This document shows positions 1-64,000 of a DNA stretch of 64,000 bases, piece after piece. A model generated the notes under the pieces. The model was not told the DNA's origin and ran no database searches. It worked only from the letters and a program-made list of their open reading frames with translations. Location of the stretch: the NCBI GenBank assembly GCA_004369045.1, contig ML213509.1:1122858-1186857 (forward strand), written 5' to 3'. A program made the position numbers and the translations under genes. How positions within the stretch are numbered: position 1 is the stretch's first letter; every line of letters starts with the position of its first letter. The DNA is from Heliocybe sulcata (lineage: Eukaryota; Basidiomycota; Agaricomycetes; Gloeophyllales; Gloeophyllaceae).

Positions 1-1642
1 TAGGGCATACCCACCGTATGGGCGACTCACCTGGTCGAGTGTAATAGAGTCCTCTCTCAATTCGATGCGTTGTCTGCCATCGTCCTCTTCCTCATCCTCG
101 TCATCATCAAACGAAGGTCGCGCTACGCCGCTTCTTATGCCACCGAAGGCAGCAGTCCCACCAGCAAGAGAGAACGGCGTGGATTGGACGGCAGTCTTGA
201 AGACGCTAGCATTCCTCGGGCCGCCGAACGCAGCGAAGTCCGTAACGACCTTCCGTGACGGAGGAGAGCGAGGTGGAGAGGCCGGACTGGCCGAGCTAGA
301 CATTGAGGGTGCGCCGCCGAAACTCTTCTCCGATGATCTCGAGGGCAAATACGGTGCATAAGAGTAGCTACTACCCCGTGAAGCGGACTGCCGCGCTTGT
401 AGGTATTTGTCAGTGAAGCGAGTCCCAGGGACCTAGAAAAGACATTAGACCCATTACCCAATGCGGGTTCGGAGAAAACATACCTTTTTCAGTTCAGGCC
501 GTGCTTCGGCCAGGGACGGTGCTTGCATGAATACCGCTACATTATGCTTCGCTTCTGCCGACTCTTTATAGATACTCTCAATCACAACCTTCTTCGTGCT
601 TTCATTCCGCAGCAGCAGTCGCTCGTGCAGCTCCTTGGCTACGTCATCCACGCTTTCGTTATTGCCCAATATCCGCTGGGCGACGGCCTGGCCAACTTCG
701 CGGACCAACCGTTCCATATCGAGATTCTCCAAGACACTGCCTACGATGGCATGTGCGAGGAGGTCGGCAGTCGTTAATGGCAGCATTAATCCAGAAGTGA
801 TGTTGACGATGGCTTGGAAAAAGTCGGTGGCGAACTGTGATTGCGGTCAGCGGTGGCACAAGCCGAACAATGCACGAAGACCTACCGAGTAGCCACTCAG
901 CGCTGGCTCGCAAGCTACAAAGAACTGAAGAGAAATAAAGACTCTGAAGAACGTCTTTAGAGAGCTTGGGACTCACGAGCGTGATACCATGGCTAGCCAT
1001 CTGACGAGCGAGTTGTAATGGGTCGTTCCCGTCAGGAGAACCCTCGTCAAAACCTACGAACAATGAGCTGACACGAAGTTAGAGGCCTAGGGATTCCACG
1101 TACCGTCACCATACTCTCCGATTCCGTGAGGAGGTGCGTCTGCAATGAGCACCACCATCTTACTAGCATTCTCCCTCCAATCCATATTCAGGGATTCCGC
1201 CAACGCTGCTGTGACCGCCTCTGGTCCATCTCCACCCCCAGAAGCATACAACCCCGATAGATCCTTGTGAACTTTGCTTATGTCGGATGAGAAACCGAAG
1301 TTCTTCACGACGTATGTGTGATCCTGCGGTGGGTGGTCGCGGTAGGCCACAAGTCCAATACGGAGATCTTCACGAGCTTGTAGCTTCCCCGATTCGAAGA
1401 TGTGCGCACAAATCTCCTCTATATTCTTGGTGGCAGAGGAGATGTAACTGCCTTGACTGCCGGTGCAGTCCTGAACAAACACAAGGTCTCTGATGGCCAC
1501 TTCAACAGCGTATATCCTGCGTAGATTTTGACACGTACAATTGTTTGCGATTAGGATCCAGCATGAGCGGAGGCTGAGGCGCAAAAGTGGGCTCCTGGTA
1601 AGCAGAAGTGCTAGGGTCGTCGAATTCCATGTCTTCATCCAT
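1..1642 (-). CDS. von Willebrand A-domain protein, 3' end beyond window
   Basis: The start is an ATG at 1642. A 49-bp intron then joins to the A domain, which begins LDLVFVQDCTGSQG; the DCTGS is a MIDAS-like metal site (DxTxS). The domain continues through GLVAYRDHPPQ, GGGDGPEAV and VVLIADAPPHG, which fit the beta strands of a vWA fold. After the domain comes a helical region (about 760-490) that ends before an intron closed at about 432. A Ser/Pro-rich low-complexity tail follows, with an acidic stretch DDDEDEEEDD near 95-120. A GTGAGT donor lies at about 30, so at least one more exon lies to the left of the window. vWA domains bind protein partners in a metal-dependent way. Fungal vWA proteins of this kind are poorly characterised, some are linked to alpha-kinase-like modules, and the part that would show this here is missing. 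The family is secure; the function is unknown. Confidence 0.75.
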
Positions 1643-1952
1643 GATGGTTAAGAGTGCGCCCGAGTCTGAAAGGACTTTGTTCGCTGGTCTTCAATGCACT
1701 CGAGAGAAACTCAGCCTTGTTTCGGCGATGGTGGCAGATGTGGTTGTGGATGCACAATAATATAAACGGAAGAGTCTAAGACGCAAGATTCAGCGCAGGA
1801 CAGACCATGCTGAAGTCACGCCGCCGCAGAGTGCCGGATCTTCGCATCGGGAGCCAGATCTGCCACATCGCAGCCATGACCACGATTGCTCTATGGGGCT
1901 AGGTAGATTACTCAAATGCTAGTGTAGTATATCCAGTATGAAACAACAATAG
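1643..1952. other. Intergenic, promoter of the vWA gene and 3' flank of gem1
   Basis: This is a 310-bp gap between two tandem minus-strand genes. It should hold the promoter of the vWA gene and the terminator of gem1. I see no convincing ORF, RNA or repeat in it. Confidence 0.6.
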
Positions 1953-4646
<2,694 letters not shown>

Positions 4647-5062
4647 GTCCGCGCAGCAGGCTAGAGTGGACTAGTGCGTCTGGTGATAGTGTACTCTCCA
4701 GGAGACAGAGAACGGGCGAACAGAGGGAATTACTGGGAATTACAGAAACTGTCGTCTCACGGCGTTCGAAGACGCACGCTAGCGGCACAGCACTCCCGCC
4801 GAGGATCCAATTAGTGCTTGTACTGTAATCGGTCAAGGCCAATCTTATTTGTTATGCCTTGCATTGTGCAACCCAGCGAGTGTAAGCATTTTCCGTCCTT
4901 CGAAGACTTACGAATCTCAAAATTTGCGGTCGCAGCATCATGAACTGGAGCCGCTGACGTTGGCCAAATTCCAAGTAGGAGAGCTTTGGCTAAATATCAC
5001 CTGAACTTGATACTCGATCGACCATTCCCGCTGGCGATATACAGGCATTGCAATCTATCATC
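4647..5062. promoter_or_regulatory. Divergent promoter region, gem1 (-) and F-box/WD gene (+)
   Basis: A 416-bp spacer separates the two start codons, so both promoters must lie here. I cannot point to a clear TATA box. The region is otherwise featureless. Confidence 0.5.
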
Positions 5063-6586
5063 ATGTCGGCTTTTCAGACCCTACCGAGTGATATTTTGGT
5101 CGTTGTCATGCAGTACCTCAGAGTTCAGGACCTTGCTGTTCTTTCCAGGACTTCGAAAGCATTGCACGCGATCGTGAGTGGTAGGAGTTCAAGAGGCATA
5201 GCAGGTTCCTGACTTGCACTACCGTTCCAGGTATCGGAATTCGGGTGGACTGATCATCTACGCCTGAATCCTCGTCGGTGTCTTAGTTTGTCCAAAGCGC
5301 TAGATATCTGGGACCCGCGCAAACAAGTGCGGTACCATACATTGGCGGACCGGGCTTGGGCTCGTTCTGAGTTTGTCGCCCGACCCCTCCAACGTCCATG
5401 GTATGGGAAACTGCAGCCCTTGCTTGCAATCAACAGTTCCAGGCTGATCGTGGCTGCTGGGAACTCTCTGTATTCCTTCGCATTCAAGGCGCCTCGCTCT
5501 GCGGAACTTGCGCCTGCTATACACTTCGAGTGTAAATACACTTTTAGCCTGGAGGCCGACCTGCGTGGGGATGTAACGGGGATCGCTTTCATCCCAGATG
5601 GCGGTCTTGGTCGGACGCTGTATGTCGGCTTCGAGGACGGCAGACTAGAGCATGTTTTGCTGCCCGAGCTTCAAAGCGGACAGCGCGAGGCCCTCATTGG
5701 AACGGATTCCCGCCATCTTCAATACGTTGACTGGGAGGTCATCGAAAGTATATCAGCTTCCGATGAACTCCTCCTGTCCCTGTCATCCGCCGGTAATGCT
5801 AAGTTATTTCGGTTGGACCCCAGCGCCCCTGCAACGGAGATATCATCCTTCAACACCGAAGTGCGAAGTTGGACGTCTTATTTATCTGCAAAATCGCCCA
5901 CTGCATACGCTGCCATCGGCACTTCCTCGTCCACGCCCCTCGTTCTACATTCAATCACGAATTCCGAGCTGTCAACGACGCCGTGGGCCGTATTGCATCA
6001 ATCGAGCAAAGTAGGGGAACAATCACGATCCTCCGCTGTCTATGGCATCTGCACTGCACCTTCTTCATCCCCGTGGGGTGCATCAGAACAGATCATTGTG
6101 TCCGGTTGGTACGATGGCAAAGTCCGGGTGCACGACCTACGGTCATCGTCTCGCGTCACTGGCGCCCCGTCCGGACAGCCTGCACCTCTTTCACCGGTCA
6201 TGTCCTTCTACGATCCCTGGTCGTTCGAGCCCATCTACACTCTAGATTGTGGCGGTGGCTCGTCCAGCCACATCGCTGCAGGTTCGGCTCGCCACAGCGT
6301 TGTCGCGTTTTGGGACGTCCGCGCGGCCGCCCGCGGATGGAGCGTGCATGCCCCCGGCAACGATTCTTCGCCTGTTTATTCACTCATACTAGAAGGCACC
6401 CGCTTGTTCGGCGCCAATCAGAGCAGGTCTTTCATATACGACTTTGGGCCAGGAGTGACACAAAGCACATACCCCCACTTGCCACCTGACCGCAATGAAC
6501 GCGATGGGTTACAACATAAGAAAGATTGGGACGGCGTCGGCTACTATGTTACCAAATATCCGCACAGTCGGGGAGAGATCTCATAG
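5063..6586 (+). CDS. F-box protein with a WD-repeat-like body
   Basis: Two exons (5063-5173 and 5231-6586) give about 488 residues. Exon 1 is almost exactly an F-box: LPSDILVVVMQYLRVQDLAV followed by LSRTSKALHAI. F-boxes bind Skp1 and recruit substrates to SCF ubiquitin ligases. The rest has the spacing of a beta-propeller. The clearest blades are GWYDGKVRVHDLRSSS (about 6105-6150) and HSVVAFWDVRAAARGWSVHA (about 6295-6350), each with the [GH]-x(n)-[FW]D pattern. Earlier blades are degenerate. The 57-bp intron falls in phase 0. The substrate is unknown. A plain F-box protein whose propeller is only partly WD-like is the main alternative reading. Confidence 0.8.
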
Positions 6587-6896
6587 TCTGTCCATCTCAT
6601 TTTTCTCTTGTTCGATTGACTCGGACGCGATACGGAGGTCATAGAGAGCAGCAGAATCTAGTGCATGTACGATTACCATGAAGTGAAGGACTACAATATA
6701 TCTAGTACATACAAACAGCAGATAATGAAACGTAGAGATGACAAATAGTGCGAGTTCGATAGCCTGGCTGCGAAAAAGAGCGGCGAATGATAGTCAATAC
6801 ATGATGAAACTCGTAGTCCCAAGGTTGCAAAAAGGCGCCGGGAGAACGGCACGAATAATGATATTAAATGGAGGTCCGCGTACGATGCGAATAAAA
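6587..6896. other. Convergent 3' flanks
   Basis: This is a 310-bp tail-to-tail gap between the F-box/WD gene and the RasGEF gene. It is AT-richer than the flanking exons. I see no ORF or repeat worth naming. Confidence 0.5.
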
Positions 6897-9800
6897 TTAT
6901 GATGCAGGTGTAACTTGCTGAGATTGTGAACGAGTAGCCCAACTGAAGAGTTGCCGCATGTCGCTCGCTGGTGGTGTATCAGCAGGCTGTCTCGGCTCAA
7001 CGAGCAGACTAGGTGGCGGTCAGCGGTATCCATGGAAAACGAGCCTCTTAGCTTACCTGCGCCGGTATAAATCTTGGAGATCGCCACTAGACTTAGATCT
7101 TTCGAAAGCTGAGTGCAGATACTCCTGTGCCTCCGATATTTCCTTCAAGTTGTAAGGCACTTGGAATCCAATCATGTCTATTTCTGGACATTAATACGGA
7201 CGTCAGGCTGGCAGCAGCTAGGCACTGACCTTGCACGATTCTATGCAACTTCTGATATTTGTTGAAATTAAGAAGTTTCTTTTGGGGCGCCAAAGGAGAT
7301 GCACGATGGGAGGGGTTGCCCTCACGACAGAATGTGATGTCAGTGAGATAGAGACCTGGGAACAAGTAATGAGCACTGCATCCTGGGATTAGTGAAAACG
7401 GAAAGATGCCTACCAAGGAAAGGCACCGCTGGCGGGGCAGTGTTGCGAAGACGAGATCGATACTCGTGATAATTACGTGCATGATCCGCCAACTTCCGCA
7501 GAGACTCCAACTGGGCCTTGTTCTTCTGCGGCACTCCCTGAAAAGACATATACGTGAATACGGATCAAATATTATCCTGCAGCGACGGCTTACCGTCCAA
7601 GTGAGATGCAGGCGCGAGATAGTAGAAGAATCCAAGGCTGCCAATATTGACCGAGAGGTACTAAAATTGTTCAATCCGGTACAGCGCTGTGGACTTCACT
7701 TAGCATCGCGAACGTTCATCAGAGAAAATGAACACCTACATCGGCAAGCTTGATAAAGAACTTTACGAGACCAACACGCTTCTTCATGTCCAGCTCATTC
7801 AAGATACTCTCAGCAACCCAACCCGTAATGACAGTACTGAGCGAAGTCACAGCCTTGATGCTCTTAGGAGACGTTGTGCCTTCCTGCCCGATCTCCAGCA
7901 GCTCCTCGGGCCGAATGGCGCAATAAAGATCGCACTCCATCAGCGTCAACTGGCGCGCAAGCTCAGTAGCATCGAATTCCGTTATCGCAATAGAACTGAA
8001 GCTCTTGCTCCTTAGCGATGAGAGAAGACTCTTATTCATTTGCGGTCGAGGGGTCTCGGAAGGCACAGAAAACGGCGGAGGAACGGCAGCGCCGCGGTCA
8101 GCCATCCGGTCCCACTGCAGATCCTTGTCCTGACTGCGGGCGACTATCAGTTCCTGAATCCGCTGCGCTGGGCCAGGGAACATCCGCGCAACAGCGTCCC
8201 GATTGAAAGTCGCCAACGCAGGCAACACCGACTTGTCCGTAGAAGCACGCCAATTCGCCTCAAGCCATTTCGTGATGAAATTCGAGACTCGAAGCCGTAC
8301 TGGCATGCCCTTCCGCTGTTGCCAAACGTACACATCCTCTTGAGAAAGATTCGCCGGGGCATGAAGGCTGTACCGCGCGATAATAGCATCGAGAAGGTCA
8401 GCAGGTGAACAAAATAGACGAAACGTCGCCCAGAATACATCCGAGAGCATACTGTCCACCAGAGAATCGTGAGGCGTCATCTTCTCTACCAGAGCTTGGA
8501 GTGTAGCACCAACAAGCTGACCGTCCGCATTGTATGCCACATCCTCGAAGGAGTGATCATGAGACAGCATCCAAGACAGTGGGTCATGTCTTGGAAGGTC
8601 AGAGGACGGTATGGCAGGTAGGTCCCCACTGATGAGCTTCTCCTCCAGACCGCTCGCAGAAGCATGACTATGGCTGCCTTCCCACGTCATCTTGTCTTCT
8701 TCAGTACGAGCGCTAAGCGGGCTGGGACTCTGCACCGTCCCTGGCAGAGGATCTGACGGGATATTCAGAGGCGGCAATACGGGCGGTCCATCGCGTGGTT
8801 GTGACGATCGTGCACGACGTCCCCCGTCCAGACTTGCCAAAACTGGCCGAGTGTTGTCCGCAGGACTCTGAGGCGAATTCTTAAAAGTATCTGGTGCGTC
8901 CGTGTCCGTAGACATAGTCGGTGGTAGGATGCTCCGATCCTCATCCCTGGCATCCAAGTACTGCTGACCAATAGTGAGGTGCGACTCGCCCATCACTTCG
9001 TCCATGACAGCCTCTACACGAGCACTTGGAACGGTAGGACTTGCTCCCCCGGGATCAGGTAGGTAAACAATGACCTGCTTATCTCCCATAGTCGTCCGAT
9101 TCAAGAACAGTTTAACAGCAGCCACACAATCCGACCCAGCCTTCAGCGCCCCAGTCGCCGACCTCAACAGCGCTTGCTTCTCATCCTCCTCCGTCATGCT
9201 CAACCCATTACCCACGGTAAGCATGCGCACCGAGTCCGCCAGCGACGTCGCCACATTATACAGCCCGTCCCTCGCCGCTCTCAGCTGGCCCAGCTTATGC
9301 GGCGGAAGTCCAGGGTGCTGCATAACAGCCTCGACGATCGTCAGCAGCTTGCACACCATGTCCACCACCTCTCTAACCAAATCGTACATGTGCCCGTGGC
9401 TCGAGGCGTGCGACATGCGCGAATGGGAGTGCGCGTGCCCGATAAAGGCGGCAATGCTGGACAGATACTGGTCATGCGTACGGCGAAGCGCGTCGAGCAC
9501 CTCTGACGCGCGAGTAGGGCCGCTCGGGAACGCGTGCATAGGAGGCGTCTTTACCGAGTCCCCAGATGACGAGGAAGACGAGGAGCTGACACTGCTGACG
9601 GACAGCTGGTTGCGCTCGTGGCCCTGATCCGTAGGACGCCTCCGCAACTGACTCTTCGGTCGCGGCGGGTCTTTCGCAGCGCCCTGCAGTGGTGGCACAG
9701 GCGGCACAGGCCCCTCTCGTGCACTCGATGATTTGCGCTGCGCCCGCAGGTCCCCCATGCTCCGTGCGGCCCGAGGCGTCGTCGTCGTCGCCTCGCGTTG

Positions 9801-11004
9801 ACGAGCCTGTGATTCCTGTACGTCGCCCGTCTTCGTCCGTCGCGGCTTAGGCCTCTCACCACCGCCTGGGCCCTGGTCCTGATTCAACTCGCTATCCCCG
9901 CTATCAGAAAGCAGACTCCCGTCTGAAGTCGAGTTCCGTCGGTCAGGCAGCTCGATGCCACATTGCGTAGCAGTAGTAAGGAATTTACGGCAGTGTACGA
10001 ATAGGTTCCCCGCGAGCTTAAGCATCGATTCCGTCTCAAACTCGGCTTTGTCGTCGTCGTCGATCGTCTCGCTCGCTTTCTTCGTTTGGGAGACCAGGGC
10101 TGCAAGTATAGATAGGACCTGTCCGCGTTGTTGTGCGAGCTGTGCGAACTCCTTAAGACGCGGTGCGTCGCGTTGCAGGCATTGTAACGTGCAGAGCATG
10201 GCCCGCACGGAGACAATGATGGCTGCCGTCGAGGCCTGGAAGTGGGATATTCGGTTTGCACGGACGGAAGCCTGTAACACGGACATGCCATGAAGCAGTG
10301 AGGCCATGAGAGGCGGGCAGTAGGAGTCGAACTCGGAGGAGTTGACTTCCGTGGCAAACTTGCTGTGCCGCGGGGACGGTGTACTGACCCATGAGGTCAC
10401 GGAGGCACTAGACTGGGTATGAGCGTGACCAGGACGCCAACGCTGGAAGGCAGTTACATCGCAGTTGTTACGAAGTTGGGGGAAGATCACTTACTGAACT
10501 TCTCGGCAATTCCTCCTCCTTTAGTGAGGTCACGTGAGTCGAGACGTAGTTACTGGGGAACCACCCTCGTCTCCCCTCCAGCTCTCCATCCCACCAGCCG
10601 CTAGAATCACGGTTGAGGACGCGAATGATCTGTCCAGCTCGGAAGGGCAAGTAAGTCCCGTTAGACGAGTGAGGGACATAGTCATGCATGGCAAGCACGA
10701 AATCAGCAGAGGCCCGAGGCGACGTCGCTGCCGATGAAGTCGATGCTGATTTGGATGAATGGTGTTTGGATGGTCCGGCAGATGCTTGTTGAACGGGGTG
10801 GGACGAGCGAGATTCAGATGTAGCCGATGAAGAAGTCGAAGCAGATGAGGGGCTGCGCATGCGGTTCAGAGAGTCCGCGGATAATCCGTGTTTCGAATGT
10901 GCAGCACTTGGGGGATGTGCGCGAGCTGCGGTTTTGCCTTTCCCCGAGGTAGGGCCAGCCGTCCGGGGTACGGAGGTGTCGATCCTGAGCCCTGCGAGAG
11001 GCAT
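6897..11004 (-). CDS. SH3-RasGEF guanine nucleotide exchange factor (Cdc25 class)
   Basis: The protein has about 1250 residues and activates Ras by GDP/GTP exchange. In fungi this feeds the cAMP-PKA pathway and morphogenesis. The first ~100 residues are Ser-rich. An SH3 domain then reads ALHDY-like MHDYVPHSSNGTYLPFRAGQ, with the WWDGEL and GWFPSNYV signatures (residues ~103-158). A long disordered, charged middle follows. The RasGEF_N (REM) region is near 8530-8260 (FRLFCSPADLLDAIIARYSL). The catalytic CDC25 domain starts with FDATELARQLTLMECDLYCA near 7960. It continues through LNNFSTSRSILAALDSS and FLGLYLTDITF, and ends with EISEAQEYLHSAFE. The last exon, after a 46-bp intron, ends QVTPAS at 6897. 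An in-frame stop just upstream of the ATG supports this start. SH3 plus REM plus CDC25 is the standard layout of fungal Cdc25. Confidence 0.93.
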
Positions 11005-12469
11005 GGCGATGTCGCGCGGATGCTGAGGCTAGAAAACAGAGCACGTCTGATGTCCAAGACGCTCGAGGAGGAGCGAACCGAGACTCGTGATCAGTACGTC
11101 TGCGGCGTCCTCAGTCTCCTCTACCGCCAAACTCACATCAGCAGGAGTAATGAGCAGTGCCCTGACTACGGACGCACGAAGAATCCAGTCCAGCCCGAAT
11201 GCCTCCCGATCGATGGCAAATGCCCCTACTGGGCAGACGAGATACAAAGTCAAGTAAGGTATCGGAGTCGAGAGAGAGAATATCCGGAGACGGTTGAAAT
11301 GATGTGCTGCGCGAAGTTGTTACAGGACGGCAGAGAGATTATAGGCGTCGCGCTCGTTGCTGGCAGTGGCAGAGGGGATAGAACGCGTATGAGAGCGCAG
11401 AGGGTGATGGACGCGTAAAGGAGGGAAACTTAATGCATCCCGAAGTTTGGAATTGGCAGAAGTTTGGAATTGGGCAAACGAGACGCGGTGCATTGCGATC
11501 AGTCGGCCACGTGCGTGTCCGTTTACCGAGATCCTTCCATAGATCCCTTTCATCCTTCCATTCCTCCTAATGACAAGTGCTGTCGGGCTGGACGATATTT
11601 AGTATGTACTTGCATGGAGGAACCATATAATGGGTTACTTTCTGCTCTTGTGAGCTGCTTCTAATGAGCATGAGAGGCGTGTTGCTATGGGAAGCATTTT
11701 GGTATGGGAATCGGGAATGGATATGTAAATGTTCGAGCTTCCGGCCAATCTGCGCTTCCATATCCATTCCTCGCGCAGAACTGTCGCCGGATCATTTCTT
11801 TTATGGTCCGGCCTATGGGAGATAAGAGACTTTATATTTCTGAGCTTGCTTTGCTCTCATCCGCGTCTAGGGACAACTCAATTTAGTGGCAAGGTGATAA
11901 TTGGGACTTCTGACTGACACCGCTGACAGGCCGGCTATAGAAGGTCAGGTATCATGTACGGTACGCGAGATGGTCGTGGTCAAAACCTAGCTTGCGACTG
12001 ATGGCTGACTTTGTGTGTGGCACTAGTAGTAGAGAAGTCTCCTGTAATTCCCATATAAGTTGCCCGCGCCAAGCTGGGATGCGTCGAATGAAGCCTAGGG
12101 AAAAGAAAGCGGTAGCAACGGCAGAGGGAGGTCTGATGGCTGAAACGATGAGTGAAGGAACACGGAATCGACGCAGCCCAATGCTGGGTACGACTTCGTG
12201 GTATTGGGGGCCGGTGCGGCAACGGCCGTTGTGGGTCCCGATGTGGCCTCAGCCACAATCTGGTGGCAGCCAATCACAAGCCGCAACCGGGATTAAGCCG
12301 CAATCCGGGCTACACCATACACACTAGGTGACACAGGGCAGAATGTATGTAAATAAAATGACTGCGTGCCCAACGAGTAAGTGAAAGCAAGGGGAGACAA
12401 AGTGATAGATAGCTGAGGCGTCGTGCTAAAGAGTGAGCGAGGAGCGGACTCGCGCACCTAGCTTGGCTA
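11005..12469. other. Long gene-free stretch upstream of the RasGEF gene
   Basis: This stretch of about 1.46 kb lies between the RasGEF start and the transposon. It must contain the RasGEF promoter. Short ORFs on both strands have no recognisable domain and look random. A direct repeat gaagtttggaattgg occurs twice near 11442-11475. I support no gene here. Confidence 0.5.
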
Positions 12470-12477
12470 AGCACAAC
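12470..12477. repeat. Left target-site duplication of hAT-like element
   Basis: The bases are agcacaac, three bases before the left terminal repeat. They match the right copy at seven of eight positions. An 8-bp duplication is the hallmark of hAT insertion. Confidence 0.6.
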
Positions 12478-12480
12478 TTG

Positions 12481-13441
12481 TAAAGTTGCCGATGTTCGGT
12501 TCAGGTTCGGGTCAGCCACATTTGCCCGACCCTTGACCTGACCTCTTGAGGAGGGTCAGTGAGGACGATGAACCTTGACCCGACCTTCAGGTTCGAGGAA
12601 GGGTCGGGTCATATGAGGGTCGGGTCGGGGTCGACCCGGGTTCGAACCTGTTCGAACCGCAGTAATACAGGAAGCTGACTTTGAGCATAGCGATAGCAGT
12701 CTGAGATGGCAATCGAAGCTACGAGAACCGGTCCAATGCTTCTATTGCATGGTTATGACTTAACTCAAATAAAGAAATTGACCGCCCGGTGCCAGTGTGT
12801 CGACACTAGACTCACCAGCCCAAATGGTCTCGGCCTGGGACGAAACATCACCAAATCGCGATGGGTACCTTCTTGAGGTTGGCGTTGAACGTTGATAGAC
12901 GGTGAGTTGATTGGCCAGTCTGTTGTTGGTGCATTTTCTGACCAGCTATGAACAACTTCGTCACGAATGACGGGATTTCCGGATGCCGCCAGCAGGGCTG
13001 GATTACTGTAAGGTCATTGACTAGTAGCAACTGTGCCACAGAGACTTGCCGAGGGGTGGTAATGAGCTTGATCCGACTCTCTTCAGGCTGACATTGGCGA
13101 TGAATATTTGTGTGAGGCAGTCGAACTATCTCCAATAACACTGTATTTTCTGGACTCTGATACTACGCTCGTACATATTAGTATCGGGGTCGGGTCGGTC
13201 TAAATGTCGACCTCCATGATCTATCCAAATTCCAAAAATGCTATATGCTGGAAGATAATGGGGGGTCGGGTCGGATCAAACCCAAGTCGACCACGGTTCA
13301 GTGTAGGCAAGAGGACAGTGACCCGTGACCCGAACCCCCAGTGAACCGTGAGGTCGGGTCGGTAGAGGGTCGGGTCTGATCAGGTCGGGTCAGGGGTCGA
13401 CCGCGGTTCAGAAGGTTCAGACCCGAACAACGGCAACTTTA
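12481..13441. mobile_element. Non-autonomous hAT-like DNA transposon, 961 bp
   Basis: The ends are inverted repeats: TAAAGTTGCCGATGTTCGG on the left, and the complement of the right end reads TAAAGTTGCCGTTGTTCGG. Inside both ends lie many subterminal copies of GGGTCGGGTC or GACCCGACC (12505-12655 and 13185-13415). This matches the C/G-rich subterminal arrays known from hAT elements of plants and fungi. Flanking 8-bp duplications (agcacaac and agcacaag) agree in seven of eight bases. The roughly 530-bp interior has a 97-codon minus ORF at 12848-13141, but I recognise no transposase motif. The element is therefore probably a MITE-like deletion derivative mobilised from elsewhere. The near-identical ends and duplications suggest a fairly recent insertion. 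Confidence 0.75.
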
Positions 13442-13449
13442 AGCACAAG
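13442..13449. repeat. Right target-site duplication of hAT-like element
   Basis: The bases are agcacaag, directly after the right terminal repeat. They differ from the left copy only in the last base. Confidence 0.6.
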
Positions 13450-14026
13450 CTCAACCTGCTCATTCATTGCGTCGAGCTTGCTTGGTATTACGTCTGCGAG
13501 AGTCGAAAATAAATGGCAGAGTTGTTTAGTTTTGGTCCGAATTTACGTGACCGGGACGGTACAAATATGGCTTTGCCCTGTCCTTTGTAATACAAATTTC
13601 CACGCCACTTCACTGCTTCTTTCTTGCTCTTGTGTCTGACGGTCATCAACATGTACGTCACACTTTCGTCTCGTCCATGCTTATAAGAGCTAAAGTATTT
13701 TTTTGCTTCCAACCGATTTCTTTCTAGGCTCGTGACCATCCTCTCTATTGTTCTCAATAGAGAGGCTGGCAGATTTGGCGTGGGAATCCGGTACACGTAG
13801 ACTATCTCAATGCCCGAGCCTTGACCGAGGCTTGCCGAGCGCTGCCGATATTAGACTCCCAATCGTTTTTGTAGTCGAGTAACAAATGTTTGTAGTCCAA
13901 TACAAAAGTTTGTAGTACCCATACAAAGCTGCTTCAAACGCGCTGCCGCGACTAAGTCCCTCTTCGCGCCGGTGCCCTGCGCTCTTCATCGTCGCTCGTT
14001 GGCTACTCTATGGCATTAATGGAATA
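13450..14026. other. Gene-free stretch with weak ORFs
   Basis: Two minus-strand ORFs (13488-13796, 102 codons; 13807-13989, 60 codons) are open, but their base composition is AT-rich compared with the flanking genes and neither shows a known domain. I leave them as unsupported. The stretch also contains the three-unit tandem repeat listed separately. Confidence 0.4.
13868..13928. repeat. Three tandem 20-bp units, each an interrupted palindrome
   Basis: The units start at 13868, 13889 and 13909. Each begins TTTGTAGT and ends with ACAAA, so each can fold as a short hairpin (TTTGTA with TACAAA). This is a small satellite-like array with no known function. Confidence 0.7.
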
Positions 14027-14250
14027 ATGGAAGAACTCCGTAAATTAGACAAGACCTTCCGTACATTAGCTTCAAGACCTCCGGTCATTTTTTTATCGCT
14101 GGCGCGGTCTATAATACCTTCGAACCTCGCTCCATCTGAAGGTTTCCTCGCTTCGCTCTCAAGGAATGAACAACTAGCTATCTGGCGTGTCTGTCTTCTC
14201 TGCTACCTGCTTACATATGATGGCAAGAAGATAGTGCCTCGTGAGTTCCA
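14027..14250 (+). pseudogene. Possible N-terminal relic of a RecQ/DEAD-like helicase
   Basis: An open frame begins MEELRKLDKTFRTLASRPPV and runs to RNEQLAIWRVCLLCYLLTY then KKIVPREFQL. From memory, a stretch ending in [V/I]PREFQL just before a helicase P-loop is common in a multicopy RecQ-like helicase family of Agaricomycetes. Here no Walker A motif follows: the frame runs into the 3' end of an opposing small ORF. If the resemblance is real, this is a truncated copy that kept only the first ~75 codons. I recall the resemblance rather than measured it, so confidence is low. Confidence 0.3.
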
Positions 14251-14251
14251 A

Positions 14252-14620
14252 TTACTGCGAAGTCCTCGCAGGTGCTGTGAAGACGTCCCGGGGCATTACA
14301 GATTCTGCCAGAGAAAGATTGGTGTCTGCTGCCGGGCTCAGAAGTCGTAGCGGCTGTAGCTGAGAGTGATCCGTGCCATGAGGCTGAGAGTACGGGTAAG
14401 GGACATATGGATTGTAAGAATACTGGTAATACATAGGGTACGGGATACTAGACGGTGTAATTGGATAATGTGGATATCCGTCTTGGTGCGGGATCCTTGA
14501 GTAAGCTGCCTGGGGACCATAGTGCGGGGTCGGCGAGGATGTATAAAAGGGATATTGATGATACGCAGACGTGTATTGCCTTTGCCGGGCATTCGAGAGA
14601 GACCTTTCTTCATCTGCCAT
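14252..14620 (-). CDS. Small Tyr/Pro-rich hypothetical protein
   Basis: This single-exon frame of 122 codons starts at the ATG at 14620 (MADEERSLSNARQRQYTSAY). The middle is rich in Tyr, Pro and His (PYPMYYQYSYNPYVPYPYSQ), a composition typical of disordered or prion-like segments. It ends in APARTSQ. There is no signal peptide, membrane segment or known domain. The biased but consistent composition argues for real coding. The lack of introns and the decayed surroundings argue against it. Confidence 0.4.
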   Translation of the reverse strand: MADEERSLSNARQRQYTSAYHQYPFYTSSPTPHYGPQAAYSRIPHQDGYPHYPITPSSIPYPMYYQYSYNPYVPYPYSQPHGTDHSQLQPLRLLSPAADTNLSLAESVMPRDVFTAPARTSQ

Positions 14621-15218
14621 TGAAGAATTACACGAGGCGGAATGGAGCAGCGAAAGGCAGCCGACAAGATGCACGATTTTTGCTAAGTCCGCGTGCGCAG
14701 CAGCGCGTTTGTATTGAGACTACAGGACACTACAAATGACTTTGTTACTCGATGTTAGATTGAGATTCCGCCCACTTTTCCTCAACTCCGATCAACTCAG
14801 CTGTCAAAATGTACGGGTCTGTCAGGCTAAAATAGAGTTAGTCCGGGTGATACTGATTGCCGCGTCAAATCGACCAGCCTCTCTACGAGGATTCTGCCCC
14901 AATCCCGTACGAGAGGGTGGTTACGAGCCTAGGTCTGGGGTCCCATGTCTACTCCTGGAAAGCAAGGGATTGCATGAATATGCTGAATGTCTCTTGCAGT
15001 CAACCAGTGGTTTCGACGCTACATCCAGATATGGACCCTACATCTCCATTCTCTATGTATTTGTCCTGAGGCATGATTGTCCTCCATACGAACAACTGAC
15101 CCCGAAGTCTCCAGCGAAGTTTCTGGGCAAGATCAGTTATCAGCCAAAAGCCCCTATATGTACAAGATCTGATTCCGCAGATAACAAGGTTACATCTAAC
15201 CAGCGCTCAGCTTCAGGC
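14621..15218. other. Upstream region of the nickel transporter gene
   Basis: About 600 bp. The reading frame of transporter exon 1 is open upstream as far as 14736, but that extension lacks any hydrophobic or family-like sequence and is most likely leader or promoter DNA. No RNA gene or repeat is seen. Confidence 0.5.
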
Positions 15219-17176
15219 ATGACTGGGTCCAAGCTGGGCTCGAAAATCAGAAGCGCTTCGCGTTTCCGCCTGACACTGTTCGGCAGAGCGTCGCTGCTCA
15301 TTTTCGGAGAGGTAGTGGTCAATGCCGTCTGCTGGATCGCATGCGCCATCCTGTTCACCAGGAACGCGGGGTCGCGCGCGATCCTGAGTCTCGCGTTGTT
15401 AGCATGGGTTCGTCCGATTCTACCTCCGTCAGTCCTTGTCATCTAAAGATCGCTCCCTGTAGACGATTGGACTCAGGCACGGTATGGTTCGACGTGATAC
15501 ATCCAGGAAACGTTCGTATAAATCTGCATGCAGCGCTCGACGCCGATCATATTAGGTGACAAACTACCTATGTGCGTCCTTCTACCATTCTCTTACCTAA
15601 CTCATATGCTCACCATCACCTAGGGATTCCATTCATCTAACTGACGCGCCCCTCCGTCACAGCGCCATTGACAACGCAACGCGCGGTCTCATCAGTCTAG
15701 GTCAGCTGCCTGTTACCTGCGGACTGTTCTTCTCCCTGGGACACAGTACCGTCGTCATCGTCGTGGTCAGTCTTTCCCAAGACTACTGACAGCTGCGTGA
15801 CGTACCTGTTTCAGAATGTTGCGATCGCCATTAGCACGAGCGTCTACGAGCACCTGGACGGTGTAGGCAATGTGGGCGGGATAGTTGGTCCGGCTTGCTT
15901 TCATCTGTTCTTTGACTAGGACTGACGATGGAGGTCGATGTCTTACAGGCGCAGCCGTCAGCGCATCATTTCTCTTCATTGTCGGCCTCGCGAATTCGAT
16001 TATCCTATGGAAGATCATCCGACGACGAAGAGCGGTAAGTCATATAGCACAAACCCAGTTACGGGACGCCCGACTTATCTCATTACCTGGACCCAGGAGA
16101 AAGCCCGTCGTAACCGCAAAGTCGAGCACGGCGCCCAGGTATCCGAGGCCGAAGAAGATGCTAAAATCAACACCAACATGCTCATGATGCGGATCCTCGG
16201 TCCCGTTGTCAAGTTCGTGAACCAACCATGGAAGGTACCACTTCCTTCTCTGCATATATTCACCTTCCCGCCTTACGTACTGTGATCTCTCAGATGTATC
16301 CTGTCGGCGTGCTCTTTGGCTTTGGTGAGAACTCGAATACCTGAGACTTTCTTTTGGGAGCCTGACTGAAATAGGTTTCGATACCGCGTCGTCGATCGCC
16401 CTCCTCGCTATCTCTGGCCTTGCCAAACGCAACGCCGACGGTAGCCAAATCCACCCTGGGGACATCGTCATCTTACCGGTACGTGATCTGGTGTAGCTGC
16501 GTAAGACACGGTATTAAACCGAGTACACAACAGGTTCTGTTCACTGCTGGGATGAGCCTCGTCGACTCCCTGGACTCGGTTCTGATGGTGTGCTCTTACT
16601 CGGACTTTTCGGAGCACTCGCTGCGATTTTTTGAACGGCGCGATCCTGTCACGCCTGCCGATCCTCCATGCTCGCCGGTGCCCGACGAAGAAAAAGCCTC
16701 TCCAGCAGCCGACACGAAAATCGACATCCAAGACACCGAGAACCCAAGCGAACCCCTCCCGTCGCCCGGCCCGCCAACCCAAGGCACAGCCGACCTCATG
16801 GAGCTCAAGCACAATACCATGTCCAACCTAAGTATCATTCTCACACTGATGAGTATCCTTGTGGCGTTCAGCATCTCTCTGATCACTACTATGGGGTTGA
16901 TCGGCGATAATTGCGCTAAGTGCCAGGAGGCTGCGAACGCCGAGGACGGAGGGGGGTTGGCGGGCCGCTGGTGGAGAGGGTGGGCCAATGTAAGTGGTAT
17001 TCGACTTCATATTGGAGGGGACGGGTGCTGACGAGAACGCGAAGGCCAATGACAATTCAGGCTACATCGGAGCGGGGATCGTCGGGTGCTTCTTGCTTGT
17101 TGTGTCGTTGTGGTATGGGCATCGGTTTTCTAAGGGGGAAATTCGCGCACGTAAAGAGGGCGCCGCGAGTGATTGA
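15219..17176 (+). CDS. NiCoT-family nickel/cobalt transporter
   Basis: This is a plasma-membrane importer of Ni2+ (and often Co2+), which in fungi supplies urease; S. pombe Nic1 is the known relative. Exons 15219-15407, 15463-15481, 15534-15555 and 15663 onward assemble the full family signature. It reads LLAWTIGLRHALDADHISAI, in which the HAxxADH-type motif of helix II binds the metal. Then come GQLPVTCGLFFSLGHSTVV (second signature), GVLFGFGFDTASSIALLAIS (third) and FTAGMSLVDSLDS (fourth). About eight membrane helices are visible. A hydrophilic acidic loop (about 16640-16800) sits before the last helices. The last exon ends KGEIRARKEGAASD. Two micro-exons of 19 and 22 bp carry the metal motif, so automated gene calls may miss it. 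The start ATG at 15219 opens directly before the first helix. Confidence 0.93.
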
Positions 17177-17972
17177 AGGGAGGGGGCAGCGAGTTGCGGG
17201 GAAGTATTGAGGTGGAAACGATCGAAGAGCCAAAGGTGCGATGATGCATGATGTCCGATGACATGTATTGGAAGACAGTAGAAGCAAGCACGAAGAATGT
17301 ACGTCAATGACAATGGTAACGTTATCTCCCTGTATCGTCGGACTCTCTTACTTGCGTGTGTCCGTAGACGATATCAGAAAGTCGTAAGTGAACTCTTCGC
17401 TCGCAAGAGCGTTTTCTCTCGTCTTCCGGTGTACGTCCCGTTGTGCCTCCCATTCGACGATCTGCACGGTGAATTGCACCGTACTAGACCGGCACTAGTC
17501 AACACATCCTTCAGGCTACTTTCGCTTCCGAGTCTACTTGCTGCTTGTCCAAGTGAGGGCCCGCAATGATAGCATATGAGTGCGAAGTCTCGGAACCCAG
17601 TAGTCCGTAGATTGAACGGACGGTTCGACACTCGTGGCGGTGGGCTAGAGGCTGTATACCTTGTCTAAGACGAAAGAAAGACTATGGACGCGTCCGGCAG
17701 AAGGCAGCTGCGGTAGAGACGCGCACAAGGCTTCACGTGAAAGATCTTTCGGATCAGGTGATGGCCACGCCATTGCACCGCCATTGCGGCGATTGGCGAT
17801 CCCCGCACTAAAAATATTCTGTTCCGTGTCCCGCTGCATTGCCTCTCGAAACGTCCCCGGATCACTACCCTTTCTGTTGCGATCATCACAGTCTTATATG
17901 AGCTGGGCTTGATGTTCTTCAACGACGAGCCTCCTGCCAGCTCTTCATACGCCAGCGCGTTGTATAACGACC
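17177..17972. other. Intergenic, promoter of the metacaspase gene
   Basis: A gap of about 800 bp lies between two plus-strand genes. ORFs on both strands are short and lack domains. No repeat or RNA gene is recognised. Confidence 0.5.
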
Positions 17973-19975
17973 ATGGCAGCCTTGAAGAAGTCGCAAATCG
18001 AGGCGTCTTCTGCGCTGGGCTTCGCGTCTGATGTCATCAACAGAGAGCCTCGTAAGAAGGCGCTGCTGGTAGGGATCAAATACGCCGAAGAATGGCAGAA
18101 AGAATGGCCGGGAGATCTTGAGTGCGCCCACAGGGATGTCGCAGACTTCAAAGAGTTCCTTATCCGTGAGTCTGAGTTTTATGCCTTACGTCTGAAGCGC
18201 TGCTTGAACGCTGTCCGCTGTAGGAGTGTACAAATGGCGAGAAGCAGAGATCACGGTCATGATAGATGACGGCGTCATGCCTACACTCCAGCCTACGAAA
18301 GAGAATCTGGTTTGTACGCCCAACGTGAGGCAACCCTGGGCGGACAGCTGACAAGATAGTGCAGTTTCGTGCGATCCGGAACCTCGTATTTGACGCTCGT
18401 GAAGGAGACTTGCTCGTCATTCACTGTACGCCTCTTCGCCGTCCCACTGGCACAGTCTACTTATAAGCGGACTCGAAACCAGTTTCTGGTCATGGCTTCC
18501 AAGAAGAATCCAAGTCGAGCCTGGAGGAAGACGGCATGGACGAGTGCATCATCACCTCCGATAGTCTATTTCTCTATGACAAGGTCCACCATCCGCCCTA
18601 ATGCATCACGTGAAGATGATGACTTATCTGCATTGTGTAGGAACTCAGACGAGAACTGGTCGATCCGCTTCCCATAGGCTGTACCCTCATGGTAAGCACC
18701 GCGCACGCCTATTGGACGAAACACGCTGAGCTCCCGCAGGCCGTCTTCGATTGCTGTCATTCTGGCACGCTCCTCGGTATGTCTGGACCTCGATGATAAT
18801 CTAGCTATGAACTTAATCGTCTCTGCAGACCTGGAGCACTACCGATGCAACCACCCCTGGAATTGGGGCATGGGGCATCATGAAGCCAGCGAGCGGAAAG
18901 GTTCGTGCAAGAGTCACAAGCCTTGGATCACAATACTGACAGACGTAACCTATCCAGGGCGTCGTCATGCATTGGGTAAGGTCAAATTATCTCCCCCTAG
19001 TCCTCACTACAGCTATCCCCTAGACTGCGCCCGCTGCCCCTCATGGCTCGGCTCCCTCCAACAACGGCGGCGCACAGGCACCGACGCCTCCACCAACTCT
19101 CTCACGCACGACCTCCTCAAAGGTACCGTCGAGCGCGACCTATCCCCCGTCCTTATCAGCCCCGCGCGTCACCAGCTCGCCCGTGGGCGTGCTCGCGTGC
19201 GCATCTCGAGCCGCGCCTCGTCGATCCTCGCGAGCCCGAGGACCGCGCGCGTGACGTCGAAGGATTGGGACATGCAGACGTGGGGCGCGTTGCTGGGGGG
19301 TAGGGAGGGCCTGGGGCTCAGGAGCGAGGCGAGCCCGGAGAGGATGGAGATGGGGACGTGTGATGGGGATTGTTTGCCGAGTCCGACGGAGCGGCCTGTA
19401 GTTGTGAGTATTTATCTGCTGGAAGTTGGGTTGTGGCTGAGGATGTGGAGGTGTCGCTTGCGGCGTGTACAGATGAGCAGACGATATTTGAGGGACCGGA
19501 GGGCGGGTTCCTTACCAGGGTAGGCGCTTCCTTCGATACGTAGACTCATCAACGTGATCGTGATTTCTGTATAGGCGTTGATCACAACTCTCGAGAAAGA
19601 CCCCCATCCGACATTCCGAAAGTTAATGGAGCGTATAGCGTAAGTCTCAGCCTGCATATGAGCAAACGAGCACGGTCGACGGATAACATGCGGCACAGGC
19701 ACTCTATGGAAGAGCTTATAAAGAACGTCCGCGAAAACCTGCAAGACCAGGACGGCAACCCAGCGGAGAACGACGTCGAGCCTCACGAAGGGCAGGCGAA
19801 GGACCCCGGTCCCCCTGCGGAGGACGACGAGGAGCAGGAGATGATATCGAAGCTTGGGTATCAGAGGGCGCTTCTGGGGAGTAGGAAGAAGATGGTGGGT
19901 ATACACTCTCTTTCAGATTTGTTGAAGATGAATGACCTGTCTTCGCAGAATTTGGATGATATTTTCACATTTTAA
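17973..19975 (+). CDS. Type I metacaspase
   Basis: A caspase-fold cysteine protease that cleaves after Arg or Lys and works in stress response, protein quality control and cell death. The N-terminus is short (MAALKKSQIEASSALGFASD) and lacks the long Gln/Pro prodomain. The p20 part starts with KKALLVGIKY. The catalytic His lies in LLVIHFSGHG; this is formed by a splice that removes 18431-18482, and Tyr of the usual HYSGHG is replaced by Phe. The catalytic Cys lies in AVFDCCHSGTLLD (about 18744-18778). An acidic strand EEDGMDECIITSD precedes it. A long basic linker (about 19030-19380) separates p20 from the p10-like end. The latter contains VVVSLAACTDEQTIFEGPEG and FLTRALITTLE, and the protein ends NLDDIFTF. 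About ten introns are present, several near 50 bp. Confidence 0.92.
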
Positions 19976-20383
19976 TCTGCACTGCAACGCTTATGGACTC
20001 GCACATGGACTACGCGCTACAGCATGGACTATGGACGCACTGCTTGAGATATGGACTCTCTTCACGCTATTTGTAACACATTTGCTTCATTTACTTATTG
20101 GCACAAACAACCATTGATTAATAATGCTAACAACTTCTGGCCAACTCGTCAGCACTTCAGCTCATGGGATATGCGCCCTGGTGGGCCATCCCTGAAATAT
20201 GATTGATTATCCCGACCATTGCGTAACCAAAGCACTACAGCGTGGACGGCCCTATCGTTCGTGACTTACAGAGTACCGGCTACAGATCAAGCAGTATGAA
20301 GACTGAAGAGAAAGAGATGGAATATATGCGTACAAGAGAGCTGGCGACGAGCGACGAATACGGCAAAACGCATACAACGACCT
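19976..20383. other. Convergent 3' flanks of metacaspase and cdc37
   Basis: A 408-bp tail-to-tail gap with nothing recognisable except AT-rich 3' flanking sequence. Confidence 0.5.
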
Positions 20384-22021
20384 CTACTCATCCTCCTTCC
20401 CCGTCTCATCTCTTATCCCTCCCTCCGCAAAGTTCAAGATCCCCGCCATATCCAACATCTGCACGATCTGCTCCGCCTCCGCTACCGGCATACTCCCCAA
20501 CGCCTTATTCACCTCATCCAGCGAGTTCTTCTGCAGCGCCTCCTGCATGTTCTCTGGGAAGCCCTGGAACACGTCCCACCGCATCTGCAGCGCCTTCCGT
20601 ACCTCCTCCACGTCCATGTCTTCCGTGCCGGGGCCTTCGAGACGCAAGTCCTCGGGCGGCGGGCCGTCGGGGACGTTGAAGGAGATGGTGGTGTTGGGGT
20701 CCTCGGCGACGAGCTGGATTTGCTCTTGGCCTTCGGACGCGGTTTGCTCCTTCGTGATGGCGACGCGCTGGACGAGGTGCCCGTAGGTGTCTTCGACGTC
20801 TTTGACAAAGACAGTCTCGGCGCGCTTGTCGCCTGCGATCATCCTGGTCACATACATAACGATTAATAATTGGAGTCGGAAGGAAGGAAGGAGCACGCTC
20901 ACTTCTGGAAGAACAGGCGCACGCCGTCCTTGCCTAGTTTGTCGCAGTATTGCAAGAGGAGACTCTGGTGCACGCATTGCTTCGCGTACTTGCTCTGCCC
21001 CGCATTCTCCGCGTTGAACGCGGCGACCAGGAGCGCATCTGACGCGCCCGGGACGACAACCTCGCGGTGCGCCTGGATGAACTCGAAGGACTGTTGGTAG
21101 GCGTGCAGGGGCAGTTTCGAGAAGGCTTCGAGCGAAGGGGTCATCTCCGGGAGCTCCAAGTCCTCATCGTCTGCGTCTGCGGTGGAGGGGGCAGTGGAGG
21201 ATGATGCACCGGCAGCAGCTTTCGGGTTGAGAACTTCGTACTCGGTGGTGGTGGTTTTCTGTTTTGGCTTGGGGTCGGATACGGCACCTTTGACGGGTGC
21301 GGGTTCGGGTTTGGGTGGCACGTACTGGTGGGGTGAGCACAGAACGGTTGTGATAGTAGTGAGGCGGACATACGTGATTCTCCCAACCTTCGTGAATATC
21401 GTCGCTCGTAATCTTCTTGTTCTGCTCCTCCTCCAGATCGTGCAGCTCTCCCCTCAACTTCTCGGTATGTTCCCCTAACCGCTTGACATGCATGTCCAGC
21501 TCTGCCACCAATGTCTCCCCGAGCTTCGGATCGTCCTTCTTGACACCCTTCTTCTTCGTCTCCTCGTACACCTGGAGCAGTAAGCTCAAAATCATGGCAT
21601 CGTATGTGGGCTGATTCGGCGCATTCGTGGGTGGGGCATCTGGCGAAGGGTTTGTGCGGAGGCGTTCAACCAGGGAGGAGAAGTATTCGGGTCCGTCAGA
21701 CGCGACTTGGTCCTTGATAGCTATGAGGCGAGGGTGGAGGACTTCGTTGCATGCGATCTCGGGCTTGATGTGGTTTATGCGCTGCTTCCTTGCCTCGCGC
21801 TTTTCATGGATGTCGCGCTGCTTCCATCTGCGTTGCGGTTATGGATCACTCTAAGGACAAGCTTGATGGCTACGAACCTGATTAGAGACCGCTTGTCGAC
21901 GTTGGGGTGGCCCTCGATGTCCGAGTCGTCTGAAAGCTAACGGACGTCATTGCTGCTGCGTTGCGGAAGGAACCTAAAGGCGTACCTCCAGGTTATCCCA
22001 CTTTGAGTAGTTCAGGGGCAT
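20384..22021 (-). CDS. cdc37: Hsp90 co-chaperone Cdc37
   Basis: Cdc37 loads protein kinases onto Hsp90. The N-terminus spliced from two exons reads MPLNYSKWDNLELSDDSD, closely matching the invariant family start. It keeps Ser14 in the LSDDSD context that CK2 phosphorylates to switch on kinase-client binding. HPNVDKRSLIRWKQRDIHEK follows, with a long coiled coil. The Hsp90-binding domain starts around PEMTPSLEAFSKLPLHAYQ and includes AENAGQSKYAKQCVHQS. The C-terminal domain (EEVRKALQMRWDVFQGFPEN, about 20620-20560) is complete and the end is acidic (GKEDE). Four or more introns occur, including one that falls between Glu12 and Leu13. Length is about 470 residues, between the human (378) and yeast (506) proteins. 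Confidence 0.96.
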
Positions 22022-22980
22022 CTTCCTTGAAGTTGGACTGCTTGCCCTTGGTCGACGTTGCTTGTATATGCACACTTAGCGCTGGCCCTATAGGATGCTG
22101 AGCAGAACAAGGATGCTCTTTCTAGCGACTGGGAACATTCTGGAATCGACTCGACAAGTCTACATAGCTTCTGCGCTGCTTGTGGCGTCGCGCACGTTGC
22201 CGACGTTGATCCCGCTCCCAACACTCGGTCCATAAAGAAAGGGTATTCTTGTCGCTGAACATTATTGCAGAACACATCAGGCGGTACTATCCCAACCATC
22301 TACCCGGTGCTGCGTGCAAACAATGCGAATCAAGGGTCCAGCAGTGGGGACGCAGGCTAGACCTAATTCCGCATTTCTTATCGACCGCGCTAACGTCGCG
22401 TATACAGACCCCATCGCCGAAACACGCGTTCCCGCAATTCGTCCGACGACGCCAATTGGACGGTCTCCAACATTACACGCGGCACCCTGCAGCACTTCGC
22501 CCCGACTACGCAGTGGGTACCGCCGGGTTGCACGACGTCGGGGACTTCCGACGGCTGTGCGGTTCTCCGGACAACGAACTGCCCAATCGGGACATTATTC
22601 CAGCCATTGAAACGAAATGATCGGTGCCTGGGTATTTCAGCGATGCAACGAAGTACCGCAGGAAAGTTCTCTCGACCGGCCACACACTTCGCATGCAACG
22701 TAAGGGAACGTAAATCCTTCCTAAAGCCTGCCTACCGCCTTTCCTGGCGACCGACGCGACCCTCATATATCTCTCGCCTACCTTTGCTCGCTCCGCTCCA
22801 GCCACCCCAGCGCAGGCCCAAGTCATCCGGATCTCCCATCACTCACGCGATCGCACTTGCAGTATACGCCGCGACTTTACTAGACCTCTTTACGTCTTGC
22901 TTGTCATGCTCGACCTCCTCTGCTCCGGATCCTTATAGACTCAACGCTCTACGCTTACTGCTGCTCTTGCTCTGGCAACC
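22022..22980. other. Divergent promoter region of cdc37 and the methyltransferase gene
   Basis: About 960 bp between two start codons. Overlapping short ORFs on both strands look random. Pyrimidine-rich tracts precede the right-hand start. No repeat or RNA gene is recognised. Confidence 0.5.
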
Positions 22981-25900
22981 ATGCTGAACCCTTATCCAAC
23001 GCGGCTACGCGCCCAGTCGACCCCTGGTCATGCTCGCCCGACGGATCGAGCAGCTGTGCCTGCTCTACCGTTTCCAAACCAACCCTCGGGATCCTCATTC
23101 ACCACTCCTAGCGCACCTCCCCCCAAGCCCAAATCGCGTCCATTGACCTTTTTCGCCTCCACCGCCCAGCTAGCTCGCAAAGTAACTCCCCGTAGGAGAA
23201 AGTCTGTCAATCAGAGCCCTGAAGTCCCCTCATCACCAGTCATTCCTCCTCCTGCACGTCCCCCGCGGAACCCGGCGCGCCCAACGGCGCCCAAACGGCC
23301 CTCCACATCCTCGGGTATTCCTCAGACACCAAGTGCATTCTCCATGACCCGGCCCTCCAGCTCTTCCGGTGTAAATCAGGCAGTCATGGTTTGGGACGCA
23401 ATATCTCCGGGGGGCGCCACGATCACTCCATTTGCCGTAAGTGATTCTGATGCCTGGATTGTTCTCAGTAATCGCCGTTTAGCGACGATACCTAACACGC
23501 GAACCCTGCAGTCATTTGCAGACTTGCGCGCGACACGGAAGAGAATCATACCAAAGAGATCCTCAGTCAGTGCCGCGGAGGCCGATGCAAAGAGTCGCAG
23601 TTCCACAACGGAGACAAAGAGCCGGAGCTCGAATGCAGCTTCGCTTTCGGAGCATAGCATGAAAAGCAACAACAATCTGTCCACGCCGGACAGAGCGATC
23701 CTGCTGGAGTTAAAGCGGAGCATTGCGGCGAGGGATGCGCAGTTTGTGACGAGGGGAGGGAAGAAACACCATCCGTACTCGGCCAAGGTCGCGCCGTACC
23801 CGAGGAGTTACGAGAGACAGGTTGTGGATTTGTGAGTGATAATTCTTTTGTGACGGCTTGTTGCTTAGGCAGGAGCAACTGTCAGTGATGTCTGGGAAGG
23901 CCAGTTTATGCAGCAAGTGTGTGGAAGCGTGACTTGGCACATCTTTGAACACCCTCCAACAAAGGTGTAAGTCCATACCACACCTTGACAGAACAGACCA
24001 AACTTAGTTCTTATTGGCAGGCTCGACATTGGATGTGGTACGTCCATTCCTTGTCCAAAAGGCATCTGAGTTTCATTGAAACCGTTCAGGTACTGGTACA
24101 TGGGTCTTGGAATGCGCCAAGATATGGAAGGTCAGCCGTCCAATGAAATCCTGCTCCCCATCACAACTCTTATTGACTTTGTGGAATGCTCGGTCCTGTC
24201 AATAGAAGTGTCATTTTGTTGGTAGGTTCTCCTTTGGTCTTCGACGATCTTCTCTTAGAGGTCTCACTGGGGTTTACGTTGACAGGACTTGACATCGTTC
24301 CTCTACATCCGGACTTGCAGCAGGTCGGGTCGGCAGACCTGGCGTCACGGATTACTTGGACGCAGACGAACTTGTGCGTCTTCCCCACTCAATCGTGCAG
24401 GCTCTCAGCATCAATTCAATGGCCGTCAATACAGTTTAGAAGGTCTACCTTTTCCCAATGAAGAGTTCGACTTCGTGTGCGTGGGCAGTGATTGCCCGAT
24501 GAGCGCGGCGCTGACTTGTATATGTATTGCGTTCTAGGCACGTTAAGCGCATTGCTCGGGGAGTGCCTGAGGATAAGGTGCGTCTCCGCTCATCCGTTGC
24601 CCATTTCACACGGTCCGTAATATTGATGATTGATCAATTAACGCAGTGGGATTCGTTGTTCGAGGTGCGTCTCTTCCCTTAATCTCTGTTCCTGAATGAA
24701 TAACGAATCTATTTCTTGCAAAAGGAAATTTCACGGGTGATGAAGCCCGGTGGCGCATTCGAGGTTAGTGGCCCTTTATCCACACTCGACTGTCCGCAAT
24801 ACCGCGTGCACCGACTAACGTATCTTCTGGACAATGCTGTAGATGGTTGAGGAGGATCTGTATTTCCCTGGAGCTGCGCGCGACCCATCGCCCAAGCTGC
24901 CCACATCACCAGCCCAGACAGCACCATCGTTTCCTCCAGCTGAGCACCAAATTAGCGCGCACGACACTGGGCATCACATGTATGCGCCTTCTAGTGGACC
25001 GGGAATTCCATCTGATACCGGTGAGTAAGTGGCACTGCTGTTTAGTCCGGCATTCCGGTTTCTCCGCTTTCTTTTCACGTTCATCACGGCGTGGGAAAAT
25101 GGGCGGGCGGCTTTGGGGTTTCGTAGGCCTGATGTCGCCGGGCGCATAGGGCTGACGTGCTTTGTACAGATCTGAGTTTTAGAGTCACCGACGAAGGGCT
25201 GGGGTTGCCGTTATTATCGGTGTCTCTATCAGAATCCTGTGGTCTGGGTTCCAATACCGCACTGGATGAGCGATCGACTATTCCGGTACCGCGACCCAGA
25301 GCGACGACCTTCGTTGAGGGTCTGGAGGTACCCCACCACCACCACCACCACCACCACAGCCATGCCACGGCAGACTTGGTACGTACATCCCCAAAAGCGC
25401 CGGTGAACCCCCGCGATCACAGCCTATTGGAAACGATCTACGCGGAGATGCACGGCTCGCGGTTCATCAACCTTGCACCTTTATCTCTCTTGGGCAACTA
25501 TCTGTCGTCGTATTTCAAAGGTGAGTTGATCTGGGGTATCTCTGCGAGGGAAGCGGTTGGTTGATTGAGTTGTTTGTCTGGGCTCTGGTTTCTTCTGCCG
25601 AAGATGTTCGCACACATCCGCCTATAATTGTCACCTTCCCGCCGCCAGTAGGGTCCCTGGAGAAGGACGGTCCGGTCAGGTCTAGAGCATACGAGGACGA
25701 TGACGATGATTACCCATCGGCGTCTTCGGATTCGGACGCGGACTCTGACGTGCTGGATAGCATTGACCGAAAGGCGCTGGAGGCGATCTGGGGCGGCCGG
25801 CGGCGTCCACGGTCACGGAAGTCGTCGAACGCAACCCGGGTATCAACGTACTTGTCGACAGAAGAGATCGTCCGTCGCACACAACCTTATGTCAATCTCG

Positions 25901-26801
25901 ACAGTGCTCGGCGAATAGCGCCGTCGCCTTCCACAAGGGCTTCTATACTAGTCAGCGATGACCCGGAGCATCCATCACTATTCTCTGGACCTGCCAGGCG
26001 GCCGGGGCACTTTAGTGAGGACTCGACACCGTCGGACTCAGCGATCGACTTGTCTAGGGATCTGTCGTCGAGACTGGGGATCGAGTTCGCTTTCGACTCT
26101 CCAATCACTGGCACCCCGTTCACGCCACCCAAGAACAAGTTGCGGAGATCCACAATGCCGAACAAGACGTTCAACTTTGATCTGCAGTCGCTAAACCTGC
26201 ACTTGGCTGCGCGGGTAGCCGAGATCGACGCGTGTTCCGAGGCGATGTGGGACTGGCTGGCGGAGTACCAGTCGTCTGCGAAGGACGCGACTGTCCGGAA
26301 GGGACAGGCGGACGATGCCACTCGGCAGTCCTTGCTGAGCTTGACGAGAGCGGATTTTGACAACCTCGTCACACAGTTCGAGCTGTACGTCTTCCCTCCG
26401 CGGCTCTTGTTTTCTGGAGACTAACGTCGCCCAGGGACATGTCCGACTACACCACGCTCGGCAGCCTCCTCGAGCAGCGCTGCGACTGGTGCATACCGCC
26501 AATGCAGCGCACGCCGGTCCGCAAAGCCTTCGATATTGCGTGCAAGACGTGGGCGGAGTATTGCAGCCAGCAGACCCGCCAGCGGCAGCGCGTGCACTCG
26601 ACCGCGCTGGTTCCCCCGCAGTTGGACGCGGGCGTCGGCGGTGGGAATATCAGGAGGAGCAAGAGCGATGCGACGAGACGCCGACGGCCGAGCAGCGCTA
26701 GGCCAGCTGTGAATGGGAATGGTCCAGCAGAGGAGCCGGATGACGACCCGTCGCACAGGCTGAGTCGGACGTTGCGTGTGTATGTCGCCTGGAAGCCGTA
26801 G
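22981..26801 (+). CDS. Large protein with a SAM-dependent methyltransferase domain
   Basis: This is a many-exon gene of about 1050 codons. The first ~280 residues (22981-23835) are Ser/Pro-rich and basic, probably disordered. A class I methyltransferase core follows. Motif I is VLDIGCGTGTWVLECAKIWK (24003-24130, split by an intron). Next come GLDIVPLHPDLQQVGSADLA, LPFPNEEFDFVHVKRIARGV and the post-core EISRVMKPGGAFEMVEEDLY. An insert carries eight His in a row before the core resumes with LETIYAEMHGSRFINLAPLS. After an acidic stretch (YEDDDDDYPSASSDSDADSD, about 25690) come MWDWLAEYQSS and LLSLTRADFDNLVTQFE. The end is RTLRVYVAWKP. Such proteins are widespread in Agaricomycetes; the substrate is unknown. 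The motifs look intact, so catalysis is likely. Confidence 0.85.
25334..25357 (+). repeat. (CAC)8 run encoding eight histidines
   Basis: Eight perfect CAC codons lie inside an exon of the methyltransferase gene. This is a trinucleotide microsatellite in frame, likely variable in length between strains. Confidence 0.9.
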
Positions 26802-27535
26802 CCCCTCCCCTCCCTTGAAAATGATGCCTCCGCTTCCTGTACATTTCTTGTTTCATCCGCCGCCCTCTTCGCCGACACTCACGCCATGCTCTGGAGCTGC
26901 ATCTATCATTATGACTGTCACGTCCTATTTATGACTCTCGCTCTTGTTTGTCGACTTTTAATTCTTATACGGCTCTTCTTGGTGCTGGCTTTATAATCTA
27001 TTCACTGCCAGTATGTAGGTGCATGTACACACATACCTGTTGTTTGTTGCCATCCTGTGGAATCCATTGCTATTTGACGCCGTCCAGTGGCGCGGAACTA
27101 ACTTTTGATCGCGTCAACCATCATGACGTTTGCATGGGACCTACATGTAATCGTCATATAATCCTGTATATTCATTGGAGACCGGTCGAATGATGTCTTT
27201 GCAGTTCACAGGGCCAGCTTATTTACGCGCAGCATTGCTTCTTTAACGCAGTAAATTGCATATCGCCTTAATCTTGTGTCCAATTTGCTGCGTTATCTGG
27301 CTATGCACCCACTAGGGTGGAAGGACGGGATTTCATTAATAACGCTTATGAGCACGGCACTGCGATTAGTGATTGGGCCGCGACCTGCCGAACGTAGACG
27401 GCAGAGTGCACGATCACTTGACCCGATGCACCACGTGCCCTTCTCTGCCGCCACTCCGCCTCATTTCGGACGGGTCAGTGATTTGAGCGGCTCGCCTGCG
27501 TGAAAGATGCGTCACTCACAGCTTCTCAGACCCCC
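26802..27535. other. Intergenic between methyltransferase and wax-synthase-like genes
   Basis: About 730 bp holding the 3' flank of one plus-strand gene and the promoter of the next. It is T-rich in the first half. No gene seen. Confidence 0.5.
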
Positions 27536-29020
27536 ATGGCCGTGTACACTTTGCACAGAATATACTGGGAGTAAGTCTTGAGAATACCACGAACGCCGCC
27601 TTACTGACAGCGCATCAGGCTGTGGTCTGCAACATACGCCGCCTGGCGCACCATCGTCCCCGAACCACAGAACCGCCAAGTCATAACATGGCAGGCTGCC
27701 CCGATAATAGGACTGTACATGCTACCGCTGCTTTTTCAAGCATACCTCGTGCGGCGGCCAGACACGTACCTCATCCGTCTGTTGATGCTCCCGATGACTC
27801 TCGCCTGCCTCATCCGCGTCTCGTTTGGGTACATGTTCACGAATCCACATCTGAACGTATACAACTGGGCCCTCGGTATGTCTATATCCTCTCTCCTTCA
27901 CGTGACTCGCTCATCGGTTCTGTTCCAGGCCTGCTGGGCCTCTTCCTGGTCGCCCGCGCGCTCGACTTTGGCTTGGTCCCCGCCGGTCGTAAAAAGCTCT
28001 CCGAGTCCGCACCCGGCGTCCCCCGCGGGTCCTCCCCGGAGTCCGACGACTCAGACCTCGACGCCTCTGAGAAACCCGCCCACCGCTCGCCCACCGCGCC
28101 CGGCATCCTCCCCCTCTGGTTCCGCGACGCGCTCGAGCTCCTCTTCACCGCGCGGGGCCTGGGCTGGGACTTTGGCGCAGGCGTGTACGTCCCGCCCGAG
28201 ACGCGCCCGCAGGAAAGGAAGGGATTCCTGCTCGCGACGCTCCTCTCCTTCCTCAAACACTTTATGCTCCTCGACTTGCAAGAAGCCCTCCTCAAGTGCG
28301 TCCCGGGCCTCTCGAGCCCTTACGGTGGCACGATCTTCCTCCCCTCCCTCCCCGTCCCCCAGCGCTACCTCGTCTCGACCTTCGCGCACATCCTCACCGG
28401 CAACTCGTTCGTCTCGGGCTTCCAGATGGTGTACGACCTCGTTACGCTCATCGACGTCGGGCTCTTCGCGCACTCGCCCGCCTCCTGGCCGCCCATCATG
28501 GAGACGCCCTGGGCCACCGACTCGCTGCACGGCTTCTGGGCGAAACGGTGGCACCAGCTCTTCCGCCAGATCTTCCTCGTTTTCGGCGGCTACCCGGGGT
28601 ACTTCATCGGCGGGCGCATCGGCATGGTCTTGGGCGCATTTGCAGCCTCGGGCTTGTACCACGAGCTCGCGATATACGCGATGGGGCGGGGCTTGGATCA
28701 CCGTGTCACGATTTTCTTTGCGCTGCAGGGGGTGATGGTGATTCTGGAGAAGGTGTGGAGGATGGTCACAGGGCGGAGGGTCGGCGGGTGGTGGGGGCGC
28801 TTGTGGTGCTATTTCGTGATCATTGTGCTGGGGCAGCCTACTGGTGCGTCTTTACTCCTGGCTTTGTGGTGGCTGAACTGAGCGTCCTGCGTGTGTAGTG
28901 GACGCCTGGCACGTCCGCGGCCTTGCTGGCGGCAGGGTCATCTTCCCTAGCATCAGCCCCACGCGGCGCATCCTCTTCCCTCTGCTCAAGTACCTCTGGT
29001 CGCTTGCTCGCCGCTCATGA
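27536..29020 (+). CDS. Wax-synthase-domain (MBOAT-like) membrane protein
   Basis: A polytopic membrane protein of about 445 residues in the wax synthase/acyltransferase group. The start is MAVYTLHRIYWE, followed by an intron and LWSATYAAWRTIVPE. Hydrophobic helices include IIGLYMLPLLFQAYLV and LLGLFLVARALDFGLV. A charged, low-complexity loop (28000-28110) is followed by FLKHFMLLDLQEALLK. The family signature is DSLHGFWAKRWHQLFRQIFL (about 28522-28580), then an aliphatic ASGLYHELAIYAMGRG with the candidate catalytic His (YHE). The last exon, after an intron in GQPT, ends LWSLARRS. In related proteins the domain transfers acyl groups to alcohols or terpenoids; basidiomycetes carry several copies with unknown substrates. 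The neighbours do not suggest a biosynthetic cluster. Confidence 0.85.
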
Positions 29021-30383
29021 AGCTCGCCAGTAACACGTCGCTCATGATATCGCCAATTACACGACGGCATCTCTCCCCTCACACCAAGCACGGATACACC
29101 ACTGCCTCATGCATCTAGATTGCTTTGCTATATCTATCCCTAATAATATAATCGAGTTAGACTTGCTGCCGGAATCCGAGTAGCGTCGCCTCAACTGGGA
29201 GAGCCCTGGATAGGCCCCGTGCCCTAGACAACGCTGGGTAAATATTCAGCTGATGTGATAGTACTGGATACGACATGTACAAACGCATGCAATGAACAAA
29301 CTTGTATTGCCGCAACGAGAACACTCCCGTGCACCGTGCAGAGTCTCAAGGAGTGACGGCGGGATTGCGAGGCGAGTGCCACAGAAAAAGCAAAGAGAGC
29401 ATATATCGCATGAGAGCGGGTATAGCATTACGTCGGTGACGAGCAATTATACAAGACATCGATCAACGATGCTAGATACGTTACATAAATCAAGTATAAA
29501 TAAGCAGGGTATATGGGTATATGCAGCAGATGAAAAGAGATGAAGAGAGATAGAGAGCGCAAGCAACCAGGAGACCCAACGAGCAGACCAGATAGACCAA
29601 AGATCAACGAGACGGCATAGAGCGCAGCAGCAAGCAGCAGACGAGAACAAGGCGAGAGACAAGCAGCACGGAGTCCAAAGAGCAAGCAAGCAAGGATGAC
29701 GAAGAGTATAGCGCGGCGGAGCAAATTGCGGGAGCGACGATTGCAGCTTTGAGTGTTACGAAAGCGACGACAGCGATCTTGAGCTTTTGATACGAGAGAA
29801 GAGCAATTTGGACCTCGTAGAGGTATCGATAGCGCTTGCAGCTTTTGTATGGGAGATGACAGCGAGTTGGACCTTATAAAGGTATCAATAGCGCTTGCAG
29901 CTTTTGTGTGCGCGCCGCAAATGATCTACCCCAAAGGCCTCGTCAGGACGACCAGGGCGCGACGATACAGAGGAAACTCACCGCGGACACGACGTTATAG
30001 GCTGATGAGTAAGAGAGGAAGCGCGAAAGGTAGACGCAGGACGGGCCCTTCCTACTTCTAAACTTCGCGCATGGTGTAGGCGGATATTCTGAATCGACGT
30101 CGGGACCTAAGAGGGAGGCGGCGAGGTTGCTGGAGACAGTCAACGTAAGCAGCGAACGATGCCAGAAAAGATGTGACAGCGTACCCAAGGTCCGAGTCAT
30201 AACGAGAGAGATACATTCAAAGGAGCGTGGTTTCAAACGAGTGACGAGGGCCACCAGAGGCGTGACCGGGTATACAGCCTTTCGGCTTCTGCTTCTTCCT
30301 CTCCTCTTATTTTTGGGGTTTTCTTCGATTTTCTAGCGACTAGTCAGTCAAAGGATAGGACAGCAGTAGATATGACGGCTTAC
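29021..30383. other. Repeat-rich region without a clear gene
   Basis: About 1.36 kb downstream of the wax-synthase-like gene. It is purine-rich on the plus strand (29540-29720) and contains a degenerate direct repeat near 29806-29910. A minus-strand ORF (29943-30254) contains a good GTGAGT donor (29987-29992) and an acceptor-like CTTAG, but no known domain. It may be part of the exon-like array to its right. Confidence 0.45.
29806..29910. repeat. Two direct copies of a ~45-bp sequence, period 59
   Basis: The shared core is AGCGCTTGCAGCTTTTGT at 29831 and 29890, preceded in both by TTGGACC and GGTATC. A weaker third copy may lie before 29806. The array has no visible coding meaning. Confidence 0.75.
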
Positions 30384-31179
30384 CTGACTCCCCCTAACAC
30401 ATCCACGCATACACATACAGACACATAGATACCGAGGCAGGATGGTACGACAGTAGGTACCGTGCGCGGTCCCGACTATTAGCGAAGATATATAGTAGCA
30501 TATGTTTCGTTTGTTTTGTTCTTTTCTTGTTTTTTTTGTGACGGTTTTCTGATTTTCTGATTTCTTTTCTGATTTTCTTCAATAACAGCTCACCGGATCC
30601 CCGAAGGGTGTACGCCTGGAATATCTCGAGGGCAATGAGGAACGAAAGTGGGAGCCTTGCGTGGTCCCGACTATTAGCTGAAAGCGTACGTGAGCGCGAG
30701 CGCGAGGAAACAATCGACGAAATGGCGACTCACCGAAGCCCCGAGCACAAACAGCCAGTAGATAGGCACTGGAGATGGATAACCAGGGGAGGAACGACAA
30801 TGGGCACCTTACGCGGTCCCGGCTATTAGCTTTAAGGTCCATCAGCAACGAGACATCCAGTAGAGAGAGCAATCACGTACCGAAGCCCCAATGGAATAGA
30901 GTCGAGTCATCCAGACAGATAAGGAGAGACAGTGAGAGCCTTGCGCGGTCCCAGCTACTAGCGATGATAGATATGTTGTTTTTGTTCGTTTTCTTTTATC
31001 TTGTTTTTTTGTGATTGTTTTCTGCTTTTCTTGTTTTTTTTGTGATTGTTTTCTGTTTTTGTTTGTTTTTGTTTTGTTTTGTTCATATAGGGGTATCTGG
31101 CGAAGACATTAGCAGAGAGTAAGGCTACGGAACGGAGAACTCACAAGAAATGCACACGTTCAGAGGCACCTGGTCTCAG
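30384..31179 (-). repeat. Five tandem exon-like units with conserved splice-like borders
   Basis: On the minus strand, units at 31179-31145, 30954-30881, 30822-30734, 30670-30594 and 30475-30384 each follow a TAG (CTTAG, AGTAG or AATAG). The first four bases vary but all lead into GGGACC or GAGACC, and each ends directly before a GT donor (GTGAGT, GTACGT, GTGAGT, GTGAGC, GTAAGC). Four units share the core GGGACCGCGCAAGG with small changes. The lengths are 35, 74, 89, 77 and 92 bp, all 2 modulo 3. Spacers are 58, 63 and 118 bp between the last four, and 190 bp (with A-rich tracts) after the first. I read them as duplicated exons of a non-coding or decayed transcript, possibly the 3' part of the adjacent repeat-protein gene. 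No long frame is preserved across them. Confidence 0.55.
30973..31085. repeat. T-rich low-complexity tract
   Basis: The tract is dominated by TTTG and TTTC words, with the phrase TTTTTTTGTGATTGTTTTCT occurring twice. A related tract (TTTTTTTTGTGACGGTTTTC) lies at about 30530-30550. On the minus strand these are A-rich spacers inside the exon-like array. Confidence 0.8.
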
Positions 31180-34100
31180 CTAAGAGCTGCAGGAGACCAG
31201 CAGATGATTGAAAGAAGGAGTCGTGTCGAGGAGTGACTGCCATTGCGAAGTCTGATACCGATGGTGCAGAGGTTCAAGTGAAGAGCAAGCCTGCATACCA
31301 CGGCGGGATAGATCCTCGTCCCCGGAGTCGTCGCCATCCTTGTCGTCTGGTTGGCTTGACAAAGACGATGCAGAGCCGCCAAGAGATTGGACGTCGACAA
31401 GAAGTGACCATTCGCCCTCTCGGTATGCCGCGTGCACAGGTTCCAGAGAGCCGTGAGTAGCGATGGACGCCTCCGTCGTGCGCGATAAATCTGGGAGGTT
31501 GGCCTTTGCGACGGTCAGAGCGGAGAGAGGGCGGGCAGGCAGGCAGAACACGCTTGAATCTTCCCCCTCGATCTCCACATCGATGTCCCTAGCGTCACCT
31601 TCCTCGTAGTCCCAATGGCTTGAGGACGACCGGGTACTCGTGAACGGCGGCTCGCCATCGATGACGCACAATTCGGGGTCGTCGCCATCTTCGTCATCAT
31701 GTTGGCTTAACGAAGGCGGTGCACAGTCGTCAGGAGGCTGGATGTCGACAAGAGGGAACCATTCGCGGCCTTCATACGTGGCATGAAGACGTTGGAGAGA
31801 GCCATGAGTAGCGATAGCCAGCTCCGTAACTTGCGATGAGCCTGAGACATTGGTGCCTGCGACGGTTGCAATGGAGAAAGGAAGGCCGAGTAGACATGAC
31901 CTGCTGGAAGTGTCCTCTTCGATCTCCCCATCAATCACCATGGCGTCACCTTCCTCGTAGTCCCATTGGCTTGAAGACGATGAGGTACTCCTGGACGACG
32001 ACTCACTGCTGATGACACGGAATTCGTCGTAGGACGATGCAGAGTCTCCAGGAGGCTGGATGTCGAAAAGACACGACCAGTGATGGTCTTCGTATGCGGC
32101 GTGGACAGGTTCGAGAGAGCTGTCGGTAGTACTGACCAGTTCTGTGATCCGCGACGAGAGTGAGATGTCGGGCCTTGCGACGGTCGGGATAGAGAGTGCT
32201 GCGGCAAGCAGAGGAGGCCTGCTATAGTGCTCGTCCTCAATTTCCGTAAGGACCTCCGCGTCGTCACCTTCCTCTTCCTGTCGGCTGGTCGAAGGTGAAC
32301 TGCTCACAAAGGGTGGCTCGACAGCAGTCAGGCGCACCCATTCTCCGCTTTCGAGTCGCGCTTGTAATAGATCCAACGATCCGTGGCAGGGCAGGCCGCC
32401 CTCTAGGTGCGTTGAGCGGTGCTCGTGCTCGTGCAGACCTTCGGGCAACGGGTAGGTCTCCTTACGATGGCACTCGCCGTACTCCATATCAACCTCTACA
32501 TCCTCATCGTCGTTGTCCCGATGACTTGGCGAAGGTGATACCAGATCGAAAGAAGGACCGATGTCGGCAAGAAGCGACCACTGGGTCCCTTGGCATGCAG
32601 CGTGAAGACGGTCGAGCGAGCCGTAGGTGCCAATCTCATTCGCGCTGTTGTGTGCACTGACCTGAGGCGAGAGGCGCGGTCCGGCCATGGAGGATGTGGT
32701 GCTGACCTCCTCGTTGATTGTCTGATCGACTTGCGCGTCGTCATCTCCCCATTGGCTTGACGAAGGTGAGATACTCCCGAACGGCGGCTCGACATCGCCA
32801 AGGCTCGACCAGTCCCCGCTCTCGTACCGTGCATGCAACACCTTCAAGGATCCATACGATGAGAGGCTGCTCTCGGGATGGACTGACGAGCCAGGAATCT
32901 CCTCCAGTTGCTCCTCATCGAAGCCGGCGGTGGGGGATACGTCCTTGTCAACATCGTCGTCACGGTTGCCCAATACGTCAGCGGCGAGGTCGCAAAGGAA
33001 CCCAGGGTTGACGGGTGCGGCGAGGTCTTCCGCATCGGAGATCGATGGGCCAGGGGGTGCGCTTGGATGCGAGGACTTGACGGGGCCAGTTTCGATCCTG
33101 GCGGGGACACCTTGTTCTCCTTCTTCCAAAGCCTGAGCAGCCCGCACAACGTCGTTCTCGAATTTGCGTCGCCCTGAGATCTCGCCGTCATCGTCAGTGC
33201 ACGAGGAGGGAGGCCAACGACTGTCATTCGTGCTCGAACTCGACATTGGGACATTTTGGGGAGTGATGTGCGGAGGGCAGGAGGTCGCCGGTGGACCTGA
33301 CAGTAAGAGGCTTTCGATCTCAGCCTCAGAGTGACGCTCCTCAACCTCGCGTTCCGCTTCCTCGAGGGCTTGAGCAGCTCTCGCGCAGTCGGCTTTGAAT
33401 TCGACTTCCCAGTCGTCATCGTCGTCGAGATAACTGACGTCGAGTATGGGCGGGGCGCGCGCGTTGGCATCGTCGATGCTGGACAGCACGGCGTGGGCAT
33501 CGTCAAGGCCCTCCTGCAGTAGCTTGCGTACTCGTGCCAGATCCGCAGCTATACGAGACTCCTCTGCCTGGATATCTAAAGCAACATGTAAGGAAATACT
33601 GCTGTATAGACGGTAAAAGATACCCACCTTCACATTCATCGGCATGCCTACGCTTCGCTCGGAGTATTCCTCGTCTGAGCCTCCTCATATCCTCTAATCC
33701 ATCTTCTCTCTCCTCCTCATCCCAGGACGCACGCGGGTGAACGTCGACAACGGCCTCGGCGTTAAGCTCGGGCAAAGGGTCCGCTGTATTCCAGAAGTTC
33801 GCACCAGGTAGGCCAGGTCGATCCTCATGGCGTCGGTGCTCTGCATCTGCTAAGAGACATGGGTTCAGAGCCGAACAGATGTACAGTCAGCTGAGCACTC
33901 ACATCTATGCTCCTCATTGTCTTCGCCCTTACGCTCGCTTCCTTTATCGCTGCCGACGTACAGCACGTCCGCGAACTGAGCGCCAAGTAGTGCGGACACG
34001 GAACGTTCCTCTACTTGAGCCACGGCAGTGTTGCAACTCTCTTCGTCTTGTGCATCGTAGAATGTCGCCTCGACTTCATCAATATGCTCGCTGTGTTCGT

Positions 34101-34945
34101 CCTCGCTGTGAATGCTCGAAGGTGCTTCCTTGTCACCCTGCACTTGGTACTGCTGGGCAACATTGAGAGGAACATCGACGACGTCAGATTCGATCCCCGG
34201 AAGTGCTGGCACGGAGCATATGACATTGCTGGTTTGACTAGGACGGACGGCGGAAGGCACAGGGGTTGTTAGATGAGCTGCACTCGACTAAAAAAGTGTC
34301 ATTGGATGTATCCAAGCAGCAACGGAAAAGTAGACCCACCGAATGCACGAGACGACTTACGAAGGTGCCTTGGCACAGCTCGACTACCGCGAGGAGGTCC
34401 TGCACGATGTCTCGCAACGCCGGGACGGCGGACGCGAGTGCCGCGGCGACGAAGGATGCGATGAGGATGCGGGTGATCACGGAGTCGAATGCGGGAAGCT
34501 ATAGCGCTCGGTGAATGAGAGACATGTCCGAAAAGTAAACGAAGCCGCTTACAGTAGAGAGGAAGGGGAACACGCAGAACAGGAACTCTGTCACCCATGC
34601 TACCGAAAGGAAGCCGCCTTGTCTGTGCCGGTTGAAGGGGCCGAGCGCGGTGACGAGAACGAAGACACCTAACACGAGGACCAGCGACGCAATGTCGCCA
34701 TCGCATGGTCCCGCCCCGAGAGTACAAGTCGGCGGTTGTTGGTAAGCACTGGGATGGAAGAGAACAGTCCTGGTTGGGGACGGAGGAAGAGGGTCGGCGT
34801 GAAGGAGGGGAGGCAACGTCCCAGACCCGCCAGGGTCGGGGGCGAAGAAAAGCCCAAGGCTGTCGAAGGTGCGACACACCAGACGACGCGCCCAGGCAAT
34901 GTGAATGCTTGAAATGCTTTCTTTCGAGATTATGTCTTTGAACAT
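31180..34945 (-). CDS. Membrane-anchored acidic protein with seven novel SL-LHA-W repeats
   Basis: Five exons give about 1175 residues. Exon 1 (34945 to about 34546) begins MFKDIISKESISS and contains RTFDSLGLFFAPDPGG, LGAGPCDGDIASLVLVLGVF and AWVTEFLFCVFPFLST. Exon 2 adds a third hydrophobic helix, LIASFVAAALASAVPAL. The rest is hydrophilic: an acidic linker, a helical EESRIAADLARVRKLLQEGL, then two related RAAQALEE segments. Next come seven copies of a ~24-residue unit with consensus GSLexLHAxYexgeWsxLxD (example HGSLEPVHAAYREGEWSLL), at about 32860, 32625, 32380, 32125, 31810, 31455 and 31265. Acidic linkers separate them, often with SSSQWDYEEGD. The frame ends FNHLLVSCSS at 31180. The N-terminal module is paralogous to that of the kinase gene at 57400-59766. 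I know no named family for the repeat. The topology suggests a membrane-tethered scaffold. Confidence 0.8.
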
Positions 34946-34991
34946 AGTGAAAGTTGAGAGGGTGAAGGCGTGGTTCGAGTTTCCTCCCGCC

Positions 34992-34998
34992 TTTTATA
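34992..34998 (-). promoter_or_regulatory. TATA box of the repeat-protein gene
   Basis: TATAAAA on the minus strand, 47 bp before the ATG. It is preceded by CGATCG and followed by GGC. The same arrangement precedes the kinase paralogue at 59811-59817. Confidence 0.75.
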
Positions 34999-36093
34999 GG
35001 CGATCGCACCTGTCAGTTCGACTGTCAGCCACTGTATCGGGATCACAGTGTCAGCCACTCACCCATTCGGCAGGACGAGCTGGACTCTCAGTAATTGAAA
35101 GCAGATTTTGTACTCATGGCCCAGTTCGAATTGCATCTTCTCGGAAACCAGAGAGGGCGCGCTCCACCATATGTACTATTGTACCAGCAAACATACTACC
35201 TTCACGCGAGATTCAGGTGGTCACAGAGGACAGTCCCCGACTCAACAGGCGGTGGGGTCGAAGAGCGTCGAACGCTGGATCGGGGTCTAATAATACTTCC
35301 CTTCACATCTTTTGCTCGTGAAGAGTGAAGGGGTGTACTATGGTGGTATCATCTGCAGTCAACAGTTCCGCGCGTCGATCCCTGGGATAGTTGCAGACCT
35401 GTTTGACCCAGCTGCCCCGGAGTGCGAGGGGAAGATGCGAATGGCGATGCAAGACCATTTATCCACGATTCCGCTGCAATCTTATATATCAGATACAAAG
35501 GCTTTCATATGAGAAATAAGGCGAACGGTTACCAGGGACATCGTTACAGCTAGTGCCATTATGAAGCTTTGAAGCGCCGGGCTTGTACAGCCAAGTCGAT
35601 CAGCAGACGATCGCCCAGTGTTCTCCTATTTGGGAGCCATCTTGCAGTTCTCGCCGACCATATGGCAGCATTAGATACAAATATAATTTTGTGCTGAGAA
35701 CAGAGACGAGAGCAGGTGTAGTCTGTAAAAGATGTCTTTCTGATGCAAGAGCTAGCAGTACTTGCAGGACATGATCGTCCCACGACGCCCGGCAAGTCGC
35801 GATCCAATCACTACGCTCAGTGGCCACACCTACGCATAGCCAGAGAGTGTGAATATTACTATGTGTTGGACGATATTATTACTTTATCTCATTCACATCA
35901 GTATATGCGACAGATCATAAGTTGCAAAGCTCTTGAATTTGCTTGAATACCCGGTACCCATTGCTACATTTGATCGAATAAAAATACAATGTTAGCGTTC
36001 ATGACTTCATCCTGACATCCATGCGAGTCTCAGTCACATCCCTACCCTTCATTCATATGTCTCTATGCCTCTCAACATCCCGTCAACCACCCC
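34999..36093. other. Intergenic upstream of the repeat-protein gene
   Basis: About 1.1 kb, AT-rich in its right half. It holds the upstream promoter of the repeat gene and the 3' flank of nca2. No ORF with a domain and no repeat is seen. Confidence 0.5.
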
Positions 36094-38118
36094 TTACACG
36101 CTCCCCCACCCAAGCACACCCTCCCAGCACCGCCACATCCTTTCGACAACCCTAATCTTCTCCCCCCTCCCCAACCCAGGCTCCTCCAAATCCCTCACAT
36201 CCTCCAAGAACCCCTCCCTCACCCTCCCCGCCGGCAACCACGCCTCCGCATACTGTCTCAGATGCGTCAGCGAGAGCAACAGCAACCCAGACGTCAACGG
36301 CGGGATATCCTTCTCGCTGTTCCCTTCGTGAGGCGCGGAGGACTTGGACTCAGACGCGGGCTGGAATATGAGAAGACGTTCGATGCGACGCATATCTGCT
36401 AGGACACCCTCGCGTCTCCTTCGTCCGCCGAACCGGCCTCGTCCGCGCCCACCGGTCCATAAGCGGATCAGGGCACCAGCGCCGACATACACTACCGCCA
36501 GTGCCGGTGCAACACCGACAAACGCGAACGTGAGTTCCTGAGACTTCAGCAGCTTATCAATCCCCGACAGCGCTTGGTCAATGTCGACCTGTAGCATTTC
36601 TATCAGACACACCATTCGAAGGCAGCCGAAGAGAACATGAACCCACCTTCGCCTTCTGCACCTGCACAAACAACGTCCTCACCAACGTCCCCGCCACCGC
36701 GCTCTTAATGGGACTCTTAATATCCTGCTCATAAATCTCCATCACAGGCGTCAAATCCCCCACCCGAACCTTGCTCGCCAGTTCATCGAGCTGCTGCGCG
36801 TCGTACGCGAGCTTTTCCCTTGCGAGCGAGAGCACCATACGCTCCAGGGACTGCAAGTCCGCTTCGACGCCCTCCTTGCGCACAATCACGCCGCCCTCGC
36901 CCCCGGCACGGACCGTGCGCACGATATCCCGAACAGGCTCAACAATCCACCCATTCCAGAAGCCCCGAACGGTCTCTACCGCTTGCCTCGCCAGCTCATC
37001 CAAGCTCTCGCGCTCTGCCCAGAACCACTTAAACGCATACAGTGCCAGGGGAGGGCCGAGTATCAGCCTGGGCCACATAAGTGTGAGCCGAGGGGGCCGG
37101 TGCAGGTCGGCGGGCACCGGGGCTGGCGTATGCGCTGTGAGGGTAGACAGCGACATTAAGAGGCCGGGCGAGGCGGTTACGGACGTGTTTGTGACGAGGG
37201 ACTGCATGATCGACACAAACTGCGTGAGCTTGGTTTCGTCCCCGGATCGCAAAGCGCGCTCGAGCCAGGGACGCATCCCGCTTAGAGCCCCGAGACGCTC
37301 GGCCTTGTCGTTTCGGATCTTCTCGAGCGACTTGCGTTTGAGGAAGCATTCTTGATGCGTAAGGGAGATGGGTAGGGCAAAATAGTGGAGGAGGGTCTGG
37401 TACCAGGAGCGAATAGATGTAGATGCGGTAGGAAGCGCTGTGAGCAGGTGCGGCTCCGTGTGCAGGTGGGGAAAGAGAGAAGTAGTGAGGAGGTTGGGCC
37501 GTAGTGGAGAGGCGTTGTGTGCAAGCGTTTGGAGGGCGTGTAGGATAGAGGACGGGCTGAAGATTTGGCGAGCTTCGAGGGATTGGGTTTGCGAACGGAT
37601 GGTTTGGAGCAGGGTGTGCATCAGATTGACAAGTCGAACGGGCAGGGCTGTGAGGATGAAAGTCTCAGATTCACCAACCCAAGGGAACCAACACGGCACG
37701 TACTCTGCAATAAATACCAGGCTGCATTCCGCCTGGACCTTTCGATCTCGCTCCACCACTGACCCTCGCGCTCAGCCTCGCTCGCTTGGGACAAACACGC
37801 GCTCAAAGCCTCCGCGTACACACCAACTGTGAGCCGTCCCAGGACCGCGACCTTCACGGCAGCATCTTCTTGTGAACCATAGCCTGGTCTCTTAGTTTCT
37901 AGCGACTGGAGATCGTCGACGGTCTTGCGAAGCTGTTCTGGGGACAAGGGCGGCTTGAGTGCGAGTAGAAGAGTGTTAAGTTGGTCAGTTTCTGGAGAGG
38001 GTGGCAGTTCAGGTAGACTCTGAGCGGAGAGACCGCGTTTTGGGACAGGCTTTGGGACGTGTTTCGGGATCGTGGAGAGGATGAGGCCATCGGTTTGGTA
38101 CGCGACAAAGGTAGACAT
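36094..38118 (-). CDS. nca2: Nca2-like mitochondrial protein
   Basis: NCA2 family. In yeast it is an inner-membrane protein needed for correct expression of the mitochondrially encoded ATP synthase subunits 6 and 8. The start is MSTFVAYQTDGLILSTIPKH. An intron after AAWYLLQ leads to LPVRLVNLMHTLLQTIR. The conserved core reads PRLTLMWPRLILGPPLALYA with a membrane helix, then FWNGWIVEPVRDIVRTVR, a family hallmark. QSLERMVLSLAREKLAYDAQ and the segment VMEIYEQDIKSPIKSAVAG follow, then GTLVRTLFVQVQKAKVDIDQ. A second helix is AFVGVAPALAVVYVGAGALI. The C-terminus reads LPAGRVREGFLEDVRDLEEP. Length is about 640 residues, normal for the family. It is divergent from ctk2 across 279 bp. Confidence 0.93.
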
Positions 38119-38397
38119 TTTCGGTTTCGGACGCGTTTCTGGCGTCTATCGCATGCCTCCAGTCTGATAGAGCGGCCCTGGGCCTACTTACAAGTCGGGC
38201 GAGAGCAAGACACGCGAGGTCGCGAGCGTGCAGAATTTTATACGGACAGAACGACAGCCAATGACGTTGCTTCAGGAACAATAGGACCCCAAGACCGCCA
38301 TGCTAACATCTCAGATTCGCCTCCCCGGTCCCTTAACACCGATTTTCGCTCCCGCCACACACGCGCCTACAACTTGTCATTCACAAACTGAGACTCA
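38119..38397. promoter_or_regulatory. Divergent promoter shared by nca2 and ctk2
   Basis: A 279-bp spacer between two start codons, so the regulatory DNA of both genes is compressed here. No TATA box is evident. Confidence 0.6.
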
Positions 38398-39855
38398 ATG
38401 GCCGACTTTTCCAGCATGACCGCACCGGCCTCGTTATCCAAGCACCATCACCCATACTTTACACCTACGGAGGTAGACCAGCTCTCGGAGAAGCAGAGGG
38501 GGAAGCTGTCTGTGACGCAGGAGGAGCGGACCAGGCAGCAGGCGTGCGGGCTCATTGAAGCTATCGGTGCCAAGATCGGTTTGTGAGTGCATATGCCTCA
38601 GAAATATACCTCATAGACGCGTAGCCATTCACTAACAATACTTCTCCAGTCCGCGCAAGACAATCGCCACCGCCCAGAACCTCTACCACCGCTTCCACCT
38701 CTTCTTTCCCCGGAAAGACTTCAGCTACAACGTTCGTCCGGATCTGTCATCTCGTCTCTCACTATTGACCGACTACTACACAGGATGTTGCCCTTGCCGC
38801 TATCTACGTCTCGACCAAAATGCACGACACCCTCAAGAAACCTCGGGAGCTGCTCATGGTCTCGTACGCCGTCCGCTTCCCGGAGCTCGCCGCGAAATCG
38901 CGCTCATTAGGCGGAGAGGTCGATATGGATCCTAATGTGCGTGGTTATCTACACGCCTATGGGTGTGTTCTGATGAGCGCAGACTGTGGAGAATGACAGG
39001 CAGCGGTTGTTGGCTGTCGAACGCCTCATATTAGAGATGATTTGTTTCAATTTTACGTCACGGCTGCCATTTCCGTATGTCATCAAAATTGGTAGAGCGC
39101 TGCATGGTACGCCGTCCTTGCGTCCGCTATCACAGCACCTAACTCTACGCTGCAGCTACCAAGAAACTCACCAAGCTAGCATGGCGTCTCGCAGTCGATA
39201 GGTGGGTTGACCCTCACGTTCTCTGTTTGCTTTTCATTTGAGTGACGTCTATCTAGCCACCGCACCCCCGTCACACTCTCCTACCCAGCACACGAAATCG
39301 CGCTAGGCTGCATCTACCTCGCAGCCCTCCTTTCCTCCTTTGAGCAGGGCATGACCTCTCCCGACTCCGCTTCCGCTTCCCACAACTCCGGCAAATACAG
39401 CTCGCCGCAGCGGCTTGTAGATATCCTGGGTCGACACGGGGAGTGGGAGATGAGGTTCCTGGCGAGAGTGGAGGATATCCAAGGTACTTCCATCCATGCT
39501 TCTTTCTTGGACATGGGAGACTAACCACGACGATCGCCATCCAGAAATCGCGCACCAAACTATCGACCTCCTCATCGTGCACGCCCAGAACCCTCTCGCG
39601 ACCACCTCGCCCATCTCGCCCTCCTCCCCTTCGCCCAATTTGCCGCACCTTCCCTCTCACTCTGCCGCTCACTCTCAATCGGCCGTGCCCTACAAGCCGG
39701 ATCAACTGATTAGACTGAAGATCCACATGCGGGAGACGGAGCACCCGGCGAGGAGGCGGCCGCCACTGGCCAGGGAGGAGGTGGGCACGGGGTTGCTTGG
39801 GCGGAATGAGGGGACGGTGAGGTTTTTGTTTGGGCCGGGCGATGGGGGCAGGTGA
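38398..39855 (+). CDS. ctk2: Ctk2-like cyclin (CTDK-I, cyclin K type)
   Basis: The cyclin partner of a Cdk12/Ctk1-type kinase that phosphorylates the RNA polymerase II C-terminal domain during elongation. Exon 1 gives HHPYFTPTEVDQLSEKQRGK. The first cyclin fold covers QACGLIEAIGAKIGLPRKTI, TAQNLYHRFHLFFP and DVALAAIYVSTKMHDTLKKP (Lys of the conserved KMxDTLKKPR box). ERLILEMICFNFTSRLPFPY follows. The second fold covers LTKLAWRLAVDS and HEIALGCIYLAALL. The 3' part is Ser/Pro-rich and ends RFLFGPGDGGR. Five to six introns of about 55 bp are present. A decayed copy of its last exon lies 200 bp downstream. Confidence 0.93.
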
Positions 39856-40662
39856 GCGTTGGGATGTTCTTCGTTCGGCAGGTGCGCTGGAATGTTGCTT
39901 GTGTACTGCGTTGAGCTGTGTCTGTTTGATGTCAAGCATGGATCGCTTTACCCATCAACAGGAAGCCTTGGCCTTGCGATTGCATTGCTGAGCGTTTGCT
40001 CTCATGTCGATTTCAAGGGTCTGAATGTGAGAGTCTGACCACGGTGAGCCTGTCAAGAAATTGCACACTAAACGATCGACCTCTTTCTCCCACCCCTGCC
40101 TCCAACTCTCCCGCACCCGACGGGTAGAAGCCGACGCTCGCGCAGGAGGAGGTAGGTACCGGGTTGCTGGACTTGGGGATGAGGGGGCGATGAAGTCTTT
40201 CTATGGCCTAGGGGTTGCTTCTTTGATTCCTAACCGTGGATGTCTATGACCATGGGTGGTGAACTTGAACGGCGCAGTTCGGTGTGCTCTACGATGGCTC
40301 GTTATTCGTGACCTGGGTTCGCACCCGCGCGTATGCGTGCCGTGATTCTGAAACTTAATCGCGTTGCTAATTTATGCATTAATGCAGCGTCTCGATGCCC
40401 AAAGCCTCTGTGGCGTCCCCATAGTCGCGGACGATCGTCGGTTAGGTTAGACAAGTACCTGCCAAGTGACTGAAGCTTGGCCAAGGATACGAGAGGCCGC
40501 AGCATGATTGAGTCAGTGATATAAGTACCTCAAAGATACAGTTGGAGTAATACAGAGTCAGGGTTCTCAGCTTCCGTACATACTGAATATAAGTGCACAG
40601 CCGCGGTCGTGGGTGGGATAATTATCTACAGTCCATGCGGCCATAGTCCAGTAGATCTGAGT
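39856..40662. other. Intergenic with a decayed ctk2 3' copy
   Basis: About 800 bp between the convergent ends of ctk2 and the ABM-like gene. Apart from the relic at 40055-40202 I see no gene. Confidence 0.5.
40055..40202 (+). pseudogene. Decayed partial duplicate of the ctk2 last exon
   Basis: The left part (agaaattgcacactaaacg then ATCGACCTC) matches the start of the ctk2 last exon at about 39543-39580. The right part (aggaggaggtaggtaccggg followed by TTGCTGG and a GATGAGGGGGCGATGAAG run) matches about 39770-39820. The middle is deleted by roughly 90 bp, and the frame is not kept. It is a tandem, host-gene fragment, not a working gene. Confidence 0.75.
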
Positions 40663-41449
40663 CTAAAGGGATAATATAGATAGCTTCGAATGCTTGATTT
40701 CCGGGTCGGCGATCTCGAAGATCTGCCGCCCGATGGCACTGAGCTCTTCGTTCTTCTTCACGAGTTCCAGGTGCGCCTGGGCAAACTAATCAGAGACCTG
40801 TGGCATCGCAGAGCGAAAGGCGTACCTCTGGTGATTCCCAGCCCGCAACGAAGACAAGCAACCCTTCTCGGTCGACGCAGGGCCCCCATGAGCACGAGTG
40901 CCCCCTCCCTAACGTGCTCACGATCTTCTCGAGGTGCACCATTAGCCCCGTAAGACGGCCTTTGTCTCTGTCCGTCACGCCTTTCTTTACGCGGAACAGG
41001 GCGACTTCGGTGTACGGGGCGCTGAACGGTCGGATCGGGGGGATGTGGAATTGGATGTGGAACATGTCAAGGGGTCTGGATGGGGAGATGGCGGGTTGGA
41101 GGGCGGCGAGCAGCTGATCGTATGCTGCCTTATTCCGCATTAGGGACCTGTGCGATTCGAGGTCGTCCCAGCCTACTATCACTCGTGAGCGCCTGCGATG
41201 TATCCGGACAGACCTCCGTACGCACCGACCAACAGATACGCAACCGTATTGTCTTCATGTTGGATGCCGTGGTAGGTGCTGCATGGTCAATAAGACGATG
41301 AGAATGAGAAAGGCTGAGTTTGCTGCACAGGCTCACTAGCGCCACCCTTCCGCCTTCGATACCAACTCCTGCGCCGGTCTGACAACCTCCGGGTCTTCGC
41401 GGTACTCGTCGGTGGCGGCAAAGATAGCAAACTCGGTTACAGGGGCCAT
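40663..41449 (-). CDS. ABM-like dimeric alpha-beta barrel protein
   Basis: About 207 residues in four exons. Exon 1 is MAPVTEFAIFAATDEYREDP, then a 55-bp intron inside a Tyr codon. Exon 2 continues TYHGIQHEDNTVAYLLV. Exon 3 starts VGWDDLESHRSLM and holds MFHIQFHIPPIRPFSAPYTE, VALFRVKKG and LLVFVAGWESPE. The last exon reads HLELVKKNEELSAIGRQIFE and ends KLSILSL. The repeated pattern of a strand with Trp plus 'W(D/E)S.E.H' and helix is typical of the antibiotic-biosynthesis-monooxygenase (ABM)/ferredoxin-like fold, here as two half barrels. Members bind or modify small molecules; many in fungi are uncharacterised. No catalytic residue can be assigned with confidence. Confidence 0.75.
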
Positions 41450-42983
41450 AGCGTGTGTTTGGGCGGATTAAGAAGAAATTACTGCGATACGATGTACAGA
41501 AGAAGAGAGGGAGGAATGTACAGTGGCGACTCTAGATTGGGTCGCAGGCATGAATGACATACCAGATTATTAAAGGATATCCAATCGATCGACCATCTGC
41601 ATCAAAGTCCGCGAAACGCCGCCTTTTTTGCATCCCGACGGTTCGGAAGATGGCCCACAGTTCGGCTTCGATAAGGTTGCACCAGTCCAGTCTCAAAGCC
41701 TACGTGGGATGCACACTCTGCCATCACCGGCGCTTTTTCCGACTTGTAGGCGCTGGATTCAGGCCGACCCAGACGAGGATATCCGTGACGCTACAGCACG
41801 TGATCTAATTCGCGTAAATAATATAGTGACAAGTCACATATCCAAGTTGTACATCGTAACCCTGTCACAGCCACGCGCCACGGGATTCCCGCCCGCAGCG
41901 ACGGCCATTGGTCGCCACGACTGTGGGCGGTAGTAAGCAACTCCTCATGCGGCACAATCAGATAGGGGTGTTGTCCTTGGATCCCGTTTCAGGTCCTCAT
42001 GATACCGAGCAAAACTCTGATTTGTTTTGCCTGATATGAATGTCCTGAGTCCTCTCGTTGCCCTGCATCGCAATGCGGGGAACATGGAGCAGCGCTATCA
42101 CGATGGAAACCCCGTCCGCAGTTATGCTTGAACAGAAGGCTTGATAATCACATGTGCAGCGTACAAAAATGCAGCAGCGAACAAGATCCGAGTACGCACA
42201 TAACAATTACAGAGGTGAGAGTCATCGAACCTTCGCACCAGTGACGCTTAAACTCTGTGCGCATCGATCATCGATGACACTCAAACTCAGAATAGGCAGC
42301 CTGACGCAACAAGCAATCCTCAATGCTAGCTTCAAGTAGCACCTTGGAATTTGTACTGCGAGAATCCTAATATCGAATCATTCAGAAGTCAGAAGACAGA
42401 TGCCTCCCGCTGATAAGTACCAGTCGGCAGACCACCTTTAGTAGGCACGGGCAAGAGGGGAAGCAGGGGATGACTGAAATAGCGGGTAGACCACTGCTTT
42501 GGTTTCCACCTGGAGTGGTGAGAGAACGGGACGTGCGTCACGTAGTCCAGGCGGGCAGCTGACAGTCGAAGCGCACCGGTCTGGTGGGTTGTACCGTTCC
42601 ATGGTAATTGACATTCCAAGGACGCCAAAGAGGACCTAAAATGAAGGAGCCGTGTTGCCTCAAACTCGCGCTCCAGCCATAAGGAGCATTCTCACTTCAA
42701 TAATACGGCCGTACGGGGGTGTCTCCCACTTATAACGCCGGTCGTTGCTCCGTTCTTGGGCGCGTAAAGAACAATAACCTATCCGAGCAACCTGTTCAGT
42801 GAGGATATGGATTTCCAGAGGGATGGTCGGAGGCCATACCCTAGACCAGCAGGATCATCTACGCTGGTGCAACTTTCTGATAGCCACTGCCAGATCACTC
42901 TACAGTTCGAGCCTTGCTCTATGAAACTCACGAGATACTCTTCATTAGAATAACTTACATAGCGGCTCACCATCCCACTCACT
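41450..42983. other. Long gene-free interval
   Basis: About 1.53 kb. It holds the promoter of the ABM-like gene on the left. ORFs are all short and lack domains. A CCAAT-type word (gccattgg) occurs at about 41905. I tested the stretch by eye for tRNA arms and found none. Confidence 0.5.
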
Positions 42984-43325
42984 TCATCCGCTCCTCTGCT
43001 GCTCCCACTCCCTCATCTCCTTCGACACCCAAACATCCCTAACCTCCTTCCGCTCGTACATCTCCAACTGTGCGCGGCCCCTCCTCAGCATATGCTCAAT
43101 CGCGCCTATATTCCTAGGCGTGACCGAGTGCGTCTGCGTATGGAAGGCGTACCGCACAAACAGCCGGAACTTAGGCTGGGCGGCTTCGGGTTTTGTACGG
43201 ACCATCCGGAGGGCGCTGGAGTCAGTGAGGGCGTGCACGAGGTTATGCTGGCAAGGCACGTACCGGCGGTACAGCGCGAGCACTTCGCGTTGAAGGCCAG
43301 ATAGCTTGGGCCTCGAGGGCGGCAT
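42984..43325 (-). CDS. sdh6: SDHAF1/Sdh6-type LYR-motif assembly factor
   Basis: A 97-residue protein in two exons split by a 48-bp intron. Start at 43325: MPPSRPKLSGLQREVLALYR. The LYRR motif of complex II assembly factor 1 is made across the splice (ALYRRALRM). The conserved tail of the family is also present: SVTPRNIGAIEHMLRRGRAQ then LEMYERKEVR. SDHAF1 helps insert iron-sulfur clusters into SdhB in the mitochondrial matrix. The ORF is open further upstream, but the extension shows no family resemblance. Length and motif fit the family well. Confidence 0.9.
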   Translation of the reverse strand: MPPSRPKLSGLQREVLALYRRYVPCQHNLVHALTDSSALRMVRTKPEAAQPKFRLFVRYAFHTQTHSVTPRNIGAIEHMLRRGRAQLEMYERKEVRDVWVSKEMREWEQQRSG

Positions 43326-43782
43326 GGACGTTGCGGAGAGCAAGGTACGGTATGTCCATGTCAGCGTCGGTCCTGTTTCCCCAGAGAGGAACTCGGAACC
43401 CCCCGACGTACGTCCGAACCCGAGAGTGATCCGACCCACGCGAGTCGATGTGATCGACATGAATATTTATTAACTGGTCTCCAATTGCGGCCATGCGCCC
43501 AGCTCTGGGACTCCAAAGATGTAAATTCTGGAGTGTATACGCGGTATATACCGGGGCAGTAAGGAGGAATAGACATACAGAACGCACGAATACGTTTATG
43601 CACGCGGCGCTTATGGCATTGTAGAACTACAGTACCGATATCTACAGATAAACAAGAGCATTAACATGCACTAACCCCAAGGTCCTACAGTATATACAGT
43701 GCTTACAATGCAGAGTCCACGAGGAAGCCGATATGCGCGGTCCAAGCAATACATCTGCCGGGATCCAACGTACCGATGTGGC
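43326..43782. other. Intergenic, promoter of the LYR gene
   Basis: A 457-bp gap between two tandem minus-strand genes. Nothing else recognised. Confidence 0.5.
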
Positions 43783-45544
43783 TCAAAATCCGTCAAGAAA
43801 AGGTATCAAGCGGCAAACGCCGTCTAAAGCAGTCCCAGGCACGATGATCGGGGTATAGTCAAGGGTCACTGCTGTGCGCATGACGGATCCTATCACGGAC
43901 ACTGAGTTGATAGGATCTCCATCGGGCAAGAAAGCAATACACGTACGAAACGCCGATCCAATTCCTCCCCGTCCCTTTGGATCTGAGCCGCGACCTCCTC
44001 TCTCATCCACTGCAAATCTTCCTCCGCGAATCTCTCCATCGCTGTTCCAGGGAGCGTTGCGTCAGGATTTGACTCTTGCAAGTGCGGGAACTGATTTTGG
44101 TAGTGATGGCCTGTGGCATCGGGGAGAGATGGCACGACATTCGTCTGCACTGGATCATGGCCGAATGGTGCTCCAGTCGTGCTCGCCGAGGAGACATTTG
44201 TCGGTAGAAGAGATGGTTGAGCCGCGTAAGGTGAAGCCCTCATATTCCAGCGGTTGTCTCTGTCGACAGGAGCTGGAATACGAGACGAAGAATGGAGCCT
44301 TGTTGTGTCTGGAGGCAAGGAATACTCAAAAGGACCGCGACGTGTGGCACTCATCTCCCGACTTTCCCCCGAACTAGTAGAAGATCTGCGCGAGGGATCG
44401 CTCCAGGGCACGCCAGACTGTGTGGCGTACTGAGGAAGGGTCGCGGGTGGCATGTTGGATGAGGCACCCGCACTCCATCGGCGGTTAACGCCAGGATAGA
44501 CAGGGAAGTTGTGTAGGGAGAGTCTCGACAGGGAGTCTGATGGAGAATCGAGGGTAGCTTGGGAGTTGCGAGGGATTGGAGCGGAAAGGGGTCCAAGGGA
44601 AGGGACGCCTTCGCCGTACAAGCCTAAAGCAGACGTAATCTCCGTGCCGGTATCAAGAGGCCAGAGGCTGCGGCTAGGGTCTATGATATCCGCGTCGTTT
44701 GAAGAACGGTAGGTCATGCGGCGTCGGTCTTCTACTGGAGAGAGGGCAAGATGCCGGAAGTCGAATGCGCCGCTGGACGGAATGCCACCCCCAAAGCTCG
44801 AGGGTGATCCGGAGGAGGACTCGGCTGGGGAGGCTTCTACGCCTGGAGCCGACATGGTGCTGGCCGGGCGAGAAGCACCCGTTACTGTGGTGGGATACGG
44901 TTCATACCGCTCATCCTTCTTTGCCTTAGCCTTTATTTTCCTCTTCGACTCCAGTACCGCTTTCGCCTTCGACTTCGCATCCGACGAGCGTCGCGTCTTA
45001 CCCCGGGACTCCTCGTACGAGATGAAGACGGCTTCTGCTGTAGAGGTTCCGGCTTCGAATTCCGGCTGATGTCCATCAGTCCCAGAGATTCCGCTTCTCG
45101 ATACCTCCTTCTATATAGTTAGCAGATGCACCATCTAGAATACAAGGTCGCCTAGGTACTTACCTCCTTCTTCCTGGAGCGGCGTGCCTTGTTCCTTGTT
45201 GCTTGACTGCTTGGTAACCCGTCAGGGTCTTCGTAGGCTTTGTCGCGGGCTTGACCCCAGACTTCCCTTTCAGATGTGGAGAGTTTATGCCACCACTCGT
45301 ATGGCAACTCCGCCATCCCTTGAAAGAAAACGAAGCTGTTTGGTGTCTTCTTGTCGTTGGACAGATGCCGATTGTTCAGCCACCGCCTACGAACAAGCAT
45401 GAATCTCTCCGAGGATAGGATCTCCTCCAAGGTAGCCCTCATGGGGACCGCAGGAGACTCGTCGATCCGGTCCATGCAGAGCGGCCAGGAAAGGACGTGG
45501 TGGTAGCAGATGAGTATCGTGTCACTGCGCATGCGCGCGGGCAT
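43783..45544 (-). CDS. HMG-box-like protein
   Basis: The HMG-like core lies at about 45350-45220: KKTPNSFVFFQGMAELPYEW, then WHKLSTSEREVWGQARDKAY. This keeps the PNSF, WxxLS and ERxxW anchor residues of MATA-type HMG boxes, with weak similarity elsewhere. A basic ARRSRKKE follows. After an intron comes a Lys/Arg stretch (SDAKSKAKAVLESKRKIKAK) that could be a nuclear signal, then a Ser-rich body starting MSAPGVEASPAESSSG. The helix near the end is RFAEEDLQWMREEVAAQIQR. The frame closes at 43893 directly. A GTACGTG donor there could instead join to 43783-43894, ending LIPFLDGF; I give the longer span. I start at the ATG at 45544, but an upstream exon is possible because an acceptor-like CAG precedes the frame. 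The role as a transcription factor is an inference. Confidence 0.6.
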
Positions 45545-47007
45545 TCTATAGGTCACCTCAATGGCCCTTGCACTTGATGTCACTAAACGTGGCCTGTCAC
45601 AGCATGTCAAGGGAGAACGCGGAGGGCCCGACGCGTTTCCGTAAGGAATCTGCCAGAGACCGGCACAATACCAAAATGGAAAACGCTGTGAATCCAAGCA
45701 GGACTCCCGCTGACGAGGGAACGCGCGGAATATGCCAGCACCTGCAATAGGATATCAGCGCAAAATGGGTGCAAGGAAAGATGGACTTTGGCGATGTATC
45801 ACATGAGACGGACAGCGCCCGATGATGATTACGGGAAAGAAGTGATTCTTAGAAAGCCTGAATCAAACTAGGGAGGGAATATGATGGTAATTGAACCCCC
45901 TATTACCATTTCTGTGTAATTGTCTCCCCGTACTGGGCGGCCTACCGCGGGTTGACAGTGCGTATTCCGCCGTCACCGCTGCAGTACAGTGCATTTTCAC
46001 TCTTATCGCACGTTATGAGCGCGCAATCTGGCAAATGGGATCGCACTGCCCGGCCGTACATTACAATCGCACCAACTTTTGCAAACGTATGTATCACGAT
46101 GCCAGCAGTCATACGGGGGTTATGGCTCCCTGGCATCATGATAGATCAGCCTCAACACAGGCGAAAAGAGGCGATGCGCGAAAATCTCTTGACGGCCCCG
46201 ACACTGTCTGAACCGCAAGGTCCTGAGACGAGCTCGCGTGCACAGGATATTGCCGCGAAGTAGCACAATTCGCCTCGTCTGGTATCGTAAGTGCCTAACT
46301 TTGGAGTGACCGGGATACGGCTCTACTCGCTGGCAATAGTACATACATCGCCTCTTTTTGGTCACTCTCAGTATACAGACATACCAGTGTCTCGACGAGG
46401 CGCAAGCATCGGCGCATTCTCCTGCAGGAGACATGCTATGCGTACTCAATTTTCTTGTAATTCCATTTGGCCAATTGGTCTCAAGAAGGCGGAGCGTATA
46501 GCACCTAGAGGACATGGCAGGAAGGCAAGAGGAAGCGAGAGTGAAGAGGTAACCAGTACAGTCCAGTGCAGCCAGTACAAGCGACAACGACAGTAGCCAG
46601 TGACCAGCAGAGAAGAAAGCGTGGAGACCTGAGAAACGTCGTCACGGACGGCCTACGGTTGGCAGGGACATTGTGGGCAGTGCCATGCCAGTTGTCAGAC
46701 TAGTCTTTACGTCCGAAGGTCCGGCAGTCCCGCGAGACATTCACAAAAGAGAAAAGTGAGCCTCAAGAGTAAAAGCAGAGGCTCAGATGATTCAGCATCG
46801 TCCGCTGTGAGGAGGACAGCAGAGGATGCGTTGTGGTCAAAAGAGATCTGTCGCGGGCAGTTCCATCAAGAAGTCAACGTTTCAACAACCTTGCAATCAT
46901 TTGATCGGCATTTGCCGATCGGTGAGGTCATCGTGTTATAGCCCGCTGCCCGACGCGTTCGACAGCTTCAACCCGCGTTCTTTGCCAACCAGGACTCTTC
47001 GCATGAA
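45545..47007. other. Divergent upstream region of HMG-like and NDUFAF6-like genes
   Basis: About 1.46 kb. A 155-codon minus ORF (46120-46587) begins MSLVLAALDCTGYLFTLASS and could encode a secreted-looking start, but later residues show no domain and the frame is in a promoter region. I do not call it a gene. Confidence 0.45.
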
Positions 47008-48198
47008 ATGCAAGTCACGGCAGGACTTGGCCGACCTTCGAGTTCATATCGCAAATTATCGTTATTACTCAAGAGCAACCGAAATTCAAGGCGGTCTCTG
47101 AGCGCAGCTGGCCCATCATCAGGCGGTGTGGAGGACCCAGGCGCGTACTGCAGGGACTTGCTCAGGAAACATGACTATGAGTCCTTTCTGATGTCACCTT
47201 TCTATCCGGAGCATCACCGTGCAGGATATTTTGCGCTGAAAGCATTCTATGTACGTCCCTACACCCGGACGATTGCTGTATCTTACACAATAGGAAGGTC
47301 GAGCTGGCTATGCTTCAAGAATCAGTCTCCAGCTCTATGATTGGCAAAATGAGGATGCAATTCTGGAGAGACACTGTCAAGGGAATCAGCGATGTGCGTA
47401 ATCTAACCTGAAGTGGACATCTACTTATTGACCGCTGCTGCGGTTAGAACAGGCCGCCACACCATCCTATTGCACTTGCACTTCATGACGCCTCCCGTCT
47501 GGCACACCTACCCTTGTACCATCTGAAACGTATAGTGGACGCTAGGGTGTGTGCTCTACTACTTTTGTTACGTACTGCTCAGTGAGACTATACTATACTC
47601 TAGGATAGCGAACTGCAAACGCCGTCGCATCTTACGCTGGATAGTGCAACAGCGCACGCCGAGTCGACCAACTCCACACTTTTATACCTTCTGCTGTCAT
47701 TGCTCTCTTTGCATGAGTCGTCGACCTTCTCTCATGCAGCATCACATCTCGGCGTCGCGCAGAATTTCACTACGCTTCTCAGGGCTCTTCCATTTCATGC
47801 GTCCAAAGGTCGAATGGTAATCCCGGCGGAAATTACAGCAAAACACAGGGTCAATCAAGAAGAGGTTTTCCGAAAGGGCCCGGAAGCAGATGGGCTCCCG
47901 GACGCCGTATTCGAGTTTGCGACGGTAGCAAACGACCATCTCATCACTGCTCGAGAAATGTTCTCAAACACAGGGGTGCACAAGGAGGCTATGCCCGTAT
48001 TTCTGGGAGCGGTAAGTGCATCGCCCCTTGAAAGCCTCTGGCAATGTGCCTGCTAATATGTTGTCGCAGATACCTGTCAAATCTTATTTATCGCGGTTGG
48101 AAGCAGCCAACTTCAACGCGTTCGATACGTCACTGCAGCGGCGGGACTGGAAGATGCCCTGGCGTATCTGGCGCGGTTACTATAAACGTACCTTCTAA
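47008..48198 (+). CDS. ndufaf6: NDUFAF6-like complex I assembly factor (squalene/phytoene synthase fold)
   Basis: The start at 47008 gives an Arg/Ser-rich leader (MQVTAGLGRPSSSYRKLSLL) that fits a mitochondrial targeting peptide. The family core follows: AYCRDLLRKHDYESFLMSPF, AGYFALKAFY joined by an intron to VELAMLQESVSSSMIGKMRM, then QFWRDTVKGISD. Later segments include LPLYHLKRIVDARD and SHLGVAQNFTTLLRALPFHA, with GRMVIPAEI and the end WRIWRGYYKRTF. The fold is that of squalene/phytoene synthases, but NDUFAF6 members lack the aspartate-rich DxxxD pair and act in complex I assembly. I see no such pair here. About six introns interrupt it. Confidence 0.88.
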
Positions 48199-48519
48199 CG
48201 CCGACCGTTCTGGGCATGCAGTGCACTGGACCGTCTGGACGTACTATACGATATAACTGTATTTCACGTATTCCTATGCTTCTTGTAGCGCTGCTGCCAT
48301 TTTCGTAACGCTGTGACATCTGAGTCTGGCGTGCTTGGCGGAACGCAAATGCCGACTACGCCTAATTTGAAGTCCGAAAGACCCGCCAATCTTGCTTCCG
48401 GACACTCACCGCCTTGCCTTCGTGTCTGCTGTCTTCCATCTGTACAGCCTGAGCATCTCCTGCGTCGTCTCTCCCGCTGGCGTGTCTGGCTCGATGCCGA
48501 TGGACGGTCTCTGTGGTGA
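48199..48519. other. Intergenic, promoter of the large F-box gene
   Basis: A 321-bp gap. A pyrimidine-rich patch at 48400-48480 precedes the start. A 5' intron may lie here (a GTGAGT-type donor at 48516), but using it breaks the reading frame. Confidence 0.45.
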
Positions 48520-51500
48520 GTGGTGCCACTGATGAAAGGGGCGTCGGCATGCGGATTGCAGAGTATCCCTAACGCCATCGACATCGCAGACGAGATCCTC
48601 CAGCTTATTCTGATTGAACTGGACGATCCAACCGACTTTACGCTCGTCTCGAAGAGGTTCTATCAGTTGTCGCAGGATCCGTACGTTCGGGCTACCTACT
48701 TTCTCGCACGGCATGGGCCTATGCAGGCCTTTTTCTGGGCGTTCGGGCGGGGAAAGCTGATGACAGACAAGGTCATCGATGTACGTGCCATACATACTCT
48801 ACGTCAGCACGAGCAATGAAAACCGTTTCATGGTCCCCTCTCTCCGCTGCAGATTCTCATCAGCTGCGGAGCGTATCTGTCCCGCTACCTGGTCCAGGTG
48901 GCCATACATCACTACTTCCGCACCCAGGCGCATTTCATTAAGACCACCTGGGTCCGATCGATGCCATTCCCCGTGTTTAGTTATTTCATGATAGTGGCCT
49001 CTCGCATATATGGAGATATACCCACGGGAAAGGGAGAGGACGATGGATCCATATTCACATCCTTTTTGACCGAAAGTCGGTTTCCGTCTGCTCTCAAGAG
49101 TGTGCCCTGGGAAGAAATCAAGGAGATTATTGAGAAGTACAAGGTTCGCCGAATTGATTCATACTCGCGTGGATCATGACCTTGATATCGTATATGCACA
49201 GTTTATGCCATTTTGTAATAAAGTCCGTGCTGGCATCCAAGACCCACAATTGGATATATTCACGAGCAAAGTGTAGGATCCAGTCATGGTCTCATTCCCC
49301 CTGGCCTTGGCTATCGAGCCACGTCTGCTCCCTTATGCGAAGGCCAATGGATTTCATATGGATAGCAAAGTATGTCCGTCGTACTAGGATATTTGGCCGG
49401 TTGACTTACAGCATATCAAGTATCGCGACTTCGTATTTCGCAAGATGTTCGAGCGACCGAGCCTCTCCAGTGACAATCGGACGGATGAGATTGTTCGGAA
49501 TGTCCGAGAGCTTTGTCGCTTGGATCCTAAGTACGGTGGTCATTACCCTTCGCCGACACCCATTAATTTCCTAATAATGTCAGGATGTTCTTAACGCGGA
49601 CGGTTGCAGCGGAGGTATGCATGGAGGCGAAAGCCAATGAAGGTGCATACTCTGCGTTAAAGCAGCTTGACAAGTTCGGCGATTTGTTATTCGAACTACG
49701 GTGCGCATATATGCTATTGCCAATGTCGTGAATACTAAAGGGCATTGTTCAGTGACGTCGTCCGTGAGTTAACGAAGGTGAGTAGGGGCGTTCCTGAGCA
49801 TTGCCTTAAGCTGAAAACGTACTTATCTTTCTAGATGTTTGTCAATACGCGATCAATCACTACCGTCTACACCATTAATTTTCTACGCCAACTATGGGCT
49901 GATTATCCCTCCGATGATCCTACTGTTCGTCTAGTTATGCTCCTCACTGTTTTCCTCTCGGACAATTGCCTCGCACATACCACACCTGCTACATTAAAGT
50001 CTAAGCTCGATGCCCTGGGACTCACGCCGTTATCAAGGAAGGATATTTATGATGTACTTTTAAACCCGTTCGTGGAGAGATATACGCCGATACTGGAGTA
50101 CGGAAAGGTCGAGGTGGGGCTGGACTCGAGTGGGGTTAAATCTTTACTGGAAGATGTGGCACTGAAGTGCCTGGAGATCAACTGCAAGGTGAGATGTCGT
50201 CCAGAGTCTAGGATTCCATAAGTTGATTCATTTGATATATTTGCTAGGGGAAGATGCTTAAGAAGTTGCTGGCCGATCACGAGTGGCTGAAGGACACCAT
50301 CACACAAGTCGTTCCCCAGCGCTATCAGATCCGCTTGGAAGACCTACCTCCTGCGCAGGATGAGAAGGCTTGTGCAGCATATGAGGCGACGCTATGTCGT
50401 GACTTTGTTGTCTCGAGATATCCTTTAGGCCGGCATTCGGGCATAGGCCCACGTCATAGGCCCTCTGTTGTGGCGCAAGCCGAGACAGCGCAGGTTGCGG
50501 TCGATGTCGCGCCTTCCCAGCCGGACGCGGAGTTGGAGGACGATGACGAGGAGAAGGAGGACACGTCGATGGATAATGTGGCCGATAGCAGCCAGTCTGA
50601 GGAGGCACTGGCGGATGCATCTGATATGGACCTTGTGAGCATGTGCTGAGAGTATAAAGCATTGCCATGGATGCTGACTAGTATCTACCTAGGGTCGCAT
50701 CGGGCAGGACACACTTACCACGATGATACAGTATGACGAGCTTGCTCCGACGCGGACGGGCCGTCGGCGATACCACCATTATGGTGCGGCCGATAGCCAG
50801 GGCAAGCTGGGTTATCCTGCGGGTAAGCACATCCACACGTCCCAGACATACGTGCCATCTTCTCATTTGCCCAACAGATGCCATGCAAGTCGGCCGGTGG
50901 ATTCGCACGTACTTCGGGAATCGGAGCCCTGTCACTGCCATCTTCGTAATCCACGGTGTGATAAACGACAATGTACCAGTGAGTATTAGAGAGGTGCTGG
51001 CAGATCTGTCGTAACCCTGCGGCTTAGGTCCTGCAGCCCGATTTTGGATACGGTGATCCTGACCCGCTCGGTCTGCAACATCGGGTTCCCATCACTTTAA
51101 AGCATTTCCAGATTTTGCAGCGTCTTGGTAGAGCACCAGTGCGTCACATTACTAGTTGAAGCCAAACATAGCAGTGAATTAACGTGCCTGTCCGTAGAAT
51201 TGGTCGCTGTACCACGAAATTCAGCAAGGCGCTGAGTTCTATTTCACTGAGGAGGATTATATTGCTCAGGACAAGGCGAAAGCTTCTGGAAAGAGGGTAA
51301 AAGTGAAGACCGAATCAAGCAGCCAGTCCGTGCTGTCGACGTCAACCACCGGACCAAGTCGGGGAGAGGGAAGTCGCGGAAGGAAACGGCCTCGAAGAAG
51401 TGCAGCTGCTTCCGTAAAGTCGTATGTTATTCCCGATTCGGACGATGAGACAATCGTGGAGGACGCCACCATTTCTCGTGCCATGAAGCTGCAAGCAAAG

Positions 51501-51931
51501 TGGAAGAAGGTGGAATCGAATCTGCAGCAGTGGATCAAGCACTTGTCCGCGATCTTGAAAGAGGAGCAGAAGAAGGTGTGCCTCTTCGTCTGTCCCGTAA
51601 AATGTTCCGCTGAATGAGATGCAGTACAAGGATCAAAAGAAGAGACTTGAGAAGACGGCGACCGCTCCTGGGAGCAAGGTCCGGCTGCCTAAGGTTAGTC
51701 CGATTAATTCGAGACTCTGAAGAATAGCGTCTGACGTGCGTCTAGAATGAGTTCCATAAGTCTTTAACAAACAACTTACGGGATCTACGGAAACTCGATC
51801 GAGAGAAGCGTCGGCTTCTCTATGGTTCTGACGTTCCTGACGAGGACTTCAGTGACGGCGACGACGATGAGTACCAGGAGAGGGGCCAGAAGAGACGGAG
51901 AATTCGCTATAGCGTAGTCACTTGGGAGTGA
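48520..51931 (+). CDS. Large F-box protein with acidic and nuclear-type C-terminus
   Basis: About 900 residues with roughly a dozen short introns. I start at the ATG at 48520. It leads straight into an F-box (IDIADEILQLILIELDDPTD then FTLVSKRFYQLSQDPY). A long helical body follows, with conserved-looking segments SKYRDFVFRKMFERPSLSSD and VRELCRLDPKMFLTRTVAAE, then LTVFLSDNCLAHTTPATLKS. Next an acidic patch (ELEDDDEEKEDTSMDNVADS, about 50530). It then returns to folded sequence (MQVGRWIRTYFGNRSPVTAI) and ILQRLGRAPNWSLYHEIQQG. The end holds basic and acidic patches (GRKRPRRSAAA) and closes GQKRRRIRYSVVTWE. Presumably it is an SCF substrate receptor, perhaps nuclear. I do not recognise the body as any named family, though proteins of this shape occur in many Agaricomycetes. 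Confidence 0.75.
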
Positions 51932-52162
51932 GCCGCACTTTTGCATCGCATTTATTATTATTACCTGCATTGTCACCGTCATCATACACTGTTCAGCATA
52001 TATCGCCCATGTTACCACCACTGCCACTATTCTATCACGTCGCAGAGCATCCACCGTCTTAGCATGTGCAGTATCGGACTCTTGAGTCTTAACCTGGGTT
52101 TTCGCGCAGTCTATGCCATACGATATTGTCCTGTCAGCATAACAACAACACACGAGCTAGTG

Positions 52163-54420
52163 TTAGGTCTGGTATCTGAAGTCCACAGCTCTGTCTCCTA
52201 AACGGATCCTCTCTTCACCTTCTGGCACGGGCTCCTTTGACTGCTCCAGCAGGACATCTCGCCTGTGGTTCTCCTTGGCCATCCACACCCATAGATACGT
52301 GGTCATAGCTATTGCGAACGTCAGGTAACCAATAGTGATGATGTGTGGTTTGCGATATAGGTGGGCGGCGAAGTTAGGTCGGTAGATGAGAACGCCTGCG
52401 ATGGCGCCGATGTCACCGATGGTGATCTGCATAGCTACGCCAACAGCTCGCTTCGTCTGGCCCGAGATGTTCTCACTAGGCCAGCTGGGATAGACAATAC
52501 ATTCAGCTTATGAACGCTTGATCCCGAAAATGAATGTTCCTTTACCTTAGTAAGAGCGCGTTACCCGTGTAGACGCCAGCGGTAGCAAGGTGGACACCGG
52601 TGTACTGCGCCCCAGCTAAATTCATGCATGGTGTCAGCGAACAATTCAATGAGAGCTTGTCATAAGTTTACCTGTCTTCGTAGTCAGAAGTATGATGTAA
52701 CCTGTACAGTTGGAGATGACGGGCTAAGAGGGGTTCGAGGAACTGACGACACCATCATACCTATGATCCCAACCAGAGCTCCACCAATGATTATGGGAGC
52801 TCGGATCTTGTAGTAGGAAGACAACCAAGCTGCAAACCAAATCGAAAACGCCGCCAATGCATTAGGGGGTACAGACATCCTAATAGTTGATGAACAGAGT
52901 CAACAACAGGTATCAAATACAAAATGAGACACACTCACAATTGAGCCTTCCAGGTTGCGAAACCCAACCCAGCAATAATGGTTGGCTGCGGAAAGGGGTA
53001 AGACCGCGGTAATGTACCACTAGACAAGTACCATACCAAGAATAAGCTCAGCGTATATAGTGCAAAGGAAAACCCGTGAAATAAGAGGGCATATCCCCAA
53101 ACAACGTGATCCGTGAGCGCCTGACGAACGAAGGACCAGTGGAACTGTTCGTGGTTACCAGCATCGGAATCCTCTCGTAATCTCGCTAGGAGGTGCTCCC
53201 GCTCTGTCACCGTCAGCTACATCGAGGCCTAAGTAAGGCGGTGATCTGCGCCGGACAAAGCTGTAGGTTTGGCACGTACGAATTTAGCGGAATGCGACCA
53301 GGTAGGAACGATGAAGTAGGCTAGTAGAGACACTGCTACGGTGATGATGCCTTCTATGATGAATATCCTGCAGTCCGTATGAGAAGGCGTCGCAGGAGTA
53401 TGCGTTATACTGCACGAACCAGTTCCAGCCTCTCCGCCCGCCGACACCATCCATTAAGCCGATGAGATATGCCAGGACTCCTGCGAATGGTAAATGTATC
53501 GAGACGCTACACGACAGCTTCGAGACACGAACCACCAAATGCACCCGCCAGTGCGGCGCCACCGAAGAATACCGCGACTCTCCAGTGCCGCTCCCGTCTT
53601 CGATAGTAGACAGAGAACAAGTAGATGACACCAGGAAAGAGGCCAGCCTCTGTCGCTCCGAGCACTGAAAGGGAAAACTGAGCGAGGCATAGGCTGGAAG
53701 AGCTTCAACAGGAGACATACAGAAGCGGATACCGTATAATCCAGCTTGATTATGTATGAGACCCTGGGCAATGGAAGCTACTCCCCATGCCAGAGTCAAT
53801 GTCGGCAGCCAGAATTGGGGATCAAACCGTTTCAGGCTGCAAGAACGTGAGACGAACGGCCAGGATATAGCACTTGCACATACATTATCTGTCCGAGTAG
53901 TTAGCTTGGGGAAATTACAAGCTGGCCATAGGCTCACGTTTGCAGGAATTTCGAAGACTACGTAGGCAACGAAATACACCGCTAGCGCATTATTATACCC
54001 TGAGGCAGAGAGGTGTAGATCCTAGAACGTCCCGTTAGGCGCGCGGGAAAATTGCAGTACACCACGCTTACGGTTGCAAGTCCATCTAGCCTGTCAAAAG
54101 AGCAGACGTGATGAGCTACTGTACTTGACACCAGAGGCAACACGGAATTTGCCTTACTTGGCATTGCCGATATTTGAACTGGACGAAATGGTTAGGGCGT
54201 CAGAAGTGAGTCGCATGACTGTATGCTCACCGGTCCAAGAAGCTCAGCAGGTATAACCCGGTAAGGATGGGCAATAGACTAACTGGGTTAACAACTCAGA
54301 CAAAGACCAGCTGCAAAGAACTCACCGCAAGTCGACTTTTCGCAAAAGTCTGCGATCCACATGTCTGTCGGCACTGTCGAGAGTCGTCTGAGATCCGGTC
54401 TGCTTCTCAACAGACGACAT
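52163..54420 (-). CDS. MFS permease of the anion:cation symporter (Dal5/Tna1-like) group
   Basis: About 480 residues, 12 predicted membrane helices, many introns. Start MSSVEKQTGSQTTLDSADRH at 54420. The first helix is RLLPILTGLYLLSFLDR followed by a short exon NAK-type loop, exactly as in the family. Then VYFVAYVVFEIPAN, RFDPQFWLPTLTLAWGVASI, RERHWRVAVFFGGAAL-type segment and GGRRGWNWIFIIEGI. After a central loop (LTVTEREHLLARLREDSDAG) come FHGFSFALYTLSLFLVWYLS, PPNALAAFSIWFAAWLSSYY, IGDIGAIAGVLIYR and IGYLTFAIAMTTYLWVWMAK. The end is DRAVDFRYQT. The group imports organic anions such as allantoate, nicotinate or pantothenate; the substrate cannot be told from sequence. Confidence 0.88.
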
Positions 54421-54808
54421 GAGGAAGGACGAGGGGCTTGCGAAACCCTCGAGGGATCAACGACGCCACTTACGGCGTTCCTTTATCAGAAGCGCTATTG
54501 GCGTAACAAGCTGGACATATGGCGCCATCGCCATCATGTCTCCAGGAATCTCGCTAGGAACAGAGCTAACATAGGTCAGTGAGAACAGCGGCATAAATAC
54601 AGCGGGCGTGTTCAATGTTGTGGCGTTCCGAGTAATCGACGCGCAACGTCTTCCAGAACGAAGTCCCGCAATAGTGATGGACACGCGTGGCGTCAAGCGT
54701 CGCACACATGAAGAGTACAGTCCATGTGTAGCCAGGTCTGCAGAGGCTTCAGGGCAAACAGAAGCAGTGCTGCATTACGAAAGATAGTAAATACACACAC
54801 CAGGCAAC
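54421..54808. other. Intergenic, promoter of the permease gene
   Basis: A 388-bp gap between two tandem minus-strand genes. Nothing notable seen. Confidence 0.5.
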
Positions 54809-56134
54809 TCAGAAAATAGGTATAAAGTCCTGGATTCTATCCCTCGCATCCTGCGCGATACATTCCGCAATCCACGTAATACTTCGGATCTCCTGCTCCT
54901 TGAGCTTGAAGTAGCTATAGAAAACGGAGTACTGGAACTGCTGCAGGAAGGACTGCTTATTCAAGTGCACCTCCTGTCGGAAGAAACGATCCTCCAGGTC
55001 TGCCGCCACTGAAGACTCCTCGTTGAAGAGGTCATCACCAGAGCCATTGCCATTCGCGCGAGGCGCACTGTGCGATCCAGAGTCGAAGAATGACTTATAT
55101 TCCGGGATGTAGTCGCACGCCTGTCGCACCTGTTCGACGTCATCCGCGCGTGCAAGAGTGTTGTTGCCCTCCGGGTAGAGACGTCCAATGGTAGGGAACA
55201 ATTTTGCCCGCTGCTCCTTGGATAATTCAGTCCCAAACGAGTTGATAGTGATGTTGATTGTCCTTCGGTCAGCCTCGAAAGCCAGGATGCGGTGCATGAC
55301 GTCGTATGTGGGATCTCCTATGGTGTGGCAGAAGCGGTCAAAATCTTCGAGATACGCCTTGTAGAGCGTATTCCGGATAATTTCAATGTTGAGGTCGTCA
55401 AGATCGGCAGCGGAAAGACACTCAATGAAATATGGTGCTACCATGGCCTCGTAAGAACATAGGCAAAGGGAGGAGTGCTCAGACCATACCTAATGGTGTT
55501 TCGACCAGCACCGTCCGGTACAGGTCTTCCACATTCGTCGCTACGCATAACGCAGGCATAGTGTCGAAGACGCCCAACGGGTGACAACGCTGCAATAACT
55601 CGTGCGTATCTCGCTCGTGCAACGTCCCGGTGATCAAGAGGACGACATTGTCGATCATGTAGCCATAACTGCGCGAAACAGATCTCAGCAAACTACCAAG
55701 AGTCTAGTCGAGTATGAACGTACGTGATGTACTCCAGGAAGGTACTCAATGGCTCCACTGCATTCGTCCGAATAAAATTAAACTGGTCGACCAGTATTTG
55801 CGTCGCCTTGTCTGCTATTGTCGATGTCGAGATGGGTGAAGGCTCGTTGGCCAGGAAGTTGCCGTAGTCCGTCGCTGACAGTTGCATTCGGAGGTCTGTC
55901 CATCAACCACCCAAATGCTCTTCAGTTACATGGAAAATCAAGAACAGACGTGTCAATACCATCCAGTGTCTCGCATTGCGTCAAATTCGAATAATGGCTC
56001 TGGGTAAGGATGCCGGCCTTGTAACCCCTGAGGATGCCTTCCAGGAAGCCGTTGGAGACCTAAGACAGAGTCTATGCGTTACTTCCCACATAACAACCAG
56101 ATAGATGCCATACGTTGAAGAACAGGGCTTCCAT
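54809..56134 (-). CDS. vma6: V-type ATPase subunit d (Vma6)
   Basis: This subunit couples the V1 central stalk to the Vo ring of the vacuolar proton pump. Exon 1 encodes only MEALFFN. Exon 2 starts [20 protein letters not shown], followed by [20 protein letters not shown], all classic subunit d. Later exons read [60 protein letters not shown] and [20 protein letters not shown]. The last exon contains [20 protein letters not shown] and ends [20 protein letters not shown] then [10 protein letters not shown] basidiomycete-type insert ([20 protein letters not shown]) sits in the last exon. Length is about 355 residues, normal for the family. Confidence 0.96.
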
Positions 56135-57399
56135 ATTGACAGAGAACGAGTTCTAGTTTCGGTGAAGCGCTGAGGTTGAGCGCAGTGACCCCCGTAACGG
56201 CTGTAACGTCGACATATGTATGCCGCCGGCTCCCCAAGGGCGCGCATGTGGCGGATGCAGACTCTTTCCCGCCGACACTGTGCAAAGGCTGCGCAGAGTG
56301 AACTATCTGTATGGAATCTCTGTCTCTGAAGATAGAACGAGTATTCTCGGCATGAATCCCTGGAGTGAAGTCAGACTCTGCTCGAATAACGCAGTCTCGG
56401 CATTGCACGACTCAGACCCGACGTACGTGCCAAAGGAGGCATTACAAGATTTAGACACAAACACAAAACGAACGTCCCAAACCAGCATATAAAGTATCCT
56501 GTACGCAAGACTTCTATTCATTGAGAACGTGGTGGAAGGAAGCAAAGATATGTAAGTACTCAAGCAAAGGCTAACAATACAAGGTCATGAGCGCATTCTT
56601 TAATACACGGAGAGGACGGTAGTCCGACATATCACAGAGACAATAGAACAAGACTTCAGGCAAGTAAGTGATAAATCAGCAAGAACTGCAGGGGTGCATT
56701 GTGCAACACACGAGGACATGGGAGGTATGTCTGAATCACGCATATAGCAGGAGGACGGGGACCGCATGGAAGTCGCAATAGTAGGCGCAGCTCGAAGCAG
56801 CAGAGGCTCGAAGCATTCTATCCCGACGGAGACTCCGACTCGAGACTGTCGATCGGTACGGAGGGAACACCTAACAAAGGTGCGCCGTTGGAAGGGGGCT
56901 GCCGGCGCAAGCAACACACAGGAACGCCCTCTTGCCGTACTCCTGCATGTTATTGAGGAGGGGAGGAAGAGTGCGATGCCACGAGCGAGGGACTGGCCCT
57001 TCAGGCGTTGCAATTCGTACGGAGCTGTACGCGCATCATGGCCCACGCCGTAGCCGCCATGAAAAGTGACAGTGTCGCTGGAGCTGCGCGATATTAGAAC
57101 TGAACAATTCAAAGGGACCTAGACAGCATACCAAGGTCTCCCCAAGGTCTCGCTATGGCGACCACTTGCTGCCAGATGGTCCATTATGAATGGGCTGTGA
57201 AGCTGGATACCATTTCTGCCCCTAGACGTGTATTTGTATTGCTTTTGACTCGTCGTACGGAACCTTCCCGAGACATAGGGAGGAAGCGAGACACTTCATA
57301 GGAACCGCCATGGACGATGCGAGTGTGGCTGAGGATATATAATGCCTGAGCAGAGGAGATTGTAAATCAGCAGTGACCGGGATTCATGCGCGTCGATAC
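56135..57399. other. Intergenic, promoter of vma6 and 3' flank of the kinase gene
   Basis: About 1.26 kb. A minus ORF at 56600-57112 (170 codons) has no domain and odd composition. No repeat or RNA gene is recognised. Confidence 0.5.
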
Positions 57400-59766
57400 T
57401 CACTGTGACGGGAGCAAGGAAAGACTGAACTCCGCAGATGAGCAATCCGAGTCAACGTCGAATTCATCAACAGCCATAGGTTCAGAGGCCTCCATCAGAA
57501 ATTCGTGCTGGAGACTATGGGGTCAAATCACGATAAGCATCAAGGTCAGTACACAACTCACCTCGAGAAGCTCGGCAGCCGTCGCTCGGCTTTCGACCTC
57601 GACGCAGAGACAAGCACTCAAGAAACTCTTCAGCTCCGGGTTCAGCGTTTCGTCCGTCGTGATCGCGGGTGAGTCGCTGGTTGCGATTAGGTGAAAGGCC
57701 TGTGATGGCTCTTCATACGCATAGGGAGGCTGAATCTCGATCATCTCGATGACCATAATACCAAGGGACCATATGTCAACCTTCAGGCCGTAAGCATCCC
57801 CTTTGACAACTTCTGGCGCCATCCAGTGCAGAGTACCCGCAACGCCTGTGACCTTGGAATCCTGGTTGGGAAGTTTCACACAGAGACCGAAATCCGCTGT
57901 ATGACAAGGGATGGAAGACTTAGTTCCGATAAGGGCCAGGAAGGAGCAGCACCCACCGATTTTGACATCGCCTTGGGCATTCAGAAGTACATTTTCCGAT
58001 TTGATATCTCGATGAATAATATGATGGGCATGTAGGTAGGCCAGCCCTTTACATGTCTGGGGAGCTAAGAGCCATGCGTATAGGAACGGAGGGTGCGACT
58101 CACCTCGAGCGAGATATATGCGATCTGGTCATCCGTAAGACCGTTGTTCAGGATGACATCCCTCAGGGGCCCGCCGTCCATATACTCCATGACCACCCAA
58201 AGTTCCATACTGTCGGGAAGGAAGGCATCCAAGAAGTTCACAATGTTAGGGTGTTGTGATTCCTTCATCACAAGAATTTCGTTGACTATGTCCTCGCGTA
58301 GCTGGTACGATAGGTCCACTTCCTTGACAGCGACCTTGTTCTCCGTAGCAAGCGCCTTTGCCGCATATACGCGGCCGAAAGCTCTGCATATGTGGTCAGT
58401 CGTTCGAAACCTTCGGTTGAATGTTCAGATATCGTAGAACTTACCCTTCGCCGATCTTTTCGTTCCTCCAATACAGTGTCTTCGGATCGACTGCGCTGAC
58501 CACGCGCCTTACTTTTGCTATAATACGTTCCTGCTCATCAATGTCTGATGGCGTCACCATCACAGCCGGCGCAGAAACGAAATTCTTGGCTCGCCGAAGG
58601 AGCTTAGCGCGGGAGGGAAAGACGACTGGAAACATCATAAGTATCCGGAGGACGAACTAACGTGTACAGTATAGACAGACTCACAGCGGCATGGTTCCTG
58701 GCGTAATCTGTTGCGTCCATGGAGCTTATGGCCATCAACGACAATGCTCGCGGAAGCGGGGCTTGCGAGTGGGCAGGACAGAACGATCTCGGGGCTATGG
58801 TTGCCCTGCACATTGTGAAGTATCATTACTTCTTTTCCGTCAACAGCCCTTTTGTCACCATTCTGGGCATCGTCGCACTTGTCCCCTTGGAAAGCCTTGA
58901 TGTCACAAGCAGCATCCAAGCGTATCTCCTCATCACTGTCGCTGTCGCTGTCGGCGTCGAGCGACGCGTTTTCGGGGTTTTTGAGATTGGATTGGATGTC
59001 TTCAGAGACCGTGTCCGATAGGTCTCCACTAGAGAGAACAGTACTGCTGGTTAACGATGTGCGAGTAGCAGAGGACGGTGGCACGGTCAACGAATGTTTC
59101 TTGCACTATTAGAATGTCAGCTGGTAGACTTAGAGCTAAGACAAGATGCACGCTCACCGAAGAGAAGACAGAGCTTGCTTGTATGCAAAACACTGTTTCG
59201 ACTACCGAGCCAACTTCGCAAAGAAGGTCTTGAACTGTAGAGACAGCGGATACCAGCGCCAGGGCGATAAGAGAAGTCAGGACGGTCCATGTGAGGGCGG
59301 GGCTGAAAGCAGAGAACTACAAATAATGTATATAAGAGTCCCAATCGAGGGGTAAGAAAGGACTCACGGTAGACAGGAGAGGGGATACATAGAGGAACAG
59401 TTCTGTTGCCCAGACTACCGAAAGGGACCCGCATTGTCTGATTCGGTTGAACTTGAAGGGACCGAGCGCGGTAAAGAGACAGTAGACACCGATAACAAGG
59501 ACCAGCGAGGCAATGGCATCGTCGCAAGGTCCAGCGCCGACGGTAGCAGAAGGTGGCCGTAGATAGTCAGCGGGCGACCAGGGTGTCGTCTTCGTCGGGG
59601 ATGGAGGAGGGAGGATAGCGCGAAAGAAGTGAGAGAACCACCCGAATCCACCAGGGTCGGGGGCTAAGGGAACACGGAACCCGTCAAAGGTGCGCTGCAC
59701 CCACTGGCGAGCCCAAGGAAAGTCTATAAGATTAATACTGTACAGTGGCTTAAACTCCCTGTACAT
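57400..59766 (-). CDS. Membrane-anchored STE20/PAK-like protein kinase
   Basis: About 640 residues. Exon 1 (59766 to about 59366) begins MYREFKPLYSINLIDFPWAR and holds APDPGGFGWF, VGAGPCDDAIASLVLVIGVY and VVWATELFLYVSPLLST; exon 2 adds LTSLIALALVSAVSTVQDLL. Three hydrophobic helices thus precede an acidic linker (DADSDSDSDEEIRLDAACD). The next splice keeps frame into a complete kinase: KIGEGAFGRVYAAKA (glycine loop, across an intron), VAVKEVDL (ATP lysine), HPNIVNFLDAF, VVMEYMDGGPLRDVI, HHIIHRDIKSENVLL (catalytic Asp), IADFGLCVK (DFG), VAGTLHWMAPEVVKGDAYGL. The MAPEVV and WSLGIMVIEMI patterns are STE20/PAK. No CRIB domain is seen. It ends AEFSLSLLPSQ. The membrane module is paralogous to that of the gene at 31180-34945. 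Confidence 0.85.
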
Positions 59767-59810
59767 TGTAAAAGTCAAAATGGATGGGGCGTGGATCGCG
59801 TCCCCTAGCC

Positions 59811-59817
59811 TTTTATA
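59811..59817 (-). promoter_or_regulatory. TATA box of the membrane kinase gene
   Basis: TATAAAA on the minus strand, 45 bp before the ATG at 59766. An upstream in-frame ATG at 59847 lies before this TATA box, which is why I take the downstream ATG as the start. Confidence 0.75.
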
Positions 59818-60951
59818 CCCGATCGAAGCTATCAGGTCGACTGCCACTCGCCGTCGTCGGCTTCAGTAATACAAGCTGCTCACCGTTATGTTAACGGAAA
59901 GTGAACTCTCAGTCTGAATTCAAAGTGCAGTGCAGTGCACTCATAGCGACGATATTCATGCTGCAGGAGAGTGCCACTTGAGACTGGTCAGTACCAGTGG
60001 AGGAGCACCATCGGCCGTAAAGTGACCCCTAGCTTCTCTTCGACTATTCCAGAGATGCAAGCGTCAACACGAGGAGATGGCTCTGCGCGCTTGGAGGTCG
60101 GGTCGAAGGGTCTCGATCACTGGGTCGGCGGGGACCTTCGCGAAAGCCCGCTTTGTAGGATCACTTTCACCTCAATGATACGTAAAGAAGAAGCCAGGGA
60201 TGCTAGCCCTTTGATCTTGGACCCTTCCGATGCCGATCAAAGCCGTACGCGAGCCCCGGCAGGATACCATGAGGTAAACACGCAGCCCTACTGCAGCAAA
60301 GCCTCTGGTCGATGTCCGTCATGGAGGTAAACTGCAGTGATGAAGCAGAAGCTTACGAGTAAACAGAGTAAGAGGCTCGCGGAGCAACAGTATGCAGTAC
60401 CTGGCCGTGCTCCATTCGCCCGGTATTTTCATGCAATCGGACAGCGGGCTTCTTCCAACAAGCTGTAACGCAGGATTTTCAATGAATAGCTCATTAGCTT
60501 AGAAGGTCAAGAGTTCAACGTTCAACGTTCAGTCCTCATTTCGCGAGCAAGATACGGAAGAGAAAGCAGTAACGGCCGGGTGACCGCTTTCAGCCAAGTA
60601 CGTAGTCTACTCTCGGCCGGCCCCGGTCCAATCAGACATCAGGACATAGACCTGGGGTGTACCGCAAAGAATCAACGGTCCTTATGTTAGCATCGCATGC
60701 ATATACTCTAGCTGTAATAGGTGTAAAGTGTATCCACAAATGCAGGATCCTTGAACAAGCAATCTCGGAGCGTGAGCAAGTATAAACAGTGGCGGGTATG
60801 AGGGGTATGGCACAGTTCATGACTTCTATGATATGATGTCGCGCTAATCAAGAAGAGCTAAGTAAAGATCATATTAGTCAGAGAGACGGTACGAATACAA
60901 CGATAGAGATAAACCTACCTCGGGGAAAGCAGGCCATAATCTCTGAGCCCG
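59818..60951. other. Intergenic upstream of the kinase gene
   Basis: About 1.13 kb containing the upstream kinase promoter and the BTB gene 3' flank. A short direct repeat AACGTTCAACGTTCA lies at about 60515. ORFs are random-looking. Confidence 0.5.
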
Positions 60952-62017
60952 CTAAACGCGTGCCCAGCGAGAGCCAGGAGGACTTAAATCGGATAGAACT
61001 GCTCCTCTCGTCCGCGCTTTCAAGTCGGCCAGCTTGATATGCAGAACGGGATCGCCTGCGTCGGAGCTTCTCCTAATCACGGTGAAAAGAATTTCGTCCG
61101 CCCAAAGGATGCCCTCGTATCGACCATACGGTCCATCCGTGGGCTCGAGGGTAGCCGGCTGAAAGCTAAGGAAGGACCTTTCCTTCTCATCCCAACCGAC
61201 CGAGTTAGACCGAGTATAAACCTGCCACCATTCGTGGAAGAACGAGAGCGACATGTCAAGGTTGTCGACACGCATCTTTCCGCCACTGAATACTGATTCC
61301 GCAACTATAGTTGGGGGATGCTTGATGGCAGTAGCCATAGCTCCATCTCGCGATTCCGTATAGTCGATCTTGAACGTCATCCTATCAGTATTGGCTTTTG
61401 CAACCATACCACCGGACTTCGACTCTAGCTCGCGGGAGGCCGATAAGCTGCACGGAAGATCAGTGCATTGCCAGTATGTAAAGGGGAATAGCTATTCACC
61501 GGATAGGCACGTCCTTGGCAGAAACCAGAACAGGGAGTTGATTGCCATCTTCCTCGGAGTACAGTCCTCCATCAACGTATTCCACGCCGGGCGGTAGGTG
61601 CTCGCCTATGACTTCTGGCAGCGTGACAATCTTCCGGGCCAGACCAGCCCACTCCAATCCCAGCGACGGCGGAAGGCTCGGCGTCGTAAGTAGTCTCTTC
61701 AGTCCTGTTAGCCCATAGAAGTCGGCATCGACCAGCAGATTCCGCGTCACGTATGCAGCGTCCATCCGCTCCGAGACGAACGTGGATGGTAGGGGCAGGA
61801 TCTCGTATCCGCTGAGGTATTCGACGATGATCGCGAACAACTGCGGGCTCCGATCAAGAGTGACTGACTTGGAGGACGACTCCTGGAAAGAGCCTAGGAA
61901 GCAGGCAGTGAAGAAGTTTGGACTGTCGAATTCAATTTGCCTTTTGCTCAGGCGGAATTCTTGGCCGCGGACCGTCAGCGTATACTTGGGAGACATGCGG
62001 TCAGATGGGCTGGCCAT
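60952..62017 (-). CDS. BTB/POZ protein of the T1 (KCTD-like) type
   Basis: Two exons, about 337 residues. The start MASPSDRMSPKYTLTVRGQE leads into FRLSKRQIEFDSPNFFTACF, then VTLDRSPQLFAIIVEYLSGY. The pattern of V-x-G-x-x-F, the FDSPN stretch and LDRSP-LF---YLSGY matches the tetramerisation-type BTB domain rather than the long BTB of BTB-Kelch proteins. The domain continues ADFYGLTGLKRLL. The second exon carries no domain I know but has conserved-looking SLSFFHEWWQVYTRS and the end PPGSRWARV. BTB domains of this type assemble multimers and often adapt Cullin3. The function here is unknown. Confidence 0.8.
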
Positions 62018-62245
62018 TCTGCAAGACTGAAAAGACTGTCAGTAGACACGTAGCAGGCCGTTCATAACACGACCCTGCAGAGAGGACACGTGTATCGGTG
62101 AAGTGCAGACGCGTAAATACGCGTCAAGACGAAAACAAATAGGCGCCCACCCAGCCATCAGAATGATCGGCGTCTGAAGTGCTGTCGCCCATAAAGGTAA
62201 TAACGACACTTCGGGATTACTGTGGCTTCCGCTCATCCATGCACC
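62018..62245. promoter_or_regulatory. Divergent promoter of BTB gene and adaptin-binding gene
   Basis: A 228-bp spacer between two start codons, so both promoters are here. No TATA box is evident. Confidence 0.6.
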
Positions 62246-63915
62246 ATGTCCGACACTGACACCGCATCCTGCCGTATACTGACCGTCTCGTCTTCGACCG
62301 CCCAGGCGCGAGCGTTCATCGGCCGTATGTTTCAAGTCCAGCTAAGGCTAAAGCCTGATACGTGACAGTCCTCAGGCCTCAAGGCGCTGTCCGGCGACCC
62401 ATCTGATGTCCCTAACGAGGGGACCGTGCCATGGACCATCGCAAACAGGTATTACACCGCGGACGTGCACTTTGAAGTGGTAGGCTTCCAGCATTGGAAC
62501 GAGCACCTCGCGGAGGACGTGCCTGCTGTGATTTACGTGTGGGCGCAGGGAGAGGTGAGCCGGATAAACTTAAGACCATATACGTGGAGGTGGTTCTCAT
62601 GCTGATGACTATCATAGCCGTACAAGGACCAGTTACCGCTTGTCTCAAAGGCTCTGGCAGACCATGACACGGAGGTGTCTCTCGCCGTCCGGATAGCCGG
62701 CGAGACTCAGGCTGCTGCCGACTCAGATGAAGGCGTGGACGGATTCATCGCCGACCACGGGTTTGAATTCATAGATGGAGAATCAAACACATCTCAATCT
62801 GACGAGAGCGCCAGTGATCATCGTGAATCTGGTGCGTACTACATTCTCTATTCTACACCTTGTCCGACCCTAACAGTCGCACAGGCATACCAGGTCTGCC
62901 TCGAGTCGTCGACGCCCTGAGCACAATAATGTGGCCATCCATGGTGCAGACACAAGCCACGCGTAATCGCAAGAGCCGTGCGCACGATCTGCTGGGACTC
63001 TCCGACAGAGATGAGGAAGCCGAGGGCCTCCGCGCTCTTCTTAACATAGACGACAGTGACGAGGACCGCGACGCCAGGGTGAAGAAGGAGATGGAAGACC
63101 TCGCGCAGTGGCTTGAGGAGGATAATCCGTGGAACTCCGGTGCTGCGACGAGATCGGCTGGCTTGGAAGGCGCTCACGACTCTACTTGGAGTCCGTCCGA
63201 GTCAGCAGACAGCAATTTCCTGACAGGTTTTGACGGAGCTCCTACGAGCGGCGCGATCACCCCTACTGCCCAAACTTCCTGGCCGTCACATGCAGCCGAA
63301 GTCGGGCAGGACCTGGCCCTTGCGGCGGATGGCGGCGAGTTCCTGTCTGGGTTTGACGATGACTTTAGCGCGTTCGTCTCGGTCTCTGGCCCTGCCGACT
63401 ACAACTCTGCCGAGCTATCTGAGACGTCGGCCAGTTTCGAGGCGGAACGGCTTGTGCCCATGCACACAGGCGCGTCGTACCGTTCACTGGCGTCGGATTT
63501 CGATGACGGCGGACCCGATGGACCTGATTGGGGCAACGACGAGGGAGATGAGGACCTTCCCAGCCGGGCGGAAATAGAGGCGACGACGAGGCGGATATTT
63601 GGTTCCCTGCCAGATTCCATAAACCCCATACATCGTGAGGGTACTCCACAAGCTGGGTCGTCGAGAGCTGGGAACCCGGGTGACGAACCGGACTACGAGA
63701 TGTCGGCATTTGACTTATCAAGAGTTGTGGGCGCTCTGCAAGTTATGAAGGAGGAGATTGCTGGGATGGACGATGAGGCTGAGAGGAGGCGAGCGGCTGC
63801 AAGGGTCGCACTAGGCTTGGTGTATGGGTTGGAGGCCGAGAAGGCTGAAGATCCGAAGGCGGCTGGGGAGGACTTACAGGGTGAGGTAGAAAAACCTGGA
63901 TCAGAAGGTTCTTAA
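62246..63915 (+). CDS. Alpha/gamma-adaptin-binding protein p34 (AAGAB/Irc6-like)
   Basis: AAGAB assists assembly of AP-1 and AP-2 clathrin adaptors. Exon 1 starts MSDTDTASCRILTVSSSTAQ and ends ARAFIGR; a 50-bp intron joins to LKALSGDPSDVPNEGTVPWT. The family signature is VPWTIANRYYTADVHFEVVG, followed by the divergent G-like fold VPAVIYVWAQGEPYKDQLPL. The C-terminal half is acidic and Ser/Asp-rich (GFDDDFSAFVSVSGP) and includes HDLLGLSDRDEEAEGLRALL. It closes with the conserved helix YEMSAFDLSRVVGALQVMKE followed by EIAGMDDEAERRRAAARVAL, matching the p34 C-terminal helices. The end is EKPGSEGS at 63915. Length is about 490 residues, longer than human AAGAB (315) because of the acidic middle. 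Confidence 0.88.
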
Positions 63916-64000
63916 ATTACTTCATGAATTATTGAATAAGATTTGGACAATGCTGCGTCTTGAGTTATGGATTAGTCCGAGCGTCATCCATCGAGGACCG

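Follow-up and report, generated by a model that had tools for sequence, protein, structure and literature searches.

On the minus strand of the window, by which we mean the whole stretch of 64,000 nucleotides that was analysed here, a predicted gene extends from position 59766 to position 57400 and combines a hydrophobic N-terminal module with a PAK-type protein kinase. Its eight exons join into the coding sequence of a single protein of 660 residues, which starts with an ATG at 59766 and is terminated by a TGA that ends at 57400. The frame is open over all 660 codons, with no stop or frameshift. Each of the seven introns (51, 52, 59, 61, 47, 60 and 54 nt) runs from GT to AG, and the donors read GTGAGT in four of them and GTGAGC, GTAAGT and GTGGGT in the other three. 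An earlier sequence-only reading had placed the gene at these coordinates, and our re-derived gene model agreed exactly with it, also with respect to the motifs, since APDPGG was located at residue 35, GAGPCD at 77, GEGAFG at 385, VAVK at 404, HRDIKSEN at 495, DFG at 515 and APE at 540. The single open frame across the eight exons likewise supports the claim in that reading that the module is joined in frame to the kinase. The features of this gene, hereafter the fusion gene, are the following.

59809 to 59817, minus strand: core promoter box TATAAAAGG, 51 nt upstream of the ATG of the fusion gene
59368 to 59766, minus strand: exon 1, with the start codon, the N-terminal part carrying PDPGG and GAGPCD, hydrophobic helix 1 (aa 84-102) and most of helix 2
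59158 to 59316, minus strand: exon 2, with hydrophobic helix 3 (aa about 140-158)
58685 to 59105, minus strand: exon 3, a polar, partly acidic linker (aa 187-326) with a phase-1 donor resembling that of the module family
58626 to 58684, minus strand: intron 3, the predicted fusion junction, 59 nt, GTGAGT...CCAG, phase 1
58445 to 58625, minus strand: exon 4, with a putatively Cla4-derived linker (aa 327-357) and the start of the PAK kinase, including GEG of the glycine loop
58104 to 58383, minus strand: exon 5, kinase N-lobe with the ATP lysine (VAVK) and the alpha-C glutamate (NEILVM)
57957 to 58056, minus strand: exon 6, catalytic loop HRDIKSEN
57562 to 57896, minus strand: exon 7, with DFG, the activation loop SKVTGVAGTLHW, APE and the C-lobe
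57400 to 57507, minus strand: exon 8, end of the kinase domain (HEFL), a short tail and the TGA stop

The window also encodes a V-ATPase AC39-type subunit at 54812-55489 on the minus strand (Pfam E 8.7e-54), NCA2 at 36581-37771 and the N-terminal part of Cdc37 at 21167-21838, and we therefore regard it as ordinary housekeeping territory. A further frame at 7722-11028, on the minus strand, carries RasGEF_N, RasGEF and DUF7783; the SH3 frame detected on this strand at 10471-11028 may be part of that Cdc25-like gene. Elsewhere in the genome, two pairs of kinase loci gave identical scores: C10:1109879-1114458 and C38:1493-6072, which points to an overlapping or duplicated contig, and C6:1429340 and C6:1442631, which points to an inverted duplicate pair.

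The N-terminal module matched no Pfam family, neither with residues 1-346 at E values up to 1 nor with residues 1-379 at E values up to 10, in agreement with the earlier impression that it is unfamiliar. Searching the same genome with residues 1-186 returned the fusion gene and four further copies with about 50-52% identity, all on contig C7, giving a family of at least five copies with the fusion included. The positions of these copies, and the features of the one within the window, are listed below.

contig C7, position 34945 of the window, minus strand: module copy
contig C7, position 1208826, plus strand: module copy
contig C7, position 1226097, minus strand: module copy
contig C7, position 1050358, minus strand: module copy
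33903 to 34945 of the window, minus strand: window paralogue, with exons 34945-34553, 34498-34361 and 34287-33903 and no kinase
31183 to 33684 of the window, minus strand: open frame of 834 codons downstream of the window paralogue, probably an acidic repeat-like tail

Within this family PDPGG was invariant in all five copies, while GAGPCD was present in four and read DAGPVD in the fifth, so that the "conserved words" of the sequence-only reading are indeed conserved among the copies of this genome. The TATAAAAGG box was also found upstream of the ATG in the four paralogues, at distances of 52, 53, 53 and 72 nt. Three of these paralogues form a near-identical trio with long acidic tails, namely the copy at 31183-34945 of the window (minus strand) and the loci L069 and L070. 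The DNA of their tails is 79-91% identical between copies, and they are therefore regarded as recent local duplicates on contig C7. Judged by eye, a stretch like SSYGSL..HARYESGDWS..LGDVEPPFG repeats in these tails. For exons 1-2, dN/dS amounted to 0.34-0.41 between the fusion and the trio and to 0.21-0.25 within the trio; for exon 3, values within the trio were 0.24-0.43, and the comparison with the fusion was at or close to saturation. The remaining copy, L068 (C7:1046001-1053500, minus strand, from about base 4750), has a divergent module followed by further hydrophobic stretches, with no kinase seen, and its acidic part contains repeated EEVYFDAED-like units. Pfam gave two matches for this copy, both below the cut-off, and nothing more; the window paralogue of the module had no match at E values up to 10, and the frame of its tail had none either. 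Furthermore, the five-row module alignment and two peptide patterns were used to search for relatives elsewhere, and none of the 59 pattern stretches in viral contigs or of the 136 in bacterial and archaeal genome contigs was confirmed. Because at least five paralogues are present in its own genome, the module is best regarded as a fungal gene family that was apparently caught in the fusion, and not as a kinase-specific domain.

In the C-terminal part of the protein, Pfam detected a Pkinase domain at residues 380-629 (E 1.8e-69). The best 60 of 91 matches of residues 358-635 to solved structures were headed by PAK1-3, with PAK1 at the top (E 5e-84), above PAK4-7 and MST-type kinases. Glycine loop, catalytic lysine, alpha-C glutamate, HRD, DFG and APE are all intact, and together with these two matches they substantiate the earlier statement that the catalytic domain is complete. 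A PAK-type kinase domain is thus present together with the pre-kinase helix, as in the PAK family. Also encoded in the same genome are a PAK of the Cla4 type (contig C11) and one of the Ste20 type (contig C8). Over the kinase domain, the fusion was identical to this Cla4 at 182 of 271 positions (67.2%), to this Ste20 at 138 of 269 (51.3%) and to PAK1 at 137 of 271 (50.6%). In a tree of six rows, which included two outgroup rows and from which one row apparently in the wrong frame and one long-branch row had been left out, the fusion grouped with its own Cla4 with a support of 100/100, the branch length being 0.58 for the fusion and zero for Cla4.

The introns in the kinase part of the fusion gene lie at KIGEG/, ISLE/TCKG, VKI/ADF and AAELLE/H (the slash marks the intron), in phases 2, 0, 1 and 0, and all four match introns of Cla4 in both place and phase. 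Ste20 of the same genome lacks the intron at ISLE/TC and has a different one at IMAI/EMIE. Because identity, tree and shared introns, one of which is absent from Ste20, point in the same direction, the kinase half appears to derive from the CLA4 gene of the same genome and is best read as a copy made at the DNA level. The "STE20/PAK-like kinase" of the sequence-only reading is thus indeed PAK-type, but it can be narrowed to a Cla4 derivative rather than a generic STE20 kinase. Across 270 codons, the fusion kinase and Cla4 differed at 55 first, 44 second and 147 third positions, with a pN of 0.176 and a pS of 0.750, the synonymous sites being saturated. The third-position excess and the low pN suggest that the kinase protein was held by selection, although part of this record may predate the fusion.

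The transition between the two halves could be followed to a single intron. The fusion gene has phases 0, 0 and 1 at the ends of exons 1-3, as do the window copy and those at 1208826 and 1226097, and these exons measure 399, 159 and 421 nt in the fusion versus 393, 138 and 385 nt in the relatives. Intron 1 occupies the same place in the alignment of the fusion and its relatives, while intron 2 falls into a gapped stretch in which they are about two residues apart. In all four genes, that is, the fusion and the trio, exon 3 ends with an arginine codon plus T/GTGAGT. Beyond this third donor the relatives continue into their long acidic tails, whereas in the fusion gene intron 3 is followed by exon 4. 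The resemblance to Cla4 extends through this exon nearly up to its 5' end, the similarity to the Cla4 linker reaching aa 330. Indeed, PSRAKLLRRAKNFVSAPAVMVTPSDIDE of the fusion aligned with the linker that precedes the kinase in Cla4 with a score reached in only 1 of 2000 shuffles, and there was no significant alignment of the exon 4 linker with the Ste20 linker (756 of 2000 shuffles). As the donor is family-like and the Cla4 similarity begins almost at the start of exon 4, we place the putative breakpoint of the fusion in intron 3, the donor of which is probably the old donor of the membrane-module family. The frame of the Cla4 linker is open for 209 residues ahead of the first kinase intron and shows no sign of an intron; the acceptor of intron 3 was therefore probably recruited. 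The introns of the fusion and its paralogues had no significant sequence similarity, and the exon 3 proteins aligned weakly, with a score matched in 43 of 2000 shuffles, so the case for a shared donor is built on phase, order and context. No second genomic match was found for the junction (58470-58760) or for the upstream region (59767-60700) in a search that skips common words.

That the module and the Cla4-type kinase reside in one gene is, judging from these features, very probable. Exon 3, the region in which the earlier reading saw a possible split, is open across 140 codons, and only 21 of 5000 Markov simulations stayed open. The codon scores were derived from the 26 longest open frames found at kinase loci, and perhaps not all of these are true frames; with them, the frame used had the best score of the six in seven of the eight exons, including exon 3, with small margins; exon 6 was the exception, showing no preference for its frame. 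Conceivably, the locus could instead hold two adjacent genes, a module gene with its end within or beyond exon 3 and a short gene for a Cla4-like kinase that starts from an ATG in intron 3 or exon 4. When intron 3 is retained, the frame stops at aa 342, and at this stop there is an ATGATG in the frame of exon 4; a second in-frame ATG ahead of VTPSDID could be the start of a separate kinase gene, and retention of intron 2 would yield a membrane protein of only 228 aa. It would also fit two genes that no kinase match was seen beside the other four modules: with the whole fusion as a query, the module alone was matched in the surrounding stretches of 5, 9.9, 9.9 and 7.5 kb. No scored kinase match was nearer to the other modules than the kinase of the fusion itself, or closer than 20 kb; 122 of 352 candidates were scored with the Pfam kinase family and, with the fusion kinase, 127 of 135, such that small matches could escape. 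However, the frames of two such genes would overlap, leaving no place for one gene to end and for a promoter of the next. A TATATA is located in intron 1 at 59334, but no TATA box was seen from after intron 1 to the kinase exons, nor later until past the gene end. Intron 3, moreover, has a strong donor in the phase of the family, and the coding frame of exon 3 runs up to this donor. Neither AATAAA nor ATTAAA occurs anywhere in 57000-60000, and poly-A signals are therefore uninformative either way. As the end of one gene and the start of another would not fit in, we consider two separate genes unlikely.

A single gene might also give rise to alternative products: splicing of intron 3 would give the full-length membrane kinase, retention of intron 2 or 3 a protein with the membrane part only, and the amount of kinase would thereby be controlled by splicing. 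If intron 1, 2 or 3 is retained, the products would be 149, 228 and 342 aa long, respectively, but transcripts with retained introns are usually degraded, and we regard such regulation as rather improbable. Intron retention was observed in T. rubrum pakA, a fungal PAK gene, for which PMC6274995 proposes a CRIB-free kinase product. Intron 2 of the fusion gene (59106-59157), if retained, is read through as a hydrophobic sequence before the frame ends, a possible membrane-only product. For the full-length fusion protein, module and kinase are predicted to share a transcript.

Compared with Cla4, the fusion kinase kept its catalytic residues and lost its regulatory domains. For aa 1-379 of the fusion, Pfam gave no match to a PBD/CRIB domain at E values up to 10, while the same search detected PBD in fragments of the genome's own Cla4 (1.3e-09 and 5.2e-07) and Ste20 (3.6e-26). 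This fits the contrast that the earlier reading drew with known STE20/PAK kinases, which use CRIB or other regulatory domains. A PH domain was not found in the fusion protein by Pfam either; in the own Cla4 fragment it appeared at an E value of 0.00067, under the Pfam cut-off. Because CRIB and PH are both missing, we do not file the fusion as a Cla4, in spite of its kinase closeness and intron positions, and it would be a PAK by descent that departs from PAK and Cla4 in architecture. The activation loop reads SKRATMVGTPYW in Cla4 versus SKVTGVAGTLHW in the fusion. In the column of the PAK activation-loop threonine (Thr423 of PAK1), the fusion has a glycine where its own Cla4, its own Ste20 and PAK1 have a threonine; a threonine is located one position before this column. 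In addition, GTPYW has become GTLHW, with leucine-histidine in place of proline-tyrosine, and the kinase is one residue short beside alpha-C. Judged from its residues, the fusion kinase should bind ATP, and it may be active, though not via the usual PAK switch. Normal PAK activity is not assured because of the lost threonine, the GTLHW and the missing residue. These same changes, as well as the long branch (0.58, compared with zero for Cla4), would be expected for a decaying or non-signalling kinase copy, either a fusion without a selected role or a pseudokinase-like membrane scaffold. This we consider unlikely, as the catalytic residues looked for are all present, the 660 codons contain no stop or frameshift and differences at third positions dominate (147 versus 55 and 44), though partly accumulated in pre-fusion time.

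Anchoring of the fusion protein in a membrane is predicted and, in our view, likely. Mean Kyte-Doolittle values were 2.31 for residues 84-102, 1.41 for 123-141 and 2.04 for 140-158, and the corresponding GES sums were -38.8, -33.4 and -38.0; the prediction draws on these values together with conservation in the paralogues. The "about three hydrophobic helices" of the earlier reading are hence visible as peaks, but the middle one is weak (1.41), though stronger in the window paralogue (1.81). The linker at 293-311 likewise peaks at 1.41, but its GES sum is far weaker (-20.2 versus -33.4), and the fusion kinase, which serves as the soluble reference, has a maximum of 1.34 and a GES sum of -3.2. 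When residues 1-186 were shuffled with their composition kept, at least two segments of 1.6 or more arose in 1780 of 5000 shuffles, and the hydropathy count by itself is therefore not significant. An AlphaFold model of exon 1, based on two sequences, had a mean pLDDT of 41.1, too poor for a fold search; this low-confidence model contains long helices at 80-101 and 110-131, the remaining ones being shorter. Positive residues (K+R) number three in the loop between helices 1 and 2, zero in the next loop and eight in the N-terminal 83 residues. By the positive-inside rule, applied to the short loops, the N-terminus would be outside and the kinase in the cytosol, although the eight positive residues are awkward for an outside N-terminus. 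With two helices only, the kinase could still be cytosolic, with the N-terminus inside.

We propose that a truncated copy of CLA4, extending from the pre-kinase linker to the stop codon and including the introns, landed downstream of exon 3 of a module gene, and that the normal intron-3 donor of the module family is now used together with an acceptor immediately before the Cla4-derived exon. The promoter of the membrane-module family would set the expression of the fusion. The predicted product would have two or three N-terminal helices in the membrane and the kinase on the cytosolic side, a permanent anchor replacing the inputs that Cla4 receives through PH (lipid) and CRIB (Cdc42/Rac). Most likely, the kinase would phosphorylate membrane-near substrates without release by Cdc42/Rac, and the membrane module perhaps tunes it by clustering. 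This account of one gene born by fusion, an event observed once, in one genome, appears reasonably probable as a whole. Signalling by the fusion that is independent of GTPases is more tentative and falls somewhat short of an even chance. Doubtful, finally, is a membrane-resident, receptor-like PAK, freed from control by Cdc42/Rac and lipid, in which the module senses or clusters and switches the kinase independently of the usual phosphorylation in the activation loop; with the topology predicted here, no known ectodomain for a receptor-like kinase was recognised.

Kinase fusions with lineage-specific parts are common in fungi. The PH domain of Cla4 binds membrane lipid and is its normal route to membranes. 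The earlier statement that known STE20/PAK kinases are soluble is thus broadly right, except that Cla4 is normally membrane-bound via this domain; membrane residence as such would therefore not be new, whereas a permanent multi-helix anchor would be. PAK kinases are a standard case of GTPase-controlled autoinhibition: as set out in PMC6274995, CRIB binds Cdc42/Rac and holds the kinase inhibited. If our account is true, a natural PAK without the GTPase switch and the lipid domain, but with a built-in anchor, would be a test of which inputs a PAK needs. It would also illustrate how a new signalling protein can originate when a kinase duplicate merges with a local family of orphan membrane genes, the breakpoint being placed in a single intron, and it would give a first handle on this uncharacterised family. 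The word "transmembrane" is absent from the main text of two kinome papers (PMC5030230 and PMC2838846), the former of which lists a single orthologue each of Cla4 and Ste20 in Wolfiporia cocos. Among the matches listed in the open-licence literature there was no fungal PAK with membrane helices.

Of the known systems, the receptor-like kinases of plants and oomycetes (LRR-kinases) resemble the fusion only in the idea of a membrane part followed by a cytosolic kinase; they are unrelated to it, and the fusion has no recognised LRR and two or three helices instead of one. The fungi studied in PMC2939053 are reported there to have no LRR-kinase receptors, which differ from the fusion in architecture. 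The other four copies of the module family share the approximately 50% identical N-terminal module and the core promoter motif with the fusion, and three of them also the phases of introns 1-3, but where the fusion has its kinase, three copies have long acidic tails and one has further hydrophobic stretches. Ste20/PAKA and human PAK1, a group I PAK, have in common with the fusion the PAK-type kinase and the pre-kinase stretch (VSAVDPKTLYW...), but the fusion lacks their CRIB and the identity is lower (51.3% and 50.6%). The fungal PAK Cla4, with its PH domain and CRIB, shares with the fusion 67% kinase identity, four intron places and phases and the linker from aa 330; in the fusion, a hydrophobic N-terminal module takes the place of PH and CRIB, and the activation-loop threonine is a glycine.
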